Part shown: positions 1-64,000 of the stretch, in pieces
Position numbering within the stretch: position 1 is the first letter of the stretch
Layout of the letters: every line of letters starts with the position of its first letter
IMG/VR virus record: IMGVR_UViG_3300046170_000378
Location: 124,001 to 188,000 of that record
Origin: a virus
Direction: 5' to 3' (one strand)
DNA: 64,000 nucleotides
Notes under the pieces: generated by a model
What the model saw: only the letters and a program-made list of their open reading frames with translations
Database searches by the model: none
Told to the model about the DNA's origin: nothing
Translations under genes and position numbers: made by a program

Positions 1-489
1 AACGGCCTAAGAGCTTATAGATTCCAATATGCTGCAGTTATTGCAGATGTATGTGACTGGTACCCAGAATTTATGAATAGAGAATCAATGTTCTATTATG
101 GTACTAATGCAGTAGAATGCATCGGTTATCTTGCAGATCCTGTAGAAAAGAAAGGTAAAAAGAGTGAAGAATTCTTAGATGCTGTTATGACAAAAATATA
201 CGAAGATACTGGGTCTTTACCGTATAACGCAGAAGATGTTGCTTGTGATTTTATTAGATGGATTGAAAATTATTTAAGGCCAGGCGCAGACTATGCGCAT
301 ATTAATATGGACACTCTTTGGAATTCTTCTGAAATTAAAGACCATCCATATGGCAGACAAAAAGCAATGCTAGATTTGGGGCTTGTAAAAACATTTAATG
401 GAATGACTTCATTTCCATCAGACGATAAAATATTACAAAGCGCTGGAGTATCAGTTGAAGAGTACAAAAAAATGGTAGCAAAAATATGA
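1..489 (+). CDS. Hypothetical protein, 5' end outside the window
   Basis: The reading frame is open from base 1, so the visible 162 residues are the C-terminal part of a longer protein. It is rich in aromatic and acidic residues, with no motif I can assign. Its stop overlaps the next start by four bases (ATGA), which suggests translational coupling to the transferase-like and PLP-enzyme genes downstream. It may therefore belong to the same DNA-base modification operon. That role is inferred only from position; the missing N-terminus could hold the diagnostic domain. Confidence 0.6.
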   Translation, partial: NGLRAYRFQYAAVIADVCDWYPEFMNRESMFYYGTNAVECIGYLADPVEKKGKKSEEFLDAVMTKIYEDTGSLPYNAEDVACDFIRWIENYLRPGADYAHINMDTLWNSSEIKDHPYGRQKAMLDLGLVKTFNGMTSFPSDDKILQSAGVSVEEYKKMVAKI

Positions 490-1592
490 GTAACACTATA
501 AAAGAAATAAAAAAAGTAGCTAAACAAACACCTGATCTGGGTGTTTTGTTTACGTTTGAAGACGATGTTACACAAGAGTATAGAAATATTACATATGATG
601 GTACTTCTACAAATGTTGCATTTAAAAAGAAAAAGCCAGCAGAAAGTTGGATGAAAGATTGGTCAGAAGAAATGAGGCTAGCAAAGTTCTTTGAATTTTG
701 TCACGAGTTTGATAAGAGAGAAGATAAACTTTTGTTAGAAGATTATCAGATATTTTCTCATAGACTACATTGGCACGAGCATCCTTATTGTTATATGATG
801 CAAAAAGAAACAGACTTAGAGAAGCTACTTTATTATACCATTGTTTTCTCTTTTTCAAATGAACATTGGGGTACAATAACTCGCTTAATTAATGAAGGTG
901 AAGAAAAGACTAGGGCACATTTTGTAGAAAACAGACATGCAAGAAATGATTTATTTCAGATCTATTATCCTAAAGGTACAATAGTTAAAGATTGGTTAAT
1001 TGAAGGACCTAAAAAAGCAGCTAAAGACATGGCTCATATTCTAGAAGATTTAGAAAGACCATATACAATGATGGAATTTGCTAAATTATTAGAAGCTTAT
1101 TTTAAAGAACATCAAGGATTTAGGTCACCATTATATCCATGTAAAAACACAGCAAGATATGTTGCAATGAGTAGACCAGATCTGGTTGACCCAGAATCTA
1201 TTTTATTTGGAGGAACTGGACACTTTGATGGCATGCAACAAATATTTGGAGGAGTTAATTTAAATGGAAAAGTAAAATACACGATTGACAAAGATGGTCA
1301 ATTTATTGCAGAAAACAAACACGCTGAAGAATGGCTAAGACAAATGGATGTACTCGTAAATCATCCAAATAATCCAATGGAAAGTCAAAAGTATTTAAAT
1401 GTAGAAGATAAAACATGTTTCTTCTATAAACACATTGCGATTAGTCATGGCATTAAGTCACCTACAAAGAGAATTCCATATACTTGGATATTCGATGGTA
1501 ACTTTAATTTAGCTAAACATCCAGATAAAGAAATTAATGTTAACGCAGACACTACTCGACATTTATGGGGTAGAGATTATCCAAACGAATAA
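486..1592 (+). CDS. Candidate DNA-base hypermodification protein (amino-acid:DNA transferase-like or 5-hmdU kinase helical-domain-like)
   Basis: A 368-residue protein without signal peptide or membrane segment. The central segment around residues 205-260 carries a run of conserved-looking glycines and aromatics (GFRSPLYPCKNTARY, then FGGTGHFDGMQQIFGG). This loosely resembles the helix-hairpin-helix-glycosylase-like families called aGPT-Pplase or amino-acid:DNA transferases, which load amino acids onto phosphorylated 5-hydroxymethyl-dU in phage DNA. The match is by eye and weak. The context is stronger: a PLP enzyme follows after three bases and a dUTPase follows that. It could instead be the helical partner of a 5-hmdU DNA kinase, or a family I do not know. 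Confidence 0.35.
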   Translation: MSNTIKEIKKVAKQTPDLGVLFTFEDDVTQEYRNITYDGTSTNVAFKKKKPAESWMKDWSEEMRLAKFFEFCHEFDKREDKLLLEDYQIFSHRLHWHEHPYCYMMQKETDLEKLLYYTIVFSFSNEHWGTITRLINEGEEKTRAHFVENRHARNDLFQIYYPKGTIVKDWLIEGPKKAAKDMAHILEDLERPYTMMEFAKLLEAYFKEHQGFRSPLYPCKNTARYVAMSRPDLVDPESILFGGTGHFDGMQQIFGGVNLNGKVKYTIDKDGQFIAENKHAEEWLRQMDVLVNHPNNPMESQKYLNVEDKTCFFYKHIAISHGIKSPTKRIPYTWIFDGNFNLAKHPDKEINVNADTTRHLWGRDYPNE

Positions 1593-1595
1593 AAT

Positions 1596-2492
1596 ATGGC
1601 ACACGATAAACACACGACAAGCACAATGAATCAAGATTTAAATCTAATGATGCCAAATAGACAGGCGTGGTTAGATTTGGCCGGTGATTGGCAAGATCCA
1701 CTGGATGATCCAGTTATTGTGAATCATGAAGGATTTAATGTAGTTAGAGATGATTTAATGGGATTTGGATCTAAATGTAGATTTGGTGATATTCTAGTTC
1801 AAAAGGCACCAACGGATACTTTAGTATACGTACAGCCCAGGTTTGGTTTTGCAGGAATATCTCTCGCATATTTAGCCAAAAAATATAATAAGAAACTGGT
1901 ATTATTCATGCCATCGGGCAAAGTAATATCAGATCATCAAGCAATATGTATTGAGAGAGGAGCAATACCTAAATTTAGAAGAATTGCAGCAATGCCTAAT
2001 TTAAATAGAATTGCAAAACAATGGGCAGAAGATAATAATGCAACATTTATTCCACTAGGACTTAAACATGAACTAGTAACTGCAGCCGCAGTAAAGGTTG
2101 CATATGATGTAGCAGAAAAACATGGTTATCCAGAAGAAGTGTGGTCAGCAATATCTACTGGCGTTTTATCTAGATCTTTACAAATTGCATGGCCAGATGC
2201 TGAATTTAATGCAGTCGCGGTTTCTAGAAATATACAGACAGGTGAATTAGGTAGAGCTAAAGTTTGGTCACATCCAAAGGCGTTTGCATCAGATGTTAAT
2301 CCAGAATTTGCACCTCCGTTTCCATCTGCAATGAACTACGATGCAAAGGCTTGGGAATTTATGGTTAAGCATGGAAATCAAGGAGCTTGGTTTTGGAACG
2401 TAGGTGGACAACCTTACCCAGAATCAGAGGAAACTAAAGAAAAAACAAATTCAAAAAGAGAATGGGGAGAAGTTTTAGAAATGGACAAATAA
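1596..2492 (+). CDS. Fold-type II PLP-dependent enzyme, probably for thymine hypermodification
   Basis: A 298-residue protein with the architecture of the ACC deaminase/threonine synthase (tryptophan synthase beta) fold. RDDLMGFGSKCRFGD at residues 51-65 matches the RDDL...GNK motif of ACC deaminase and D-cysteine desulfhydrase relatives, with K60 as the likely Schiff-base lysine. The next block (VYVQPRFGFAGISLAYLAKK) corresponds to the cofactor-phosphate/substrate loop, and STGVLSRSL near residue 185 to a later glycine/serine loop. Related PLP enzymes in some phages act on amino acids attached to hydroxymethyl-uracil in DNA. The three-base spacing to the upstream gene and the following dUTPase fit that role, but the exact substrate cannot be read from the sequence. 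Confidence 0.6.
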   Translation: MAHDKHTTSTMNQDLNLMMPNRQAWLDLAGDWQDPLDDPVIVNHEGFNVVRDDLMGFGSKCRFGDILVQKAPTDTLVYVQPRFGFAGISLAYLAKKYNKKLVLFMPSGKVISDHQAICIERGAIPKFRRIAAMPNLNRIAKQWAEDNNATFIPLGLKHELVTAAAVKVAYDVAEKHGYPEEVWSAISTGVLSRSLQIAWPDAEFNAVAVSRNIQTGELGRAKVWSHPKAFASDVNPEFAPPFPSAMNYDAKAWEFMVKHGNQGAWFWNVGGQPYPESEETKEKTNSKREWGEVLEMDK

Positions 2493-2542
2493 TACTGAAA
2501 CTATCTCACTAAAGATCATAGAATTAATATACACAAAAAAAT

Positions 2543-3007
2543 ATGGCAAACATAGACAACAAATGCGCAGATCTTGATATTCAAGATTATCACAAAGATA
2601 CTAAAGATACTTTTGGTTTACTCTTTGACAAGCAAAAAGAATTGCAATCTAGATTGGGCTTTGACTTTGAAGGTTGGAGCATTAAAGAGATTGCAGATTT
2701 CTGGATGGTAAACAAACATGCAATGAGCGATGAGCTTAATGAAATGTTTGATGCACTAGGTGGAATTAATGACGGTATTGGAAACGCAGGTTGGAAATAC
2801 TGGAAGAAGGACAATGTTAAGACTCCTGAAATGAAAATCGAAGATCTTAGCGAAGAAGATAAGCTAGAATTATTTTATGAGTGGATTGATGGTCTTCATT
2901 TTTATATGAACTTTGCAATTTCTATTGGTATGACAAGTAAAGATATAGTTAACTTGTACATGGCAAAGAATGCTGAGAATCACGATAGACAAGAGCGAGG
3001 ATATTAA
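2543..3007 (+). CDS. Dimeric (all-alpha) dUTPase/dCTPase, T4 gp56-like
   Basis: A 154-residue all-helical protein. The C-terminal half shows the dimeric dUTPase signature: acidic residues in the ELFYEWIDGLHF helix, then a helix ending KNAENHDRQERGY, matching the K-N-x-x-N-x-x-R-Q-x-x-GY motif of the MazG-like dUTPase family. It would hydrolyse dUTP (and perhaps dCTP) to the monophosphate. This lowers dUTP and feeds thymidylate or hydroxymethyl-dUMP synthesis. T4 gp56 is the functional parallel, and dUTP control fits the base-modification genes upstream. A 50-base A-rich leader precedes it with no Shine-Dalgarno. Confidence 0.72.
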   Translation: MANIDNKCADLDIQDYHKDTKDTFGLLFDKQKELQSRLGFDFEGWSIKEIADFWMVNKHAMSDELNEMFDALGGINDGIGNAGWKYWKKDNVKTPEMKIEDLSEEDKLELFYEWIDGLHFYMNFAISIGMTSKDIVNLYMAKNAENHDRQERGY

Positions 3008-3025
3008 TCAAACAACACACATAAT

Positions 3026-4442
3026 ATGTTACTAGACATAGAGCAAAAAGAAAACGAAGTTATTATTAGTTACTACGATAAGGAAGGTAAAGTTTCCTTT
3101 AAAAGATATTCTGTAAATAAATTTGAAAATTGGGTAGTTACTGAAGAAAAGGATCGTTGGAAAGATGTTAAGTTTAGGAACTGGGATAATAGACCTATTA
3201 AAAGATCTATCTCTAGAAGTTTTAATAAATTTAGCCTGCTCTATTTCATGGATTCATTGCCTGAAAAAGATCAAGAAGAAATCTTTGAATTTAATATGCC
3301 ACGTACATACTTTGTGGATATTGAAACTGAAATTGTAGATGGATTCCCAAAAGCAGAAGAAGCAAAAACTAGAATTCTATCGTTTTCTATTATTACACCC
3401 TGAGCGCAAAGCAATTGTTTTAGGTTTAGAAGACATGAGTTCTGATCAGATCAAGAAAATTGAAGAAGATACCAATAAACACTTCAAAGATTATGATCAA
3501 GACTGGGAATTTAGTTATTACAAGTTTGACGACGAGTATAACATGGTTTATAGTTTCTTACATAAGTTTTTACCTAAGTTCCCAATGATGACTGGTTGGA
3601 ACTTCATTAACTATGACTGGCAGTATATAGTAAACAGATGTAAGAGATTACAAATCGACCTGACTGATGTGGCTATCACTGGATCACTAGATCGAAATGA
3701 TAGTAGACCATTGCACATGGGTATTCTAGATTACATGCAATTATATGATAAATATGATAGATCAGTTGCAGTAAAAGAATCTAATTCTTTAGATTTTGTA
3801 TCGAGCTCAGTATTAGATGTTGCAAAAATCAAATACACTGGTGGATTACAAGAACTTTATGAAGATAATTTTCAAAAGTACATTTACTATAACGTAGTCG
3901 ATTCTTGTCTGGTATATTACATAGATCAACAACTTAGATCCATGGAAGTACTATTGACATTGGCAACTATCACAAGAATGCCGCTTTATAAAGCAGCATC
4001 TCCAGTGGCAGTAACTGAAGCACTTATAGCTAGAAAGCTAATAGGTCAGAATAAAAAAATTGGAATGGAATGGAATAAAGAAGATGCTAAAAAAGATGGC
4101 AAATTCGAAGGAGCATTTGTTAAACAGCCTATTGTAGGCTATTACTCTGGAGTTTCTGCGTTTGACTTTGCATCTCTGTATCCATCAATCATGCGTCAAT
4201 TTAATATATCTCCGGATGCATTTATTGAACAAGTGAATGAAATGGAAATTCCAGAAAGAAGAAAAGACAAAGATGTCATTGTCTGCGAAAACGGTGTTGT
4301 ATATAAGAAAGAAGATAGTATTCTTAAAAAGATACTAGCAGATTTATATGGTCAAAGAAAGGACTATAAAAGAACTTCTTACGAGTATTATGAAAAAGCC
4401 CATGAACTAGAAAAAAAATTAAAGAAAAAAATTAAGGTCTAA
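3026..4442 (+). CDS. 43A: DNA polymerase B family, N-terminal half (exonuclease and first palm segment), one frameshift
   Basis: This is the first half of a T4 gp43-type polymerase, about 472 residues once one frameshift at the CCC run 3398-3400 is repaired by removing a C. The exonuclease motifs are visible: YFVDIETE (Exo I), TGWNFINYDWQYI (Exo II) and YNVVDSCLVYYID (Exo III). Palm motif A is FDFASLYPSIMRQFNISP. The protein ends in a basic helix soon after QRKDYK, at the tip of the fingers. All three forward frames close within a few bases of 4442, so this end is real and not an indel effect. The fingers return helix, motif B and motif C are encoded 4.6 kb away at 9054-10262. No intein sequence is present. 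Confidence 0.88.
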
Positions 4443-4468
4443 TTTTTAGAAAAAAGAAATAGTAGCAT

Positions 4469-4478
4469 GATATATAAA
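4469..4478 (+). promoter_or_regulatory. Candidate late promoter upstream of nrdB
   Basis: The exact GATATATAAA motif seen before many structural genes occurs here, 115 bases before nrdB. An ATG just before it opens a 33-codon hydrophobic reading frame (4467-4568, stop before nrdB), which may be a small membrane peptide or chance. The remaining intergenic sequence contains a short palindrome (AGCAGCGCTGCT, 4484-4495). Confidence 0.35.
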
Positions 4479-4593
4479 ATCCTAGCAGCGCTGCTATTAT
4501 TCTTACATCTAAATAGATTAGACTGGGTCTTACATAAGGCCCATTGTAGTCTTAACTGGATTCTGTAAAAAAACTTAAAAAAATAATAGCAAT

Positions 4594-5604
4594 ATGTCAA
4601 ATCTCTTTAAAGAACGCTTAGAATACAAACCGTTCGAATATCCTGAATACTATAACGAAGGTTGGCTTAAACAGGCCCAAGCCTTTTGGTTACACACTGA
4701 AATCTCAATGCAAGGTGATGTAAAAGATTGGAATGAAAATCTTATGCCACATGAAAAAAACCTTGTAGGTAATATTCTTTTGGGTTTTGCTCAAACCGAA
4801 TGTGCAGTTTCAGACTATTGGACTAATATGGTAACGAGTTGGTTTCCTAAACATGAGATTAGACAAATGGCTATGATGTTTGGATCACAAGAAACAATAC
4901 ATGCAGTTGCATATTCATATCTTAATGAAACATTGGGCTTAGAGGATTTTGCAGCATTTTTACACGAACCTGCAATTGCCGAAAAGTTTGACCTATTAAC
5001 TTCAACTTCTGCAGATTACACACATGAAGATCTAGCAGTTAATGAAGATGCTAGAAAAGAAGTCGCTAGATCATTAGCTATTTTCTCAGCATTTGCTGAA
5101 GGTGTTTCACTCTACAGTTCTTTTGCGGTTTTATATAGTTTCCAAATGAGAAACTTACTTAAAGGAATTGGCCAACAAATGAAGTGGTCAGTAAGAGATG
5201 AGTCTTTGCACTCAAAGATGGGATGCCAGTTATTCAGACACATGTGTACAGAGTATCCAGAATTAAAGGATCAAGTAGAATCAGAAGTTTTAGAAGCTGC
5301 TAGATTAATGGTTGAAATGGAACACAAGTTTATTGATAAAATGTTTGAGCAAGGTGATCTTGCAAATATGGAAGCAGAAAATCTAAAACATTTTATTGTT
5401 AAAAGAGCTAATGAAAAGATTGCAGAGCTTGGATACACCGATGGTCCTTTTATGGAATTAGATGATGAAAAAGCAAGTAACTTAGATTGGTTTTATCACC
5501 TAACAGGTGGACATACGCACACCGACTTTTTTGCTATCAGACCTACTGACTACGCAAAAGCAGGAGAAGACGAGAATTGGGACGAGGATGACTTGTTCGA
5601 CTAA
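4594..5604 (+). CDS. nrdB: Class Ia ribonucleotide reductase small (beta) subunit
   Basis: A 336-residue protein with the complete di-iron set. Visible are the first glutamate in TEISMQGDVKDW, a second in AQTECAVSDYW, the E-x-x-H pair in GSQETIHAVAYSY with a following tyrosine as likely radical site, another glutamate in FAEGVSLYSS and the last E-x-x-H in RDESLHSKMG. The acidic C-terminus ending DEDDLFD is the usual tail that docks on NrdA. It supplies the tyrosyl radical for NDP reduction in the cytoplasm. nrdA follows after 14 bases, so the two are co-transcribed. The pair sits between the two halves of the polymerase gene. Confidence 0.93.
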   Translation: MSNLFKERLEYKPFEYPEYYNEGWLKQAQAFWLHTEISMQGDVKDWNENLMPHEKNLVGNILLGFAQTECAVSDYWTNMVTSWFPKHEIRQMAMMFGSQETIHAVAYSYLNETLGLEDFAAFLHEPAIAEKFDLLTSTSADYTHEDLAVNEDARKEVARSLAIFSAFAEGVSLYSSFAVLYSFQMRNLLKGIGQQMKWSVRDESLHSKMGCQLFRHMCTEYPELKDQVESEVLEAARLMVEMEHKFIDKMFEQGDLANMEAENLKHFIVKRANEKIAELGYTDGPFMELDDEKASNLDWFYHLTGGHTHTDFFAIRPTDYAKAGEDENWDEDDLFD

Positions 5605-5618
5605 TACAGATAATAAAA

Positions 5619-7456
5619 ATGAGTAAAGAAAATAAAGTAAACTATGGAGCTTCATTAGGTTGGGAGCTAGGTGTTGATTTCCCAACATGGGGAAACACAG
5701 AGATATACGTTAAGACAATAAGCAAAGGATATTGTTACCAAGATGAAACGCCAAAAGGATGCATATTGGAGAGTTGCAACTACAATTGCTAAAAGATTAG
5801 GTAAACCTGAACTTGCATCGAAATTTTTTGATTATATATGGAAAGGTTGGTTGAATCTAGCCTCACCGGTTCTTTCAAACACTGGGCTAGAAAGAGGACT
5901 TCCTATTTCATGTTTTGGTATTGATGTCGCTGATTCTATTCATGACATTGGAGCTAAAAACTTAGAAATGATGTTACTCGCTAAGCATGGTGGAGGTGTT
6001 GGACTAGGTATTAATCAAATTAGACCAGCGGGTGCAAAAATCACAGGTAATGGAACAAGCGACGGAGTCGTACCGTTCTGTAAAATATATGACTCTACAA
6101 TCCTTGCTACTAACCAAGGGTCTGTCAGACGTGGAGCTGCGTCAGTTAATATTGATATTGAACATGATGATTTCTGGGAATGGCTAGAAATTAGAGAACC
6201 TAAAGGTGATGTAAATAGACAATCTTTAAATCTACATCAATGTGCTGTTGTTCCAGATGGTTTTATGCAAAAAGTAGAAGCAGGTGATAAGGAATCTCGT
6301 AAAAGATGGGCTGCACTTTTAAGAAAGCGTAGATCTACAGGAGAACCATATATCATGTATAAAGGAAATGTAAATAGAGCTAATCCAGAAGCATATCACA
6401 AAAATGGATTAAAAGTTTATATGACCAATATTTGTTCTGAAATTACATTACACACAGATGAATCGCATTCATTTCGTATGTTGTTTATCATCTGTAAACC
6501 TTGGCAAAATACAACGAATGGAAAGATACTGATCTTATTTACACCGCGACTTGGTTTTTAGATGGTGTTATGGAAGAATTTATCCAAAAGGCTAAATTTA
6601 TGAGAGGTTTTGAAAACTCAATTAGATCAGCTGAAAAAGGAAGAGCATTAGGACTTGGTGTATTAGGATGGCATACATATCTACAAGAAAAAAATATTCC
6701 ATTTGATTCTCTATCTGCTCAATTTGAAACACGTAAAATATTTTCACAATTAAAGATAGAATCTGAAAGAGCATCTAGAGATTTAGCTACAGAATATGGT
6801 GAACCACTTTGGTGCGTAGGGACTGGAATGAGAAACACACACCTAAGAGCTATTGCTCCTACAGTAACTAATTCAAAACTTAGTGGAAATGTTTCACCTG
6901 GTATTGAGCCATGGGCAGCAAATCTATTAACAGAACAAACAGCTAAAGGGCACTTTCATCAGAAAAAACCCAACATTAGAAAAGGTTTTAGAAACTATCG
7001 GTAAAAATACTAAAACAACATGGGACAAGATATTAGAAGATGGTGGTTCGGTTTTAGGTTTACCATGGATTGAAGATTATTTTGTTTCCTTCGTTTTCAG
7101 ATAACGATGGAACTGCAGGTATTCAAAAACCATTGACTCAAAAACAATTGGAAAAATTACCAACGTTAGAGCAGGCCGATTATATTCCCATGAAAGATGT
7201 ATTTAGAACATTTAAGGAAATTAATCAATTAGATCTAGTAAGACAAGCGGGTATTAGACAACAATATGTTGATCAAGCTGCAAGTTTAAATCTAGCTTTC
7301 CCAAAAGAAGCTGAACCCAAATTCATAAATCAAGTACACTTAGAAGCATACAGAAAGGGCGTAAAAACACTTTACTATATGAGAACTGAAAGTGTACTTA
7401 GAGGAGATATTGCTGCATCTGCTACAGATCCCGACTGTGCAGCGTGTGACGGATAA
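5619..7456 (+). CDS. nrdA: Ribonucleotide reductase large (alpha) subunit, five frameshifts
   Basis: After repair this is about 610 residues, shorter than cellular NrdA (about 750) because the N-terminal ATP cone is absent; overall activity regulation is probably lost. Catalytic features remain: the redox cysteine in PISCFG, NICSE (Asn/Cys/Glu), CCLSSVNLAKY, the tyrosine pair in TLYYMRTESV and a C-terminal CAAC. The frame is broken at AAAA 5753-5756, TTT 6472-6474, CC 6499-6500, GGG 6958-6960 and TTTT 7080-7083. Each break is corrected by deleting one base, and the protein between them is conserved. Five identical-type breaks in one gene argue for consensus error. The start at 5619 follows the nrdB stop closely. 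Confidence 0.88.
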
Positions 7457-7512
7457 AAATAAAAAGGTGAGGTTTGAAGACCTCGTCTTAGGACCGGGAT
7501 AGTTCTCGGAAA

Positions 7513-7550
7513 GAGGCCAGACGTATCGCTACTGTCTGGCCTCGCTTTTT
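7513..7550 (+). terminator. Rho-independent terminator after nrdA
   Basis: A perfect 10-bp stem (GAGGCCAGAC at 7513-7522 with GTCTGGCCTC at 7534-7543) is followed by G-C and five T. A smaller hairpin (GAGGT/ACCTC) lies just upstream near 7474-7490, so the nrdA 3' end may be more structured than a simple terminator. Confidence 0.8.
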
Positions 7551-7600
7551 ATAAAGAATTATCATATTAACAATCAAATGTTAATTATTTTAGATAAAAA

Positions 7601-7630
7601 ATGAAACCTTTTTTGTTTACATGGTATAAT
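7601..7630 (+). promoter_or_regulatory. Promoter: ATGAAACC box and TATAAT
   Basis: ATGAAA at 7601-7606 and TATAAT at 7625-7630 with an 18-base spacer match the TTGAAAC-N18/19-TATAA family seen repeatedly in this window. It would transcribe the outer-membrane protein gene after the nrdA terminator. Confidence 0.55.
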
Positions 7631-7650
7631 AGACCAATTAACAAAGAAAA

Positions 7651-7743
7651 ATGAACACAACTTCATTATACTTATTAACAAAGACTGCTAAAAATAACAG
7701 CAGCACATCTATCTTTACTCCTAGAACTGTTATCACAGACTGA
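7651..7743 (+). CDS. Possible 30-residue leader peptide
   Basis: A 30-codon frame, rich in Ser and Thr, starts 20 bases after the TATAAT promoter and ends 30 bases before the outer-membrane protein gene. No domain is recognisable. It could be a leader peptide or chance coding in a 140-base untranslated region. Confidence 0.25.
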   Translation: MNTTSLYLLTKTAKNNSSTSIFTPRTVITD

Positions 7744-7772
7744 TAGATTTATTTTAACCAAAACATTTTAAT

Positions 7773-8189
7773 ATGAAAAATTTTATTTTAACATTAGCCC
7801 TTGTGGCATTGACAACATTCGGTGCAAATGCACAGAATGCAAAAGGTGACTGGTACGTAGGTACTGGCGATATTACTAACACGGCTTGGACTGAATTATC
7901 AATCCAACCAACAATCGGTTATGCATTTGCAGATAACTACATGGTGGGAATGAGCCTTTCACAGGCAGATTCAACTGAAGACATGTCTTTAGGCCTAGAA
8001 GGAAGATATTTCCACAAAGGGTTTTTTGGATATGTAGGACTTAATGATTTTGATTTCGATCAACTTCAATTAGGCGTAGGTAAAATGTTCGCATTCCATA
8101 AAGGATCTATGTTTGTAGATCCAAAAATCGTTTACGATTTAGGAACTGAGACAACTAACCTTCAAATCGGCTTTGGTTTAAAGTTCTAA
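7773..8189 (+). CDS. Small outer-membrane beta-barrel protein with signal peptide
   Basis: A 138-residue protein. Residues 1-20 are a classic Sec signal peptide (MKNFILTLALVALTTFGANA, cleavage expected before QNAKGD). The mature part alternates polar and hydrophobic residues in about eight short strands and ends in an aromatic residue (GFGLKF), the usual outer-membrane insertion signal. It resembles Bacteroidetes porin-family or OmpW/opacity-type barrels, not a virion protein. It is a single-gene unit with its own promoter and terminator, placed between replication genes. A role at the infected-cell surface, such as superinfection exclusion, receptor masking or envelope maintenance, is inference. 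It was possibly acquired from a host. Confidence 0.8.
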   Translation: MKNFILTLALVALTTFGANAQNAKGDWYVGTGDITNTAWTELSIQPTIGYAFADNYMVGMSLSQADSTEDMSLGLEGRYFHKGFFGYVGLNDFDFDQLQLGVGKMFAFHKGSMFVDPKIVYDLGTETTNLQIGFGLKF

Positions 8190-8214
8190 ACTAAAACTGA
8201 TTTGGTTAAATTAT

Positions 8215-8246
8215 AAGCCCGAGTTTCTAGGATCTCGGGCTTTTTT
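8215..8246 (+). terminator. Rho-independent terminator after the outer-membrane gene
   Basis: AGCCCGAG (8216-8223) pairs with CTCGGGCT (8234-8241) and runs into TTTTTT. The -35-like box of the clamp promoter begins two bases later. Confidence 0.85.
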
Positions 8247-8247
8247 A

Positions 8248-8277
8248 TTGAAACATTTTAATAAGACAAAGTATAAT
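8248..8277 (+). promoter_or_regulatory. Promoter for the sliding clamp: TTGAAAC and TATAAT
   Basis: TTGAAA at 8248-8253 and TATAAT at 8272-8277, 18 bases apart, 29 bases before the clamp start. This is the best match to the TTGAAAC/TATAA family in the window. Confidence 0.65.
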
Positions 8278-8306
8278 AATAAATCATTATCAAAAAACAA
8301 ATATTT

Positions 8307-9051
8307 ATGAAACTTAAATTAGATCGTATTGACCAGCATGCTTTGACAGCATTCATCAACAGAGTAAAACCGATTGATTCTTTCATTTACATGAAAATTG
8401 CAGATGGAACAATTAATTCAACAGTTTATCTTCCACAAAGAGATGCAGTAAAACATCACTCAGTAGAAGTAAGTACTATTTTTCAAGTAGAAGAATGGCC
8501 AGAAAACTGACAAAGAAATGAAAATTGCATTCTTTGAAGGTAACAAAGTAATCGAAGCTATTAAGCACTTTGATGCAGATGCAATTAAAGGTGAAATTGA
8601 ATTCATCGAAAACGACAATGAATTAGTAGCATCTTCGCTACGTATTTTCAATGATGAGCTAGAAATTACTTTAGCTTGTTCAGAGCCTTCACTTGGCTTT
8701 AAAGATCTTACACAAGATCAGATTGATGCAATCTTTGCAAGAGAAGATAGTAAATTTGACTTTAGCTTTGACACTCACATGATAGGTAAAGTTAAAAATC
8801 TATTTTCACTAGATAAAGATGAAACATTTAGCATTAAATCTGATGTATCAGGTGTAAGCGTAAGTGGTAAATCATTTAGCGTTGTAATCAATCCAGATAC
8901 AAGCGGAAATGGTGAAGTAACAGTTTATAAAAAGTACTTAAGCTTACTTGACAAAGACGAACAAACAGTATATGTTTCAGGATCAAAGGTTGTTTTTAAC
9001 TCCAATGACACAAATACATTACTAACTGTTTCAACTTGTCAAACAGCATAA
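8307..9051 (+). CDS. 45: Sliding clamp, T4 gp45-like, one frameshift
   Basis: Two adjoining segments (67 and 177 residues) join into one clamp of about 247 residues (T4 gp45 has 228) when one A is removed from the AAAA run 8503-8506, giving EEWPETDKEMKIAFFEG. The alternating beta-strand/helix pattern (KIAFFEGNKVIEAIKHF, then the VSGKSFSVVINPD and TVYVSGSKVVFNSNDTNTLL strands) fits the gp45/PCNA fold. It would tether the polymerase and, as in T4, act as mobile activator of late transcription with gp33 and gp55. The C-terminal polymerase gene starts two bases after its stop, so the two are translationally linked. Confidence 0.78.
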
Positions 9052-9053
9052 GT

Positions 9054-10262
9054 ATGAACATCGAAGCGCTAGAAAATAAATCTATCGAGGAATTGACTGA
9101 TAATGAGGCGAAGCTGCTTGTAGATCACTACAAGCAGCTTTCAGCCAAATATACAGCATATGAACAAGCAGTTAAGTTAACACTAAACTCGATCTACGGA
9201 GCCTTCGGTAATAAGTGGTTCCACTTTTTTAATATTGACATTGCCGAGTCAATTACAAAACAAGGCAAAAATGCAATTCTCTACTCAGAAACAATTCTTA
9301 ATAAATATGTTAATGAGTTTTGGCACAAAGACACAGCAGTCCACGCACATTTCGGTATCAAAGTAAAGGGTAAAATTGAAAAACCTGCAGTAATTTATAT
9401 TGATACAGATTCATGTTACGTACAGTTTCAGGATTTGTATGAATCAATAATTTGGCCAGAAGAAACCGAGAAGATGGAAATTGATGTGTTTATTTTAGCA
9501 CTTTATGGATTTAGGCTTAAAGATTATATAGCTAAATGTATGGAGAAGTATGCAGAAAAAAGAAACACAGATAATTATTTAATATTCGAACTAGAGGCGC
9601 TCGCGTACAATGGTATTTGGATGTCCAAGAAAAAGTATATTCAAAACATAGCATGGGACGATAAGTTAGAAATTACAGATCGTCACAAATCATTGAAGAA
9701 AATTAAGACAATTGGATTTGATACGATTCAATCTTCAACGCCCAAATTTGTTAGAGAAAAACTAGTAGAAGCACTTAAAATTATCTTTAAAAGTAGAGTA
9801 ACTCCAACTGCAGAAGATCTACAAGCATTGGTTGTTTTTATGAAAGAAACCAAGAAACAATTCAAACTGGCAGATATTGATGAGATTTCATTTAATAGAA
9901 GAACCAACAATATCGATAAGTATATTGTAGATGATCAGACAGAATTTCAGATAGGACTAAAATGTCCAGCCAATGTTAAAGCCGCAGGATATTATAACTA
10001 TCTACTAAATAACAATAAAAAGTATAAAAACAAATATAAGGTTATTGGTAACGGTGAAAAGCTAAAGATTTATAACTGTAAATCACCAATATCAGAGGTT
10101 TATGCATATATGCCAAATGAACACCCTTATGAAATTGCTCCAGAAATTGATTACGACACTCAATTTGAAAAAGCAATGATTGATCCTCTTAATAGAGTAT
10201 TGACAGCAATTGGTCTACAAACACTAGACACTAATCTAATTTACGCATCGTCGTTATTTTAA
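9054..10262 (+). CDS. 43B: DNA polymerase B family, C-terminal half (fingers, motifs B and C, thumb)
   Basis: About 402 residues completing the T4 gp43-type polymerase begun at 3026. The start is taken as ATG 9054, two bases after the clamp stop; an upstream TTG in frame is less likely. After a short acidic lead the fingers helix and motif B (KLTLNSIYGAFGN) appear, then motif C with the catalytic aspartates in YIDTDSCYVQF, then the WMSKKKYIQN block and thumb. The final IYASSLF resembles the clamp-binding tail of T4 polymerase (LDFLFG). Together the halves total about 875 residues against 898 in T4, with no core motif missing. They presumably assemble as a heterodimer. Confidence 0.9.
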   Translation: MNIEALENKSIEELTDNEAKLLVDHYKQLSAKYTAYEQAVKLTLNSIYGAFGNKWFHFFNIDIAESITKQGKNAILYSETILNKYVNEFWHKDTAVHAHFGIKVKGKIEKPAVIYIDTDSCYVQFQDLYESIIWPEETEKMEIDVFILALYGFRLKDYIAKCMEKYAEKRNTDNYLIFELEALAYNGIWMSKKKYIQNIAWDDKLEITDRHKSLKKIKTIGFDTIQSSTPKFVREKLVEALKIIFKSRVTPTAEDLQALVVFMKETKKQFKLADIDEISFNRRTNNIDKYIVDDQTEFQIGLKCPANVKAAGYYNYLLNNNKKYKNKYKVIGNGEKLKIYNCKSPISEVYAYMPNEHPYEIAPEIDYDTQFEKAMIDPLNRVLTAIGLQTLDTNLIYASSLF

Positions 10263-10272
10263 AAAAAACATT

Positions 10273-10428
10273 ATGACACCAACATTTTACGAAACTATTT
10301 TAAGTTTAACAAAGCAAACACCTAATGACATGGAACTAGGTAATGCAGTAAGAAGATTAATTTGGAAATTAGATGCAGCTGAAGCGTCAGATCCAAATCA
10401 ATTAAAAATTAATTTTCCAGAAGAATAA
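10273..10428 (+). CDS. Small hypothetical protein (51 residues)
   Basis: A 51-codon frame (MTPTFYETILSLTKQTPND...) 10 bases after the polymerase stop and one base before the next small gene. Helical and acidic, with no recognised domain. Close packing on both sides supports it being translated. Confidence 0.5.
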   Translation: MTPTFYETILSLTKQTPNDMELGNAVRRLIWKLDAAEASDPNQLKINFPEE

Positions 10429-10429
10429 C

Positions 10430-10639
10430 ATGCACGTAGAATTAACAACTAGGCAAAAAGAATATGTTGAACAGTATCAATATATTTTAAATAGATTAAA
10501 CCAAATTCAAAAAGAATTAAGCTCTCTTGGTCAAGAATCAACAGACCTTATCAAAAATCTTCAAGAATTAAGAGAGGCTGAGTCTATTGAATTTCCAAAT
10601 GCAAACTTAATAGAAACATTAAAAGAAGCCGACGAGTAA
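10430..10639 (+). CDS. Small coiled-coil protein (69 residues)
   Basis: A 69-residue, strongly helical protein with heptad-like leucine and isoleucine spacing, so probably a short coiled coil. Its stop codon lies inside the stem-loop of the terminator at 10629-10651. Function not recognised. Confidence 0.55.
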   Translation: MHVELTTRQKEYVEQYQYILNRLNQIQKELSSLGQESTDLIKNLQELREAESIEFPNANLIETLKEADE

Positions 10640-10651
10640 GTCGGTTTTTTT
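10629..10651 (+). terminator. Rho-independent terminator overlapping a stop codon
   Basis: CCGAC (10629-10633) pairs with GTCGG (10640-10644), followed by seven T. The loop contains the TAA of the small coiled-coil gene. Confidence 0.75.
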
Positions 10652-10654
10652 ATT

Positions 10655-10684
10655 TAGAAACAAACGAAGTTATAGTGATATAAC
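10655..10684 (+). promoter_or_regulatory. Promoter for uvsX
   Basis: TAGAAA (10655-10660) and TATAAC (10679-10684) with an 18-base spacer, a slightly weaker member of the TTGAAAC/TATAA family, 22 bases before uvsX and directly after a terminator. Confidence 0.5.
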
Positions 10685-10706
10685 CTTAAACAAAAAGTAT
10701 AATTAC

Positions 10707-11816
10707 ATGGCAAAGAAAGATTTTAGTTTTGACGATATAAACGCTGAGTTAAAACAATTGAATCCTATGGGATCAATTATGGCAGACTCAACTTTTAGTG
10801 AAGTTACAGAGTGGATTGACACTGGTAACTATCACTTGAATGCATGTGTTAGTGGTTCACTTTTCGGTGGATGGCCAAACAGTAGAACATGTTCAATCGC
10901 AGGACCCTCAGGAACTGGTAAAACATTCTTAGTATTGAACTCAGTAAAAAGAGCAATCGATATGGGATATAATGTGATCTATTATGATAGTGAAGCTGCG
11001 GTAGATAAAGATCAAATGGAAAAGTTTGGTATTGATGTTACTAAAGTAAATTATCAACCAATTAACACTGTTCAAGAATTTAGAACATCGGTTACTACAT
11101 TAACTAGTAAGATGCAAGAGATCAAAAGAGTTGGTGGTAAAACACCAAAGGTTATGATGATTCTAGATTCTGCAGGTAACTTAGCAACACAAAAAGAAAT
11201 TGAAGATGCAAAATCAGGATCTGAAAAAGCAGATATGACAAGATCTAAGGTGCTAAAATCTATTTTTAGAATCATTATGACACCTTTAGCAGATCTTAAG
11301 ATACCGTTTATTTTTACTAACCATACTTATCAGACTCAAGATTTTATCTCAAGACAAGTAGCTGGTGGTGGAACTGGACCAGAATATGCAGCATCTATTG
11401 TTCTATTCTTAGGAAAGGCGCAACTTAAAGAATCTAGTGGTGAAAAAGCAGGTATTATTGTAACTGCTAAGCCAAATAAGAATCGTTTTGCAAAACCACA
11501 TAATATTAAATTTCACCTACACTTTACAGAAGGTATGAACAGATATGTTGGGTTAGAACAATATATTGATTGGGAAGAAATTGGTATTACAAAGGGTGTT
11601 ATCGAAAAGGGTGAGAAGATCCCTAAGAAAACTGCAAGAAATTGGATCTGTAAGCACTTAGACGAAACTGTACCTAATAAAGATTTCTTCTCAGAGAAAG
11701 TATTTACACAAGAAGTATTAGAAAAGATTGAAGCTAGAATCAAACATGTCTTTAATTACAATACTGAAGAAAGAGAAATAGACTTAGACGAAATATTAGA
11801 AGAGGATGCAAATTAA
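10707..11816 (+). CDS. uvsX: RecA-like recombinase UvsX
   Basis: A 369-residue RecA-fold ATPase (T4 UvsX is 391). Walker A is GPSGTGKTF near residue 70. The Walker B strand is VMMILDSAGNLA near residue 150. A later block, NHTYQTQDFISRQVAGGGTGPEY, corresponds to the DNA-binding loop region. It forms presynaptic filaments on single-stranded DNA and drives recombination-dependent replication and repair. The acidic tail (EREIDLDEILEEDAN) is typical of phage recombinases. The next gene starts within its last 11 bases. Confidence 0.92.
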   Translation: MAKKDFSFDDINAELKQLNPMGSIMADSTFSEVTEWIDTGNYHLNACVSGSLFGGWPNSRTCSIAGPSGTGKTFLVLNSVKRAIDMGYNVIYYDSEAAVDKDQMEKFGIDVTKVNYQPINTVQEFRTSVTTLTSKMQEIKRVGGKTPKVMMILDSAGNLATQKEIEDAKSGSEKADMTRSKVLKSIFRIIMTPLADLKIPFIFTNHTYQTQDFISRQVAGGGTGPEYAASIVLFLGKAQLKESSGEKAGIIVTAKPNKNRFAKPHNIKFHLHFTEGMNRYVGLEQYIDWEEIGITKGVIEKGEKIPKKTARNWICKHLDETVPNKDFFSEKVFTQEVLEKIEARIKHVFNYNTEEREIDLDEILEEDAN

Positions 11817-12105
11817 TCAGGATAATCTACCCATAAAATATGTTATGGGCATAGAAAAAGATTTACCTGAATATCCAACCGGCTTTGACATACTCTACAA
11901 AGAGATACAATTGTGTGTTAGAATGCCAGATAGACATAAAGGCAATTTTACTTTACATGCCCTAAAAACATATAGGTTTACAGAAACCGACGAATCTAAA
12001 TTATTAGAATCTATCGAAGATTTAGTTAATCTAGGTATTGTAGAACCAGTAAACACCGAGAAGGGCAAGCTTTCTTGGAAAATAATTCAAAACCCATTCG
12101 CATGA
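11806..12105 (+). CDS. Hypothetical protein (99 residues) coupled to uvsX
   Basis: A 99-residue protein starting inside the end of uvsX and ending with an ATGA overlap into the oxygenase gene. The C-terminal 40 residues look like a small helix-turn/wing-type domain (LLESIEDLVNLGIVEPVN). No family is recognised. Coupling on both sides suggests a role in recombination or replication. Confidence 0.6.
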   Translation: MQINQDNLPIKYVMGIEKDLPEYPTGFDILYKEIQLCVRMPDRHKGNFTLHALKTYRFTETDESKLLESIEDLVNLGIVEPVNTEKGKLSWKIIQNPFA

Positions 12106-12683
12106 TAACAGTAATTGACGATTTTATAAAAGATAAAAATCTCTTAGAAGAGATACAATCAAACGCACAGGATATATTTAAAGATCCAGGCGTTTACAAG
12201 TGGTATGATGGTTGGTGGAATTCACCGGTAAATAATACTACTAAAAAAATTATAGAATATGCATGGGGGCAGAATTGTCCAATTTCAACATCATATGATA
12301 TTTCTGGATTTGAATATTGGACTGGCATTCAACAGTCAAATCAAAACGGTCAAGATTTTGATGACTATTTAGAAATGCATTTCGATAAAGACGAAGCTTG
12401 GTTTGAAAAAACAGGAGAATTTAAAACCCCAATAATGGGATCTATTTATTATCCACACCAAGACGAGTTTGAAGGTGGAATGTTAGAAATATATTCTAAT
12501 GGAGATGAAAATCCACCAGAAGTACTTTATGCTAAACCAAATAGGCTGATTATATTCGAAGCTGGTAAACATCCACACCAGGTCACAGTAGTTACAAAAG
12601 GAACTAGATACGCAGTGGCCATAAATTTATGGGACGAGGAGCCTTATAGTAAACAAATTGGTAAATTTACCATAGAAGGATAA
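12102..12683 (+). CDS. 2-oxoglutarate/Fe(II)-dependent oxygenase
   Basis: About 193 residues counted from ATG 12102, which overlaps the preceding stop. The double-stranded beta-helix signature is visible: iron ligands in EMHFDKDE (H-x-D), then SIYYPHQDEFEGGMLEIY, then RLIIFEAGKHPHQVTVVTKGTRYAVAINLW, where the second H and following R are the distal ligand and 2OG anchor of prolyl-4-hydroxylase-type enzymes. Such proteins are common in large phages and may hydroxylate protein residues or modified bases. The substrate cannot be read here. It lies between recombination and helicase genes. Confidence 0.75.
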   Translation: MITVIDDFIKDKNLLEEIQSNAQDIFKDPGVYKWYDGWWNSPVNNTTKKIIEYAWGQNCPISTSYDISGFEYWTGIQQSNQNGQDFDDYLEMHFDKDEAWFEKTGEFKTPIMGSIYYPHQDEFEGGMLEIYSNGDENPPEVLYAKPNRLIIFEAGKHPHQVTVVTKGTRYAVAINLWDEEPYSKQIGKFTIEG

Positions 12684-12693
12684 ACAACATTAT

Positions 12694-14010
12694 ATGCAAT
12701 TCGGTCAAGATTTTGAAAAAATATTTTTTAGGTTATCATTAATCAAGCCTAAATATCTACAGAGTATTAAGAAAAGTTTTTATACTTCTGAAGAAATAGA
12801 TCTGTTAAGTTATTTAGCTAATAAGTTTTATGATAAATTTCATGAAACACCAAGTAAAGAGCAGTTATGGTTATTGGTTAATAGACATGAAAGGGCAAAG
12901 GAAAAGATTAATGAAGATTTATTAGACCTAGTATTTAAAACAGATCTTGATCAATATGACGAAGAATGGTTAACTACTACAGCTGAATCTTGGATTAAAT
13001 GGCGCACCTTTGACACCACACTAATAGATACTATAGAATTTATTAAGACTACTAAGGTAACACCTGAGAACGCAGACACTGTTATCCAAAAGGTTAAAGG
13101 TCTTATTAATGAAAGAAACAATCTTAGTTTTAATTCTGATCTTGGTTTAGACTTCTTTGATGTAGAATCACACGATCAAAAAGAATCAGAAAAAGTAAGT
13201 TCAGGATATAATTTTATTGACAGGCTTTTAGGAGGTGGATATGACAAGGGAGGTAACTTAATTGTATATGCTGGAGAACAGAATATTGGTAAGTCAATAT
13301 ATCTAGCAAATGATGCAGCAAACTTTGTAAAAATGGGAACTAACACTGTGGTTATTACCGCAGAAATGGCAGCTCATAAATTTGTAAAGAGAATTGGATC
13401 AAATCTTCTTAGCGTAAACATTAATGAATACGCAGAAAAGGCAAAGAATAAAGATCACATTAAGAGAAGGCTAGAAACGGTCGGCGATGGTTTTACACCA
13501 CCCGGTCAACTGTTTATTAAGCAAATGCCAACGTCACAGGCAACAGTATTAGATATTGAAGCGTATGTTAGTCAAATTGAAGAAGAGCGTCAGATTAAGA
13601 TCGGTGCAGTTGTGGTAGATTACATAAATATCTTAGCAAACTACAGAAATTTAAACACGGAAAATACTTATATGAAGATCAAGCAAATTGCAGAAGATCT
13701 TAGAGCTATGGGTATTAGAAATGATTGGTTGATAGTCACAGCGACTCAGATAAATAGAAATGGCTACAATTCTTCAGACATTTCAATGACAGACGTTGCA
13801 GAATCTGCAGGTCTTTCTCACACAGCAGACATCATGTTAGGTATTATACAAGATGATCTTATGCGAGCTAATGACGAATATTGGCTTAAGATTTTAAAAA
13901 TTAGGGACGGCGAGGGCAAAGGAACTAAGTGTAAATTGAATATTAATTGGAATTACATGAGGCTAATTGAAACCGACGACATTACAAATTCAAACTTACA
14001 CGGAATATAA
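12694..14010 (+). CDS. 41: Replicative DNA helicase, T4 gp41/DnaB-like
   Basis: A 438-residue protein (T4 gp41 is 475). The N-terminal 150 residues are helical. The RecA-type C-terminal domain begins with SGYNFIDRLLGGGYDKGG, Walker A is AGEQNIGKSI, a TVVITAEMAAHKFVKRIG helix follows, and Walker B is VVVDYINILANY. ATATQINRNGYN is the arginine/sensor strand of DnaB-family helicases. It would unwind DNA as a hexamer on the lagging strand. A primase (gp61) is not seen in this window. Confidence 0.9.
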   Translation: MQFGQDFEKIFFRLSLIKPKYLQSIKKSFYTSEEIDLLSYLANKFYDKFHETPSKEQLWLLVNRHERAKEKINEDLLDLVFKTDLDQYDEEWLTTTAESWIKWRTFDTTLIDTIEFIKTTKVTPENADTVIQKVKGLINERNNLSFNSDLGLDFFDVESHDQKESEKVSSGYNFIDRLLGGGYDKGGNLIVYAGEQNIGKSIYLANDAANFVKMGTNTVVITAEMAAHKFVKRIGSNLLSVNINEYAEKAKNKDHIKRRLETVGDGFTPPGQLFIKQMPTSQATVLDIEAYVSQIEEERQIKIGAVVVDYINILANYRNLNTENTYMKIKQIAEDLRAMGIRNDWLIVTATQINRNGYNSSDISMTDVAESAGLSHTADIMLGIIQDDLMRANDEYWLKILKIRDGEGKGTKCKLNINWNYMRLIETDDITNSNLHGI

Positions 14011-14012
14011 TT

Positions 14013-14450
14013 ATGGGAGCAAACGACAAAATATTTAACAATTCATTCGACGCACCAGACTTCGAATTAACAGACATAACATTTGATTTAGATCCTACAT
14101 TCAAGGACAATAGAGATGAAGAGATAAAAATTCATTTCGACATGATCGCTACAAAAATACATGCTCTTATAGAAGTTTCTAGATTTAAAAGCTTTAATGA
14201 AGTTGATGATTTAGGAAGATGCAATAAGCTTAAAAAATCAGACATTAATGATGTATATGGTTATATCTCAGACGAGATGGGAGCTAAATTTAGCCGTATA
14301 GATTTATTTAGCGAATTGTGTGTATACTTTGATATTAATCCAACTAAATTTTATAGTTCACTTTCAAATGTTTATAAAGAAGATCTAATACAAGAATTAG
14401 ATAAAAAGACTGGCGTTTTAGGAAAGAAGAACATTAACAAATTATTTTAA
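14013..14450 (+). CDS. Hypothetical protein with gp33-like features (possible late-transcription coactivator)
   Basis: A 145-residue acidic protein. The C-terminal part (SRIDLFSELCVYFDINPTKF followed by a helical stretch) has the spacing of the T4 gp33 core, where a short helix pair is followed by N-x-I/P-x-x-x-F and then an amphipathic helix. The protein ends NINKLF, a hydrophobic tail like the sliding-clamp-binding ends of gp33, gp55 and gp43. It overlaps the gp47 start by one base. Identification as gp33 is tentative, and the location between helicase and gp47 differs from T4. Confidence 0.35.
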   Translation: MGANDKIFNNSFDAPDFELTDITFDLDPTFKDNRDEEIKIHFDMIATKIHALIEVSRFKSFNEVDDLGRCNKLKKSDINDVYGYISDEMGAKFSRIDLFSELCVYFDINPTKFYSSLSNVYKEDLIQELDKKTGVLGKKNINKLF

Positions 14451-15565
14451 TGATTGACCAAAAGACATTGGGTCAAGAAGTCAAAAGAGTTTGGATTCTT
14501 GGCGATTTACACTTTGGCGTAAGAGCCAATTCTATGGAATGGTTAGAAATTCAAAAAGATTTCTTTGAGAATTTATTTATACCTACATTAAAGGAACACG
14601 TACAACCTGGAGATGTTCTAGTACAAGTGGGAGATACTTTTGATAATAGACAATCTATTAATATTAAAGTATTAAATTATGCAGTTAATCTATTTGAAAG
14701 ACTAGGTGAAATATTGCCAGTTCATGTTATATGTGGTAATCACGACATATGGGCTAAAAAGTCGAATGAGATAACATCGATCGATAGTTTAAAATGGATT
14801 CCTAATGTTCAGATCTATAAAGAACCTGAATTATTAAATTGGAATAATAGAAAGATATTAATGATGCCATGGAGAAGAGACGCAGAGCATGAAACTCAAA
14901 CTCTAGCAGATTTCCCACAAACAGATATTGTATTTTGTCATTCTGAAGTTAAAGGTATTTATCTTAATGCTAAAGTTAAGAATGAACACGGTACAGATTC
15001 TAATGTATATGATAAATACACACGGGTATACTCAGGACACATCCACTTTAGACAAGAACGTGGTAAGTTATTAATGGTTGGAACACCATATCAGTTGACC
15101 AGATCTGACGCAAATAACTCTAAGGGCTTTGATCTTGTAGATTTATCAAATATGGAAGAATCATTTTATGAGAATCATATTTCTCCTAAATTCCTTAAAT
15201 ACAATATTACGCAACTATTCGACATTACATTAGGGACATTTAAATCACAAATAGAAAATAATTTTGTTGACTTATTTGTGCCCAGTCAAATAGCCACTAC
15301 TAATGCTTTAAGTTTATTGATCAATAAGATTCAACACATAAGTAGAAAACTAGAGCCAAATATCTATCAAGAAGAAAACTACATCGACAAAGATTTTTAC
15401 GACATAGATGAGATAGAAGAAATGTATAAGAATTACAATATCTTAAATTTATGTGATATGTATGTTGATAGTATAGCAGATGATGAAGATATGAAACAAA
15501 AGCTCAAGACCAAATTAAAACAGCTGTACACACAATGTGCATATAACTACGATACAGAGGCATGA
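14450..15565 (+). CDS. 47: Recombination nuclease subunit gp47 (SbcD/Mre11-like)
   Basis: A 371-residue calcineurin-type phosphoesterase with intact metal motifs: GDLHFG (I), GDTFDNR (II), GNHDIW (III), FCHSE (IV) and SGHIHFRQE (V). It pairs with the gp46 ATPase encoded immediately downstream (ATGA overlap) to process DNA ends for UvsX loading and to degrade host DNA. Length is slightly above T4 gp47 (339). Confidence 0.93.
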   Translation: MIDQKTLGQEVKRVWILGDLHFGVRANSMEWLEIQKDFFENLFIPTLKEHVQPGDVLVQVGDTFDNRQSINIKVLNYAVNLFERLGEILPVHVICGNHDIWAKKSNEITSIDSLKWIPNVQIYKEPELLNWNNRKILMMPWRRDAEHETQTLADFPQTDIVFCHSEVKGIYLNAKVKNEHGTDSNVYDKYTRVYSGHIHFRQERGKLLMVGTPYQLTRSDANNSKGFDLVDLSNMEESFYENHISPKFLKYNITQLFDITLGTFKSQIENNFVDLFVPSQIATTNALSLLINKIQHISRKLEPNIYQEENYIDKDFYDIDEIEEMYKNYNILNLCDMYVDSIADDEDMKQKLKTKLKQLYTQCAYNYDTEA

Positions 15566-17232
15566 GAATAGATTTTATAGAGTTTAAGAATTTTGCGAGT
15601 TATGGAAACCAGTTGCAAAGATTAGAATTTGAACAAACAAATTCTGAATTATTTTTGACACTTGGTAAAAATGGTGATGGTAAAACTACTATTGCTAACG
15701 CAATGATATATGCGCTTTACGGTAAAGTTGAAGGCGTCAAATTATCTGATCTACCAAATAGAATCAATAAAGAACTGTATGTCCGTATTGGATTAAAATG
15801 CGGAGCACTTAATGTCGAAATAGAAAGAGGATTATTGCCTAATAAATTTAGTGTCAAATTAAATGGTGTAGAATTCGATAAAGCCGGCAAAAAATCTGTA
15901 CAAGATTATCTAGAAGAAGAGGTCTTTGGTATTCCATATCACGTATTCAAAAACATTATTATTTTATCAGTAAATGATTTTAAATCATTTTTAACTATGT
16001 CTAATCAAGATAAAAAACAAATCATCGATAAGATGTTTGGTTTTTCTATTCTTAATGATATGCAGCGTCAAATAAAGGATGAAAGAAGACAGGTTAAGAT
16101 GGATATTGATTCATATGAAAGTGAACTCAATGAAATTATGAATTCAATAGGTTCTGTTAGAGGTAAGCTTAATACTTTATTAGAAGAATCAACCACTGCA
16201 AATAAATCAAAAATAGAGGAATTAAAAGAAAGTTTAGTTTCTCTTAAGTCCACAGTAGATGCATTAGACAAAGATAGAACAAATCACGAAAGTGAGATGA
16301 ATAAGTTTAATACGCAATATAATGATAAGCACTCAGATGCCAAAGACATTAAAAGAGAAATAGATTATCTCAATAAAAAATTAAAACTCTATGAAAGTGG
16401 TCATTGTCCAACATGTGAAACTAAATTAACTTCTGATTGGCACACAAACCAAATATGTGAATTTGAAGATAACATCAAAACTAACATGAACAATATCAAA
16501 TCACTTAAAGGTGAGATGGATGTTTTATCAGAAAGAGTAACGGATGCTAGAGAATCTAAATTAGAATTAGAGTCTCAAATTTCTGATCATAAAGTTACAA
16601 TGAGAGGCCTTAAAGGTGAATTGCTTAAATTAAAGAACACGCCAGCCGGTGGTGATTTTGATCATTTAAGAAATTTAATTACAGAATTTGAAGAAAAAGA
16701 ATCTGAAAAATCTAAAAGCAAAGATAACCTAAATGGAGATTATAGCTTTATGGAAATAGTTGAAAACATTTTAGGTGAAGATGGTGTTAAAAATCTAGCA
16801 GTGAAAACTATTCTACCAGGACTCAACACCAATATTGCAGCAATGGCTCAAACCATGCATTTACCATTTCATATAAGATTTGATGAGAAATTTAATTGTA
16901 TCATCAATCACTTAGGTGAAGATATTAATCCAATGACTTTGTCTACTGGTGAAAGAAAGAAGGCAGATTTTATTATTATCATTGCAATTATTAAAATACT
17001 TAAACTAAGATTTCCACAGCTTAATATGTTATTTTTAGATGAGCTTTTATCTTCAGTTGATCATGATGGTGTATACAATATCTTAAAGATTTTAAATCAG
17101 GTTATTAAAGAAAATAAGATTAATACATTTGTAATTAATCACACTGTACTACCTCATGAAATCTTCGATAAGAAGATACAAATTTATAGAGAAAATGGCT
17201 TTTCAAAACTATCTATAGAAAGCATAGAATAA
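15562..17232 (+). CDS. 46: Recombination nuclease ATPase subunit gp46 (SbcC/Rad50-like)
   Basis: A 556-residue SMC-type ATPase (T4 gp46 is 560). Walker A is GKNGDGKTTIANA near residue 35. A coiled-coil arm carries the zinc hook CPTCETKL around residue 280. The C-terminal lobe has the signature LSTGERKKADF and Walker B MLFLDELLSSVDHDG. It works with gp47 as a heterotetramer that resects DNA ends. A late promoter follows its stop, so it closes the replication/recombination block. Confidence 0.93.
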   Translation: MRIDFIEFKNFASYGNQLQRLEFEQTNSELFLTLGKNGDGKTTIANAMIYALYGKVEGVKLSDLPNRINKELYVRIGLKCGALNVEIERGLLPNKFSVKLNGVEFDKAGKKSVQDYLEEEVFGIPYHVFKNIIILSVNDFKSFLTMSNQDKKQIIDKMFGFSILNDMQRQIKDERRQVKMDIDSYESELNEIMNSIGSVRGKLNTLLEESTTANKSKIEELKESLVSLKSTVDALDKDRTNHESEMNKFNTQYNDKHSDAKDIKREIDYLNKKLKLYESGHCPTCETKLTSDWHTNQICEFEDNIKTNMNNIKSLKGEMDVLSERVTDARESKLELESQISDHKVTMRGLKGELLKLKNTPAGGDFDHLRNLITEFEEKESEKSKSKDNLNGDYSFMEIVENILGEDGVKNLAVKTILPGLNTNIAAMAQTMHLPFHIRFDEKFNCIINHLGEDINPMTLSTGERKKADFIIIIAIIKILKLRFPQLNMLFLDELLSSVDHDGVYNILKILNQVIKENKINTFVINHTVLPHEIFDKKIQIYRENGFSKLSIESIE

Positions 17233-17238
17233 AGTCAT

Positions 17239-17248
17239 GATATATAAA
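17239..17248 (+). promoter_or_regulatory. Late promoter before gp15-like gene
   Basis: Exact GATATATAAA, 27 bases before the GTG start of the tail terminator gene and seven bases after gp46. One of the best examples of the late motif. Confidence 0.65.
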
Positions 17249-17275
17249 ACAACCATAAATACATACTTTAATTAA

Positions 17276-18322
17276 GTGGCTACATATAATCTTAAATACA
17301 ACAAAGACGATTCAGTTATTAGACATATCATTATAGGTCTATTAGCAGATCTAAATAGTAAATTAAGTTTTAAGAGACAGCTTACGAATGATAATAGAGT
17401 AGTTGTCGACGTTCCATTTTTTTATTCTGTTTCTGGGGATGAAAACTTCCTAAAAGATGCATTTTTATTTTCTAATGCAAATGGAGTTGGTTGTGATCCA
17501 GATGGAGAATTTGCAGATGGAAACTATGACAAAGTTCCAAGAGGAATTGTTAATCTAACATCATTTGCAGTTGATCCATCTAAATTAGTTAACAAAAGAA
17601 ATTTAGGTAATTATAACAGAATCAACGATGAGGGTTTTATGGAAGGTTTTGTTGCAGAATTTCAAATGATTCCTGTTAATGTAGGTGTAGATATTGAAAT
17701 TTTGCTTTCAAGTCAATTAGATTTGTTTAAAGTAACAGAAGCACTTGTTAAAAAAATGTATAAGGCTAATTTCTATCATGTAGATGCTGGACATATTGAA
17801 GACGGTACATATAGAATAAGTTCACAATACATGATGCCAGATGATTACACACAAGAAAGACCAATTGAATATGGATTCGACGATAAAGGAAATCATAAAG
17901 TAACTTTTAGCTTAGAGATAAATTCATTTATTCCTGATTTCCAATTTGAAGAAGATCAAATTAGAAAATATACCACTGAATACTTTTCACTTGGAGCTAA
18001 AGGTAATTTCGGAGATCCTAATGGATTTATAACTGGTATTCCAGTTGGACACGTATATTGTGATAATTCAACGGGTGCAAAATGGGAATTTAACGGTGAA
18101 GTTTGGCTACAAACAGGTATATGCGATGACGAGAACTTAGGAGAAAGACTAGAGCTTAGAGAAGAGATCGTTAACGTTACCAAAAGAAGAAAACAAAGTA
18201 ATAGAATGTTCACAATTGGTAATTCTTCAATAAATCTAGAAGATAAATTAACCGACCAAGAAAGAACTATGTTGGGGGACAATTATAACGTCACAGGGCG
18301 TGACTTACCATTCGATGAATAG
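17276..18322 (+). CDS. 15: Tail terminator/sheath stabiliser, T4 gp15-like
   Basis: A 348-residue protein with a GTG start. The order of features matches T4 gp15: an N-terminal IIGLLADLNSKLSFKRQ helix, a VVVDVPFFY strand, PRGIVNLTSFAVDPSKLVNKRNL, then a strand FVAEFQMIPVNVGVDIEILLSSQLDLFKVTEALVKKM, and finally KVTFSLEINSFIPDFQFEED. In T4 gp15 caps the finished tube and sheath and joins the tail to the neck. The C-terminal 100 residues are an extension not expected in T4. It begins the first late block behind its own late promoter. Confidence 0.68.
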   Translation: MATYNLKYNKDDSVIRHIIIGLLADLNSKLSFKRQLTNDNRVVVDVPFFYSVSGDENFLKDAFLFSNANGVGCDPDGEFADGNYDKVPRGIVNLTSFAVDPSKLVNKRNLGNYNRINDEGFMEGFVAEFQMIPVNVGVDIEILLSSQLDLFKVTEALVKKMYKANFYHVDAGHIEDGTYRISSQYMMPDDYTQERPIEYGFDDKGNHKVTFSLEINSFIPDFQFEEDQIRKYTTEYFSLGAKGNFGDPNGFITGIPVGHVYCDNSTGAKWEFNGEVWLQTGICDDENLGERLELREEIVNVTKRRKQSNRMFTIGNSSINLEDKLTDQERTMLGDNYNVTGRDLPFDE

Positions 18323-18328
18323 TAGAAT

Positions 18329-18339
18329 GATATATATAG
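18329..18339 (+). promoter_or_regulatory. Late promoter variant (GATATATATAG)
   Basis: Lies 22 bases before the structural gene at 18362, directly after the gp15-like stop. Confidence 0.5.
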
Positions 18340-18361
18340 TAAATAAAAAATCTTAAAAGAG

Positions 18362-19543
18362 ATGGCAAAATTAAATAAAAACATTATTTCACCTGTTTTA
18401 GAACACGGAAATGGCTATGTTTTCAATGTTGCTGGCCAAAATTTTAAAATAGTTGGAAGCCACATTGACATGTTCAACGAGGCTAATGCAGATTTTAATT
18501 CATTAATAGCAGGTCAAAGAACATTTAACATTAACGAAAATAGTGTTGACTTTATCTACGACTACAATAATAAATCAATAGTGTCTTCGATAGATGAAAG
18601 TGCATTCGATAATTTCAACAAAACAATCGAAGCTCAGGAAAAATTAGCTTTCTTAAAAGAAAGTACTAAAACTGTAAAGCTAGGAAAATCTACAGAAGCT
18701 TTAAATGAAGCTAAGAATGAAATCGCTCTATTAGAAGCGTTTCTTTCTACAATGAATAGATCTCCTAGAGCAATTAGATTCACATACAACGTAAGTGAAA
18801 ATACAGTTTTCGCAAATAACATTGAGATCTTAAATCACAGTGATTCTGTAGTAGAATCTATATTTGCTTCAGGATATATCAAATATGAAGATAAATCATT
18901 ATTTAGATTATTTGAATTTACTGGTAAAAACCACAGCGTTTATAAAAGATTAGATTTTATAGTAGAATCTAGATCTAACAATATTTCTATAGCAACAATG
19001 AAAGCTGGACATAACGTTTATGTTTGGAGATTAAACGAAGAAACTACTATCGGTAAATTTTCTAAATTATTACCAGACGCAGCGATTGATTATGTTGCAG
19101 AACACACAGGTGCAGATGTGACATTTTTAGTTGAAGATATTTTAGAATCATTTTCTGAGAGAAGAGATGCTAAAAGAACTAAAATTGCTCAACTACATGA
19201 AATGATCGCATTTCTAAAAGATCAAAAAGGACGTATAGCAGAAGCTGATAGAAATCTACCAGATATTAAAGCAGCGGATAATTTGATCAATACAGAAATA
19301 GCTAGATTGAGTGAAGAATTAACAGACGCTCAAAATGAAGAGTTACTTGGACTATCTGACGGATATTTAGATGCAACTATTTCTAGAGAAGCTGAAGGTT
19401 TAAAAATTGGAGATGCCATCAAAGTAGATGCAGTAGAATACGCGGCAGCTGGAAAAGATGACACACTAACTGTTTTTGCAAATGACGAACCGCTTAGAAT
19501 TGAAAAATTTAGAGTTGAGTTAGAAGCAGGCTCAGGAGTCTAA
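18362..19543 (+). CDS. Putative virion structural protein of unknown function
   Basis: A 393-residue acidic protein. Residues 85-130 and 255-330 are strongly helical and probably coiled coil; the flanks are beta-rich (RFTYNVSENTVFANNIEIL and HNVYVWRLNEETTIGKF). No signal peptide or membrane segment. A late promoter precedes it and a strong terminator follows, so it is a monocistronic late gene. It could be a head decoration, core or tail protein; I do not recognise the family. Confidence 0.6.
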   Translation: MAKLNKNIISPVLEHGNGYVFNVAGQNFKIVGSHIDMFNEANADFNSLIAGQRTFNINENSVDFIYDYNNKSIVSSIDESAFDNFNKTIEAQEKLAFLKESTKTVKLGKSTEALNEAKNEIALLEAFLSTMNRSPRAIRFTYNVSENTVFANNIEILNHSDSVVESIFASGYIKYEDKSLFRLFEFTGKNHSVYKRLDFIVESRSNNISIATMKAGHNVYVWRLNEETTIGKFSKLLPDAAIDYVAEHTGADVTFLVEDILESFSERRDAKRTKIAQLHEMIAFLKDQKGRIAEADRNLPDIKAADNLINTEIARLSEELTDAQNEELLGLSDGYLDATISREAEGLKIGDAIKVDAVEYAAAGKDDTLTVFANDEPLRIEKFRVELEAGSGV

Positions 19544-19567
19544 ACTAATCTAATATAATTAATACTT

Positions 19568-19598
19568 AAGCCCGTTTGGAAACAAATGGGCTTTTTTT
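19568..19598 (+). terminator. Rho-independent terminator containing a promoter box
   Basis: AAGCCCGTTTG pairs with CAAATGGGCTT across a four-base loop, followed by a T run. The apical part of the hairpin is also the -35-like TGGAAA box of the gp55 promoter. Confidence 0.85.
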
Positions 19599-19606
19599 CG
19601 TATAAC
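19577..19606 (+). promoter_or_regulatory. Promoter for gp55, overlapping the terminator
   Basis: TGGAAA at 19577-19582 and TATAAC at 19601-19606, 18-base spacer, 20 bases before the GTG of the late sigma gene. The upstream box lies within the terminator stem-loop. Confidence 0.5.
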
Positions 19607-19626
19607 CTTAAACTAAATAGGACAAA

Positions 19627-20004
19627 GTGGCTAGAAAGAAAAATTACCTCAACAATAAAGATCTTTACAACGCAATCGTAGAATCTAAAGATCAAGATAA
19701 ATTGACACCTACTGCAGAGAAAATGTTAATGTTACTCGCAGAAAGAGCAATAAATAAATTAACGTATGTAAATAATGATGACAGAGATGACTGTTTACAA
19801 TTTGCAATGTTAGATTTACTAAAATACTGGCGTAATTTCAACCCAAAGTATACCAATGCATTTGCGTATTTTACAGAGATAGCAAAGAGAGGATATGCTA
19901 AGGGGTGGAATAAAATACACCCTCAAAAATATAAAAATACGCTTTCAATGGATAAGATTTCATCTAAAGATTCTAGCGGCGAAAGTGGAATGTTCAATAT
20001 ATAA
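19627..20004 (+). CDS. 55: Late sigma factor, T4 gp55-like
   Basis: A 125-residue protein with a GTG start. The pattern NNKDLYNAIVESK...AEKMLMLLAERAINKLTYV...RDDCLQFAMLDLLKYWRNFNPKYTNAFAYFTEIAKRGYAKGWNK reproduces the sigma region 2-like core of T4 gp55, including the FNPKYTNAFAYFT segment corresponding to the gp55 FDETKYKNPHAYIT. It would direct host RNA polymerase to the GATATATAA late promoters seen in this window. It is shorter than T4 gp55 (185) and lacks an obvious clamp-binding tail, ending SGMFNI. Translation is coupled to gp4 (TAATG). Confidence 0.75.
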   Translation: MARKKNYLNNKDLYNAIVESKDQDKLTPTAEKMLMLLAERAINKLTYVNNDDRDDCLQFAMLDLLKYWRNFNPKYTNAFAYFTEIAKRGYAKGWNKIHPQKYKNTLSMDKISSKDSSGESGMFNI

Positions 20005-20477
20005 TGTCAATAAAAAATGTTAGACCAACTAATAATTCAGGATTTGTACAGGGATATTTTACCCCAACTAATCCAGAAAAATATATTGGCCCAACACCGA
20101 TAATATACAGATCCTCTTGGGAAAGAAAGTTTATGATAATGTGTGACACTAAAGATAATGTTGTAAAATGGGCAAGTGAGCCAGTTGAAATCAAGTATAT
20201 CTGGTCTTTTGATAAAAGAGAGCATAAATATTATCCTGACTTTTATATGAAAACTAAAACTGAAGATGGATTCGAAGAGTTTTTAGTTGAAATAAAACCA
20301 GAAGCTCAAATTAAAAAACCACAACCACCAAAAAAGAGAAGCAAGGGAGCTATTAAATCCTATAAGTTTTTAGCTGAGCAGTATGTCAAGAATATGGATA
20401 AATATAAGTATGCCAGAGCCTGGTCAGAAAACAGGGGTTGGAGATTTATCGTACTTACAGAAAAGTCACTTAAATAA
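20004..20477 (+). CDS. 4: Head completion protein, T4 gp4-like
   Basis: A 157-residue protein containing the gp4 pattern: GYFTPTNPEKYIGPTPIIYRSSWERKFMIMCD, then KYYPDFYMK and EFLVEIKPEAQ. The E, D and E-x-K residues fit the PD-(D/E)XK nuclease fold proposed for T4 gp4 (also called gp50/65). It acts at the end of packaging so that the filled head can join the tail. Overlaps gp55 and the next gene by one base on each side. Confidence 0.8.
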   Translation: MSIKNVRPTNNSGFVQGYFTPTNPEKYIGPTPIIYRSSWERKFMIMCDTKDNVVKWASEPVEIKYIWSFDKREHKYYPDFYMKTKTEDGFEEFLVEIKPEAQIKKPQPPKKRSKGAIKSYKFLAEQYVKNMDKYKYARAWSENRGWRFIVLTEKSLK

Positions 20478-21074
20478 TGGGTCAAATCAAAAAAGACATA
20501 AAGCAACTATTTAAATCAGCTGGTAATAAAGGCAAAGCCATCAATGAGGCTAAAAAATGGTTTGATAAGGGTAAAACAAAAAGTATTGCAGATACTCGTA
20601 GACCATTTGAACCAGGAAAGATATATGTTTTTGAATATAAAAAACCCAAACACATTGACAGAATAGCATGGTTTCGATGCCTAATCCAGTTGTACTAGCA
20701 TTAGATCCAACTGATTTTGGAAATGACTGTGGCATAAATTTAAACTTATTACCACCCTAATATAAAAGAAGACTTACTAGATTTTGTTTATGAACAAATG
20801 AAAGGTCAAATAGAAAACCAAAAGAAAGGTGGTTCTGCAGATAACGCAAAAAAACAAAGTGAGCTTAAGTTCACTTATGAAGGTGCAAAGAGATTTCTAA
20901 AAGAGTATGGCTTTCGATTTTGCAATCAGACAATACATTCCAAATCTTAAATCAAATCAAAAGGTCGTGTCTTATGAAAGTTGGGCCAAAATAGCGATTT
21001 TAGACTTTGCAGACATTAATGGTAGCGACTTGAACAAGATCCAGGAAGCATTTAGAAACCACTTAAAGAAATGA
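20477..21074 (+). CDS. Conserved T4-like myovirus protein of unknown function, three frameshifts
   Basis: Reads as one protein of about 198 residues after repair of breaks at about 20675 (one base missing), CCC 20755-20757 and TTTT 20918-20921 (one base extra each). The restored sequence runs PGKIYVFEYKKPKH, then PNPVVLALDP, GINLNLLPPNIKEDLLDF and a C-terminal KVVSYESWAKIAILDF. This order, with Y-x-F-x-Y-x-x-P early and N-L-x-L-L-P-P central, is reminiscent of a conserved short protein of T4-like genomes, but I cannot name it. It follows gp4 with a one-base overlap and ends at a late promoter. Confidence 0.55.
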
Positions 21075-21084
21075 GATATATAAA
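21075..21084 (+). promoter_or_regulatory. Late promoter before the portal gene
   Basis: Exact GATATATAAA starting at the base after the preceding stop codon, 22 bases before the portal start. Confidence 0.65.
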
Positions 21085-21105
21085 ACATAACATAAATTAA
21101 AAAGT

Positions 21106-22704
21106 ATGGCAGGATTTACAGATAAAAGAAACGGGCCATTGAGCGTCAATACAAAACCGTTTAGCCTCTCAAGTGCACTTAAAACCTTGAGTAGTTTCGG
21201 TATGCGCTATGATGATCTAGTACTTAGACAGTCACAAGCCATCGGTCCAATGGAAGCCCAAATAGGGTATGGGGAAATGAACCCATTTGGATATGACAAT
21301 GACGACATCTACGGTGCATTCGCAGCCATGTCCATGACCGACATTAATCTTAAGAAGAATATTCCATTCTTTGATAAAGATTATCTAACAAAAAGAGATG
21401 AATTAAGAAGATTCTCAACCAATGATGAAATTGAAGATATTTTAGATATTCTATGTGATGAGACTATCGTATATGATGAAAAGAATTTCTTCGCTCAACC
21501 TGAAGTATTAGGACTTGACATATCTGATAAGGTAAACAAAGATCTTAACAGATACTTTAGACAAATCTATCACTATTTTGGTTTTACAGAAGATCAATCG
21601 GCATGGTACTACTATAGAAAATTCTTGATAGATGGTTATTTGGCATTTGAAATAATTTATTCCCCTGACCAAAAAGAAATTATAGGTTTTAAAGAACTTG
21701 ATCCTGTTACATTAATCCCAGGTTATAATACTGACGATGGTAAAAAGGTTTGGGTACAATATAAAGATGATCCAGTAAAAGAAAGAAAATTATACGATTC
21801 ACAAATCATATACGTATCTTATTCGTCTATTACAACAGCATCAAGAGTCTCTTACTTAGAAAGATTAGTAAGAGCATTTAACCTACTTAGAATTATGGAA
21901 CACACTAGAGTGATCTGGTCTGTTACCAATGCTTCGTTTAGAATGAAGTTTATTATCCCAGTTGGTGGTAAATCTAAAACAAGAGCAAAGCAATCACTTT
22001 CTCAGTTAATGAATTCTTATAAAGAACAAGTAGATTTCGATTGGGACTCAGCTTCTCTTTCAACTGATGGTAAACCAATGCTCCAGTTTAGTAAAGAATA
22101 TTGGTTACCTTCTAAGGACGGTGATTCACCAGAAATTGAAACTCTTGGTGGTGAAGGTCCAGAACTAAACGACACTGAAGCACTTAAATATTTCTCAGAT
22201 AAATTAAAACACGTATCTAAGATACCATTTAATAGATTCTTATATGAAGATGGTGGTGGGGAATTTAACCTTGCAGCCGATGGTATGATTAGAGACGAGA
22301 TTAAGTTTGGTAAATTTATCAAGCGTTTAAGATCTACGTTCCAAGAAATATTAGTTAAGCCATTGTATTTACAAATCTGTTTAAAATATCCAGAGTTTGT
22401 AGATGATCCACAATTTAAAACTCAAGTAGCTTTAAGATTCAATGAAGAAAACATGTTTGCTGAAATGAAGCACATGGAAATCATGGAAAAAAGACTTGAA
22501 TTTATTGGATCTATGAGAGATAGCTTAATGACTACTAATCAAGAAACAATGGAAGAAGAATATTACTTCGATCAGGAATACCTAGTTAAAAAATATCTAA
22601 AATTGTCTGATGATGAAATTAGATCAAATGAAGCTGCAAAAGCAGCAAAAGCTAGAGAAGACGCTGAGGCTCCTGAAGAAGAAGATGATGGGATGGGCAT
22701 CTAA
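21106..22704 (+). CDS. 20: Portal vertex protein, T4 gp20-like
   Basis: A 532-residue protein (T4 gp20 is 524). An N-terminal arm is followed by the portal core (DDIYGAFAAMSMTDINLKKNIPFFDKDYLTKRDELRRFS, IEDILDILCDETIVYDEKN). It continues with FLIDGYLAFEIIYS, FKELDPVTLIP, VTNASFRMKFIIPVGGKSKTRAKQSL, the SKIPFNRFLYEDGG loop and a helical C-terminal crown. Twelve copies form the DNA-entry ring on which the prohead starts and where the terminase docks. The acidic tail ends EDDGMGI. It heads the capsid block, followed by core, protease/scaffold and capsid genes. Confidence 0.9.
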   Translation: MAGFTDKRNGPLSVNTKPFSLSSALKTLSSFGMRYDDLVLRQSQAIGPMEAQIGYGEMNPFGYDNDDIYGAFAAMSMTDINLKKNIPFFDKDYLTKRDELRRFSTNDEIEDILDILCDETIVYDEKNFFAQPEVLGLDISDKVNKDLNRYFRQIYHYFGFTEDQSAWYYYRKFLIDGYLAFEIIYSPDQKEIIGFKELDPVTLIPGYNTDDGKKVWVQYKDDPVKERKLYDSQIIYVSYSSITTASRVSYLERLVRAFNLLRIMEHTRVIWSVTNASFRMKFIIPVGGKSKTRAKQSLSQLMNSYKEQVDFDWDSASLSTDGKPMLQFSKEYWLPSKDGDSPEIETLGGEGPELNDTEALKYFSDKLKHVSKIPFNRFLYEDGGGEFNLAADGMIRDEIKFGKFIKRLRSTFQEILVKPLYLQICLKYPEFVDDPQFKTQVALRFNEENMFAEMKHMEIMEKRLEFIGSMRDSLMTTNQETMEEEYYFDQEYLVKKYLKLSDDEIRSNEAAKAAKAREDAEAPEEEDDGMGI

Positions 22705-22712
22705 AATAAATT

Positions 22713-22723
22713 GAATATATAAA
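22713..22723 (+). promoter_or_regulatory. Late promoter variant (GAATATATAAA)
   Basis: Located between portal and core protein, six bases before the latter's ATG; unusually close, so it may instead be an A/T-rich translation leader. Confidence 0.35.
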
Positions 22724-22728
22724 TTATT

Positions 22729-23097
22729 ATGAAAGTAATTAAAACAATAGAAGCGTTTGCTAAAGAGAAAAGCTACAATAAAGTTATTGAGGCAGCTACA
22801 AGAGTAGGCGAAGAATCAAAGGTTTATGTCGATGACATCGATCTAGATTCAGGTAAAACAGTAAAAGCTGTTGAAATTATTGGAGCTATTAATGCATTTC
22901 CAACAGAGAAAGAATTTAAAAAGTATTTCTATGATCAGTATGGAGAGAATGCATTTGGTGAAGGTGAAATTGAAGTGATTATTAAATATTACAATGACGT
23001 CAAAACCGAAGAAGCTGAAGCTGAAAAAGAAGCTGAAAAAGAAGAAGGCGGAGACGGCGAAGAAGGCGGTGAGGATGATCCTCTAGGAGACATCTAA
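22729..23097 (+). CDS. Small acidic prohead core-type protein (position of T4 gp67/gp68)
   Basis: A 122-residue protein: helical first 90 residues, then a very acidic tail of Glu/Ala/Lys and Gly/Asp repeats ending DDPLGDI. It sits exactly where T4 places the small core proteins gp67 and gp68, between portal and protease. A scaffold-core role is inferred from position and composition; there is no sequence match I can assert. Confidence 0.5.
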   Translation: MKVIKTIEAFAKEKSYNKVIEAATRVGEESKVYVDDIDLDSGKTVKAVEIIGAINAFPTEKEFKKYFYDQYGENAFGEGEIEVIIKYYNDVKTEEAEAEKEAEKEEGGDGEEGGEDDPLGDI

Positions 23098-23128
23098 AGG
23101 TAATAAGATAATTACATAATAACTAAAG

Positions 23129-23138
23129 GATATATATT
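23129..23138 (+). promoter_or_regulatory. Late promoter variant before protease/scaffold gene
   Basis: GATATATATT, 21 bases before the ATG at 23160. Confidence 0.5.
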
Positions 23139-23159
23139 AAAAATAGAAAATCCATAAAT

Positions 23160-25622
23160 ATGAAAAAAGCAAAGGATTTGCTAATCGTTGAAATGTCGTC
23201 ATCGGCTCTGAATGTAACATCATCAGAGGAGAAAGATTACGTTCTCGAAGGAGTATTTGGTCAAATTGATCAAAAAAATAGAAACAATAGAATCTACACT
23301 GAAGATGAGTATGTTCCTCAAATTGAGGCTCTTCAGCAGAAAATTGAATCTTCTAAATTGTTAGGTGAATTAGATCACCCGCAGCAATTTGACACTTCAT
23401 TAAAGAATGTATCTCACATCGTTGAAGAACTTTTTTACGATAAAGAAAGCAAAGAAGTAAGAGGTAAAATCAGACTATTAGATACTGATGCAGGTAGACA
23501 AGCTAAAGCATTAGTTGATGCTGGTGTACCATTACAAATCTCATCAAGAGCAGCGGGCGCTGTCGAATCAAACGGTAAAGTAAAAATCAAACAACTATTC
23601 ACCTACGATTTAGTAGCTGACCCTGGTTTTGAAAATGCAGAACTTAAGAGAGTTAATGAATCTTACGGATATGCAACAGACGGTGGTTTATACATTTACG
23701 AAATGGGCGAAGCTAACGTTACCGAAAATATTGAAACTCAAAACTTAAATACAGAAATAAAAGAAAATAAAAACATGGAGGAATTCGTAAAAGCCGAAGA
23801 CTTTAATAGATATTCTGAATATCTAGCAAAAGAAATTAAAGGCATAAAAGAGTCAATGGACGCTAAAGCTGCTGATGCTAGTGAAGACATGACTGTAGAA
23901 AACATTAAATCTCACAATGATCATATTGCTGATAACGTTAATACATTATCAGAGTATGTTACTTATTTAGCTGAGAAACTAGACCAATCTATTCAATATT
24001 CTGAACACGTTGCTGAAAAAGCAGATCAAGGTATTTCATATACTGAGTCAGTTGCTGAGAAATTAGATCAAGGTATTCAATATTCTGAGCATTTAGCTGA
24101 GTCTATTACTAAAGTAAAAGATTTCGCTAACTATTTAGCAGAATCTCATAACGAAGGCGCTGATTCAGCTGCTAATATTTTAGGTTATGTAGAATACTTA
24201 AGAGAAAACTTACAATCTATTTCAGAATATGCAGAATACATTGCAGAATCAATCAACGAAAACTTAGTAGTTGAAGACGGTGCAGGTGTAGATGCTGAAG
24301 ACTTAGAAGACGAAACTGTCGATGAAACACCAGACGTTGTTGACGCAGACGGTGAAGAGTACGAAAAAGCTGACGATAGAGCAGAAGATAATTCAGACGA
24401 ATTAGAAGATGAAATCGAAGACGGCGAAGAAGGTGCTAAAGAAGTTACTGAAGACGAAGGTGAAGAAGCTGGCAAAGAAGTTGAAGAAATTGAAGACGAC
24501 GCAGCTGAAGATCTTGGTGAAGATAAAGCTGAAGAAATCGAAGACGACATCAACGACAAAGGTGAAGTTGAAGATCTAGACGACAAAGTAGAAGATACTC
24601 CAGAAGAAGTTGATAATGCTGAAGATCACGTAGGCGAAGATTTAGAAGATGAAGTTTCTGATATTGCTAAAGATGAAATCGAAGATCACGAAGAAGAAAT
24701 GCACTCTAAAGGTGAAGAAGAAGCTGAAGGTGAAGAAGAAGCTGAAGAAGAAGTTGAAGCTGAAGAAGAAGTTGAAGCTGAAGAAGAAGTTGAAGCTGAA
24801 GAAGAAGTTGAAGCTGAAGAAGAAGTTGAAGAAATGACTGAAGACGTTGAAGGTGAAGACGCTGGAGAAGAAGGTGAAGAAGTTGTTAAGAAAGGCGAAG
24901 AAGAACTAGACAAAATAGGCGATAACTCAGCTGAAGGTGATGTTGATTCTCACAAAGCTGGTGAAGAAGGCGAAGATCTAGAATCTGATTTAGATAACAG
25001 TGATCAAGAAATTCCACCAACAGGTAATACTGACGAAGCAGAACCTGGTGAAGGCGAAGAAGAAGCTGAAGGCGAAGATGGCGCACAAGATCCATTAGAA
25101 GCTTATAAAAGCGAAATCTCTGCAAAACTAAACAATTTGATCGAAACAGCTCAAATTAAAGAAAATGAAAATCCATCTTTCTTTAGAGTCGTATCATCAT
25201 CTACAATAGAAAAGTATAACGCTCTTAACGAAGACGCTAAAACAGAAGTTAGATCAGCAGTATCTAAAAGAGGTTTTATGACTGAAAGAGAAATTACTTC
25301 TATTATTGAATCATCTCAATTAATCGTTGAGAATAAAAACGCTGAACCATTTTTCCTAGCGGCTATGCCACTAGAATACAAAGAAACATGGGAAAACTTA
25401 AGCGAAGCTAAAAAATCTCAAATTGGTGCACAATCTAAGTATCACACTTTAAACACTGAATACCAAGTAAGAAACTTTTGGCAAACTAGAGATCTTAGAG
25501 AAACTAAGGTTGATTTAAACAAAGTAGCAATGGTTAACGAATCTAAGACAGAAGATAAGCCTTCACTTGGATATGATGCATCTAGCTACGCTGACGCGTT
25601 TAAGAAAAGATTCAACAAATAA
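23160..25622 (+). CDS. 21: Prohead protease (T4 gp21-like) fused to an acidic scaffold domain
   Basis: An 820-residue protein. Residues about 1-190 are the gp21 serine protease: YVLEGVFGQIDQKNRNNRIY, the histidine motif LLGELDHPQ and the serine motif ISSRAAGAV followed by YDLVADPGFENA. Residues about 205-370 are helical repeats of the type EYxxYLAEKLDQxIQYSEHVAE. Residues about 375-650 are highly acidic, with an 18-base tandem repeat, then a folded C-terminal domain of about 150 residues. T4 encodes protease (212 residues) and scaffold gp22 separately; here they are continuous. An in-frame ATG at 23775 with an A-rich leader could start a separate scaffold product. The protease would digest scaffold and trim the capsid protein. 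Confidence 0.83.
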   Translation: MKKAKDLLIVEMSSSALNVTSSEEKDYVLEGVFGQIDQKNRNNRIYTEDEYVPQIEALQQKIESSKLLGELDHPQQFDTSLKNVSHIVEELFYDKESKEVRGKIRLLDTDAGRQAKALVDAGVPLQISSRAAGAVESNGKVKIKQLFTYDLVADPGFENAELKRVNESYGYATDGGLYIYEMGEANVTENIETQNLNTEIKENKNMEEFVKAEDFNRYSEYLAKEIKGIKESMDAKAADASEDMTVENIKSHNDHIADNVNTLSEYVTYLAEKLDQSIQYSEHVAEKADQGISYTESVAEKLDQGIQYSEHLAESITKVKDFANYLAESHNEGADSAANILGYVEYLRENLQSISEYAEYIAESINENLVVEDGAGVDAEDLEDETVDETPDVVDADGEEYEKADDRAEDNSDELEDEIEDGEEGAKEVTEDEGEEAGKEVEEIEDDAAEDLGEDKAEEIEDDINDKGEVEDLDDKVEDTPEEVDNAEDHVGEDLEDEVSDIAKDEIEDHEEEMHSKGEEEAEGEEEAEEEVEAEEEVEAEEEVEAEEEVEAEEEVEEMTEDVEGEDAGEEGEEVVKKGEEELDKIGDNSAEGDVDSHKAGEEGEDLESDLDNSDQEIPPTGNTDEAEPGEGEEEAEGEDGAQDPLEAYKSEISAKLNNLIETAQIKENENPSFFRVVSSSTIEKYNALNEDAKTEVRSAVSKRGFMTEREITSIIESSQLIVENKNAEPFFLAAMPLEYKETWENLSEAKKSQIGAQSKYHTLNTEYQVRNFWQTRDLRETKVDLNKVAMVNESKTEDKPSLGYDASSYADAFKKRFNK
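24733..24830 (+). repeat. 18-base tandem repeat encoding EEEVEA units
   Basis: About five copies of an 18-base unit (GAAGCTGAAGAAGAAGTT type) inside the acidic scaffold segment, encoding E-V-E-A-E-E blocks. The reverse strand shows Ser-rich open frames here only because the repeat has no stop codons. Confidence 0.8.
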
Positions 25623-25625
25623 AAG

Positions 25626-25635
25626 GATATATAAT
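25626..25635 (+). promoter_or_regulatory. Late promoter for the major capsid gene
   Basis: GATATATAAT, 92 bases before the capsid start. The longer leader holds a two-step hairpin. Confidence 0.6.
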
Positions 25636-25642
25636 AATATAA

Positions 25643-25686
25643 TCGACGAAAACGGGTGACAGAAGCAGAAAACCCAAGCATGTCGA
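25643..25686 (+). promoter_or_regulatory. Two-stem hairpin in the capsid mRNA leader
   Basis: TCGAC (25643-25647) pairs with GTCGA (25682-25686), and inside it GGGT (25654-25657) pairs with ACCC (25672-25675) across a 14-base loop. It lies just after the late promoter and 40 bases before the ATG, so it would form the 5' end of the capsid mRNA. Possibly a stability or translation element. Confidence 0.45.
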
Positions 25687-25726
25687 GTTTAACTATAAAC
25701 ACAAACAAAAAAAGAACATTTACAAA

Positions 25727-27187
25727 ATGGCAAATTTAATTAACGAATCTGAGATCAGAGGTACTTGGGCTCCTATTATTGAGGAAGCAACAGGAATCAA
25801 TGAATCAGAAAAGCTAGCTTGGATGTCGACTTACTGTCACAATCACAAGCTTTATGAAGACGCTCAAATGATGGCGTTAAACCCAGTTTCTCCGGGAACT
25901 CAAAACATCGGTGGTATGGGCTCTGTAGTCCTTCCAGATGCAACTGCATCTTTCGCAAATCAAAGAGGTTCAGGTGACAAAGCTCCAACTTTATTACCTT
26001 TAGCAATGCAAGTTGCTGCTCAAACGATTGCATTAGACTTAGTACCAGTTGTACCAATGGCAGGTCCTATGGGCTTACTATCTTACTTAGACTTCGTATA
26101 CGAAGGTGGTAGAATTGACGGTGGTGTTGCTCCAACATTCATCAAGTCAGAAGATGCTGACGGTGCTGGTGAAGCAAGCGGTTACAAATTCACTAAATTA
26201 GACAAAGCATCAAGAATTGATGGTTTTGCTATCTATGAAGTTGAAGAAACTGGTGCACACGTTGACGCTAACGGTGCTCCTGTTACTTTACTAGCTGCAT
26301 TTAGAGCTACTAATGCTGCTGATGATGCTGATATCGAATTAGTAAAAGCGTTAGAAGACCACATTCCAGGATTCTCTGGTGCTGGTGCATTTAGCGGCGA
26401 AGGCGGTGTAAGCAATGTTTATCCAATGTCAAGAGAGACAGGGGAAAGAACTCCAGACAAATTAATGGGTCTAAGCTTATTCTCTAAGTCAGTTGCTGCT
26501 GAAACTTTCCAAGTTGCTGCTGCAGTTACAAGAGAGCAAGTACAAGATCTTAAGCAATTCGGTGTTGACGCTGTTGCTCAAGTAGAAGCAGTATTAACTA
26601 ACGAATTGACTCAGTCTATCAACCAACACATCTTAGCTGAAATGAGAAGATTAGCTAAAGAAAATGCTGGTACTGAATTAGCTGCTTCAGTTGATTTCAC
26701 TACAGCATACGATTTAGGTGGTAACACTTTCGGTGATGTAAACAGAAGAGTCCTTACTCACATCTTAGCTCACGCTAACTTCATCGCTAACAAAGGTAGA
26801 AGAGGTGCTGGTAACTTTGCAGTTGTTTCTGCAAAAATGGCATCAGTTTTACAAGGTGTTGCAGGTTTCGTACCTAACCCAATGGCTAACACAGTTAACC
26901 AAGTTGCAGGTGCAATCTATCCATTAGGTTCAGTTGCAGGTATCAACATATACACTGACCCTACTCAGAAATTTGAGTCAGGTGACGTATTAGTTGGTAG
27001 AAAAGGTGACGGTAACGGTCCTGGTTTAGTATTCATGCCATACTTAATGGCTGAATCAGTACAAACTATTGCTGAAGGTACTATGGCTCCAAAGGTAGCT
27101 GTAAAATCTAGATACGCATTAGTTGAAGCTGGATTCCACCCACAAACTCAATACTCTACGTTCGAGGTTAAGAACATCCAACTATAA
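25727..27187 (+). CDS. 23: Major capsid protein, T4 gp23-like
   Basis: A 486-residue HK97-fold capsid protein (T4 gp23 is 521). The N-terminal delta segment is short and carries KLYE at residues 41-44, a possible LxE-type prohead protease site. The core shows VVPMAGPMGLLSYLDFVYEGG, the insertion-domain region around residues 180-240, MGLSLFSKSVAAETFQVAAAVTREQVQDLKQFG, VEAVLTNELTQSINQHILAEM and NVNRR-type C-terminal blocks ending FHPQTQYSTFEVKNIQL. Codon use is noticeably cleaner and more GCT/GGT rich than its neighbours, as expected of a very highly expressed gene. A dedicated promoter and terminator flank it. Confidence 0.93.
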   Translation: MANLINESEIRGTWAPIIEEATGINESEKLAWMSTYCHNHKLYEDAQMMALNPVSPGTQNIGGMGSVVLPDATASFANQRGSGDKAPTLLPLAMQVAAQTIALDLVPVVPMAGPMGLLSYLDFVYEGGRIDGGVAPTFIKSEDADGAGEASGYKFTKLDKASRIDGFAIYEVEETGAHVDANGAPVTLLAAFRATNAADDADIELVKALEDHIPGFSGAGAFSGEGGVSNVYPMSRETGERTPDKLMGLSLFSKSVAAETFQVAAAVTREQVQDLKQFGVDAVAQVEAVLTNELTQSINQHILAEMRRLAKENAGTELAASVDFTTAYDLGGNTFGDVNRRVLTHILAHANFIANKGRRGAGNFAVVSAKMASVLQGVAGFVPNPMANTVNQVAGAIYPLGSVAGINIYTDPTQKFESGDVLVGRKGDGNGPGLVFMPYLMAESVQTIAEGTMAPKVAVKSRYALVEAGFHPQTQYSTFEVKNIQL

Positions 27188-27213
27188 GAGTTAAATAGCA
27201 ATATTTAAATTAA

Positions 27214-27241
27214 AAGGCCCTCTTTTTGAGGGTCTTTTTTT
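27214..27241 (+). terminator. Rho-independent terminator after the capsid gene
   Basis: CCCTC (27218-27222) and GAGGG (27228-27232) form the stem with a T5 loop; a T8 run follows. Confidence 0.85.
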
Positions 27242-27269
27242 TGCTTTAAACTTTAGGCTTATTTAAGAA

Positions 27270-27279
27270 GATATATAAA
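27270..27279 (+). promoter_or_regulatory. Late promoter before the repeat-bearing gene
   Basis: Exact GATATATAAA, 29 bases before the ATG at 27308. Confidence 0.65.
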
Positions 27280-27307
27280 CCATAGACATTTTAAAAAATA
27301 TACACAA

Positions 27308-29229
27308 ATGATGAAACTTAATAAAAGAATCAAATTGTATGAAGAATTTGCAGGAACTGCAATGGATTCTTCAAATAATACGGCACCTGCTTCTAAAACT
27401 ACGTCTAATTCTGTAGCAGTTGACAAGACTAACGTTAAATCAGATGATGCTACAAAAAAAGCAGAAGGTGAAAAAGTAAGAGCTAGTGTTATTAAGGATG
27501 TAGATGCTATTTTAACAAACTTATCTAAATTATCAGATCAGATCAAAGAACATTATATGATCAATGAAGAGGTTTCTATGGAAAGTGTTTTAGCTTCTCT
27601 TAAATCTTCTTTCGCTATAGCTAAATGCGAAAGTAAACTAGGAAAGTATAAAAAGATTGCATTGATGGCAAATAAAGATCAACAAACTGCAGATAACATA
27701 CAGAGTGAATTTAAAACAATGGCCAAATTTGATAAGCAGATAGAAGCAGCAGAAGGTGAAAAAAAGGTAAAACTTAAAGAAGCTAAGAAGAATGCTAAAA
27801 CAGAATTAGATCATAATAAAGAAGTTAACGCTGAAAAATTAAAAAATGCTCTTCAAGAATTCGAAGATGAACTAGGAGAAGCTGAAAAAAACATAGCTAA
27901 AGACAGTCCATTAGGAAAGGTATATTTTAAAAGAAAGGCAGTTTTAAAGAACATAGTCGCAGAAGAAGGTTTAGAGAATAAGGCTAAGGTATTTAAAGCT
28001 ATGGGTAAAAAAGAAGCGGCATTAGCTGCAGCTGGAGAATTAAAAGAAGTTCAACAAAAGGGAAAAGAATTAGCTCAGGCAATAGCAGATGGAGAAAAAG
28101 AAGCAAGTGACGATATTAAAGAACTAGAAGGCGTTAAAGCATTCCTTCCTGAAATTGAAGCTATTCAAAAAACTTCGGTTGCTATAAAGAAAATCGGAGA
28201 TCAAGCAGACGCTCATATAAATAAATTAAAGCCTGCTAAAAAGGAAGAAACAGCTGACGACACCAAGACTGACGACACCGAAGACTGACGACACCAAGAC
28301 TGACGACACCAAGACTGACGACACGAAGACTGACGACACGAAGACTGACGACACCAAGACTGACGACACCAAGACTGACGACACCAAGACTGACGACACG
28401 AAGACTGACGACACCGAAGACTGACGACACCAAGACTGACGAGATACCAAGACTGACGATGATACCAAGACTGACGATGACAAGAATAAAATAAAAGAAG
28501 AATCTTTGGACATAGACAATGTTGTAGAAAACGCTAAAGTAGAAGATCTTTATTCTGCAGCAAAGGGTGCTAATGATGAAGGTGCTTTAAATAAGGCTAA
28601 AGAATTAGCTTCATCCTTTAAATCGGCAGCTGCAGCTGAAGAATTAGCTGCAAAAACCTGCATTAGCAAATAAAATTGCAGGAAAAGAAGTTCCTAAAAC
28701 TATTATAATTCTAGCAGGTGGAGACGACGAGTCTGCCAAAGAAGGTGAAGACGGTTATACTCTCGGTAACTTTATTGACAAATACGGAGGCGGATCTTCT
28801 ATAGTAGGTAAAGAAGATTATTCACCTATTAAAATAGCAGATGAAATTTTAGCTAGCGTAGACGATGCAATTGCAAGTGCTACCGGTAAATCAGACGACA
28901 CTGACACTTCAAAAGATGATGACACTTCAAAAGACGATACATCTGATGATGAAACACCAGAAAAGAATTCTAAGAAAGACATGATTGCTAGATACAAAAA
29001 ATTAATTGACGGCACCGATGATGAAGAAAAGAAAAAGAAGTATCAAGATAAAATAGACAAGCTAAGTAAAACAGAAGAATCTAAATTTTTAGATCCAGAT
29101 TTTATAGCTGTATTAGAAGCTGAGCTATTAGCGTTTGAAAATTCAATAAATGAATCAGAAGAACTACCCAAGAAAGTTAAGCTTTATGTAGGTATGTCAA
29201 TTGCTGATAGATTTAAAGCATTAATGTAA
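27308..29229 (+). CDS. Highly charged late protein with DDTKT tandem repeats, four frameshifts
   Basis: After repair, one protein of about 640 residues. The N-terminal 300 residues are Lys/Glu/Ala-rich helix, probably coiled coil, and start with KLYEEF at residues 9-14, similar to the KLYE in the capsid protein. A DDTKT minisatellite follows, then a folded part (TIIILAGGDDESAKEGEDGYTLGNFIDKYGGGSSIVGKEDYSP), a second Asp/Thr-rich linker and a helical C-terminus. Breaks: CC 28278-28279 and 28414-28415 (one extra each), near 28441-28443 (one missing) and AAAAA 28652-28656 (one extra). Position just after the capsid gene suggests a head or internal protein, but I recognise no family. Confidence 0.55.
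28256..28478 (+). repeat. 15-base minisatellite (DDTKT units)
   Basis: About 14 units of GACGACACCAAGACT or its synonymous variant GACGACACGAAGACT; two units are 16 bases, one is 17 and one 18. In frame they encode D-D-T-K-T. The off-length units cause the frame changes in the host gene. Not a CRISPR array: units are contiguous without spacers. Confidence 0.9.
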
Positions 29230-29231
29230 TA

Positions 29232-29738
29232 TTAAAGAGAGCGCCTAGCGTTCTTTTTAGCCAACTTAAGAAACTCCTCTCGTTCTGCGAGCAGGAGTTT
29301 TTTACATTCCTTGCGAAACTCAATTGAAGATTTAAGTATACGACTGTCAATCATAGGAGCGTCTAAAACATCTAAGTATTCTGGATGAATAAAGTTTTCT
29401 AGATCAAAGTTCATAAATTTGGCCTTAATTGGTTTTAAGCTTATTGCACATAACCAATCTACACTATTATAAGAAGCGTGTAAAGTGTCAATATCAACGA
29501 CCTCGTTAGTACTATGATCCCAATATAATTTTAAACTACTTGCAGATTTACTACTGGTTCTGTGCATTCTCAGAATGCAGCCCATAAATTGATCACTATC
29601 TGACCATGTTTTAATATGTCTGTGTTCTATTAAGAATTTTCGATGATTCTTTTTTAGACAACCTAAAATTATCCCATGTCTATTCCTAGGATTTGGACCA
29701 TTTGTTCTTATTATTTGTATGTCAACCTTTCTAGCCAT
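29232..29738 (-). CDS. Hypothetical protein, the only minus-strand gene
   Basis: A 168-residue basic protein read leftward. Composition looks coding (balanced hydrophobic core, WSDSDQFMGCILRMHR, LKLYWDHSTNEVVDIDTLH, NFDLENFIHPEYLDVLDAP, a charged C-terminal helix), and no plus-strand gene competes here. It faces the clamp-loader gene with about 60 bases between the two starts and converges on the late gene at 27308-29229. I do not recognise the family. The reversed orientation in an otherwise one-directional genome suggests a late acquisition or independent control. Confidence 0.6.
   Translation of the reverse strand: MARKVDIQIIRTNGPNPRNRHGIILGCLKKNHRKFLIEHRHIKTWSDSDQFMGCILRMHRTSSKSASSLKLYWDHSTNEVVDIDTLHASYNSVDWLCAISLKPIKAKFMNFDLENFIHPEYLDVLDAPMIDSRILKSSIEFRKECKKLLLAEREEFLKLAKKNARRSL
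29235..29257. terminator. Possible bidirectional terminator between convergent genes
   Basis: AAGAGAGCGC (29235-29244) can pair, with two G-T wobbles, to GCGTTCTTTT (29248-29257) across a CTA loop; A-rich on one side and T-rich on the other. It sits at the meeting point of the plus-strand gene ending 29229 and the minus-strand gene ending 29232. Confidence 0.45.
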
Positions 29739-29753
29739 ATATTATATTTATCT

Positions 29754-29784
29754 TTGAAACTTTAACGCCTTGTGTGTGTATAAT
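29754..29784 (+). promoter_or_regulatory. Promoter for the clamp loader: TTGAAAC and TATAAT
   Basis: TTGAAA at 29754-29759 and TATAAT at 29779-29784, 19-base spacer, 17 bases before the gp44 start. Confidence 0.6.
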
Positions 29785-29800
29785 TACCAAAACATATTAT

Positions 29801-30760
29801 ATGCAGTCAATAAATCAACTCTTTACAGAGAAGTATCGTCCAAAAAATTTAGATGATTTGATTTTGCCAGATAGAGTCATGGCAAAATTTAAAGATGGAT
29901 TAGTCCAAAACATGTTGTTATCAGGGTTCACCAGGAACTGGTAAAACTTCATGTGCAAAAGCAATTGTTAATCAGTTTAAGCTACCATATCTTTATATTA
30001 ATGCGTCTACTGATACTTCAGTTGATGTTATTAGAACTAAGATTATAGATTTCTGTTCAACTGTGTCTATTATGGATGCACCTGGAATGTTCAAAGTAGT
30101 AATACTAGATGAGGTTGATGGAGTATCAGATCAATTCTTTAAAGCTTTGCGTGCAACAATGGAACAATTTGCTAGTAATTCTAGATTTATTGCAACATGT
30201 AATTACATTAACAAGCTACCAGATCCAATTCTTTCAAGATTTGAAGTTATTAATTTTGACTTTGATAAAGAAGAAGAATCAGAATTGACAAAGAAGTATA
30301 TTAAGCGAGTATACCAGATATGTGGTGATGAAGGTATGACAATTGAAAAACCAGCATTGGTTGAATTTGTTAGACGTAATTTTCCAGATTTAAGATCAAC
30401 TCTAAATAAGTTACAAGGGCTATAAAACACAAGGAACTTCTAATATTACAGTAGAAGATGTTAAGAAATTTAATTCTGTTTACAAAGATGTATTTGAACT
30501 TGTATTTAATGAGACAGATCCAGCTAAGAATTATCAACTTCTAGTTAGTAATTATGGTAATAAAGGTAGATGACATATTACAAACTTTAGGTGAAGAATT
30601 TGTTGAATATATACAACAAGAGAAATTACAACATATTAAACACATCCCTCAAATTATCATTACTGTTGCAAAACACCAAGCGCAACGAGTACATGTTATT
30701 GATCCAGTGATTACAATGTTAAGTTGTGTGTATGAAATACAATCTATTGTTAACTCTTAA
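29801..30760 (+). CDS. 44: Clamp loader large subunit, T4 gp44-like, three frameshifts
   Basis: Restored length is about 318 residues, matching T4 gp44 (319). Features: LFTEKYRPKNLDDLILPDRV at the N-terminus, Walker A SGSPGTGKTSCAKAIV, Walker B VVILDEVDGVS, the sensor region FIATCNYINKLPDPILSRFEVINFDF containing the SRF (SRC-type) arginine finger, and the helical collar. The frame breaks at GGG 29924-29926 (through Walker A), GGG 30417-30419 and AAA 30562-30564, each with one extra base. It loads the gp45 clamp using ATP, together with gp62. Confidence 0.86.
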
Positions 30761-30777
30761 AAAATAAGTTAGTATAA

Positions 30778-30810
30778 ATTTTTTATTGTCAAATATTTTT
30801 GGTATATTAG
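30778..30810 (+). promoter_or_regulatory. T-run/ATTGTC and GGTATATTAG promoter for RNase H
   Basis: A T-rich box ending in ATTGTC (30780-30790) followed by GGTATATTAG (30801-30810), 25 bases before the start at 30835. A member of the five-copy promoter family otherwise found in the accessory region. Confidence 0.6.
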
Positions 30811-30834
30811 CAATAAGATAAAACAAATAAAGAT

Positions 30835-32103
30835 ATGAAAGTGGGAAAACACACACTATTAATCGACGGTAATTATTTTGTATTCAGTAGACTATTCGTC
30901 CTACCGAAACCTAAAAATGGAGTGCCATTGCTAGGCGATGATAAGCAAAAGTCTCAGTTTATGAGAAAGCTTGCTATTGATTTTGCATCAGAGATGCGTA
31001 AACTAAAAATGTTTGTAGATGATGTTGTATTAACAGTTGATTCTAAATCATGGCGTAAGGACTTATATCCTGAAGCAGATTACAAAGGTACTAGAAAGCA
31101 AAGTTCAGATGTGGATTGGACTGCAGTCTACGGAGTCTATGAAGAATTTCAAAAGATTGTAGCCAAAAAAGGTGTAACAGTACACCAGATCCAAGGCGCA
31201 GAAGCAGATGACGTAATTTTCGGATGGTCAACAATGCTTAATGCACGTGGCAAATCATGTATTGTATGGTCTGGTGATAAAGATCTTATTCAATTAGTAA
31301 ACTATTCAAATACTAATGATGCACACACATTGTGGTACTATAATACACGAAAGCAATTGTATGCATATAAAGGTTTTGCAGAAGATATGGCAACCTCTGC
31401 CGCTGCAGATCTATCAAACGACGATATGTTATTCAACATGGGCGGTCAAACGATGCTTAGAGATAATTATCAAGGTGACATTACGAATTGGATTACTGCC
31501 AATAAGATCTCTATTGAGGAAATAGATTGTGACGAGTTTATTCTTAAGAAGATCTTAACGGGCGACAAATCAGATAATATTCCTGCATGTGTTACATGGC
31601 AAAAAGAAATGAAGACAGGTAAGCTTCGTAATTATTCTTTAACAATGAAACATGCTGACACCATATATGATCAGTTTATTAAAGAATACGACAATTTTAT
31701 TATAGATCACCTGTTCTCTTCTGAATACAAAGATAAGCTATCTGATATAATTTATCGTGTAGTTGGTCATAGTACGCCCACACTCATTAAAGTAGCACTG
31801 TCAACGAATATTGCACTGATGTTATTGCATAATAAAACTATACCAGATGCAATACAACGTGCTATCTATGATTCTATTGAAAAGGATTGGGAAGGTGCAA
31901 TCGAGAATAAGGATTCTATTATGGAAATGGATAAAATATTAGAAGGCACTGGATGGTTGGATAAAGAAAATAGTTTTGCTCCCGATGCATTTGCAGGTAT
32001 GGACATTCCAAAAGAAGATAGCAAACCTAAAAGAAAGCCTATGAAATTGGTAGGTAAGAAAACTAAAAAAGTAACTAAGGATCCAACTAAAAAGTTATTT
32101 TAA
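30835..32103 (+). CDS. rnh: RNase H / 5'-3' flap exonuclease, T4 Rnh-like
   Basis: A 422-residue FEN-family nuclease (T4 Rnh is 305). Metal-binding acidic motifs are visible: LLIDGNYFVFSR, DDVVLTVDSKSWRKDLYPEADYKGTR, QGAEADDVIFGW, VWSGDKDLIQLV and ILTGDKSDNIP with the helix-hairpin-helix region. It removes RNA primers and 5' flaps from lagging-strand fragments. The C-terminus is a basic linker ending KKLF, like clamp-binding tails. The extra length is mainly in the C-terminal half. Confidence 0.88.
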   Translation: MKVGKHTLLIDGNYFVFSRLFVLPKPKNGVPLLGDDKQKSQFMRKLAIDFASEMRKLKMFVDDVVLTVDSKSWRKDLYPEADYKGTRKQSSDVDWTAVYGVYEEFQKIVAKKGVTVHQIQGAEADDVIFGWSTMLNARGKSCIVWSGDKDLIQLVNYSNTNDAHTLWYYNTRKQLYAYKGFAEDMATSAAADLSNDDMLFNMGGQTMLRDNYQGDITNWITANKISIEEIDCDEFILKKILTGDKSDNIPACVTWQKEMKTGKLRNYSLTMKHADTIYDQFIKEYDNFIIDHLFSSEYKDKLSDIIYRVVGHSTPTLIKVALSTNIALMLLHNKTIPDAIQRAIYDSIEKDWEGAIENKDSIMEMDKILEGTGWLDKENSFAPDAFAGMDIPKEDSKPKRKPMKLVGKKTKKVTKDPTKKLF

Positions 32104-32104
32104 T

Positions 32105-32266
32105 ATGACACTGACTGATTATATTCAAATAGAAGAAATATTAGCAGAAGCAAATGCACATAATCTAAAGCCAGAAGTTATTGAGCTAGCTAACAAAATA
32201 GAAATGCTCCATGATTTTTCAAAAGTAGATGCATATCAACATGCATTTAATACACTTATAGGGTAA
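32105..32266 (+). CDS. Small hypothetical protein (53 residues)
   Basis: A 53-codon helical frame starting just after the RNase H stop. No domain seen. Close spacing suggests co-transcription with rnh. Confidence 0.5.
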   Translation: MTLTDYIQIEEILAEANAHNLKPEVIELANKIEMLHDFSKVDAYQHAFNTLIG

Positions 32267-32295
32267 ACTTTCTTACCTAATAACATATAATAAGT

Positions 32296-32727
32296 ATGCT
32301 AGACGAAACTAAATTATTTGACTTCGTAAAGATAATGTTTACGAAAAAAAGTCAATACGATAAAATAAAAAATCACAACAAAAAACGCCATCATTTTATG
32401 ATCAATCGTTTTATGGCTATTAAATATCCAGCGAATGCTCAGTTGTTTAACGTTAATGGAATTAGTGGTGCTAATGTTGTAGAATCTTGGGCAATGGTAG
32501 CTCAAAGATTTAAATCTGTACCAGGGTGGTTTTATACAAAAACCAAGAAATCGGCCACAAAAAATAAAGCTGATAAATATATTCCAACAGAACAATCTAT
32601 TCAAATATATCTTAATAAAAACGAGATAGGAATGAGAGAGTTTAATGAACTTAAAGTTTTTGCAAAAGAAGAACTTTATTCTGATTTAAAAAAAATAGAA
32701 GCCCAGGTCGATGTCTACAGGAAATAG
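32296..32727 (+). CDS. 62: Possible clamp loader small subunit, T4 gp62-like
   Basis: A 143-residue basic helical protein. The segment HHFMINRFMAIKYPANAQLFNVNGISGANVVESWAMVAQRF recalls the F-x-x-N-R-x-x-S/A pattern in gp62 of T4-like phages, and the C-terminal region ends in a charged amphipathic helix, as in gp62. gp62 normally neighbours gp44, here separated only by rnh. The assignment is tentative; similarity is low and the protein is shorter than T4 gp62 (187). Confidence 0.4.
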   Translation: MLDETKLFDFVKIMFTKKSQYDKIKNHNKKRHHFMINRFMAIKYPANAQLFNVNGISGANVVESWAMVAQRFKSVPGWFYTKTKKSATKNKADKYIPTEQSIQIYLNKNEIGMREFNELKVFAKEELYSDLKKIEAQVDVYRK

Positions 32728-33361
32728 AGATAATTTTTCAGAGGTAATAGATATTACATTACATAAATATAATTCTATTGATCTAAGATTGTGGGGAATA
32801 ATCTCTAGATTTTCTACCGCTAAAACTTTAGGGGACAACACTATGTTGCTTTCAGTAGAAGATCTTAGAAAAATAATTTACAATGCATTTAAATCTGAAA
32901 TATCTAGGTTTAAAGCAATAAGTGATGTTGCCATTCATAAAGAAGCCACATCTATTTACTTTATAAATCAAATATTAGATACGATGTCTAATTTGATGTG
33001 GGTTAAATTTACACTTAACACTAATTCTAGTTATAGTAGAATCGTCAATATCGATCAAATAAAAACTATTAAATTTAGTACAAAAACACTTAGAGGTAGT
33101 ATTAGACTATTTGATATTTTTAATGAACACGAAGCTGATGTAGCAGGAATGATTCTAAGAAGGGCTAATCTATTGGGACCTGAAGATCATTTTATGGTCA
33201 TGAGAGTTAGAAAGTTTTTATCTACATTAGATTTATTCTTATCAGAGAATAATACCACTGAAGTTTATAACATAATCAACGCAATCATTCAACGAGTAGA
33301 GGTATACGAATCTGATGACCCAGAGATGCTTTTAATAGCTGACAAAAAATCAGATATATAA
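32711..33361 (+). CDS. Hypothetical protein preceding the neck-like gene
   Basis: A 216-residue mostly helical protein whose start overlaps the preceding gene by 17 bases. No catalytic motif. It lies directly upstream of the gp14-like gene, the position of T4 gp13, but I see no convincing gp13 similarity. The late promoter of the following gene overlaps its last codons. Confidence 0.5.
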   Translation: MSTGNRDNFSEVIDITLHKYNSIDLRLWGIISRFSTAKTLGDNTMLLSVEDLRKIIYNAFKSEISRFKAISDVAIHKEATSIYFINQILDTMSNLMWVKFTLNTNSSYSRIVNIDQIKTIKFSTKTLRGSIRLFDIFNEHEADVAGMILRRANLLGPEDHFMVMRVRKFLSTLDLFLSENNTTEVYNIINAIIQRVEVYESDDPEMLLIADKKSDI

Positions 33362-33362
33362 A
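33353..33362 (+). promoter_or_regulatory. Late promoter overlapping a stop codon
   Basis: GATATATAAA embedded in the last codons of the 216-residue gene, 30 bases before the neck-like gene start. Confidence 0.55.
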
Positions 33363-33391
33363 TAAAAATAGGTCGTAGACTTTAATCGTTA

Positions 33392-35329
33392 ATGGTAACT
33401 AATTTTACAGCAAATCAAATCGGTGACTTTATGTTCGCTAAACTTGTAGATCCTTATGAGGATATTACTAAAGTTACGGGCTGGAATGTTACTACGGGTG
33501 TTTCTACACCAAATACTGTTGGACTTTTATCTATGTCTCTTGGCGGTTTCAATATCACAGGAATAGACACTAACTTAGATTTAGTTCCAGGTGAAAAAAT
33601 ATTGATTTCTAATTATACAGTTACTGTTGATGCTATAATTAGCCCTAACGAGTTTACTATTTTAGAAGGAGCTCCGATTTCAACTACAGGAATCAAATTC
33701 TATAAAAAACCAGATTCTAATAATCATTTTGAATATTCATATAGATGGTCTCAAAATGGTCCTAGTACAGATGGTGGACAAATGTCTCCATCTAGGGTAT
33801 TAAATATGGGTACTGGACCTAATGATTTATTAGGCCAAACATTTGATCCTACAAAGCCGCTTTGGTTAGACGTTAAAGCAGAGGTTAATAGATTAAGTGA
33901 CTACAACACAATAACATTATTAAGTGTTACATTTGAATTACTTTCTGAGAACGGTGTAATAGAAAGTTGTCCACAATTTTGTGGGGATTGTGATGACGCA
34001 TGGTCAATGAGTGGATGTGCTAATATTGTTATAGACTGTGATGCACCGTTATATGATCCATATAATTTACAGAGGCCAGTTGATACTTATAGAGATATAA
34101 GTGAATTATCTTCAGAAATGTGGGGTCACCCAGTAAAATACTTTAGAGTAGAACCTGACAAAAGGTCGAGTGATGTGGTGTTAATGGAATATTCGCTGTA
34201 TAATGTAACAGAAAACGCGGAACTTAAAATAATGGTGCCAGACAATGCAATGCCTACCCAAGAATTTCAATATGATATTTTTGGAATGGGGTTTGAAGAC
34301 TTTGAGGTGCATATTACGCAAGGCCAATTTAAAGCGGCATTTGGTTTAGGACCAAGTCCTAGATCTAGAGATTACTTATATTTCCCACTAATGAATAGGA
34401 TGTACGAAGTACGTACGGTTTCTTTCGCAGATGAATTCAATATGGATATGACGTATTGGAGAGTAATGCTAACTAAATACGAAGAAAGAACAAGCTCTAT
34501 ACATACCGATACTGCAATTGAACAAGAGGTAGATGATTTAGTTACGGGAATAGAAGAGGTATTTGGTGAAGAGTTACAAGAAGAATATGCAAAGGTAACT
34601 AAACCAGAACAATATAAAACAGTTTTTAGTGAAGTTAATGATGGCACTAGATATAAAATACATAATGATTTAACTATCAAAGATACTGAAATTAGAAATC
34701 AGTGGACAATCGTAGCCAAAAACTGTTATGATATGTCTAGTATTAAAGATGTTGGCGTTGAAGCATTACAATATGTAAAAAAATCACAATTAGCAGTTGA
34801 TAAAAATCTAGCAATGACACTTTGGTTTAGACCTGGTGATAAATCATTTACTTCAATTAATCCAAATATAAACTTAGTAAAGGGTAGAACAGGATCTAAG
34901 GGATTAAGCTTAGAAACTTCTAAAGATTCAATTACAATAAAGTTAAACAACGATACACATACATTTAATTACAATTCTGAATTAGAACACAATGTATGGT
35001 ATGGTGTTGTATTTAATTTAAGTAATACTTATTTCGGGCTAAGTGTTGATGTTTATAGATTAGATCCTATGAGCAATTGGCAAAACGGCCAATCAATACA
35101 GGATACATTGACTTCAGTATTATCAGAAAAACTAGATAGTATTACCCCATATGGTTGGACAACGCCTGACAGATGGTCTCTGATGCCAGGTCCACATGAA
35201 ATAACAAACATAAGGTTATTTAATAAAGTTATTGGAGATGAACAACATATTAATCTTTTACAACAGTATGTCGTTAGAGATAATCAATATGCACATATTA
35301 TCGACAATGCAATACCTTCTATCAACTAA
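33392..35329 (+). CDS. Large structural protein: gp14-like neck segment with C-terminal lectin-like domain
   Basis: A 645-residue protein. Residues 1-220 are beta-rich with a cysteine cluster (CPQFCGDCDDAW...SGCANIVIDCD) that may bind metal. Residues about 245-370 follow the order of T4 gp14: HPVKYFRVEPD, a long strand/helix region, FGMGFEDFEVHITQGQFKAAFGLGP and YLYFPLMNRMYEVRTVSFAD (T4: DLIYFPMDNSLFEINWVEP). Residues about 440-630 resemble a concanavalin A/LamG-like fold (AMTLWFRPGDKSF, SLETSKDSITIKL, EHNVWYGVVFNLSN, ITNIRLFNKVIGDE). T4 gp14 has only 256 residues and no such domain. It precedes the terminase genes, as gp14 does in T4. Confidence 0.5.
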   Translation: MVTNFTANQIGDFMFAKLVDPYEDITKVTGWNVTTGVSTPNTVGLLSMSLGGFNITGIDTNLDLVPGEKILISNYTVTVDAIISPNEFTILEGAPISTTGIKFYKKPDSNNHFEYSYRWSQNGPSTDGGQMSPSRVLNMGTGPNDLLGQTFDPTKPLWLDVKAEVNRLSDYNTITLLSVTFELLSENGVIESCPQFCGDCDDAWSMSGCANIVIDCDAPLYDPYNLQRPVDTYRDISELSSEMWGHPVKYFRVEPDKRSSDVVLMEYSLYNVTENAELKIMVPDNAMPTQEFQYDIFGMGFEDFEVHITQGQFKAAFGLGPSPRSRDYLYFPLMNRMYEVRTVSFADEFNMDMTYWRVMLTKYEERTSSIHTDTAIEQEVDDLVTGIEEVFGEELQEEYAKVTKPEQYKTVFSEVNDGTRYKIHNDLTIKDTEIRNQWTIVAKNCYDMSSIKDVGVEALQYVKKSQLAVDKNLAMTLWFRPGDKSFTSINPNINLVKGRTGSKGLSLETSKDSITIKLNNDTHTFNYNSELEHNVWYGVVFNLSNTYFGLSVDVYRLDPMSNWQNGQSIQDTLTSVLSEKLDSITPYGWTTPDRWSLMPGPHEITNIRLFNKVIGDEQHINLLQQYVVRDNQYAHIIDNAIPSIN

Positions 35330-35388
35330 GACGCTACAATCAAGCTAGATAAATTAGTAACAAATTAATTTGTTACAATGTTTTATTA

Positions 35389-35397
35389 GATATATAG
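35389..35397 (+). promoter_or_regulatory. Late promoter before terminase small subunit
   Basis: GATATATAG, 16 bases before the ATG at 35414. Confidence 0.5.
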
Positions 35398-35413
35398 ATT
35401 ATAATATAATAAT

Positions 35414-36080
35414 ATGAGCGAAGACAAAAAGAAAAGCATTTCGGATCAAGCTGATGAAATCAGAAAAGAATTAGATGCTTTAATAGGTGAAAATCAAATG
35501 GATGTAGAAACAGATCCGACCGATTTACCAATGATACAGAGAGAAACTAGTTTAGCTCCTGTAAATTATACCGAATTAAAATCAAGTGCTGCTAAAAAAG
35601 CAACAAAAACTATTACGTCCCTGATGAAGTTTTATCTCGATGCAGATATTATTGAAAAGGACGAATATATTCAAGCAAAAAAGAAAATGGATGAAATGAC
35701 AATGTCGTCATTGATCTATCAACTACAGGCAGGCGAAAGAGCACTTACAACACTATTAGAAACTATAGATTCTGGAGAATTGGCACCAAGGATGTTCGAA
35801 GTACTTGCAACTCTACAGAAATCAATGTTAGATATTATTAAATCTCAGACCATGTATTTAATGGCTGCAGAAGAATCTACTAAAAGAATAGCCAGAGATA
35901 TTGAGATTTATAGAAAAAGAGATGATGTTGCAGAAATTGAAGCAGCCGGTGGAGATTCATCAGAAAGAAATGTACAAAGAGGGTACAAAAGATTTAATGG
36001 CTGCAATTCAAGCAGGTATTAATCAAACAAAAGAAGAAGATATAGAAGACGTCGATATAGAAGAGTCTGACGAAGAATAA
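35414..36080 (+). CDS. 16: Terminase small subunit, T4 gp16-like, one frameshift
   Basis: About 221 residues after removing one G from GGG 35981-35983, which restores an acidic tail ending EESDEE that overlaps the gp17 start by one base. The helical core (SSLIYQLQAGERALTTLLETIDSGELAPRMFEVLATLQKSMLDIIKSQTMYLM) is typical of the coiled-coil oligomerisation region of gp16. Residues 60-100 may be the DNA-recognition part. It regulates gp17 and helps choose packaging DNA. Confidence 0.75.
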
Positions 36081-37913
36081 TGAGCGATTACGTAGGAGAC
36101 AATAAATGGATACCAAAAGAAGACACTGCACAAGCAGCTTCTGATAGGATTGTTTGGTCTACTAAACAAGTAGACGATCTTATGCTTGCACTTGATCAAG
36201 GGTACAGGCCAAAGGTTGCAATGCCATTTTATGAAGGTAAACAGTTTCTACGTAAAGGTAATATTGTATTTGAATACACAGATGAAGAAATTACTGAATT
36301 AGCTAGATGTGCTCAAGACATCGTTTACTTTGCAGAAAAATATGCAGTAGTAATGACAGATGATGGTATTCAACAAGTAAAACTTAGAGAATATCAAAAA
36401 AGAATGTTGAGAAACTTTCAAAATGAAAGATTTAACATTGTTCTTGCATCTCGACAAATGGGTAAAACAGTAACTGCATCAATATTTAATGCGTGGTATG
36501 TTACTTTTAACACAGACAAAAATACACTTTTATTAGCTAATAAATCTGACTCGACAAAGGAAATTATAGATAAAGCAAAAGGTTGTAGTTGAAAATTTAC
36601 CATTCTTCATGAAGCCTGGTATTATCAAATATGACGTGATGAACGTGAGATGTGATAATGGTTGTCGATTAATAGGACAATCAACTACAGCAAAATCAGG
36701 TATTGGTTTTACAATTCACAACCTATACTTAGATGAGTTTGCCCACATTCACCCATCGATAGCCGATACTTTTTATGAAAATGTATATCCAACGCTATCG
36801 TCTTCTAAAGTTTCTAGAATTACTATTACTTCTACACCAAACGGATTTAATAAATTTTATAATATTTATGCCGCTGCAGAACGAGGTGATAACGAATACC
36901 ATGCAATGCGTATTGATTGGTGGGAACACCCAGACAGAGATGACGCATGGTATGAAAGAGAGCTGGCAAATTTAGGTACTATTGAGGCATTTAATAAACA
37001 ATATGGAAATGAATTTGTTTCGTCTTCAAACCTACTTCTAGATCCAGTCGATATGAAGAAAATGCGTAAGCGTATGAAAAAATATATTCATAACGAGTTT
37101 GATCAATTTGATTACATTAGTATTGATGTAAAAGACTATTTAACATGGGACCCTGAATTTGATATTGAAACATGTAAAGATGGTGGCAATTTTTGGTTAT
37201 TTTCGGTAGATATAGCAGAAGGAAATGGAGGTGATTATTCAGTGATTAATATTTTTAAAATAGATCACATGAATGAACAAGAAATAAAAAACGTTGTAAA
37301 TCCTGGAGCGATGTATGATTTCTTTAAATTTAAACAAGTTGCAGTCTTTAGGTCTAACGAACATGTTATTGAAGATTTTGCTAAAATACTATATACACTA
37401 AGCGTTGATATTTTCAATCCAGAGAATGTTAAGATGGTAGTAGAATACAACACATATGGTACTGTACTTTTCCAATACTTAGGAACTGTGTTTCCGCAAA
37501 GAAACGATTTTGATGAAGAGATGATTGTTAGATTTAAGCACAGACATGATAGTAAAACACTAAAACCAGGAATAAAATTAAAAACAGATAATAAAGCAAT
37601 ATTTTGTCAGAATTTTGCAAAATTATACAAGATAAATAGATTAGATTTGACAGATGAATCAACGATAGTAGAAGCTAGTTTGTTTGGTACATTAAGAAAT
37701 GGAAGTTACGGAGCTCAAATGGGAAATGACGATACCATTATGACAGCGATTACCGGAACAGAATTTTTTAATACCACAGACTATGCAGATTATATTGAGG
37801 AACTCTTAGATGTCATTGACCCTGATGTCCACGATGCAATGGAAAGAATCTTATTTAAAGATAACTCTGAGCAAGGGGATTTACAGTTTGACATTTATGA
37901 TCTGCTTAAATAA
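36080..37913 (+). CDS. 17: Terminase large subunit, T4 gp17-like, one frameshift
   Basis: Restored to about 610 residues, equal to T4 gp17 (610). The ATPase domain has Walker A-like SRQMGKTVTASIF, Walker B LYLDEFAHIHP and coupling motif TITSTPNG. The nuclease domain has VDIAEGNGGDYSV, then VVEYNTYGTVLFQYL, and a late acidic motif NDDTIMTAI. One extra G at 36581-36582 breaks the frame between ATPase Walker A and B. It powers DNA packaging at the portal and cuts the concatemer. Confidence 0.93.
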
Positions 37914-37931
37914 ATTTACTAAACGGAAACG

Positions 37932-37941
37932 GATATATAAT
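37932..37941 (+). promoter_or_regulatory. Late promoter before the tail sheath gene
   Basis: GATATATAAT, 30 bases before the ATG at 37972. Confidence 0.6.
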
Positions 37942-37971
37942 AAAAGAACAAAAAAATAAACTAGAAAAATT

Positions 37972-40848
37972 ATGGCATTAAGTCCTCAATTACAACAGTT
38001 CAAAAGCTCAGGCGTATATCGTCTAGAGTTTGACAAATCACAAACTGTTAACATTCCAGCTGAAACTATTAGATTAGTTGTAGGTAGATCTAAAAAAGGT
38101 CCTTACAATACTCCAGTATTCATTGAAGATGTTGAACAGTTTACACAAGTTTTTGGCGGTGTAGATAAGTCTTTAGAAAAGAAAGGAATGTTTTTCCACA
38201 GATCTGCAATCGAAACTCTATCAAGAGGCCCAATCTTGGCACTAAACTTAACTGAAGCGGATATAGCTGACAAAGTAGCAATTGTATCTCCTTCAACTAA
38301 TTCTAGTCAAGAAGGCGGAACGGCAATAAACTTAGAAGCACAATATAGCGCAGTTTTCGATACAGATAAATTCTGGAATCCAGCTGACTATAAATTATTA
38401 GCTGCTGCAAATAATGAAGAAGAGACTTCTGATAACGCAATTTCATTTGTAAATATCAAGCAAGATCCTATTACTATCATTATTAGACAAGCTGCTAACA
38501 CTGAAGGTTTCAACTTAACAGCAAGAGAATGGTACGGAGAAGCTAACATTCCAGAAGGAATCGAAGAATTAGAATACGTATCTGACTACATGGTAGATGT
38601 AATGATCTTTAAAGGTAAGTTTGATGCAGCTGCATTAAACAATGACCCAACATATGGTGAAATGTTTGAACAAAGCGGTCTTAAAAGATCTGAGCTTTCA
38701 AAATTTGCTGCACTAAGAGAAGTTACTTTATTAGCACAATACACTGGATCACTTATTCCTGACTTTATGGATAATGAAGGTCGTCAATTATACATTGAGA
38801 CTTTAATTAATCTTGAAGCTAGAAGAACTGGTTTATTCTGTGCAATTAATGAAGAAGCATTAGAAAGAATCGATCTAGTAGGTAAAAACTTTAATATCTA
38901 CCAAGATTATCAAGTACTTTCACACAGAGTTGACCAAACTGTAACATCAGATGACGTTGCATTTGGTAAAGTAATGATCGTTGATGGTAATGAATTAGAA
39001 GTAGCTGATTTATCTGCTGCAGAATTAGCACTATTATCAACTCCAGTTGTACCTGGTAAATTCTTAAACTCATCAGTTTCAGGAGAATGGTTACAAATCT
39101 CATCTGTTGAAAACAGAGTAGACGGATCTGGCAACATTATAGGTTCTACTATTAAAACCTGAAGAAGGTACTTTTGACAAAGTTGAATACGAAGCATATG
39201 ACAGTGACGCTGCAAATGTTGCACCAGGCTACATGGGTAAGCAGGCGTAGATATTACAGTTGATGTTGATGGTTCTCTTATCATATCAAGTAACGCATGG
39301 ACACAAGGTCAAGTATTAGAAGGAAACTTCTTACCAAGTGCATCTAATGGTGAATTTGTTGCTATTTCAGCAGTTGATGTTAATTATGGTCAAGACGGAG
39401 ATCAAATTAGAATCGCACCTGCAGGTGGAGAAGCATTCTCTGCATCTTTCAACGGCTTAACAGGTATTACTACATTACAAGCTTCAGTTAGAAAAGCAAC
39501 CGAAACAGGCATTAGTATCTGTAGGTTGATCCTAACGACAGAGCGGTATTATTACCAAACGTTGGTTCAGGATGGAGCTTTGATGATATGGGTGCAGGTA
39601 AAATTATTTACTCTTACACTGGTACAGAACTAGATCCATTTAACTGGGCAGACGTTAAGGTTGGAATGTACATTCCTACTAAAAGCGGAAACTTAGCTAA
39701 AATTCAAAGAAAAGTAAAAGTTGTAGATGGTACAACTACTAAATATGAATTCCAAGTTCATAGAGATGTTGAGAACGAAAGACCTGGACATGCTCTTAAG
39801 AGATACGAAGAATCTACTGAACTTTATACAATGTTCCCATTAAATGGCGCAACACATACGCCTAAGAAAATTGCAGAATTAATGGCAGCAATTAAGCCAG
39901 GTACTGGTTTAGGTAATGCATTAGTAGACAAAGATAACATTACATTTAGATATGTTGTTGATACCTTTTGGATCATTAGAAGATGGTACTATCTTAAATA
40001 AAGAAGAATTAACACTTCTTTGTAAAGAAAGACAAAACGCATCAGCTATCCTAAATGCACCAATGGTAAAAGAATTGAAGAAATCAACAAATCCTTCATT
40101 CTTAAATACTTTATCTGGAGCATTTGATGTTAACACAATAGCAACTGGTGGTAATTTAGATTTAAATCCATCATTATTGTATACACTACCTTCAATCAAC
40201 GAAGGTGCTAACTACGGATTCTACTATGGTCCTGGTTTAAATGTACTTGAGAACGGTAAAACGTTGGTAATTCCACCAGCAGGTTACGTATCTAACAACT
40301 ACATTGATAAGTATACAAGTGCTTTACCATGGTCAATCATCGCAGGACCAAGAAGAGGTGTTGTTGGTGGTACAGGTGTACAAAGTGTTGAATTTGCATT
40401 CGATAAGAATGACAGAGATGTACTTGAGCCATTTGGTTACAACCCAATCGTATTCGAAAGAGGCGTTGGTCTTACAATCAAAGGTAACAAAACTGCACAA
40501 CAAGGAATTCAATCAGCATTATCTTCTGCACACGTTAGAGAAGCAATGATCTACATCGAAGATGGTTTAGCTGAGATATTGAAGAACTACTTGTTCGAGT
40601 TTAATACTGCTCAAACTAGATTAGAGATTAAAACTTTAGCAGACAACTTTATGGAGTCAGTTAAGAAAGATCAAGGTGTTTACGATTACAGAAACATCAT
40701 GGACGGAACTAACAACACTAACGAAGTTATTGACAACAACATGGGTATTTTAGATACTTACGTTGAGCCAGTTAAAGGTCTTGAAATCTTAGTATCGAGA
40801 GTAACAATCTTGAATACAGGAGAAATCGCAACAGGTAACTTTGCATAA
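37972..40848 (+). CDS. 18: Tail sheath protein, T4 gp18-like, four frameshifts
   Basis: Restored length is about 958 residues, much longer than T4 gp18 (659); the extra sequence is mid-protein (about residues 310-680). The N-terminal part (SSGVYRLEFDKSQTVNIPAETIRLVVGRSKKGPYNTPVFIEDVEQFTQVFGGVD) and C-terminal part (NNYIDKYTSALPWSIIAGPRRGVV, DKNDRDVLEPFGYNPIVFERGVGLTIKGNKTAQ, IYIEDGLAEILKNYLFEFN, YVEPVKGLEILVSRVTILNTGEI) are the conserved sheath domains. Breaks: AAAA 39154-39157 (extra base), near 39239-39240 and 39511-39527 (missing bases), and TTTT 39966-39969 (extra). The net shift is zero. It forms the contractile sheath. Confidence 0.87.
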
Positions 40849-40856
40849 GAAAACTA

Positions 40857-40866
40857 GATATATAAA
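40857..40866 (+). promoter_or_regulatory. Late promoter before the tail tube gene
   Basis: Exact GATATATAAA, 19 bases before the ATG at 40886. Confidence 0.65.
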
Positions 40867-40885
40867 ATAAACAAAGATAAAAATT

Positions 40886-41443
40886 ATGGCTTTACCACAT
40901 TATTCAGAGGATCAAACTCAAAAGAAAGGTAGAAATTTTGAAGCTGTACAGGCTAACCTGTTCGAAGTAACAATCTTACCACCAGACGGTGTAACAGGAC
41001 AAGGAATGTTATTACAGCACATTAACTCTATCTCAGGACTTGACACTCTACACAGGGAAGTAGCTGCGGTTGAACAAAAGTACAAGTTTGCTACCAGATC
41101 ATTTGCTGGTATGCCTGACGGAACTGCGATTGACGTAACAGTTAACTTTACATTAAACCTAAACGATTCTAACCAAGCTTACTTATACAAGACTATAAGA
41201 CAATGGTACAGATCTCAATATAATCCAGAAACTGGTGAAATGGGTCTTAAAAAGAATTACGTAGGTACAATTGTAATCGTACAATTCAACAGAGAAGGAG
41301 ATATTTACAGAAAGGTAACACTTGATGATTGTTTCATTACTTCTGGAGTTGGTTTCACAGGTGAATTAAACTATGAAACTGCTGATCCACAAACATTAGA
41401 GATCACTTGGAGAGCTGATGTTTGGGCTGAAGAACTAAACTAA
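40886..41443 (+). CDS. 19: Tail tube protein, T4 gp19-like
   Basis: A 185-residue protein (T4 gp19 is 163) with the tube pattern: NLFEVTILPP, HINSISGLDTLHREVAAVEQKYKFATRSFAGMPDGTAIDVTVNFTLNLNDSNQAYLYKTIRQWYRSQYNPETG, DIYRKVTLDDCFITSGVGF and TLEITWRADVWAEELN. Hexamer rings stack to form the inner tube. A terminator follows, ending the sheath/tube unit. Confidence 0.9.
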   Translation: MALPHYSEDQTQKKGRNFEAVQANLFEVTILPPDGVTGQGMLLQHINSISGLDTLHREVAAVEQKYKFATRSFAGMPDGTAIDVTVNFTLNLNDSNQAYLYKTIRQWYRSQYNPETGEMGLKKNYVGTIVIVQFNREGDIYRKVTLDDCFITSGVGFTGELNYETADPQTLEITWRADVWAEELN

Positions 41444-41451
41444 GATAAATT

Positions 41452-41490
41452 TAAAGGAGAGGATGCTTCTGTATCTTCTCCTTTTATTTT
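41452..41490 (+). terminator. Rho-independent terminator after the tail tube gene
   Basis: AAAGGAGA (41453-41460) pairs with TTCTCCTTT (about 41476-41484), with an inner GAT/ATC pairing, followed by a T-rich tract. Confidence 0.75.
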
Positions 41491-41530
41491 GCACAGAAAA
41501 TATATTATATTATTAACATATCAAAATATT

Positions 41531-41753
41531 ATGAATAACAATAAATTAACCAAAAAAGCTCCAAGTGCTTCTAACAGAAGCCGAAGTACGAGAGGTTAAT
41601 CGGGTTATTTTAAATGAAGCATTAGAAACAGAAACTCGCCCAGTATCAGTAAGTGCATGGATACGAGATCTTATTCAAAAAGAGTTATCTTTAAAAACAC
41701 CCGATCAAAAATCAATTTTAAAACAAACACTTAAAAACCTAAAAGACAAATAA
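41531..41753 (+). CDS. Small ribbon-helix-helix-like protein, one frameshift
   Basis: About 73 residues when one A is removed from the A6 run 41552-41557. The restored protein starts with a basic arm and reads KLQVLLTEAEVREVNRVILNEALETETRPVSVSAWIRDLIQKEL, a strand-helix-helix layout with the S-x-W-I-R-x-x-I motif common in CopG/Arc-type DNA-binding proteins. It may regulate the tail genes or be a chaperone; function not proven. The next gene begins one base after its stop. Confidence 0.5.
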
Positions 41754-41754
41754 T

Positions 41755-42994
41755 ATGAGTGACGAATTAAACAAAAAAGAAGAAGCGGCTAAAAGGGCTC
41801 TAGAGTCAAAGGACGCTATTAATCAATCTTCTGTTCCAGAAAACACAGAAGAAGTTTCTAACATGGAAGCCGTAATCGATAGTCAAGGATTAGGTAAAGT
41901 TAATATGGGTTCATTTAACCCACCAAAAGCTGCACCTTCTGATGATCTATTAGGATGGCATGTTGAGAATTTAGATAATTTGCCTTCAAAGGGTAAATTC
42001 TATCCAGCAGATACTATTATTAAGATTAGATCTGCAAAGGCAGCAGAGATTAGACATTTCTCTACAATGGACGATAACAATTATATCGACATGGAAGAAA
42101 AGCTAAACGCTATTGTAGAATCTTGTGCTAAAATCATGTCAGGTGATAGAAGATTATCTTACAAAGATATTTTAGAAGAAGACAGAATTGTACTTCTTTT
42201 GAGTATTAGAGACTTAACTTTCCCAGAACCTGAAAATAAGTTAATCCTAAAGGGTAAAACTAAAAAAGGTAAAAAGACAGTTGAAATTGAATTAGCAACT
42301 AAAAACTTAGTACCTACTGTGATTGAACCAGAAATTGAAAAATATTACAATTCTGGAGAAAGAATCTACACAATCCAAACTAGATCAGCTGGTGAAATCA
42401 GAATGAAACCACCTACAATTGGTGTAATGGAAGAAGTAACTGCTTACTTAAAAGATCGTCAAGAAAAAGAGATCGAAATGGATAAAGCATTTATTCAAGT
42501 TTTACCATATATTGTTGGTGATTGGAGATCTTTATCACTTCCTAAGATATTTCAATTAGAAGTTGATTATAAAGGTTGGGATGATAGAAAATACATGATC
42601 GTTTATAGATTAGCAGAAAAAATGAGAATTGGTGTACAAACAACACTTGAAACAGAAATCGATGGGGAGATCGCAACGGCCCCTCTTGACTTCCCAGGTG
42701 GCATCAAAAGTCTTTTCATTATTTCAGATCTCTCTGCAGAACTACTTTAAGACTAAGTTCTACCTGGGTATACATCTTAGAATGCAGCCCTCGGAGATTG
42801 AAGAAATGTACTACTATGAATATTGGTATTATGTTCAAAATCTTCAAGAGTACATTAAGGCTAAGAATAAACAAACATCGGAACAACAAGAACAACAGGA
42901 GAAACAATCGGCCGCTATGAGATCGCAGTCCTCTCCTAAGATGCCCAAAGTTCCATCAATGAAAGCACCTTCGTTTAAGATGCCGAAATTGTAA
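41755..42994 (+). CDS. Baseplate hub assembly protein (T4 gp26/gp51-like), with frame change near its C-terminus
   Basis: Residues 1-331 form a clear protein (41755-42750) with NLPSKGKFYPADTIIKIRSAKAAEIRHFSTMDD, RRLSYKDILEEDRIVLLLSIRDLTFPE and RSAGEIRMKPPTIGVMEEV, resembling the T4 baseplate-hub family. In the +1 frame the sequence continues ISLQNYFKTKFYLGIHLRMQPSEIEEMYYYEYWYYVQNLQEYIKAK and a Lys/Pro-rich tail to 42994. Dropping one base between about 42709 and 42725 would make one protein of about 412 residues. A separate gene from ATG 42782, or a programmed shift as in tail-assembly chaperones upstream of tape measures, are alternatives. It directly precedes the tape measure gene. Confidence 0.55.
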
Positions 42995-42995
42995 A

Positions 42996-43004
42996 GATAT
43001 ATAG
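42996..43004 (+). promoter_or_regulatory. Late promoter before the tape measure gene
   Basis: GATATATAG immediately after the hub gene, 82 bases before the ATG at 43086; the leader contains a hairpin. Confidence 0.5.
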
Positions 43005-43014
43005 TATGAGAGAC

Positions 43015-43042
43015 GGTGTGCTGGTCTAACGATCAGTACACC
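43015..43042 (+). promoter_or_regulatory. Leader hairpin of the tape measure mRNA
   Basis: GGTGTGCTG (43015-43023) pairs with CAGTACACC (43034-43042), nine pairs with one G-T, loop of 10 bases, no T run. It lies 12 bases after the late promoter, so it would form the 5' end of the transcript. Confidence 0.45.
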
Positions 43043-43085
43043 ACATACTTAAAAAATATTTCTCTAAAACTTGAATTTAAATTTC

Positions 43086-46000
43086 ATGAAAAACGCCTTC
43101 GATAGAATGGGGGCGCAGAGCAAGGCGATTGAAGAACTCAATGAATCAGCTAAAGTAACTGCTGCGGCAGTTTCAGTAGGTGGAGATTTGTATTCTAGAA
43201 TCGACGCTCTAGTAACAGTATTAGAGGATATGGCTTCCGGTAAATCTAGGCGGCGGAGGCAATAAGACAAGCATTAAAGAAGCTATGGCCATGGCTATCA
43301 TGGCACCTACGCTAAAGCCAATAGGTACAGGTTTAGGTTATATAGTAGCAGCACTTAACAAATTAGGACCTGACGGTGAGAAAAAGGCTAAGGCAATGGA
43401 AGGTATTGCTGGCGCTTTATCAAAACTTGGTGCAGTCGGTAAGTCTATATTCGCATTCGCAGGGGTATATGGCACTTTCAATTCCACTTTTAATAATAAC
43501 AGCAATGGCATCGCCCTTTAATAGCGATAGCTCTTTTTGCGACAATTGGTGCAGTGATGTTAGTGGCCAAAATACTAGATAAAAAGAAGTTAAAGGCATT
43601 AGCACAGCTTAAAAAAGTAGGTTTAGCCCTTTTAGTTTTTGCTGGATCACTGGCTTTAATATCTTTATTTATAGGACCTGCAATTAAAGGAGCTGTAGGG
43701 GTTGCTATTATGTTAGGTATAATAGGTATAACTCTAAAGGTGCTTGAGATGTTAGGTATCCTAGACGGTAAAAGATTAAAAGAATTTGGAACGGGAATGA
43801 TGTTATTGGGTCTTGGTATATTAGCCATGGCTGTTTCATTCGCATTAGTTCAATTAATAATGCCACAAGCAATGAAAGGTGCTATATGGGCACTAGGTAT
43901 TATATTAGTAATGGGATTAATGTTCTGGATGCTAGATAAGATGGGAGTTGACAAAAGCATGCGAGAAGGTATTATGGCAATTGCCATGGCAGGTATCGCC
44001 ATTGTTGGTTTAGGTCTTGCATTCGCAATATTTAAGTATTTAATTCCAGATATGGAAACAATTTGGGCAGCTATTAAAATGTTAGCAATTATTGGTGTAA
44101 CATTTGCAATAATAGGGGTGTTCCAAAAACCAATCATGACAGGTGCTAAAGCTCTATTATGGGCTTCATTGGCGATAGTAGTTGTAGCATTAGCATTTCT
44201 AATCTTAAATGCATTAATTCCACCTGGAGAAATGACACTCGAATCATTTATGCCTCTTTTAGTAGTAGCAGGAATAGCAGCTGCATTCGTAGTTATAGGT
44301 TTAGGAGCTAGTTTAATTCAACAAGGTGCTATCGCAATGATTTTAGCAGGTGTGTCTATAATATTAATAGCGCTTGCAGTAAGAATGATCCAAAAGCCAC
44401 TTGAAAAAGGAGGTTGGGAACTTATCGGTCAAATAGGTGCTTTAGTAGCGATGATAGCCGTAGAATTCGGTTTACTTGGTTTAGCATCTCCGTTTATATT
44501 GGCAGGTGCCGCGGCAATGTTAGTTTCTGGTGTTGCATTGATCACTGTTGCAGGTGGTGTTGCAGCCATGGGCGCAGCAATGGATAAATCTAAAAAGTTA
44601 TTAGCACAACACCCATCTGGTGATGGGACAAATTTAGGCGTACTAATGAGTCAAATTGGAGATAGTTTCAATATGTGGCCATGGGAAGCAGCTGGTATAT
44701 TATTAGGATCAGCAGCAATGTTAACCGCAGGTTTAGCATTAATATCAATTGGTATAGGTATTAATAAATTCCAAAAAATATCTGAGAAGGCTGATTTACC
44801 TACGCTAGCTGAAAATATAGCGTTTATGGTCGGTTCATTAGCAGTTCCTTTTAATTTAATAGGTGGAGGTGGAACGCTTACTGTTAAGGATCCAATGACT
44901 GGGAAAGACACAGAAATTAAATTCACTGGTGGTGGAGGTGGTTTCTTCGGCTTAGGTGGTAGTAATCCAGTAGCTATGGGTATTTCTTCTGTACATGGTA
45001 TGGGAGCTGCATTAACTGGTATTGCTAAAGGTGTTCAAAACATGGCAAATCTTAAATTCCCAACAGGGTTTGATAAAGAAGGTAATGCTACAGGATATGA
45101 AACACTATCTGGAGATATTTGGAAAACAGTTATTGAAAATACAGTAACTATGGTCGGTTCATTAGCAGTTCCATTTGCTATGATTGGTAACGGTCTTACA
45201 ATAACAGATCCAGAAACTGGTCAACAAATTAAATTACCAGGTGGTGGTAAAAAAGGACTTTTAGCTTCTATATTTGGTGGAGGTGAATCTAATCCAGTAG
45301 CAGACGGTATTTCTTCTGTACAGGGTATGGGTGAAGCTTTAACTGGTATAGCAATGGGTGTACAAGCTATGGCAATGCTTAAAATGCCAACAGGTTTTGA
45401 TCCAGAAACGGGCGAACCAACAGGATTTGAGGTTTTTAATTTAGAGCATGCTAAAACAGTTACAGCAAACACTAAAACTTTGATAACAGCACTATCAGGT
45501 ACTTTTGCACAAATAGGTAATTCGCCTAATGCCAAAACTAGTTGGTGGGGAGGAAAGTCTACAATACAAAAAGGTATTGATCTAGCACAAGGCATGGGAA
45601 CACCTCTTAAAAACTTGGCAACAGGTGTTCAAGATATGGCTAATTTAAAATTTGCTAAAGGATATGATGCTGAAGGTAAAGCCACTGGATATTACACTAT
45701 TTCAGATCTAGATAAAATTGTACCTAAGATTGAAAAAAATTCACAAATGCTAATTAAGGCATTAACAAACGTATTTACTACTATTGGTGGTAGTGAAGCT
45801 GCTAAAGGTAGAGGATGGTCATTCTGGAAACCTACCAAGTTTGAAAAGGGTATTGCTCTAGTTGAAAAAATTGCAGATCCATTTAAGAAATTAGCGGGAG
45901 CTGCAAAGAACGCTGCAAATATAGTTAAGGATATTTCGAACGCTCAAGAGGTTCAAGAAAAGGTTAAAGCTATGATTCAAGCTATTACTGAAGCTGGTGG

Positions 46001-46955
46001 AGAAAAATCACAATCAGAAATAGAAACGGCAATTAGGATGATAAATGCCCTAGGCCACAACTACGATATATTTAGTTATGCTATACCCAAAATAGTAACC
46101 GCTGTAAATGGGTTCGAAGCTAAAAAGGGTAAAGCATTTATGAGTATTTTTGGTGGTGAATCAACACCGAAAACTTTAGTTCCTAAACTAATGATGTTAA
46201 AGGGACTTAGTACAGCATATGGTAAAATGTCATGGGCAATTCCAAAAATGACTGCAGCTATTAACAGTTTAGTAAAAGAACAAATGGATTCGTTTGTTAA
46301 AGTAATTGGAGGTAATGCTTGGAATCCTGCATTGGCAGGAGCCAAAATGGCATTATTTATGACAGTTGGTACCACATTTGGTATAATGGGTAATTCTATT
46401 CCAAAAATTACAGCAGCTATCAATGGTTTAAATCAAGTCAACGCAGTGACTATGAAGGAAATGTTCATTGGTCCTGTAAGCTACCTAAGACCTATCGCAG
46501 GATACCGAGCTCAAGCTGAATTGTGGAATGCTATCGGCAGAAACATGACTGCTAACTCTTCTGCATTCCCTAAAGTTGCTGAATCTATTAATTCAATGGA
46601 TCTTACTAAACTTAAAGAATCCAGACAAATGTTTGAAGCACTTGCGGTTCTTGCAAGCGGAGATAGTCCAGATGATATACTTGCTGCAATGGGAGAATCT
46701 TTAGAAGATGCATTACAGAATTTAGCAGATATGATTGAGCAATTTAAAACTTCGGTCGGTGAAGGTAATGCAGAAAATGCAAGTATTCTTGAAAAAGCAG
46801 CAGGTGGCATCGGTGGTGCCATTGGTGCATTTAAAGATGGAATCACCGGTGGTGGTGGCGGAGACTCTGCTCAAGTAGTTGCAGCCGTTAATACATTAAC
46901 TAAAGTATTAGTTAGAAGTGGTGTTAAGATTAGTAATATTGACGACTTAGTCTAA
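43086..46955 (+). CDS. Tail tape measure protein, three frameshifts
   Basis: Restored length is about 1289 residues (T4 gp29 is 590). Start taken as ATG 43086; an in-frame TTG at 43071 is less likely. The first 100 residues are soluble, and residues about 140-500 are a series of strongly hydrophobic Gly/Ala/Ile segments. About four repeats of roughly 90-110 residues then follow (SSVQGMGEALTGIAMGVQAMA...MPTGFD type, about 44790-45920), then helices and a Gly-rich end. Length and hydrophobicity fit a tape measure that sets tail length and reaches the host membrane. Breaks near 43247-43250, GGGG 43462-43465 and CCC 43514-43516, each one extra base. Confidence 0.72.
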
Positions 46956-46968
46956 TAAATAATTTATT

Positions 46969-46999
46969 TTGAAACCTTTTATACACGACGCGGTATAAC
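46969..46999 (+). promoter_or_regulatory. Promoter: TTGAAACC and TATAAC
   Basis: TTGAAA at 46969-46974 and TATAAC at 46994-46999, 19-base spacer, 16 bases before the KTSC gene. It marks the switch from late structural to accessory genes. Confidence 0.6.
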
Positions 47000-47014
47000 T
47001 ACTAAACAAAATAA

Positions 47015-47311
47015 ATGAGAACATCAACAACTTCACATTATAATAGTTCTACTTTAACATCAGCTGAATATGATTTTAAAGAAAAGACATTAATTGTAAA
47101 TTTTAACCATGCTAGTTACATGTATGAGGGTGTAGAGCCTGCAGACTTTAATGCCTTTGATCAAGCCGATTCTCAAGGTAAAGCACTAAACGAATTTATT
47201 AAAGGTAAATACGAGTATGATAAATTAGTTGATGAGAATATAGATACTAAATATCCAAAGGGTAGTCTATTAAATGAATTACCACCCGCGGATTATCAAC
47301 TAGATAATTAA
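47015..47311 (+). CDS. KTSC-domain protein
   Basis: A 98-residue protein. SAEYDFKEKTLIVNFNHASYMYEGVEPADFNAFDQADSQGKALNEFIKGKYEY matches the KTSC layout: S-x-x-x-x-x-Y-D, a strand pair ending Y-x-Y-x-x-V, then a helix and S-x-G-x-x-x-N-x-x-I. KTSC proteins are small, widespread in phages and bacteria, and proposed to bind nucleic acid or modify RNA-related proteins; the function is unknown. Confidence 0.65.
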   Translation: MRTSTTSHYNSSTLTSAEYDFKEKTLIVNFNHASYMYEGVEPADFNAFDQADSQGKALNEFIKGKYEYDKLVDENIDTKYPKGSLLNELPPADYQLDN

Positions 47312-47322
47312 TATATCAAATC

Positions 47323-47514
47323 ATGACAAAAGCAAGCATTGTACAGAGATTGCTAGATGAAAAAAGAATTACAGCAGAAGAAGCGGTAATTTTGTTACAG
47401 TCAGAAACTGTAAATATTCCAATGTATACACCTAATCCTTATTACACTAGACCAGATTGGTCATCACCACCACCAGTTTGGTGCGAAGATAACACAACAA
47501 GTAACATCGATTAA
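47323..47514 (+). CDS. Small hypothetical protein with Pro/Trp-rich tail
   Basis: A 63-residue protein: an amphipathic helix (SIVQRLLDEKRITAEEAVILLQSE, a SHOCT-like short helix) followed by a Pro, Tyr and Trp-rich tail. Possibly an oligomerisation or adaptor peptide. Confidence 0.5.
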   Translation: MTKASIVQRLLDEKRITAEEAVILLQSETVNIPMYTPNPYYTRPDWSSPPPVWCEDNTTSNID

Positions 47515-47525
47515 ACTATTTACTA

Positions 47526-47684
47526 ATGAAGAAGCGTAAACTATCGCGTGAGGATATTAATCCCGAAGATCGTAAACGTAAACTCAACTTTAAAAAGAAG
47601 AGACAACGTAATCAAGAACCAACTTTTGACCACCGTAGAGTTAGAAGTTTAAAAGATTTAGATGACTATGAAGAAGAATTCTAA
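47526..47684 (+). CDS. Small basic protein (52 residues)
   Basis: A 52-codon frame, extremely rich in Lys and Arg in the first 35 residues with an acidic end, probably nucleic-acid binding. Overlaps the following 35-codon gene in another frame. Confidence 0.5.
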   Translation: MKKRKLSREDINPEDRKRKLNFKKKRQRNQEPTFDHRRVRSLKDLDDYEEEF

Positions 47685-47775
47685 ATGGAATTGGACCATG
47701 ATAATCACATGGTCTATTCTTATGACAATATCATATGCACTTTGGTCAACAATATTTAAAGCTGTTCTAACATGA
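47668..47775 (+). CDS. 35-residue single-pass membrane peptide
   Basis: Starts inside the previous gene and ends with an ATGA overlap into the next. The sequence is a basic start followed by one hydrophobic helix (WTMIITWSILMTISYALW). The coupled overlap supports translation. Such peptides in phages may alter the host membrane; no specific role is known. Confidence 0.5.
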   Translation: MKKNSKWNWTMIITWSILMTISYALWSTIFKAVLT

Positions 47776-47978
47776 ATGGATATTATATAAGTGATGAGTA
47801 TAGAACTAATTCAAAAAGTCTTGTTCCAGGAGGATGGGATGTTGAAGTAGAATTTCACAACAATGAAAAGAGAATTTACTCAAACATTAAAAACACAGAA
47901 GCATACGCTAAGCATATATTGGCAAATGATAAAAATGTGAAATCAGTAACAGTAATCGGAGAAAGTAAGACGCAATGA
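47772..47978 (+). CDS. Small hypothetical protein (68 residues)
   Basis: A 68-residue beta-alpha-beta protein (WDVEVEFHNNEKRIYSNIKNTEAYAKHIL...VKSVTVIGE) resembling other single-domain phage accessory proteins. Coupled to both neighbours by four-base overlaps. Confidence 0.5.
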   Translation: MNGYYISDEYRTNSKSLVPGGWDVEVEFHNNEKRIYSNIKNTEAYAKHILANDKNVKSVTVIGESKTQ

Positions 47979-48184
47979 AAGAAGAAGATTTTATACACAG
48001 ACACATTGAGAGCATATTAGATGTTCCTGGTGATCTTAGTTCTGGAATCAACGGTTGTATACTCGCAACTGCATTCGACAGAGCATGTAATATCCTAGAA
48101 GCTAATGGATCTAAAAAACCCAGAGTCGTGCAAGTAATAGATGATCCAGAGTGCGAACTCACATATTTGGTAGAAAATGAATGA
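47975..48184 (+). CDS. Small hypothetical protein (69 residues)
   Basis: A 69-residue acidic protein without recognised domain, coupled upstream by an ATGA overlap and overlapping the next gene by eight bases. Confidence 0.45.
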   Translation: MKEEDFIHRHIESILDVPGDLSSGINGCILATAFDRACNILEANGSKKPRVVQVIDDPECELTYLVENE

Positions 48185-48305
48185 CGATATGATATTTTGG
48201 GACGATATGTGGAACATGTCGGATAAAAAATTAAAAAAAATAACAAAACATGAAGATACTTCAGAAGATAGCGTGGAAGACACGCAAGTGGAACCTAAAG
48301 ATTAA
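48177..48305 (+). CDS. Small acidic protein (42 residues)
   Basis: A 42-codon frame starting inside the previous gene (MNDDMIFWDDMWNMSDKK...). Asp/Met/Trp-rich start, acidic end. It overlaps the next gene by 56 bases, so at least one of the two starts is uncertain. Confidence 0.35.
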   Translation: MNDDMIFWDDMWNMSDKKLKKITKHEDTSEDSVEDTQVEPKD

Positions 48306-48582
48306 CCTATTTGATTTATTCCTCCATGATGGCGATGGCTGTTGGGGATTTGTTTTGTTTGAAATAGTACATAATTTCGAAACAAAGTCATTGTTGGCTT
48401 TTGAGTTTAGATTACCAAACGGAGGCAATGTTAAAGAATTCACCATTGATAACTGGGATTTCTTATTCGTTAGAAGTTATATGTATAAGCAATGGGCAAA
48501 GTTAGACGACAGAAAGATGTGGTCTGGACCTCTTTCTAGATGGGATGAGATTAAATTGAAGGTGCTTGAGAAAATACTTTGA
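48250..48582 (+). CDS. Hypothetical protein (110 residues)
   Basis: A 110-residue protein with alternating strands (LFDLFLHDGDGCWGFVLFEIVHNFETKSLLAFEFRLPNGG) and a Trp-rich C-terminal half. No family recognised. The true start may be later than the ATG used, because of overlap with the small acidic gene. Confidence 0.5.
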   Translation: MKILQKIAWKTRKWNLKINLFDLFLHDGDGCWGFVLFEIVHNFETKSLLAFEFRLPNGGNVKEFTIDNWDFLFVRSYMYKQWAKLDDRKMWSGPLSRWDEIKLKVLEKIL

Positions 48583-48610
48583 TTTTTTTTGAAAATAGTT
48601 TAGCCCAGAT

Positions 48611-48641
48611 TTTTTTATGTCAAAAGAATTTGGTATATTAG
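48611..48641 (+). promoter_or_regulatory. T-run/ATGTC and GGTATATTAG promoter for the LPD29 gene
   Basis: TTTTTTATGTC (48611-48621) and TATATTAG (48634-48641), 37 bases before the start. The upstream block AGCCCAGATTTTTTTATGTC is also found near 58157 and, with one difference, near 49990. Confidence 0.65.
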
Positions 48642-48677
48642 TAGAGTAATTAATAGTTAAACTAAAAAAAACAAATT

Positions 48678-49052
48678 ATGCCTTACATTAGTAAAGAACA
48701 AGTAAAAGAAAAAAGAAAAGCTCTTAAAGCTGCACTTCCGCAGTACAAATTATCTATTACCACTGAGCATTATAGCGGTATCAAAGTTGCCATTATGGAA
48801 GGACCTACAGATTTTGGGTCTACATACGAGCAGCTTAATCATTTTCACGATTACAGAGAAGAAAGATGGAATAGAGACACCGAACAGTATGAATCTAATC
48901 CACAAATAGCAGACGTTATGGATGTTATTATGCCTATTTTAAACGAGGGCAAAGGTGAAGGATTTGAAGACAGTGATTATGGACATGTGCCGTCATATTA
49001 CACTTGGGTACATATCGGTAAATGGGACAAACCATATACTATTAAAAAATAA
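48678..49052 (+). CDS. LPD29-domain protein
   Basis: A 124-residue protein. PYISKEQVKEKRKALKAALPQYKLSITTEHYSGIKVAIMEGP matches the start of the large-polyvalent-protein associated domain LPD29, found in phage and plasmid polyvalent proteins and as a single-domain protein. Such domains are thought to be injected or early-acting factors; the precise function is unknown. It leads a promoter-driven cluster of short genes. Confidence 0.65.
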   Translation: MPYISKEQVKEKRKALKAALPQYKLSITTEHYSGIKVAIMEGPTDFGSTYEQLNHFHDYREERWNRDTEQYESNPQIADVMDVIMPILNEGKGEGFEDSDYGHVPSYYTWVHIGKWDKPYTIKK

Positions 49053-49219
49053 TGAAAAACGAAAAGTTTTTGGAAGCTGTAAATATTTTTGGTAAAGATG
49101 TGGTTGACGAGGTTATTGCCATCGTCAATCTCTCTGATCCAGATACTGCAGCAATTCAATTTGAAGACGATGATCTAGAGGATCATGTAGCATGTGTAGA
49201 ATTTATATACTTTAGTTAA
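49052..49219 (+). CDS. Small acidic protein (55 residues)
   Basis: Starts on the last base of the previous stop (TAATG). Acidic, mixed alpha/beta, no domain recognised. Confidence 0.45.
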   Translation: MKNEKFLEAVNIFGKDVVDEVIAIVNLSDPDTAAIQFEDDDLEDHVACVEFIYFS

Positions 49220-49220
49220 T

Positions 49221-49334
49221 ATGAAAAAAATCAAAACAATTATTAGAAAAATAGAAGCAACCGACATCTTTTTGATTACGGCATTCGGCTTGTATTTAAC
49301 TCTTTTAATTTCAAATCTTTTGAAAATGATGTAA
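49221..49334 (+). CDS. 37-residue single-pass membrane peptide
   Basis: Basic N-terminus followed by one hydrophobic helix (DIFLITAFGLYLTLLISNLL); one base after the previous stop. Another of several tiny membrane proteins in this region. Confidence 0.45.
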   Translation: MKKIKTIIRKIEATDIFLITAFGLYLTLLISNLLKMM

Positions 49335-49364
49335 ATTTTCCAGAAAGTATGTAATTATACTTAT

Positions 49365-49556
49365 ATGGAAAACAAAATCAAAACACCAATCGTAGAATTA
49401 ATTGAGCAATTTGAGTCAGAGCTACATCACAGTAGCACTCGTCAAGGATTACAATATGCGATTGAAATTTCTAAGCGAATGCTTAAGAAAGAACAGAAGA
49501 TAATGTGCTGGTTTGCTCAAGAGTGGCACGAAATGAAAATTAAAACAGAATACTAA
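49365..49556 (+). CDS. Small hypothetical protein (63 residues)
   Basis: A 63-residue helical protein (ELIEQFESELHHSSTRQGLQYAIEISKRMLKKEQKIM). Coupled by a one-base overlap to the next gene. Function not recognised. Confidence 0.5.
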   Translation: MENKIKTPIVELIEQFESELHHSSTRQGLQYAIEISKRMLKKEQKIMCWFAQEWHEMKIKTEY

Positions 49557-49981
49557 TGCAAGAATTATTTAAAGAAAGAGTTAATTATAACAAATTAGGT
49601 GGCAAAGAGCAAGAGGTTTATAATTTTGCTAAAACAGCAGCAGTACTAGTAGAATATGGATTTGCGTGTTCTCAGATCACAGCAGATAAGCATGGTGCAG
49701 ACATGATTGCATATCATATAGATACAGCTACTCCATATTCTATTCAGCTAAAAGGCTCCAGGGCTACACTGGATCGTAAGTATTCTGGTAAAAACATTTG
49801 GATTGCATATACAGATCGTAAAACAAATGAGCTTTGTATTTATAATCATGATCAAGCTGCAGAGATATTTGAAAAAACCAAATCAGGTCAATGTGACACA
49901 TGGAAAAACAAAGGATGGTATAGTGGAATGAGTATGCATAAACATTTTGAAGAAATTATTACTCGTTTAAAAATAAATTGA
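49556..49981 (+). CDS. Putative PD-(D/E)XK-like protein
   Basis: A 141-residue protein. GADMIAYHIDTATPYSIQLKGSRATLDRKYSGKNIWIAYTDR has the order D...(20)...Q-L-K-G of restriction-endonuclease-like folds, preceded by a helical YNFAKTAAVLVEYGFACSQI segment. This fits small Vsr/restriction-like nucleases, but the middle acidic residue is Gln, so activity is uncertain. Could also be a non-catalytic relative. Confidence 0.4.
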   Translation: MQELFKERVNYNKLGGKEQEVYNFAKTAAVLVEYGFACSQITADKHGADMIAYHIDTATPYSIQLKGSRATLDRKYSGKNIWIAYTDRKTNELCIYNHDQAAEIFEKTKSGQCDTWKNKGWYSGMSMHKHFEEIITRLKIN

Positions 49982-50000
49982 AAATAATTAGTCCCAGATT

Positions 50001-50030
50001 TTTTTATGTCAATTATTTGTGGTATATTAG
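50001..50030 (+). promoter_or_regulatory. T-run/ATGTC and GGTATATTAG promoter for the ligase operon
   Basis: TTTTTATGTC (50001-50010) and TATATTAG (50023-50030), 24 bases before the start at 50055. The leader GTATTTAAAAGCTAAAAGAT is identical to that of the promoter at 57862-57894. Confidence 0.65.
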
Positions 50031-50054
50031 TATTGTATTTAAAAGCTAAAAGAT

Positions 50055-50285
50055 ATGACAATTAAACAATTTTACTTAGAGAACTATCCAAGCGATGATT
50101 TGGGTACTGAGATCGATGAAAGCGCAACTTTTGCAGGTTTGCTAAATAATATAATTACAGCCAACGACGTGTATTCATATATTGGTGTAGGTGATAGTAT
50201 TATTAGAGAAAGATTATTTTCTAAATTAGCAGAACAATTAAACACAAGTTACGATTACGTTTATAATTTATGGTTAAAAAAATAA
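50055..50285 (+). CDS. Small hypothetical protein (76 residues)
   Basis: A 76-residue helical protein whose end overlaps the DNA ligase start by 16 bases. No domain recognised. Confidence 0.5.
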   Translation: MTIKQFYLENYPSDDLGTEIDESATFAGLLNNIITANDVYSYIGVGDSIIRERLFSKLAEQLNTSYDYVYNLWLKK

Positions 50286-51580
50286 AAGACATGACAGATT
50301 TTCAACTTATTGCAGATTTCGTTGAAGCATCAAATGCTACGAACTCTAATTCAGATAAACTAGAAGTTATCAAAGAATATACTCAGTATGATATTGTGTG
50401 TAAGGCACTTAATTATACTTACGACACATTTAAACAATATGGCGTAACTTCTGCTAATTGTAAGAAAAATTCAGATTTGGTAAGTCCTTACCACCAATTT
50501 GAAGACTTTTTCTTGTTGTTAGATTATCTAAACGATAGAACTCTTACGGGCCACGATGCAATTAAATCAGTTAACCGATATGTGTCAGATAATCCGCTTT
50601 ATGCAGATCTTATTTGGAATATTATCGATCGTAACTTGAAGACTAGATCTACTGCATCTATGATCAATAAAGTAAAACCTGGCCTAATTCCTACATTTGA
50701 TGTGGCACTCGCTCAAGCATATGACGAGAAGACTAAGAAAAAGGTAGATTGGAATGATGGTTGGTATGCAAGTCGTAAACTTGATGGAGTTAGGTGTCTT
50801 GGTGTTATTGATGATAAAGGTAAAGTTAAATTTTACTCAAGACAAGGTAAAGAGTTTTTGACTCTTGACAATCTTAAGCCATCGATTGAGAAGCTTGGCC
50901 TAACTAACATGGTTTTTGACGGAGAAGTTTGTGTAGTAGATGAAAATGGTAATGAAGATTTTCAAGGTATTATTAAAGAGATCAAACGAAAAGATCATAC
51001 TATTGAAAAGCCATTCTATTATATCTTTGATTTATTGACTTCTAAAGATTTTGCAGATAAAGAATCTATCACTACACTTTCTGAAAGACTTGAAACTGCA
51101 AGAGCATATGTAATGAATGACGATTACATTGGAGTTTTAAAACAAATTTTGGCAGATGACATGGTAATGGAAACTATGATGGAAAAGTCAAAGCGTGAAG
51201 GTTGGGAAGGTCTTATGTTGCGTAAAGATACAACTTACAAAGGTAAGCGTTCTAATGATGTTCTTAAAGTTAAGAAATTCTTTGATGATGAGTATGTAGT
51301 TGTCGATCTAGAAAACGATACACATCGTGTTATTGTCGATGGCACAGAGGTTGAAGAAGTAATGTTGAAGAATGTTATTATTGAACACAAAGGAAATCGC
51401 GTACAAGTCGGCAGTGGCTTTAATCATGAGCAGCGTAGATACTATTTCCAAAATCCTAATCAGATTTTAGGAAAACAAATCACAGTTCAATACTTTGAAG
51501 AAACAACAAATATGAATGGAACTCACTCACTAAGATTTCCAGTAATTAAAGCGGTGTATGAAACACCAAGAGACATTTAA
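50270..51580 (+). CDS. 30: ATP-dependent DNA ligase
   Basis: A 436-residue ligase (T4 gp30 is 487). The nucleotidyl-transfer lysine is in ASRKLDGVRCLG (motif I). FYSRQGKEF is motif Ia/II, MVFDGEVCVVDENG motif III, FYYIFDLLT motif IIIa, EGWEGLMLRKD motif IV and DVLKVKKFFDDEY motif V, followed by an OB-fold domain. The N-terminal 130 residues are an extra helical domain. It seals nicks in replication and repair. An ATG at 50291 is an alternative start. Confidence 0.92.
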   Translation: MVKKIKDMTDFQLIADFVEASNATNSNSDKLEVIKEYTQYDIVCKALNYTYDTFKQYGVTSANCKKNSDLVSPYHQFEDFFLLLDYLNDRTLTGHDAIKSVNRYVSDNPLYADLIWNIIDRNLKTRSTASMINKVKPGLIPTFDVALAQAYDEKTKKKVDWNDGWYASRKLDGVRCLGVIDDKGKVKFYSRQGKEFLTLDNLKPSIEKLGLTNMVFDGEVCVVDENGNEDFQGIIKEIKRKDHTIEKPFYYIFDLLTSKDFADKESITTLSERLETARAYVMNDDYIGVLKQILADDMVMETMMEKSKREGWEGLMLRKDTTYKGKRSNDVLKVKKFFDDEYVVVDLENDTHRVIVDGTEVEEVMLKNVIIEHKGNRVQVGSGFNHEQRRYYFQNPNQILGKQITVQYFEETTNMNGTHSLRFPVIKAVYETPRDI

Positions 51581-51591
51581 ATATAAATAAT

Positions 51592-51816
51592 ATGAGATAT
51601 ACAGTAACTTACGAGGTTTACATTGAAGGCGACAATGACAAACATGCCCTTTCTAAGGCAGAACTAATAGCCAAAAATCAAAACGCATTACATCCGAGTC
51701 AAAGATGGGATGTACATAAACTACATATCACTCCATTTGCATCATTAAATGTAAAAGAAGTCGATATTGATGCTATTAGAACAGAAAAATTACTAAAAGA
51801 AGATTTACCATTTTAA
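51592..51816 (+). CDS. Small hypothetical protein (74 residues)
   Basis: A 74-residue protein (YTVTYEVYIEGDNDKHALSKAELIAKNQNA) with the strand-helix layout of short phage accessory proteins, between ligase and glycosylase genes. Confidence 0.5.
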   Translation: MRYTVTYEVYIEGDNDKHALSKAELIAKNQNALHPSQRWDVHKLHITPFASLNVKEVDIDAIRTEKLLKEDLPF

Positions 51817-51818
51817 TT

Positions 51819-52673
51819 ATGCCAGAATTAGCCGAACTTAAATTAACATCAGATTACGTAAATAATTGCTCAGAAGGAGTAACATATGCTCGCGTAGAAA
51901 AGAATCCCCAACACAAAGGTAAGGAGCTAGATATTCCATTTAAATATTTCAGGCTTAAATCAGAAAGTAAAGGTAAAGAAATTGTACTAACTATTAAAGA
52001 TGAAGATAGCAAAGATTTTATTCCTATTCGTATTACTATGGGAATGTCAGGTCATTTTCAACTAACAAATACTGGCCAAGAGCCAAAGCACGCACACCTT
52101 AAGTTCCATCGAAAAGACGGCACTACACTATCGTTTGTAGATGTACGTAGATTTGGTAAATGGACACAAGGTGTTGCATGGAACGAGGACAGAGGACCAG
52201 ATCCAACGTCAGATTTCGATGCCTTCTTTTTGAATATTATGACTAATCTTACTAAAAGAACATTTCGTAAGCCACTTTATGAAGTTCTTATGGACCAAAA
52301 ATGGTTTAATGGGATTGGTAATTATCTAAGAGCTGAAATTATATTTAGAGCAGAGAATGTTGATCCATTTCTCCCAGCATCTCAGCAAATTGCTAAGTAC
52401 CCAAAGATCTTGGAACTATGTAGAGATATTCCGATGTTGGCGTATGCCAAAGGAGGCGGAAGTATTCGAGACTGGGACAATCCATTTGGATCTGATGCCA
52501 TCCAAGAAAAATTTATGCTCTGTTATGGAAACAAAACGATGGATACTCGTATAGATCCTAAGGGACGTAGATTTTGGTATGATCCTAAATGGAACGCACC
52601 GATGCACAGAGACGATTTAAAAGATTGGGATTATTATAGCGGCTTACCAAGTCCTTCAGCATATAAATCATAA
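51819..52673 (+). CDS. Fpg/Nei-family DNA glycosylase
   Basis: A 284-residue protein. Met1-Pro2-Glu3 (PELAEL) provides the catalytic N-terminal proline and glutamate after Met removal. Other family features are MGMSGHFQL, SFVDVRRFGKW and the helix-two-turn-helix MDQKWFNGIGNYLRAEIIFRA. The C-terminal finger region has only one Cys and ends GRRFWYDPKW, so it looks zincless, like NEIL1-type enzymes. It would excise oxidised bases and cut the strand by beta/delta elimination. In a phage with modified bases it may protect or edit its own DNA. Confidence 0.85.
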   Translation: MPELAELKLTSDYVNNCSEGVTYARVEKNPQHKGKELDIPFKYFRLKSESKGKEIVLTIKDEDSKDFIPIRITMGMSGHFQLTNTGQEPKHAHLKFHRKDGTTLSFVDVRRFGKWTQGVAWNEDRGPDPTSDFDAFFLNIMTNLTKRTFRKPLYEVLMDQKWFNGIGNYLRAEIIFRAENVDPFLPASQQIAKYPKILELCRDIPMLAYAKGGGSIRDWDNPFGSDAIQEKFMLCYGNKTMDTRIDPKGRRFWYDPKWNAPMHRDDLKDWDYYSGLPSPSAYKS

Positions 52674-52684
52674 ATAAATTGATA

Positions 52685-52930
52685 ATGAGAAACACAGTTA
52701 AATTACCACAGCCACAAAAGGATATTATTGTAAAAGCCTTACAAGTTTATCAAACAGCATTAAGAACGTTAGAAGATAAAACTGATGATCAAGAATTTAC
52801 TGACTTTGATATTACTGCTTTAACTGGAATGTTTAAGGACATTGATGTTGATATAAGAATTGAATTAGATGAAGAGGTACACAACTCATTTGTACACCGT
52901 CATGGTGTAGATTTTCCAATGTATGTTTAA
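52685..52930 (+). CDS. Hypothetical protein (81 residues)
   Basis: ATG 52685 preferred over an upstream TTG. Helical N-terminal half (KDIIVKALQVYQTALRTLED) and acidic C-terminal half. Its last codons begin the repeated junction motif. Confidence 0.5.
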   Translation: MRNTVKLPQPQKDIIVKALQVYQTALRTLEDKTDDQEFTDFDITALTGMFKDIDVDIRIELDEEVHNSFVHRHGVDFPMYV

Positions 52931-52941
52931 CACCAAAGACA

Positions 52942-53091
52942 ATGGGTAATTACTTAAAGCAAGGATTTGTAAGAGAGTTGGAATGGAAACTCAACAGAGA
53001 AGAAATCTCTTACTCTAAAATGGTAGAGTTGATGGAAGAAGAATGCATAAAGAACTATAATGCAGAAACCTTTAAAACCAAAGAGAGATGA
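52942..53091 (+). CDS. Small hypothetical protein (49 residues)
   Basis: A 49-residue, charged helical protein starting at a junction repeat and ending TFKTKER within the next repeat. ATGA overlap with the following gene. Confidence 0.5.
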   Translation: MGNYLKQGFVRELEWKLNREEISYSKMVELMEEECIKNYNAETFKTKER

Positions 53092-53246
53092 GACCATTAG
53101 ACAATGTTCAAATGATTGAAGTCAAAGAAGGGGTAGTAACCATCACTTATAAAGATGGTACAACACTTACCACTAAAGAGGATATTACACTTGGACTTGG
53201 GTATAAGAATGAGAATGATATACCATTAAATGACCATTGTCTTTAA
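53088..53246 (+). CDS. Small hypothetical protein (52 residues)
   Basis: A 52-residue beta-rich protein (VQMIEVKEGVVTITYKDGTTLTTKEDITL) between two junction repeats. No family recognised. Confidence 0.5.
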   Translation: MRPLDNVQMIEVKEGVVTITYKDGTTLTTKEDITLGLGYKNENDIPLNDHCL

Positions 53247-53258
53247 CACCAAAGAGAA

Positions 53259-53543
53259 ATGAGTGAAGTAAATCCAAATTACAATCCACAAGCAGATTTT
53301 GACAACTTTGGTGAAGAGATGGAACACATCGTTAAGACAACACCTAAAGAGGTGCTAAAAAAGGAGTGGGATAAAGTATTAGCAGAATATGGTACTGATA
53401 CACACGACAAGATTCTATCTATGACTGATGACTTTGTTCAGTCTAATCGTAGTGAAGGACAAACCTATGCTCATTATCACTATGATATGATGGCAGACTT
53501 TGCTCTACATATATTAGAAACCTTTAACACCAAAGAGAGATGA
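53259..53543 (+). CDS. Hypothetical protein (94 residues)
   Basis: A 94-residue acidic helical protein, starting at the third junction repeat and ending TFNTKER in the fourth. ATGA overlap to the next gene. Confidence 0.5.
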   Translation: MSEVNPNYNPQADFDNFGEEMEHIVKTTPKEVLKKEWDKVLAEYGTDTHDKILSMTDDFVQSNRSEGQTYAHYHYDMMADFALHILETFNTKER

Positions 53544-53623
53544 AAGAAGAAAGAATTTATACAATAATTAATATTCTTACAGTGATTGGATTTTTTACTC
53601 TAATGATACTAGGATCAAAATGA
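53540..53623 (+). CDS. 27-residue membrane peptide
   Basis: Starts at the fourth junction repeat; a short charged start and one hydrophobic helix (IINILTVIGFFTLMILG). ATGA overlaps on both sides support translation. Confidence 0.45.
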   Translation: MKEERIYTIINILTVIGFFTLMILGSK

Positions 53624-53859
53624 CAGAAGAACAAATTGATAGAATTATAGAAATGGCTTGGGAGGATAGAACTCCATTTGAAGCGATAGAATTCCAATTT
53701 GGTCTTAAAGAGAATGATGTTAGGAAGCTAATGAGGAAACACATGAAAGAATCCTCGTTTAAAATGTGGAGAGAAAGAGTTAAAGGCAGAAAAACAAAAC
53801 ATGCCAAAAATAGCGAAGGTACCAGATTTAAAAGCAAGAATCAAAAAGCAAATAGATGA
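53620..53859 (+). CDS. DUF2805/TIGR03643-family protein
   Basis: A 79-residue basic protein. RIIEMAWEDRTPFEAIEFQFGLKENDVRKLMRKHMKESSFKMWRERVKGRKTKH follows a bacterial family annotated DUF2805/TIGR03643 almost throughout. The first half resembles a helix-turn-helix, the second is highly basic, so nucleic-acid binding is likely. Common in bacteria including Bacteroidetes, so it is a candidate host-derived gene. Confidence 0.7.
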   Translation: MTEEQIDRIIEMAWEDRTPFEAIEFQFGLKENDVRKLMRKHMKESSFKMWRERVKGRKTKHAKNSEGTRFKSKNQKANR

Positions 53860-54479
53860 AAAAATTAGAAAGAATGCAGAACTTGATTGTAGTTGGTCAT
53901 CCAGATCAAAAATCATTCTGTTACGATGGGATCTTTAAAACAATTCAAGAGACGTTATTGTCGCAAGATGGATATTTAAATGAGATCGAAGTAATTGATC
54001 TTTACAGAGATGATTTCTCTCAGCCGAGAACAGATCTTATTAAGAAATATCAAGAACTAGTGACATGGGCAGACAGAATCTATTTTGTATCTCCTGTTTG
54101 GTGGTTTAGACTTACACCAAGAACAGAAATCTTTTTTGATGAGGTGATGACACCTGGTTTTGCATATAAATTTATACCTCTTTTTGGTAACTATGCATAT
54201 CCTAAGCCATTCTTAAGTGATAAAAAGGTAAGAACGTACATTACTCACGGTGCTCCTGCGCTTCCGGTAAAAACACTCTATTTGAACTCAGTTAAACTAA
54301 GATTAGTAATGGGAGTATTTACATTTGTGTTCGGATGGAACATTTCTAGATGGCTAAAAACTAAACAATTTTGGGCAGTACCATTTGTAAGTGCAGAAAA
54401 AAGAGCTAAATATTTAGAAACAGTTAAGAAAGACATCATAAAAGATATTAAGAAACATCAAATAAAACAAGTAAAATGA
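53856..54479 (+). CDS. Flavodoxin-fold NAD(P)H:quinone oxidoreductase-like protein
   Basis: A 207-residue protein: the N-terminal NLIVVGHPDQKSFCYDGIFKTI phosphate/FMN loop, IEVIDLYRDDFSQPRTD, the WADRIYFVSPVWWFRLTPRTEIFFDEVMTPGFAY active-site block and VRTYITHGAP are typical of the quinone oxidoreductase/KefF-like flavodoxin family. Probable two-electron reduction of quinones in the cytoplasm. A metabolic or redox-protection gene unusual for a phage. Confidence 0.75.
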   Translation: MKKLERMQNLIVVGHPDQKSFCYDGIFKTIQETLLSQDGYLNEIEVIDLYRDDFSQPRTDLIKKYQELVTWADRIYFVSPVWWFRLTPRTEIFFDEVMTPGFAYKFIPLFGNYAYPKPFLSDKKVRTYITHGAPALPVKTLYLNSVKLRLVMGVFTFVFGWNISRWLKTKQFWAVPFVSAEKRAKYLETVKKDIIKDIKKHQIKQVK

Positions 54480-54655
54480 AAAAGATTAACAAATTCTTTC
54501 AGAGCTGGTATCCAGTGATCTTCGCGTTTATGTGTCTACTCTATTCAGTAGGTTTGGGATTAGCTGGTCATACAGAAGAGGCCCAATACTCAGCACATTG
54601 GCCAGGAACTATCCTCCTTTTTGCGATAGCAATCAGACAAAGACGCACATCATGA
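54476..54655 (+). CDS. 59-residue two-helix membrane protein
   Basis: Two hydrophobic segments (WYPVIFAFMCLLYSVGLGLA and HWPGTILLFAIAI) separated by a short acidic loop, Arg-rich C-terminus. ATGA overlaps to both neighbours. A possible antiholin-like or envelope protein; no family recognised. Confidence 0.5.
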   Translation: MKKINKFFQSWYPVIFAFMCLLYSVGLGLAGHTEEAQYSAHWPGTILLFAIAIRQRRTS

Positions 54656-54930
54656 GTCCAACGTTTTTTCTAGTAGGTGGAATTATTTTCGCAGCTTACA
54701 TGTATTTTACTATATGGAACATATTCTATAGTTCAAGAAAAAGCAGAGAAGAAAACTACCCTACTGTGAATAGAGTATCAGATGAAGTGGATATGGATGG
54801 CATGGGAAACTTTAGTAGGTTTCCTTCTACTGAACCAGCTCCCAGAAAAAGAAATAAAAAGAGTAAGAAAAGATCAATTAACGAGATTAGACAAGTTAAA
54901 GATTCTGTTTACAAAGCACCTGTAAAATAA
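54652..54930 (+). CDS. Single-pass membrane protein with basic cytoplasmic tail
   Basis: About 92 residues from ATG 54652, which overlaps the upstream stop. One N-terminal membrane helix (FFLVGGIIFAAYMYFTIWNIFY), then a charged region ending in a strongly basic tail. The next gene starts immediately at 54931. Confidence 0.5.
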   Translation: MSPTFFLVGGIIFAAYMYFTIWNIFYSSRKSREENYPTVNRVSDEVDMDGMGNFSRFPSTEPAPRKRNKKSKKRSINEIRQVKDSVYKAPVK

Positions 54931-55689
54931 ATGAAGTTCGACAAGATCTACGTATTAGCAATAAATCATACACAAGAGAAAATTGATTCTATTGTAAAAA
55001 AATTATCTGCATTAGAAACAGATGGTGTAACTAACTATGAGATTTTGGTCGGACACAATGGTTGGCAAGAAGAGCTACCTGAAGGTGCAAAAATATATGA
55101 GAATTGGGGTCAACCTGAAAGTTGGAATGATTTTTGGAAAAAGGATGTTCAACCCGGAGAAGTTGGCTGTACATTAAGTCACATCTCCGCTTGGAATAAA
55201 ATAGTAGAAGACGGAGTTTCAAGAGCATTAATTCTAGAAGAGGACTTTGTACCCAAATTACCACTTTTAGAATTGCCAGAACCCGATGAGAATTGGCCAT
55301 ATAAATGGGACTATCTAAATCTAGGCCGATATATTTTTAATAAGGAAAATGACATCATGATCAACGATGCATATTGTATCCCATCTTTACACTATAACAT
55401 GCACGCATATGTGCTGACCAACATAGGAGCTCAAAAATTAGTAGATTATAATTTACAAAAAAATATATTCATTAATGACGAGTTTATAACGGCGACATAT
55501 ATGAATCACAGGAGATCAGATATAGAAGAATTATATCCAATTAAAAATATTAATGCATTAGCAACAAACAAAAATTGGATAGGTCAAAACTCTAACGCAG
55601 AAACTACAATGGTGAGTGGACACACTAAAACATTTGAAAATCCAAATAGAGAAAGCCTGTTAAAGGCAAACGAAAAAGAAACAAAATAA
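54931..55689 (+). CDS. Family 25 glycosyltransferase (LPS-type)
   Basis: A 252-residue protein. FDKIYVLAINHTQEK (start strand), KDVQPGEVGCTLSHISAWNKIVEDGVSRALILEEDFVP (the G-E-x-G-C-x-x-S-H block and E-D-D/E-D-F metal motif), and YNMHAYVLTNIGAQKLVDY match GT25 enzymes that act on lipooligosaccharide or collagen-type lysines. In this phage it could glycosylate virion proteins, cell-surface sugar or modified DNA bases; the acceptor cannot be read. No signal peptide, so it is cytoplasmic. Confidence 0.75.
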   Translation: MKFDKIYVLAINHTQEKIDSIVKKLSALETDGVTNYEILVGHNGWQEELPEGAKIYENWGQPESWNDFWKKDVQPGEVGCTLSHISAWNKIVEDGVSRALILEEDFVPKLPLLELPEPDENWPYKWDYLNLGRYIFNKENDIMINDAYCIPSLHYNMHAYVLTNIGAQKLVDYNLQKNIFINDEFITATYMNHRRSDIEELYPIKNINALATNKNWIGQNSNAETTMVSGHTKTFENPNRESLLKANEKETK

Positions 55690-55709
55690 ACACATTACGT
55701 ATAAGTTAT

Positions 55710-56183
55710 ATGAAAATAATACTCGTAGGCAAAGCAGCTGCTGGAAAAGACTTTTTAAAGAATAAACTCTCAGATAGAGGGTTTAAAGCTGGAGTTAGTC
55801 ATACTACTAGACCACCCAGACAAAACGAAACAAATGGTGTAGATTATCATTTTGTCAGTAAAGATGAATTTCTGATTATGATTGATCAGGGTAAGTTTAT
55901 AGAGTATATGGAATTTAATGGATGGTATTATGGTCAAACAGAAGAAGATTTTGACGGTGCTGACATTATGATTATGTCTAAAGATGGTTTAGATATGTTA
56001 CCAAAAAAATACAGAAGTCAATGTATTGTAATATATTTAGATCCTTCTAGATTAGAAAGATTAAAAAGACTAGAATCTAGAAATGACTTAAATGATTCTA
56101 TTGTAAGAAGAATGGACACTGATGATCAACAATTTAAAGGCTTTAGAGATTATGACATCCGAATCTCTAATGCTGATTTTTAA
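55710..56183 (+). CDS. Guanylate kinase-like nucleotide kinase
   Basis: A 157-residue kinase. The P-loop region is LVGKAAAGKDFL. The GMP-binding block SHTTRPPRQNETNGVDYHFVSKDEF and EYMEFNGWYYGQ are diagnostic of guanylate kinases. Slightly shorter than cellular Gmk (about 205), with a reduced lid. It would phosphorylate (d)GMP for phage DNA synthesis; T4 uses its gene 1 kinase for a similar purpose. Confidence 0.85.
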   Translation: MKIILVGKAAAGKDFLKNKLSDRGFKAGVSHTTRPPRQNETNGVDYHFVSKDEFLIMIDQGKFIEYMEFNGWYYGQTEEDFDGADIMIMSKDGLDMLPKKYRSQCIVIYLDPSRLERLKRLESRNDLNDSIVRRMDTDDQQFKGFRDYDIRISNADF

Positions 56184-56220
56184 TTAGGATAAATAATAAA
56201 TACACTTAAATATTTTAAAA

Positions 56221-56760
56221 ATGAGTACAGAACAAACTAAAACTAATGAGCAATTAATTCAAGAAAGATTTGAGTTAGAGCAAGAAGTAAACAAACTACA
56301 AGTTGCTTCAGCTGAACGTAAATTTGAAATTAATTTCTCTGATCAAAAGATGATCAAAACAGTAATGGATCACCTTAACAAAGGTTATACTTGGAAAACT
56401 GCGGATGCTGCGGTTCTAGTGACGCTTTATGACCAGCTTAAAAATCAAAATAAAGCATATACTAAAGCTAATGAAGAATTAGAAACGTATACAATTGAAC
56501 TTAGAGGTCATGAGCTAAACGCACTATATCAAGCGCTTTTAAATGTTACAGGAACTGGTGTTGAAAACGCTAGAAGATTTATTACAATGTTAACACACGT
56601 CGGTGAAACTGTTTCTATCGCTATGAGTGAGCTTGCAGATCTTAACACTGAGATCAATGAAATGCACACAAAACTAGCAGAACTTGATGCTACTATTGTT
56701 ACTGAACAAATTGATGCAGAACTAGAAGAGAATAAAGAGACAGCAAACGCCGGTAAATAA
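56221..56760 (+). CDS. Coiled-coil protein of unknown function
   Basis: A 179-residue acidic protein, almost wholly helical, with coiled-coil segments at residues 5-35 and 125-170 and a conserved-looking centre (SDQKMIKTVMDHLNKGYTWKTADAAVLVTLYDQL). An AT-rich GATAAATAATAAATA sequence upstream near 56190 might be a weak late promoter. No family recognised. Confidence 0.5.
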   Translation: MSTEQTKTNEQLIQERFELEQEVNKLQVASAERKFEINFSDQKMIKTVMDHLNKGYTWKTADAAVLVTLYDQLKNQNKAYTKANEELETYTIELRGHELNALYQALLNVTGTGVENARRFITMLTHVGETVSIAMSELADLNTEINEMHTKLAELDATIVTEQIDAELEENKETANAGK

Positions 56761-56771
56761 AACCAGCAAGT

Positions 56772-57308
56772 ATGAAACAAGCTAGTAAAAGTCAGAAAAG
56801 AATAGACTTCTTAGACTTAGTCACAGAAGCTATTACTCACGAAGACATCTTCGGAACAATTGACTACAAGAACAAAAGCGAAGACAAAATCATACAATTC
56901 ATTTATCCACACCTTGTGAGTTCCTTAACAGAATATGTTATGGAAACACAGGGCAAGGATAAGGATTCTGCCAAAGACTTCGTTAAGAAAAACCTTAAAT
57001 GGGAAGGTAATGTTAATACAACAGTAAACCACATTCTATTTATGGGTACTCAAAATAGACCAGATATGGTCTTAGAGATTAACGGTTTAAAGATTGGTAT
57101 TGAATTTAAAAGAGGTCAAAAAGGATCAGAATTAAGAAGTGGTATTGGACAATCTATGGTCTATGCAACACATTATGATTTTGTACTCTACTTATTTGTT
57201 GATACTAGTGATGATAGTCGTATTAAGAATGCCCAAACGGGTGTAAATGAAACCGAATTCATAGATAATCTGTGGAATCAATATAACATAAAATTTATAG
57301 TAGCTTAA
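56772..57308 (+). CDS. PD-(D/E)XK nuclease-like protein
   Basis: A 178-residue protein with RPDMVLEINGLKIGIEFKRGQKGSELRSGIGQSMVYATHYDFVLYLFVDTSDD: P-D, then (L-E)...E-F-K, then a Gln in the following helix, the classic restriction-endonuclease core. The N-terminal half is helical. Could be a host-DNA degrading enzyme, a Holliday-type or restriction-like nuclease. Coupled to the next gene by a one-base overlap. Confidence 0.6.
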   Translation: MKQASKSQKRIDFLDLVTEAITHEDIFGTIDYKNKSEDKIIQFIYPHLVSSLTEYVMETQGKDKDSAKDFVKKNLKWEGNVNTTVNHILFMGTQNRPDMVLEINGLKIGIEFKRGQKGSELRSGIGQSMVYATHYDFVLYLFVDTSDDSRIKNAQTGVNETEFIDNLWNQYNIKFIVA

Positions 57309-57826
57309 TGGCAATATTTGTAACATCCAATCTCCAGCTCGGAAGACCTGGTGCAATCAAAAAATATAATAGGAATTACGACAACGTTGATCAAATGACA
57401 GAAGATCTTATTCTGAAGTGGAACGAAGTCGTAAAACAAGAGGATACCGTATATCATTTAGGTAATTTTGCTTGGGATCCAAAGACTGCACAAGATGCAC
57501 TATTGCGTCTTAATGGTAGAATTTATTTTACAAGGGGTGATCACGATAAAGCTTTAGAAGTTTTAGACGAAAAGGGAATGCTTAGAAATAGAGTACAGAT
57601 GATTGATTGTCTTACTACCCTACCAGAACTCAATCTTAGTTTAACATATTGGCCATTAAAAGCGTGGCCTAATAAAAGAGGTAAAAAAGCATATAACATT
57701 ATAGGTTATCCTGAAAAGAAATTTAAATCAGATCCAAAAGAAAGAATCATTAATGTTTCTACTGATTTATGGAAGAACCAACCACAAGACCTTAATAAAT
57801 TATTAGAAATATTTTCAGATTTCTAA
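57308..57826 (+). CDS. Degenerate metallophosphoesterase-like protein
   Basis: A 172-residue protein with the overall plan of small calcineurin-type phosphoesterases (WNEVVKQEDTVYHLGNFAWDPKTAQDALLRLNGRIYFTRGDHDKAL). The metal motifs are altered: TSNLQLG instead of TSDxHxG, GNFAW instead of GDFAW, RGDHD instead of GNHD, and LTYWP where SHYP is usual. The fold is probably kept but the binuclear metal site is not, so it is likely a pseudoenzyme or binding protein. Confidence 0.65.
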   Translation: MAIFVTSNLQLGRPGAIKKYNRNYDNVDQMTEDLILKWNEVVKQEDTVYHLGNFAWDPKTAQDALLRLNGRIYFTRGDHDKALEVLDEKGMLRNRVQMIDCLTTLPELNLSLTYWPLKAWPNKRGKKAYNIIGYPEKKFKSDPKERIINVSTDLWKNQPQDLNKLLEIFSDF

Positions 57827-57861
57827 TTGTTCGTAACTTTTAGTAAAATAACCGTCATTTA

Positions 57862-57894
57862 ATTTTTTTATGTCGGTTATTTGTGGTATATTAG
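57862..57894 (+). promoter_or_regulatory. T-run/ATGTC and GGTATATTAG promoter
   Basis: TTTTTTTATGTC (57863-57874) and TATATTAG (57887-57894), 24 bases before the start at 57919; leader identical to the ligase-operon promoter. Confidence 0.65.
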
Positions 57895-57918
57895 TACTGT
57901 ATTTAAAAGCTAAAAGAT

Positions 57919-58143
57919 ATGATTAGATCAAAACAACCAAAATCAGAAATAATTATCGATTTAACAGGACCGCAAGGAAATGCATTTTATCTACTTGGAG
58001 TTGCAAAGGATTTTTGTAAGCAATTAGATATGACAAAGAAAAATACACAATCAATTCTTGATGAAATGACCAGTGGTGATTACGAAAACTTAATTCAAGT
58101 TTTTGATCGTGAATTCGGATCAGTGGTAATTTTAGAAAGATAA
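57919..58143 (+). CDS. Small hypothetical protein (74 residues)
   Basis: A 74-residue protein (DLTGPQGNAFYLLGVAKDFCKQL...EMTSGDYENLIQVFDREFG) of a type often seen in large phages and mobile elements; function unknown to me. It is a single-gene transcription unit between two promoters of the same family. Confidence 0.55.
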   Translation: MIRSKQPKSEIIIDLTGPQGNAFYLLGVAKDFCKQLDMTKKNTQSILDEMTSGDYENLIQVFDREFGSVVILER

Positions 58144-58164
58144 TTAAAAATAATTCAGCCCAGA

Positions 58165-58196
58165 TTTTTTTATGTCAAAAAGATTTGGTATATTAG
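58165..58196 (+). promoter_or_regulatory. T-run/ATGTC and GGTATATTAG promoter for the ECF sigma gene
   Basis: TTTTTTTATGTC (about 58165-58176) and TATATTAG (58189-58196), 28 bases before the sigma gene. Confidence 0.65.
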
Positions 58197-58224
58197 CCTA
58201 GTAATAATTAAAAAAAGAAAACAT

Positions 58225-58836
58225 ATGTCAAAATCAAAAGAGTTAAGCTACCGTCAGCTATCAGAGAATTTCATCAATTCTAAATCAGAAAAAGATTATA
58301 ATGCGCTTTACGTTCGTGTGAAGCCAGGTTTGAAAAACTACATTCATAATGTGGTCAAAGATAATGAAGCTACAGATGATATTTTGACAAATACTCTTAC
58401 GAAGATGTGGACCAAGATAGATCAATATGATCCTAAATATCAAATCACTACATGGCTTTATCGTATTGCCTTTAATGAATGTCTTGGTTGGATTCGTCAA
58501 CGTAATCGTAAATATAGCATCGATGCAATGAAAGAATATGGTATTGAAATCTCAGAACACTATTCTCATACATCAGCTCATGATCTTCTTATTGAGATTG
58601 AGAGTAAAACCGAAGCAGATTTTATTGAAGAAGACGAAGCACTTATGAATTCTTATGAATTGGCACTAAAAGCAATTCAAGATCTAAAGCCAATGTATCG
58701 AGATATTATCGAAGATCGTCTACTTAACAACATGAAATACGAAGATATTGCATCAAAGTATGGTGTGCCTCTTCAAACTGTTAAGAATCGTATCCGTAGG
58801 GGTAAGATTTTGATTCAAGAATCAATGACAAAATAA
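58225..58836 (+). CDS. ECF-type RNA polymerase sigma factor
   Basis: A 203-residue protein. Region 2 is visible as NALYVRVKPGLKNYIHNVVKDNEATDDILTNTLTKMWTKIDQYDPKYQITTWLYRIAFNECLGWIRQRNRK (the DD and W-L-Y-R-I-A-x-N elements). Region 4 is AIQDLKPMYRDIIEDRLLNNMKYEDIASKYGVPLQTVKNRIRRGKILI, a helix-turn-helix that would read the -35 box. A sigma factor in addition to gp55 implies the phage redirects host polymerase to a second promoter class. The target is not identified, but three promoter families are available in this window. Confidence 0.88.
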   Translation: MSKSKELSYRQLSENFINSKSEKDYNALYVRVKPGLKNYIHNVVKDNEATDDILTNTLTKMWTKIDQYDPKYQITTWLYRIAFNECLGWIRQRNRKYSIDAMKEYGIEISEHYSHTSAHDLLIEIESKTEADFIEEDEALMNSYELALKAIQDLKPMYRDIIEDRLLNNMKYEDIASKYGVPLQTVKNRIRRGKILIQESMTK

Positions 58837-58848
58837 ATATCCCACCAA

Positions 58849-58878
58849 TTGAAACCTTGCAAATAGCGCAAGTATAAA
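58849..58878 (+). promoter_or_regulatory. Promoter for the first tRNA cluster
   Basis: TTGAAA (58849-58854) and TATAAA (58873-58878), 18-base spacer, about 60 bases before tRNA-Leu. Confidence 0.6.
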
Positions 58879-58940
58879 GATAGCAATCAGCAACGGCAGA
58901 TTGAATGAAGAGCGAATTTGAAATGTAGATAGAAATCAAT

Positions 58941-59029
58941 GCCGGAATGGTGGAATTGGTAGACACGAGGGACTTAAAATCCCTTGGGCAGTAATGCCCG
59001 TGACGGTTCGAGCCCGTCTTCCGGTACCA
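58941..59029 (+). tRNA. tRNA-Leu(TAA)
   Basis: Class II cloverleaf: acceptor GCCGGAA with TTCCGGT, anticodon stem AGGGA/TCCCT around loop CTTAAAA, long variable arm, T-arm GACGGTTCGAGCCCGTC. CCA is encoded. Confidence 0.9.
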
Positions 59030-59090
59030 AGCAGGGAGTTATACAATACATGTTGGAACTATATAACTTTAAAATAGAACCCTGCGATAT

Positions 59091-59164
59091 GGACCAGTAG
59101 CTCAGCTGGATAGAGCATCTGCCTTCTAAGCAGACGGTCACAGGTTCGAATCCTGTCTGGTTCA
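59091..59164 (+). tRNA. tRNA-Arg(TCT)
   Basis: Acceptor GGACCAG with CTGGTTC, anticodon loop CTTCTAA in stem TCTGC/GCAGA, T-arm CACAGGTTCGAATCCTGT. No encoded CCA. Reads AGA, the dominant Arg codon of this phage. Confidence 0.92.
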
Positions 59165-59172
59165 CTAAATAT

Positions 59173-59288
59173 GGGGAGTTAGTCAAATAGGTACGACGCT
59201 CCAGCTATAAGGCCGAAAACATCATACTAGTTACGAGGTGTGATTAGGCTTGTTGGCAGAAGTAGGGGTTCGAATCCCCTACTCCCCC
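59173..59288 (+). tRNA. tRNA-like gene with about 40 extra bases in the anticodon arm
   Basis: The acceptor (GGGGAGT with ACTCCCC), a short D-arm (GTC/GAC) and a perfect T-arm (AGGGG TTCGAAT CCCCT) are tRNA-like, but the whole is 116 bases. The anticodon stem can be CCAGC with GTTGG. Between them lies an extended hairpin (ATCATAC with GTGTGAT, and AAGGCC with GGCTT) instead of a seven-base loop. Removal of about 40 bases would leave a normal 76-base tRNA, so it may carry an intron or insertion. Amino acid not assigned; TAT next to the stem could belong to the anticodon. No CCA. Confidence 0.5.
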
Positions 59289-59289
59289 G

Positions 59290-59370
59290 CTCTTAGATAG
59301 GTTTAACAACCGAACAACGAGGCGTCAAATCTCACGCCTACAAGTCGAAAGACGGAGTCTAAGTGGAGTA
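59290..59370 (+). ncRNA. Candidate structured RNA A between tRNA genes
   Basis: No reading frame or tRNA fits. A closing stem (CTTAGA with TCTAAG) encloses small hairpins GGTT-TAAC-AACC, AGGCGT-CAAATCTC-ACGCCT (six perfect pairs) and GTC-GAAA-GAC. The arrangement is compact and multi-branched. It shares AGGCGT and CGAAAGAC with candidate RNA B. It could also be a decayed tRNA. Confidence 0.4.
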
Positions 59371-59389
59371 ATTTAAATATATAAACCTC

Positions 59390-59477
59390 GGAGAGGTGGC
59401 AGAGTGGTCGAATGCACTGGTCTTGAAAACCAGCGTACAGCAATGTACCGGGGGTTCGAATCCCTCCCTCTCCGCCA
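59390..59477 (+). tRNA. tRNA-Ser(TGA)
   Basis: Class II: acceptor GGAGAGG with CCTCTCC, anticodon loop CTTGAAA in CTGGT/ACCAG, variable arm GCGTACAGCAATGTAC, T-arm GGGGGTTCGAATCCCTC. CCA encoded. Confidence 0.92.
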
Positions 59478-59479
59478 TT

Positions 59480-59556
59480 GGTCTGGTAGTTCAGTTGGTT
59501 AGAATACTTGCCTGTCACGCAAGGGGTCGCGAGTTCGAGTCTCGTCCAGACCGCCA
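59480..59556 (+). tRNA. tRNA-Asp(GTC)
   Basis: Acceptor GGTCTGG with CCAGACC, anticodon loop CTGTCAC in CTTGC/GCAAG, T-arm GCGAGTTCGAGTCTCGT. CCA encoded. Confidence 0.92.
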
Positions 59557-59574
59557 AAAAGAAAGAGAGAGAGT

Positions 59575-60000
59575 ATGAGGTTGTTGGTGGCACTTCTTTT
59601 TAGTACAATGATGTGGGCACAAGATTGTTCACCATATCATAAGGTTGATAAGTGGGAAGTAAATGATGATGTAGATTTTACTGCAGCTTGGGTTAGTTGT
59701 TTCCACGCATCTGGCTTAGCGTTTTCAATGGATTATAACAACATCTCTTTAGGAACTCATCTGATGGGCGAAGGCCATATGAATTCTGCATACGTGTTCT
59801 TGAGCTATCAATATCAACCACTCGATAGAATTAAATTATCTGCTGGACCTCTGTATAAATTAAATAACAATAGTGGCTTAATGGTTGCACAATATGGTGG
59901 AGATATTAAGTTATATAAATCTATCTGGCTCACGAGTAGAATTTTGCAAATTAGAACAGATTTAAATTATCTTAACGTAGGACTTAAAATTGTGCTATAA
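59575..60000 (+). CDS. Secreted beta-barrel-like envelope protein
   Basis: A 141-residue protein with a short signal peptide (MRLLVALLFSTMMWAQ, cleavage expected near Ala15/Gln16) and two early Cys. The mature part shows alternating strands typical of a small outer-membrane barrel (ISLGTHLMGEGHMNSAYVFLSYQYQPLDRIKLSAGPLYKL, SIWLTSRILQIRTDLNYLNVGLKIVL). It starts 18 bases after tRNA-Asp. This is the second exported barrel-like protein in the window. Host origin and a surface role are inference. Confidence 0.6.
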   Translation: MRLLVALLFSTMMWAQDCSPYHKVDKWEVNDDVDFTAAWVSCFHASGLAFSMDYNNISLGTHLMGEGHMNSAYVFLSYQYQPLDRIKLSAGPLYKLNNNSGLMVAQYGGDIKLYKSIWLTSRILQIRTDLNYLNVGLKIVL

Positions 60001-60003
60001 TTG

Positions 60004-60013
60004 GATATATAAA
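60004..60013 (+). promoter_or_regulatory. Late promoter before the membrane-anchored protein
   Basis: Exact GATATATAAA, 18 bases before the ATG at 60032. Confidence 0.6.
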
Positions 60014-60031
60014 ATAAATATATGTCCTTAA

Positions 60032-60490
60032 ATGTCATTCACAGAATTCAAAAATAAATTCGGTAACGTTATTTTTACAGTTACTGCTATTGGTGCATTG
60101 GTTACATTAATTGGTTACATTAGCCCAATTGTTGACTATGCGTCTGACCTTAATAAATTAGTTAATGAGTACGAGCAAATTCATAAATCTATGCAGAGAA
60201 TAGAAACTCACATAGATCAATATGAAAGTGACAGAACTAATAAGAAGAAAACCTTCTCTATCGGACTTAGATCTGATACTGAAAATGGACAAATGATCTA
60301 TGTAGATGAGAACAATGGAATCTATAGAGCGTTTCTAGACCCTAAAACTAAAGAATATTTTTATTATGATTCCGATGGACATCCGGTCTATTGTTATTCA
60401 CAAAGAAAGGTTAATGGCGAAAAAGATCATATAGAAATTAAGCCTCTAGTTCTACCTGAAATTATTATCCTTACAGACTCTATCCAATAA
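60032..60490 (+). CDS. Membrane-anchored coiled-coil protein
   Basis: A 152-residue protein with one N-terminal membrane helix (FGNVIFTVTAIGALVTLIGYI), a coiled coil (LNKLVNEYEQIHKSMQRIETHIDQYESD), then a beta-rich soluble domain. Layout recalls phage spanin-like or lysis/inner-membrane proteins. Late-promoter control is consistent with a late function such as lysis. No family recognised. Confidence 0.5.
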   Translation: MSFTEFKNKFGNVIFTVTAIGALVTLIGYISPIVDYASDLNKLVNEYEQIHKSMQRIETHIDQYESDRTNKKKTFSIGLRSDTENGQMIYVDENNGIYRAFLDPKTKEYFYYDSDGHPVYCYSQRKVNGEKDHIEIKPLVLPEIIILTDSIQ

Positions 60491-60545
60491 ATCAAATGAA
60501 ACAGTATTATACTGTATTGTATAAGTATTGGCTGTCAGTCAAGCT

Positions 60546-60670
60546 TTAGAGAGGTAGTGAAGCTGTAGTTAAGAAGTAGAGTGTATTAATTGTCGAAAAA
60601 GGGTTTATAGTAGACAGGCGTTACTCATTGCACTTAACCAGAAACCCCGAAAGACCCGAAGCCTCTCTAA
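60546..60670 (+). ncRNA. Candidate structured RNA B upstream of tRNA-Glu
   Basis: In a 180-base gap without a gene, TTAGAGAGG (60546-60554) pairs perfectly with CCTCTCTAA (60662-60670), enclosing a further perfect stem GGGTTT (60601-60606) with AAACCC (60642-60647). The 3' side carries CCCCGAAAGACCCGAAG. The 3' end abuts tRNA-Glu by three bases. No tmRNA coding tag, hammerhead core or tRNA arms are evident. Confidence 0.45.
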
Positions 60671-60673
60671 TTT

Positions 60674-60745
60674 GCTCCGTTCGTCTAACGGTTAGGACAT
60701 TAGGTTTTCATCCTAAAAATAGGAGTTCGATTCTCCTACGGAGTA
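60674..60745 (+). tRNA. tRNA-Glu(TTC)
   Basis: Acceptor GCTCCGT with ACGGAGT, anticodon loop TTTTCAT in TTAGG/CCTAA, T-arm AGGAGTTCGATTCTCCT. No CCA. Confidence 0.92.
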
Positions 60746-60777
60746 CAATTATATAGCAAGTTTATATAAGTAAACAA

Positions 60778-60850
60778 TGTCCCTTGGTGTAATTGGCAAC
60801 ACGTCTGGTTTTGGTCCAGAAGAGTATAGGTTCGACCCCTGTAGGGACAA
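60778..60850 (+). tRNA. tRNA-Gln(TTG)
   Basis: Acceptor TGTCCCT with AGGGACA, anticodon loop TTTTGGT in TCTGG/CCAGA, T-loop TTCGACC. No CCA. Confidence 0.9.
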
Positions 60851-60858
60851 CAATTTTT

Positions 60859-60933
60859 CGGGGTGTAGCGTAGCCCGGTTATCGCGCCACGTTTGGGACG
60901 TGGAGGCCGCAGGTTCGAATCCTGCCACCCCGA
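60859..60933 (+). tRNA. tRNA-Pro(TGG)
   Basis: Acceptor CGGGGTG with CACCCCG, anticodon loop TTTGGGA in CCACG/CGTGG, T-arm GCAGGTTCGAATCCTGC. No CCA. Confidence 0.92.
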
Positions 60934-60951
60934 CATTTTAACACCATTTCA

Positions 60952-60981
60952 CTGAAACCTTTCAAATCAGCTTAATATAAC
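60952..60981 (+). promoter_or_regulatory. Promoter for the last tRNA cluster
   Basis: CTGAAA (60952-60957) and TATAAC (60976-60981), 18-base spacer. The following 105 bases to tRNA-Ile carry no gene; I see only A/T-rich leader. Confidence 0.5.
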
Positions 60982-61087
60982 TATCAAATCTAACAAACCT
61001 AGATTTTAAAAGTTATTTGACTTGCTAAACAAATAGATCATAGATCGAGTCTTGCACCTCTACATAGATTATAGGTGTTTTCAACAT

Positions 61088-61164
61088 GGGGATGTAGCTC
61101 AGTTGGTTAGAGCAGGACTCTTATATAGTCAAGGTCGTGGGTTCGAGCCCCGCCATCCCTACCA
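61088..61164 (+). tRNA. tRNA-Ile(TAT)
   Basis: Acceptor GGGGATG with CATCCCT, anticodon loop CTTATAT closed by GACT/AGTC, T-arm GTGGGTTCGAGCCCCGC. CCA encoded. Reads the AUA codon directly without needing lysidine. Confidence 0.88.
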
Positions 61165-61185
61165 AAGGCAACTATGATTTATTAA

Positions 61186-61258
61186 GATCTCTTAGCTCAG
61201 TTGGTAGAGCATCACACTTTTAATGTGAGGGTCCAGGGTTCGAGCCCCTGAGGGATCA
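61186..61258 (+). tRNA. tRNA-Lys(TTT)
   Basis: Acceptor GATCTCT with AGGGATC (one G-T), anticodon loop CTTTTAA in TCACA/TGTGA, T-arm CAGGGTTCGAGCCCCTG. No CCA. Confidence 0.92.
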
Positions 61259-61261
61259 CTT

Positions 61262-61343
61262 GCGGATGTGGTGAAATTGGTAGACACGCTAGTTTTAGGC
61301 ACTAGTGCTTTATAGCTTGAAGGTTCGAGTCCTTTCATCCGCA
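61262..61343 (+). tRNA. tRNA-Leu(TAG)
   Basis: Class II: acceptor GCGGATG with CATCCGC, anticodon loop TTTAGGC in CTAGT/ACTAG, short variable arm, T-arm GAAGGTTCGAGTCCTTT. No CCA. Confidence 0.9.
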
Positions 61344-61366
61344 CGTGTCATGCAAGCGCAAAAGAC

Positions 61367-61399
61367 GGGGTCCCAAACAAAAGACAAGTTTGGGGCCCC
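61367..61399 (+). ncRNA. Strong GC-rich hairpin after the tRNA cluster
   Basis: GGGGTCCCAAAC (61367-61378) pairs with GTTTGGGGCCCC (61388-61399), 12 pairs with one G-T and a nine-base loop. No T run follows, so it is not an ordinary terminator. It may protect or delimit the tRNA precursor. Confidence 0.5.
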
Positions 61400-61408
61400 G
61401 GTAAGAAT

Positions 61409-61417
61409 GATATATAG
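61409..61417 (+). promoter_or_regulatory. Late promoter before the CCA-adding enzyme
   Basis: GATATATAG, 21 bases before the ATG at 61439. Confidence 0.5.
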
Positions 61418-61438
61418 TATGTAAAATAAACTATTGTT

Positions 61439-62578
61439 ATGCAAAAATTTAGTAACTTTATGCTTCTTAGAGAAGCTGAAACCAAACTTAAAGTTAATGT
61501 ACCTTCGGATATATTAGACTTATACAATCTTTTCAAAAAGAATGGTAAAGAATTGTATGTGGTTGGTGGTGCAGTACGAGATGCATTATTAGGTAAAAAA
61601 CCAAAAGACTTTGATTTGGCTACTGACGCATTTCCTGCAGAAGTTATTGATATTGTTACTAAAGGAGGTTATTCAACAACAGGTGAAGTTGGACACCAAT
61701 TTGGTGTAGTTATTGTAAACGTACCTTCTGATCCAGCGGGTGTTGAGATTGCTACTTTTAGAGAAGACATTGGAAAGGGTAGAAGACCAGATGCAGTTGA
61801 GTATTCTACTATTGATAAAGATGTACTAAGACGAGATTTAACAATCAATGCACTGTTCTATGATATGGGCAGACAAGAGGTTGTTGATTTAGTTGGTGGT
61901 TTGGATGATATAAAAAATTCAAAGATTAGAACTGTAGGTGTTGCAGCTGATAGATTCGCTGAAGATCCTTTAAGAAAACTAAGAGCTTTAAGATTTGCTG
62001 GTAGAACTGGATCAAACTTAGAAGAAGAAACTGCTAATGCCATTTTAACAGATAATAGTTTAGAAGGTATTAGTGCAGAGAGAATTAGAGATGAGTTTAA
62101 AAAATCTATAGTTTCTGCTAAGTCCGCTAAGAAGTACTTAGAGATGGTCTCTGAATTCAACCTGTGGTCTGTTATGTTTCCTACATTAGAGATCAATAAA
62201 AAATTCATAGACACCAATACTTGGCTTGTTCAATTGGGTACACTGTTTATTGCCAATGAACATAAAAAAGAAATGAACAAACTTACATTTACCAATGATG
62301 AGATTGATGCATGTATTTTCTTAAAGAGAATCATGGCGTTCGATGTAAATGACGTGTTTGATTTACATAAGCAATTTAAAAACACCAACATGGACAAGAA
62401 AGAAGTTCTTGAATTTGCAAAAATACACAAATTAGATATTAAAACCTTGAAGGCGTTCTTTAAATATAAACCAACTACTAATGGTAAGGATGTAATGAAA
62501 GAGTTCGGCATCAAAGGACCAGAAGTTGCAATAAAGATAAAACAAATAGAATCAGATAAATTTAAAAAGACTATTTAA
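61439..62578 (+). CDS. cca: CCA-adding tRNA nucleotidyltransferase / poly(A) polymerase family
   Basis: A 379-residue class II nucleotidyltransferase. LYVVGGAVRDALLGKKPKDFDLATDAFP holds the G-G-x-V-R-D signature and catalytic D-x-D. RRDLTINALFYD, VVDLVGGLDDIKNSKIRTVG, RFAEDPLRKLRALRFAGR and EGISAERIRDEFKK are the later motifs that select CTP/ATP. It acts in the cytoplasm to add or repair the 3' CCA of tRNAs. Seven of the eleven adjacent tRNA genes lack an encoded CCA, so the phage can mature its own tRNAs. Overlaps the thioesterase gene by one base. Confidence 0.88.
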   Translation: MQKFSNFMLLREAETKLKVNVPSDILDLYNLFKKNGKELYVVGGAVRDALLGKKPKDFDLATDAFPAEVIDIVTKGGYSTTGEVGHQFGVVIVNVPSDPAGVEIATFREDIGKGRRPDAVEYSTIDKDVLRRDLTINALFYDMGRQEVVDLVGGLDDIKNSKIRTVGVAADRFAEDPLRKLRALRFAGRTGSNLEEETANAILTDNSLEGISAERIRDEFKKSIVSAKSAKKYLEMVSEFNLWSVMFPTLEINKKFIDTNTWLVQLGTLFIANEHKKEMNKLTFTNDEIDACIFLKRIMAFDVNDVFDLHKQFKNTNMDKKEVLEFAKIHKLDIKTLKAFFKYKPTTNGKDVMKEFGIKGPEVAIKIKQIESDKFKKTI

Positions 62579-62964
62579 TGGAATTAATTTCAACACACCC
62601 TGTTAAAAAATCAGATTTAGGTTTTCATGGTAATCTTTTCGGTGGTAAATTATTAGCATGGGTAGATGCAGCTGGCGCATCTTACGCATCTCAGGTATGT
62701 GATACGCCAAGAATGGTAACAGTACTTATTGACGAGTGTGTATTTAAGAAACCTGCAAAAGAAGGACATTTACTTAAAATTTACGGAGAAGTAGAAACCA
62801 TAGGTAGAACTTCAGTAATATTAAAGGTTGAGGCTAGATCACATAATGTGTATGATGGAAGGCAAGCTATTATTCTTGCTACAAATATTAAATTTGTTAG
62901 AATAGATGAACAAGGGGAAGCAATTCCTATTAGTCAAAGGGTAAAAGATAAATTTAAGAAATAA
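62578..62964 (+). CDS. Hotdog-fold acyl-CoA thioesterase (YciA-like)
   Basis: A 128-residue protein. HPVKKSDLGFHGNLFGGKLLAWVDAAGASYASQVC (the G-N-x-F-G-G-x-L-x-x-x-D motif with catalytic Asp), VTVLIDECVFKKPAKEGHLLKIYGEVETIGRTSVILKVEA and a final basic segment match YciA/BFIT-type thioesterases. It hydrolyses acyl-CoA, perhaps altering membrane lipid supply during infection. A host-like metabolic gene, unusual in a phage. Confidence 0.8.
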   Translation: MELISTHPVKKSDLGFHGNLFGGKLLAWVDAAGASYASQVCDTPRMVTVLIDECVFKKPAKEGHLLKIYGEVETIGRTSVILKVEARSHNVYDGRQAIILATNIKFVRIDEQGEAIPISQRVKDKFKK

Positions 62965-63023
62965 GAGTAATATATACTAGCCATAGTTATTTTAGCCATG
63001 GAAAGTAAGAAACAATAATAGCA

Positions 63024-63164
63024 ATGAATAACGAGCAACAAAACGGTAACACTCAGTTAAATCAAGACAGAAACGCTTTCAATCAGAAAGTAAGTAAACT
63101 ATCTATGTTAGGCAGAACTAAGAAAGTTCAATGGTCTAATAGACGTAGATGGAGAAACGTGTAA
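63024..63164 (+). CDS. Small basic protein (46 residues)
   Basis: A 46-codon Asn/Gln-rich frame with a strongly basic, Trp-containing C-terminus (KKVQWSNRRRWRNV), likely to bind nucleic acid. An A/T-rich element TAATATATAC near 62969 may be a weak late promoter. Confidence 0.45.
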   Translation: MNNEQQNGNTQLNQDRNAFNQKVSKLSMLGRTKKVQWSNRRRWRNV

Positions 63165-63178
63165 ACACATAAAATCTT

Positions 63179-63772
63179 ATGGAATTTTTATTAAACGTCT
63201 TAACGGTGTTTTTAACACTGTTCGCTGTCATAGATATGCCAGGAAACGTACCTTTGATTATTAAGCTACGTAAAGAAAATGGTGAAATAGAATCTCTAAA
63301 ATCTACAATAATAGCCACGGTTATTATGGTCTCAATTCTATTTGTAGGGCAAACTTTATTTAGACTTTTGGGAATTGAAACATTTCACTTTGCATTGGCA
63401 GGCGCGATGCTTCTCCTATATTTCGGTGTTAAGATGGTACTAGGGATAGAATCAGAATCTAATTCAGAACCAATGCCAGCAACTATATTTCCAATAGCAT
63501 TTCCAATTATAGCAGGACCAGGAACCTTATCAACTATCATGTCACTGACTCAAGATTTAAGTAATATTGAAATTATTTTGGGTATTATATTGAATGCTAT
63601 AATGATTTACATATTCTTAAAGACAGCACCTTGGATTCAAAACAAATTAGGCGTTGTTGGAATTACTATTATGGAGAGAGTCTTTGGAATCTTACTAGTT
63701 GCCATTGGAATGAAAATACTAATCAATTCTTTGGTACTAAGTGTTGTTGCAGCTCAATCAGCGATAGGCTAA
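63179..63772 (+). CDS. MarC-family integral membrane protein
   Basis: A 197-residue protein with about six membrane helices. FLTLFAVIDMPGNVPLIIKL at the start, ETFHFALAGAMLLLYFGVKMVLG in the middle and FPIAFPIIAGPGTLSTIMSL are the signature blocks of the MarC/UPF0056 family. The bacterial function is unsettled (small-molecule transporter or membrane homeostasis). In a phage it is probably host-acquired. It starts 14 bases after the small basic gene. Confidence 0.85.
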   Translation: MEFLLNVLTVFLTLFAVIDMPGNVPLIIKLRKENGEIESLKSTIIATVIMVSILFVGQTLFRLLGIETFHFALAGAMLLLYFGVKMVLGIESESNSEPMPATIFPIAFPIIAGPGTLSTIMSLTQDLSNIEIILGIILNAIMIYIFLKTAPWIQNKLGVVGITIMERVFGILLVAIGMKILINSLVLSVVAAQSAIG

Positions 63773-64000
63773 ATAATGGCCAATGTAAATACAAGTACCA
63801 TAATTACTACGTAAAGTACTTTAGATATGTCAATTCTTTTTTCCATGTAATATTTATTTGAAAGCTACAGTGGAAACAAGATTCGGCACATTAATTAATT
63901 GTTAAGCAATTATTAAATGTTAGTACAGTATTTGTTTAGGATATTTTTCAAATAAGATATATCCGGATCTAATTCTAGCATCTACGTGAGGAGTAGCGTA
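63773..64000 (+). other. Non-coding end of window
   Basis: No convincing gene: frames are short and stop-rich. A GATATAT sequence near 63956 resembles the late motif but continues CCGG. The next gene probably begins beyond the window. Confidence 0.4.

Follow-up and report, generated by a model that had tools for sequence, protein, structure and literature searches.

The window is a 64,000-nucleotide stretch (G000:124001-188000) of the virus record IMGVR_UViG_3300046170_000378, here called G000, which is 212,342 bp long and whose gene content points to a probable origin in a flavobacterial T4-like phage. At the window's left edge the ORF coordinates reproduced the tightly packed four-gene layout described in the first-pass annotation, with a 4-base overlap followed by a 3-base gap. 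The genes at this edge, the two upstream of it and two thymidylate-synthase-family genes elsewhere in the record are as follows.

Gene A, 3' end: window 1..489, + strand; the full ORF of 402 aa (G000:123281-124489) crosses the left edge.
Gene B: window 486..1592, + strand; 368 aa, sharing 4 bases (ATGA) with gene A.
Gene C: window 1596..2492, + strand; 298 aa, 3 bases after gene B; a predicted PLP (PALP-like) enzyme of fold-type II.
Gene D: window 2543..3007, + strand; 154 aa, 50 bases after gene C; an all-alpha NTP pyrophosphatase, T4 gp56-type dCTPase/dUTPase.
Gene U: G000:122067-123128, outside the window and directly upstream of gene A; 353 aa, with a beta-glucosyltransferase-like N-domain and an SGNH/GDSH-like C-domain.
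DUF6378 gene: G000:121755-122063, outside the window, upstream; Pfam E 7e-12.
Thymidylate synthase, ordinary Asn-type: G000:8679-9608; PF00303 E 4e-95, nearest annotated relative a Flavobacterium phage thymidylate synthase.
Hydroxymethylase, Asp-type (dCMP-type): G000:12891-13746; split by a frameshift in the window genome.

A 5-hmdU kinase and a dUMP hydroxymethylase had been expected just upstream of the window; both are absent there and their place is occupied by U and the DUF6378 gene.

The module is widespread in phages: searches of viral contigs returned more than 100 relatives each of A, B and C. Co-occurrence was counted over 109 A-bearing loci with at least 3 kb on either side, some contigs contributing more than one locus, and U was present at all 109, C at 108, D at 102 and B at 73, so that B is kept in about two thirds of the modules and missing from 36. 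Such an arrangement far exceeds what chance would give. Among divergent relatives the order varies (A-B-C-U, A-C-B-U, A-B-U-C, C-A-U) and the gene set stays together, recurring at 30-60% identity in varied orders and surroundings (L067, L138, L142, L246-L249). We regard as very unlikely the view that the four genes A, B, C and U have nothing to do with one another, lie in a counter-defence hot-spot and co-occur through shared descent without forming a pathway. Many of the loci are indeed close relatives and B is dispensable, but the recurrence of the set at such low identity in other orders and surroundings speaks against this reading, as does the exchange of U-partner sets as units, described below. 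Among bacterial-genome contigs gene A turned up in just four, all of them from MAGs, and it is therefore regarded as a phage gene. Neither A nor B had a match among the 50,697 phage isolate records.

A and B had no match in Pfam, PHROG, NCBIfam or PDB sequences. The profiles PF18724 (ADDT) and PF18723 (HMUDK_hel) found nothing in the window's genome at E ≤ 10 and nothing among the A/B relatives, so that gene B, which the first-pass annotation had proposed to compare with the aGPT-Pplase and HMUDK helical models, did not match them, and gene A likewise did not. The same annotation had suggested a new sub-type from the large divergence of the second gene; a new sub-type with divergent transferase-like proteins is very probable. 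The two proteins are distant paralogues of each other (hhalign of the C-terminal halves, P 1.9e-5; 0 of 30 shuffles as good). In profile-profile comparisons A and B aligned with the M6 aGPT-Pplase family, even as trimmed halves, or with a protein termed X that accompanies U in other phages, no better than shuffles did; X itself, unlike A and B, gave a positive comparison with the aGPT-Pplase profile. Assignment of A and B by profile to the aGPT-Pplase, ADDT or HMUDK_hel families was not supported, with PF18724, PF18723 and the aGPT-Pplase alignment all negative.

The structural model of gene A (pLDDT 82) is predicted to be all-helical. Against BFVD it matched A0A6J5L8T5, a 57%-identical protein whose label, 'amino acid:DNA transferase', was assigned automatically (E 6e-37), as well as A0A6J5LCY1, which bears the same name (E 0.016). 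The SP10 5-hmdU DNA kinase was matched more weakly, over its helical part (E 0.11, prob 0.97), and the sensible matches in the PDB were 8-oxoguanine DNA glycosylases, weak and amid many chance matches. An E318-x3-C322-x-F motif is invariant in A and has a counterpart in B (E307-x3-C311). This Glu-x3-Cys pair near the C-terminus is present in 54/54 A, 38/38 B and 42/42 X proteins, and at the same pair the M6 aGPT-Pplase family has Cys in 20/20 and Glu in 15/20 members. Because of the fold matches and the Glu-x3-Cys pair, and despite the negative profiles, A and B are candidates for enzymes of the aGPT-Pplase/ADDT kind, and A is predicted from its model to be an HhH-glycosylase/amino-acid:DNA-transferase-like protein.

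In gene C the RDDL...GSK lysine motif seen in the first reading was confirmed at residues 51-60 (RDDLMGFGSK). R51, D53, G58 and the Schiff-base Lys60 are invariant, and the STG loop is kept, in 54/54 relatives. The match of gene C to Pfam PALP (PF00291) was weak (E 1.5e-4, 21.6 bits against a curated cut-off of 35), its phage homologues exceeded that cut-off, and PHROG 7093 'threonine dehydratase' was matched at 4e-39. In Erythrobacter phage R6L a gene C homologue joins its PLP domain to a DNA methylase in one protein, which supports a role for gene C in DNA modification. Gene D had been called a dimeric dUTPase; it does belong to that family (dUTPase_2, Pfam E 1.4e-8), and its nearest annotated relatives are instead T4-type gp56 dCTPase/dUTPases, with identities of up to 42% to the best tblastn matches, dCTP pyrophosphatase or T2 gene 56. 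Both D and the DUF6378 protein are nucleotide-type enzymes.

The likely target base was approached through the hydroxymethylases, scored at the residue that sets specificity (Asn177 of E. coli thymidylate synthase, Asp179 of T4 gp42). Substitution of Asn177 by Asp changes specificity from dUMP to dCMP (PMC8670742). The aligned controls had Asn in SPO1 gp29 (a dUMP hydroxymethylase) and in the M6 enzyme, and Asp in T4 gp42. Module-linked hydroxymethylases in the local loci carried Asp in 25 cases and Asn in 1, and an Asp-type enzyme was present in 10 of the 11 module-bearing whole records with any thymidylate-synthase-family protein, the window's record being one of the 10; 12 of 23 module records, possibly fragments, had no gene of this family. 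At least three divergent groups can be told apart among the module-linked Asp-type enzymes, and T4 gp42-like hydroxymethylases lie directly upstream of many divergent modules, often together with a dCMP deaminase. Homologues of the frameshifted hydroxymethylase of the window genome are intact in G006, G010 and G011. The Asp-type hydroxymethylases, the ordinary Asn-type synthase and the absence of HMUDK_hel together favour 5hmC over thymidine, and the modified base is probably cytosine (as 5hmC), judging from these sequences.

We consider unlikely a thymidine route in which dUMP would give 5-hmU and, after its activation, A/B would attach an amino acid for C to process. The company of a PLP enzyme and an amino-acid:DNA-transferase-like fold does recall 5-hmU loci, a gene of the dimeric dUTPase family adjoins, and the record holds a thymidylate-synthase homologue (G000:8679-9608); but this synthase is of the ordinary Asn type, and the hydroxymethylases adjoining the modules are of the dCMP type. 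No HMUDK_hel (PF18723) kinase was found in the window genome by a search that recovered the M6 positive control, and none scored above cut-off in 19 related records. The thymidylate-synthase-family proteins of the module records were either ordinary Asn-type thymidylate synthases or of the Asp type, with no SPO1/M6-type dUMP hydroxymethylase in any of them. The first-pass proposal of a thymidine hypermodification locus is therefore supported as to hypermodification, by the predicted transferase-like fold of A and by the PLP enzyme, and not supported as to thymidine, given the Asp-type hydroxymethylases and the lack of a 5-hmU kinase. Modification of a DNA base is likely from the fold matches of A combined with its linkage to the module.

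The N-domain of U aligned with the N-domain of T4 beta-glucosyltransferase (hhalign P 2.7e-6, score 44.8; shuffled maximum 20, with 0 of 30 shuffles reaching the observed score). At the position aligned with T4 Asp100, the catalytic base of beta-glucosyltransferase, most U proteins have Asp or Glu, with Asp mostly conserved. In the C-domain the GDSH and GNID-type motifs are invariant and are accompanied by a late His, as in SGNH hydrolases; the C-half did not rise above shuffles when compared with the UDP-glucose domain of beta-glucosyltransferase, and U had no match among PDB sequences. The phage isolate records containing U numbered 43, most of them T4-like phages of Aeromonas. Alongside U, each of 44RR2.8t, 25 and IME13 encodes a thymidylate synthase of the Asn type and a hydroxymethylase of the Asp type. 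Genes 42 and 56 are present in phages 44RR, 31 and 25, which lack glucosyltransferases and whose protective modification is reported as not known (PMC2993671).

The neighbours of U differ between phages. The U protein of 44RR2.8t continues into a C-terminal X domain with a weak HMUDK_hel-like match (E 0.0036), free-standing X matching HMUDK_hel above cut-off (2e-8); besides X, a sodium:solute symporter gene accompanies U in 44RR. Its neighbours in 25 and IME13 are a UDP-galactopyranose mutase and another protein. Relatives with a DUF6378-U-...-D backbone have the A-B-C slot replaced by a myo-inositol-1-phosphate synthase (PF01658, E 1e-22) and other genes, namely those for X, for an FkbM-type methyltransferase and for a small protein that we read as HAD-like and that matched nothing in Pfam. 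An inositol-phosphate synthase was absent from 44RR, 25, PTm1, IME13 and the window genome in a search run without a positive control, and a literature search on inositol-modified phage DNA found nothing relevant. Since partner sets swap around it, U seems to be the element shared by several 5hmC decoration systems, with A-B-C as one of the exchangeable sets. Tentatively, this may extend to a modular 5hmC-decoration slot in which U is combined with A-B-C (amino-acid type), INO1-X (inositol) or UDP-Galf mutase plus another protein (galactofuranose), a possibility that we put somewhat short of even odds.

Our preferred reading, held at a probability of roughly 0.6, is that the U-A-(B)-C-D locus is a post-replicative 5hmC hypermodification cassette of amino-acid type. 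In its favour are the U-A-C linkage, the adjoining dCMP hydroxymethylase and deaminase genes of divergent modules, the Asp at the specificity position, the gp56-like D, the relation of the U N-domain to beta-GT, the occurrence of U in phages with an Asp-type hydroxymethylase, its fusion in 44RR, the fold matches of A and the Glu-x3-Cys pair. Counting against it are the lack of family-model and aGPT-Pplase profile matches for A and B, the automatic origin of the transferase label, the weakness of the PDB fold matches, the frameshift in the hydroxymethylase of this record and the 12 module records with no thymidylate-synthase-family gene. D would remove dCTP and the hydroxymethylase would make hm-dCMP, so that 5hmC enters the phage DNA. 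The beta-GT-like domain of U would grip the flipped 5hmC and its SGNH-like domain would activate or first derivatise the hydroxymethyl oxygen. A, with B where present, would then act as an HhH-glycosylase-like base-flipping transferase adding an amino-acid-type adduct, with C making or trimming the transferred amino acid, and the decorated 5hmC would be protected from host nucleases. The amino-acid-type group is a candidate adduct. The role given to U is a guess because no kinase or other activating enzyme was recognised, and the activating chemistry is for the same reason the weakest link of the mechanism.

C, D and A/B could instead work on free nucleotides or metabolites, in pre-replicative modification of hm-dCTP or in host amino-acid metabolism, and not on DNA. 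A 5hmC carbamoyltransferase is also active on 5hmdCTP (PMC8670742), so pre-replicative decoration has a precedent, and the nucleotide-type nature of D and DUF6378 would suit such a role. We nevertheless find it improbable, as A resembles HhH DNA-glycosylase/HMUDK_hel folds, U opens with the N-domain of a DNA glucosyltransferase and an enzyme of the C family is elsewhere fused to a DNA methylase.

Read as a post-replicative 5hmC cassette, the locus shares features with several known systems. The aGPT-Pplase, ADDT and HMUDK_hel enzymes of 5-hmU phages (M6, phiW-14, SP10) are alike in the predicted helical fold of A, the E-x3-C-x-F near the C-terminus and the company of a PLP enzyme; unlike those phages, the module has no 5-hmU kinase, its hydroxymethylase is dCMP- and not dUMP-type, and A and B have no profile match. 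With the T4 5hmC pathway (gp42, gp56, alpha/beta-glucosyltransferases) it has in common an Asp-type hydroxymethylase, the gp56-like D and the homology of the U N-domain to beta-GT, whereas U has an SGNH-like domain in place of the C-terminal UDP-glucose domain of beta-GT, and T4 has nothing corresponding to A, B or C. The U loci of Aeromonas phages 44RR2.8t and 25 resemble it in the U homologue and the Asp-type hydroxymethylase, with U of 44RR fused to the HMUDK_hel-like domain, and differ, as does that of IME13, in having partners other than A-B-C. The 5-carbamoyloxymethyl-C system (PMC8670742) and the 5-carboxymethyl-C-glycine system with CmoX/CmoY (PMC12783734) likewise place an added decoration on a C5-substituted phage cytosine, the former also with linkage to an Asp-type hydroxymethylase; their transferase families differ, and A, B, C and U match none of them.

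If the preferred reading is true, the pairing of amino-acid:DNA-transferase-like proteins and a PLP enzyme with 5hmC would carry hypermodification chemistry over to cytosine. As far as we know, phage 5hmC is decorated with glucosyl, gentiobiosyl, arabinosyl or carbamoyl groups, and amino-acid and polyamine adducts are confined to 5hmU. An amino-acid-type decoration of phage hydroxymethylcytosine would thus be a DNA disguise with no earlier description, and the modular slot, if real, would imply several never-seen DNA bases, amino-acid-linked 5hmC among them. U ties the cassette to the cultured Aeromonas phages 44RR2.8t and 25, so that what guards their DNA becomes testable by LC-MS, and DNA modifications of this kind matter for defence by restriction, CRISPR and base excision.

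The position held by the predicted transferase-like paralogues A and B and the PLP enzyme C, in the backbone that runs from DUF6378 and U (T4 beta-glucosyltransferase-like and SGNH-like domains) to the dCTPase/dUTPase D, had an alternative occupant:

L286:2984-7170 (also L297, L276, L322, L271, L323), myo-inositol-1-phosphate synthase cassette

Besides the synthase (PF01658), this cassette comprised a small HAD-like protein, a methyltransferase of the FkbM type and X, an HMUDK_hel protein. Its gene content suggests an inositol-type decoration of 5-hydroxymethylcytosine (5hmC). U was also present in cultured phages:

L263:4375-8355, U fused to an HMUDK_hel-like domain, Aeromonas phage 44RR2.8t
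L264:3776-7047, UDP-galactopyranose mutase, an unassigned protein and U encoded next to one another, Aeromonas phage 25
L370:1764-5541, the same arrangement, Stenotrophomonas phage IME13

The mutase loci of phages 25 and IME13 may encode a galactofuranosyl-5hmC system. In 44RR2.8t a sodium:solute symporter gene immediately precedes the fusion.

Three frames of the contig G000 were broken by frameshifts:

G000:12891-13746 (outside the window), hydroxymethylase
window 3026-4442, DNA polymerase N-part
window 5743-7004, NrdA

All three were unbroken in relatives (the separate polymerase N-part in L169, for example), and G000 therefore likely contains assembly errors at these genes. DNA polymerase is apparently encoded by two separate genes (window 3026-4442 and 9036-10262) that flank ribonucleotide reductase genes. 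The window also carries a gene type uncommon for a phage, whose product has a signal peptide of flavobacterial appearance:

window 7773-8189, small beta-barrel protein of the outer membrane, OmpW-like

Further PLP enzymes were located as follows:

G000:7774-10327 (outside the window), three consecutive genes encoding a cysteine-synthase-like PLP enzyme, thymidylate synthase and a LOG-family (Lysine_decarbox) protein
L209:10894-13314, C-like PLP domain fused to an N6/N4-type DNA methylase, Erythrobacter phage R6L
L210:11114-12702, C-like PLP domain adjoining such a methylase, Microcystis phage Mae-JY30

Some modules have a LOG gene inserted between B and C (e.g., L169:9327-9998). The R6L and Mae-JY30 loci would represent a further PLP-linked DNA modification system.

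What the first reader, a model, noticed from the sequence alone, without database searches (positions are those of the whole stretch)
3026..10262. Gene 43 split at the fingers tip, with RNR, an outer-membrane protein and the sliding clamp between the halves
Seen: exonuclease motifs and palm motif A end in one gene at 4442; motifs B and C and the thumb begin in another at 9054 with its own ATG. All forward frames close right after 4442, so the break is not one of the indel artefacts. The halves together cover a full T4-type polymerase (about 875 residues). Established: bipartite gene 43 has been reported in some T4-related Aeromonas phages. Unusual here: 4.6 kb with nrdB, nrdA, an OMP gene and gp45 lies between, and half B follows the clamp by two bases. 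Inferred: the halves form an obligate heterodimer, with half B made together with the clamp.
Basis: partly seen in the sequence, partly recalled or inferred. Interest (0 to 1): 0.8.

Follow-up and report, generated by a model that had tools for sequence, protein, structure and literature searches.

The report
Two-gene T4-type phage DNA polymerase
The replicative DNA polymerase of this marine T4-related phage is made as two separate proteins cut at the tip of the 'fingers'. The cut is real and shared by a large family of phages, mostly from Bacteroidota hosts, in which the second half nearly always follows the sliding-clamp gene.

Summary
Half A (3026-4442) carries the exonuclease and motif A. 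Half B (9054-10262) carries motifs B and C and the thumb. They are separate genes in 80 non-redundant loci, including 99%-identical contigs that lack this window's single-base insertions, so neither misassembly nor indels explain it. No complete polymerase was found elsewhere in the 212-kb record.

The break maps to RB69 residues 509/510, between the two fingers helices. The same break is found in cultured phages PTm1, pT24, PAU and MA9V-1, in Lak megaphages and in 460-735 kb huge phages; one 100%-supported clade holds all of these and is almost entirely split. It also recurs in Aeromonas 44RR and cyanophage S-CREM2.

The clamp lies directly upstream of half B (-14 to +16 nt) in 68 of 80 loci. 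The finding's 177-aa clamp is a frameshifted reading of a 247-aa gene (8307-9051), whose predicted fold is PCNA-like. Best explanation: an obligate two-subunit polymerase with an active site shared between chains. Split gp43 is already known (phage 25 halves co-purify and are active), so this is a new variant of a known kind. Still open: biochemistry of this pair, and why the split persists.

The parts
3026..4442 (+). gp43 half A: N-terminal domain, 3'-5' exonuclease motifs I-III, palm motif A, first fingers helix; reads as two ORFs here because of one extra base at 3398
   Evidence: PF00136 and PF03104, phrog_2062 and phrog_262; intact 471-aa ORF in L003; insertion listed
4594..5604 (+). nrdB, ribonucleotide reductase small chain, between the halves
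   Evidence: PF00268 E=1e-56; between A and B in most relatives
5620..7456 (+). nrdA, large chain, broken into pieces here by five single-base insertions
   Evidence: insertions at 5757, 6472, 6503, 6948, 7090 against L003; ORFs; nrdA between the halves in relatives
7773..8189 (+). small exported outer-membrane-like protein (138 aa); an optional passenger present only in some relatives
   Evidence: signal-peptide-like start; present in 15 of 74 gene-order strings; no Pfam or PHROG hit
8307..9051 (+). sliding clamp (PCNA/gp45-like), 247 aa when read as in L003; frame broken here by one extra base at 8502
   Evidence: AlphaFold2 model of the L003 copy pLDDT 91, pTM 0.85; Foldseek best hit archaeal PCNA E=8e-12, probability 1.00
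9054..10262 (+). gp43 half B: second fingers helix with motif B, motif C, thumb, and a C-terminal LF tail that may bind the clamp
   Evidence: PF00136, phrog_1918 and phrog_262; catalytic residues; conserved tail NLIYxxxLF

Best explanation
This is a two-subunit T4-type family B DNA polymerase. Half A supplies the N-terminal domain, the whole proofreading exonuclease and the palm strand with motif A (catalytic Asp 411 in RB69 numbering). Half B supplies the second fingers helix with motif B (Lys 560), the palm strand with motif C (Asp 621/623), the KKxY motif and the thumb. The break lies in the loop at the fingers tip, away from the DNA and the active site, so the two chains can re-form the normal fold without a covalent link. 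Polymerase activity should require both chains. Half B is probably translated by coupling with the sliding clamp that ends 2 nt before it, so the chain carrying the likely clamp-binding tail is made with the clamp. The split arose early in a large T4-related phage clade that mostly infects Bacteroidota. One likely path is relocation of half A away from an ancestral clamp-gp43-uvsX-gp41 order, leaving half B in the original slot. It then persisted, and at least once appears to have been re-fused. Shown: the sequences, the break, conservation, selection and clamp adjacency. Inferred: assembly, activity, coupled translation and the evolutionary path.
For: Break at RB69 509/510, with both termini at the fingers tip. 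All mapped catalytic residues present. 80 non-redundant loci with separate A and B ORFs. The split-rich clade is supported at 100 and 1.0 in two trees. dN/dS about 0.02 in both halves. Mirror-tree r = 0.95. Clamp immediately upstream of B in 68 of 80 loci; in pT24 the clamp stop overlaps the B start (TAATG). Contig L133 has clamp followed by a single fused 889-aa gp43, in which the A-end and B-start sequences join directly, and it is nested with split relatives. Half B of the window lies before uvsX and gp41, like intact gp43 in S-PM2. Precedent: the 43A and 43B proteins of Aeromonas phage 25 co-purify and have DNA polymerase activity (PMC2988022).
Against: No biochemistry exists for this pair and the complex could not be modelled here. 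The deep branching order inside the clade is weakly supported (63, 0.26), so a single origin is likely but not proven. L252 is intact at the tip and broken elsewhere. Translational coupling rests on spacing only. The C-terminal clamp-binding tail is inferred from conservation and position.
Confidence: 0.9

Rival explanations
1. The two pieces are rejoined after expression by a split intein or by RNA trans-splicing, giving one polymerase chain.
For: Split inteins do break half B at motif C in the relatives PTm1, Lak-A2, Lak-B5 and LR756500, and split inteins in phage PolB have been reported (MIJ3, PMC6892783).
Against: No Intein_splicing match in the window's own record or in either half. Half A ends 3 residues or so after the conserved helix, with a stop codon, and half B starts with its own ATG. 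No intron family match in the window. The inteins of relatives sit at a different site.
Confidence: 0.04
2. The split is an assembly or sequencing artefact of this contig.
For: The window does carry seven single-base insertions in 13.5 kb relative to L003.
Against: L003 and L004 (99% identical in half B) and dozens of other contigs, plus cultured PTm1, pT24, PAU and MA9V-1, have the same two genes. In L003 all frames close after half A.
Confidence: 0.01
3. The halves work separately: half A as a free proofreading or repair exonuclease, half B inactive or regulatory, with another polymerase replicating the genome.
For: The exonuclease domain is complete within half A.
Against: Polymerase catalytic residues are split between the chains yet all conserved; selection on half B is as strong as on half A; no intact family B polymerase in the record. 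Polymerases of other families were not searched for in the record.
Confidence: 0.04

Closest known systems
Split gene 43 (43A/43B) of Aeromonas phages 25 and 44RR (Petrov, Ratnayaka and Karam 2010, cited in PMC2988022)
   Same: T4-type gp43 cut at the same fingers-tip position (RB69 512/514 in 44RR); halves of phage 25 co-purify and polymerise DNA
   Different: There the halves are adjacent, separated by an untranslated stretch or a seg homing endonuclease gene; here 4.6 kb with RNR and clamp intervenes, and 44RR groups with unsplit T4 and RB69, so it is a separate origin
Tenacibaculum phage PTm1 'DNA polymerase' / 'intein-containing split DNA polymerase precursor' (AP019524)
   Same: Same fingers-tip break, with the clamp between A and B; same clade
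   Different: PTm1 half B is broken a second time by a split intein at motif C, and nuclease-like ORFs sit at both breaks; the window has neither
Prevotella Lak megaphages and 460-735 kb huge phages LR7565xx
   Same: Same break; same clade
   Different: Halves mostly lie 100-600 kb apart in the deposited records, some on opposite strands; Lak-A2, Lak-B5 and LR756500 add the motif-C split intein. In LR756500 the halves are only about 10 kb apart
Rhodothermus phage RM378 two-gene polymerase
   Same: Exonuclease and polymerase parts in separate genes 57 kb apart
   Different: Break falls between exonuclease and palm, so motifs A to C stay in one chain
Synechococcus phage S-CREM2 'DNA polymerase subunit A/subunit B' (OR473000)
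   Same: Fingers-tip break (RB69 527/528)
   Different: Nested among intact cyanophage gp43; halves 0.4 kb apart; no clamp between

Membership tests
T4-type gp43 family B DNA polymerase | Exo I-III residues (D114, E116, D222, Y323, D327) | tested here: met
T4-type gp43 family B DNA polymerase | Motifs A, B, C and KKxY (D411, K560, N564, D621, D623, K706) | tested here: met
T4-type gp43 family B DNA polymerase | One polypeptide chain | tested here: not met
   two genes in the window and relatives
Split gp43 of the Aeromonas 25/44RR type | Break at the fingers tip | tested here: met
Split gp43 of the Aeromonas 25/44RR type | Halves adjacent, with only an untranslated spacer or homing endonuclease between | tested here: not met
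   nrdB, nrdA, OMP-like gene and clamp between
Split gp43 of the Aeromonas 25/44RR type | Halves co-assemble and polymerise | not testable with these tools
   reported for phage 25 (PMC2988022), not for this clade
Fractured gene with split intein | Intein-N after half A and intein-C before half B | tested here: not met
PCNA/gp45 sliding clamp (neighbour gene) | Clamp fold | tested here: met
   model pLDDT 91; Foldseek to PCNA E=8e-12, TM about 0.64-0.70
PCNA/gp45 sliding clamp (neighbour gene) | Sequence homology to T4 gp45 | tested here: inconclusive
   hhalign not significant; PCNA entries are weak top hits

The most novel reading that the evidence does not exclude
A two-chain replicative family B polymerase is the stable ancestral form of a very large phage clade spanning 200-735 kb genomes, kept through deep divergence, with the thumb-bearing half genetically locked to the sliding clamp. 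The fingers tip would then be a preferred natural breakpoint used repeatedly in evolution. In some members the halves have drifted hundreds of kilobases apart and one half is assembled from two pieces by a split intein, giving a three-gene polymerase.
Probability: 0.7. Interest if true: 0.65.

Novelty: new variant of a known kind. Interest (0 to 1): 0.58.

Why it matters
Split gp43 was described as an oddity of a few Aeromonas phages caused by mobile DNA. Here it is the normal state of a broad, abundant group of marine, gut and huge phages, under strong purifying selection. That makes it testable why a two-chain replicase is kept, and whether half B-clamp coupling matters for holoenzyme assembly. 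The pair is also a naturally evolved split polymerase, with a fused relative (L133) as an internal control. Annotators currently list the halves as two different polymerases (MA9V-1: 'DNA polymerase II' and 'DNA polymerase family B'), so polymerase-based trees and searches can miss or double-count these phages.

Tried and rejected
Assembly artefact: rejected by independent contigs and isolates. Indel artefact: rejected, since L003 lacks the insertions and keeps the break. Split intein at the fingers tip: no match. Group I intron at the break: none in the window, L003 or L121; L271, a cyanophage-like locus, has one, so L271, and L268 which lacks motif B in its second ORF, were not counted as clean tip splits. 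First structure prediction used the truncated 177-aa clamp and failed (pLDDT 41); the full-length gene solved this. Direct profile match of the clamp to T4 gp45 was not significant. Search of GTDB genomes for half B found no relative, so no direct host link. Literature searches for this clade's split found nothing beyond phage 25/44RR, the MIJ3 intein and the jumbo-phage review; subscription papers could not be checked.

Full report
Observation. The window is bases 124001-188000 of a 212,342-base IMG/VR record. The record encodes a T4-type Gp23 major capsid protein (E=3e-46). Half A of gp43 spans 3026-4442 and half B spans 9054-10262. Pfam DNA_pol_B matches half A up to profile position 137 and half B from 152 to 237. 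PHROGs matches half A to phrog_2062 (502 positions) and half B to phrog_1918 (382 positions), each shorter than the full-length family phrog_262 (856 positions) that both also match. Own-record searches find only these two halves, plus a small separate exonuclease-like ORF far away. The stated refuter, a complete polymerase elsewhere, was not found.

Artefact check. Against contig L003 (98.6% nucleotide identity over 13.5 kb), the window has seven single-base insertions: 3398 in half A; 5757, 6472, 6503, 6948 and 7090 in nrdA; and 8502 in the clamp gene. It also lacks one base in an A-run at 10260. L003 has half A as one 471-aa ORF and all frames close just after it. So the indels are peculiar to this record and the A/B break is not one of them. 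The 177-aa clamp named in the finding is the C-terminal part of a 247-aa gene, whose start in the window is 8307.

Breadth. A scan of IMG/VR with half B returned 219 relatives, 80 of them fetched. Nearly all loci that extend far enough upstream carry half A there, with an RNR small-chain gene between. With profile-guided scans and cultured phages added, 80 non-redundant loci hold A and B as separate ORFs. Leaving out the six cyanophage-like loci, the A-to-B distance in the 72 loci with A upstream of B runs from 1.0 to 7.1 kb, median 4.2 kb. The commonest gene order between the halves is nrdB-nrdA-clamp; the OMP-like gene is an optional passenger. L121 has only the clamp between.

Cultured relatives with the same arrangement are Tenacibaculum phages PTm1 and pT24, phage PAU (host given as Sphingomonas) and Chryseobacterium phage MA9V-1. 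In Lak-A2 and four of the five LR huge-phage genomes examined, the halves lie roughly 100-600 kb apart in the deposited records; in LR756500 and Lak-B5 they are about 10 kb apart.

Position of the break. In an alignment with RB69 gp43, half A ends and half B begins at residues 509/510 in the window, and at 508-527 in all the others. That is always between the fingers helix bearing R482 and K486 and the helix bearing K560. 44RR (512/514) and S-CREM2 (527/528) break at the same place but sit among unsplit polymerases in the trees. Contigs L256, L274 and L275 are similar. This points to repeated independent breaks at one permissive spot.

Phylogeny. Concatenated trees put the window's group, Lak, the huge phages, PAU, PTm1, pT24 and MA9V-1 in one clade on the longest internal branch (support 100 and 1.0). 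Two members are not cut at the tip. L133 has a fused 889-aa gp43 directly after the clamp, and groups with split L248 and Lak at 98 and 0.995. Its linker reads as the half A C-terminus followed by the half B N-terminal extension, which suggests re-fusion. L252 is intact at the tip but broken before motif C. Deep branching inside the clade is weak, so one split with one or two re-fusions is favoured but not proven.

Function. All mapped exonuclease and polymerase residues are conserved across the split. dN/dS is about 0.02 in each half among close relatives, and distances in A and B trees correlate at r = 0.95. Because motif A is in chain A and motifs B and C are in chain B, an active site needs both (inference from known RB69 structure). 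For Aeromonas phage 25 the two halves co-purify and have polymerase activity (PMC2988022).

Clamp coupling. The clamp gene ends within -14 to +16 nt of half B in 68 of 80 loci, with start-stop overlap in pT24. The clamp's identity, unproven by sequence, is supported by a confident model of the L003 copy (pLDDT 91) whose best structural matches are archaeal PCNAs. Half B ends in a conserved NLIYxxxLF tail, a candidate clamp-binding peptide like the C-terminus of T4 gp43 (inference). Half B in the window still precedes uvsX and gp41, as intact gp43 does in S-PM2, so half A is the part that most likely moved.

Mobile elements. Relatives PTm1, Lak-A2, Lak-B5 and LR756500 carry a second break in half B at motif C, with split-intein sequence around it. 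PTm1 has a nuclease-like ORF at each break: ORF-240, annotated as a VSR endonuclease, and ORF-238, judged by eye to resemble it, with no nuclease family among its Pfam matches. The window has no intein. This fits, but does not prove, an origin of the breaks through homing-endonuclease activity.

Verdict. The finding is confirmed and generalised. It is a new variant of a known kind (split gp43), with broad conservation and clamp linkage as the new elements. Key open tests are biochemical.

Noticed in passing
window 3398, 5757, 6472, 6503, 6948, 7090, 8502: Seven single-base insertions relative to L003, all inside genes; looks like sequencing or assembly error in this record and will break many ORF calls.
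   Followed up: yes
L112:8696-11502 (PTm1), L088:3908-6056 (Lak-A2), L113:2770-6549 (Lak-B5), L086:8787-12199 (LR756500): Split intein at motif C of half B, making gp43 a three-gene protein in these relatives; nuclease-like ORF between the two pieces in PTm1, another ORF there in Lak-B5.
   Followed up: partly
L112:7630-8685 (PTm1 ORF-238): ORF lying exactly at the fingers-tip break, between clamp and half B; resembles the VSR-type nuclease ORF-240 by eye, with no nuclease family among its Pfam matches; a possible relic of how the split arose.
   Followed up: partly
L133:7740-11167: Natural fused gp43 directly behind the clamp, nested within the split clade; apparent re-fusion.
   Followed up: yes
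L132:3924-7695 and L159:9923-13694: Permuted gene orders: clamp-B-A with B and A adjacent in L132, and B-A-clamp in L159.
   Followed up: no
L252:9956-14450: gp43 intact at the fingers tip but broken before motif C, in the same clade.
   Followed up: no
G000:C1:44105-44698 (L278), outside the window: Separate 197-aa exonuclease-like protein with a weak gp43 exonuclease match; similar short matches in several relatives.
   Followed up: no
L027, L028, L031, L036-L039, L041, L044, L049, L051, L053-L056, L072: nrdB between the halves is replaced by a very different nrdB (about 27-30% identity) while its location stays the same.
   Followed up: no
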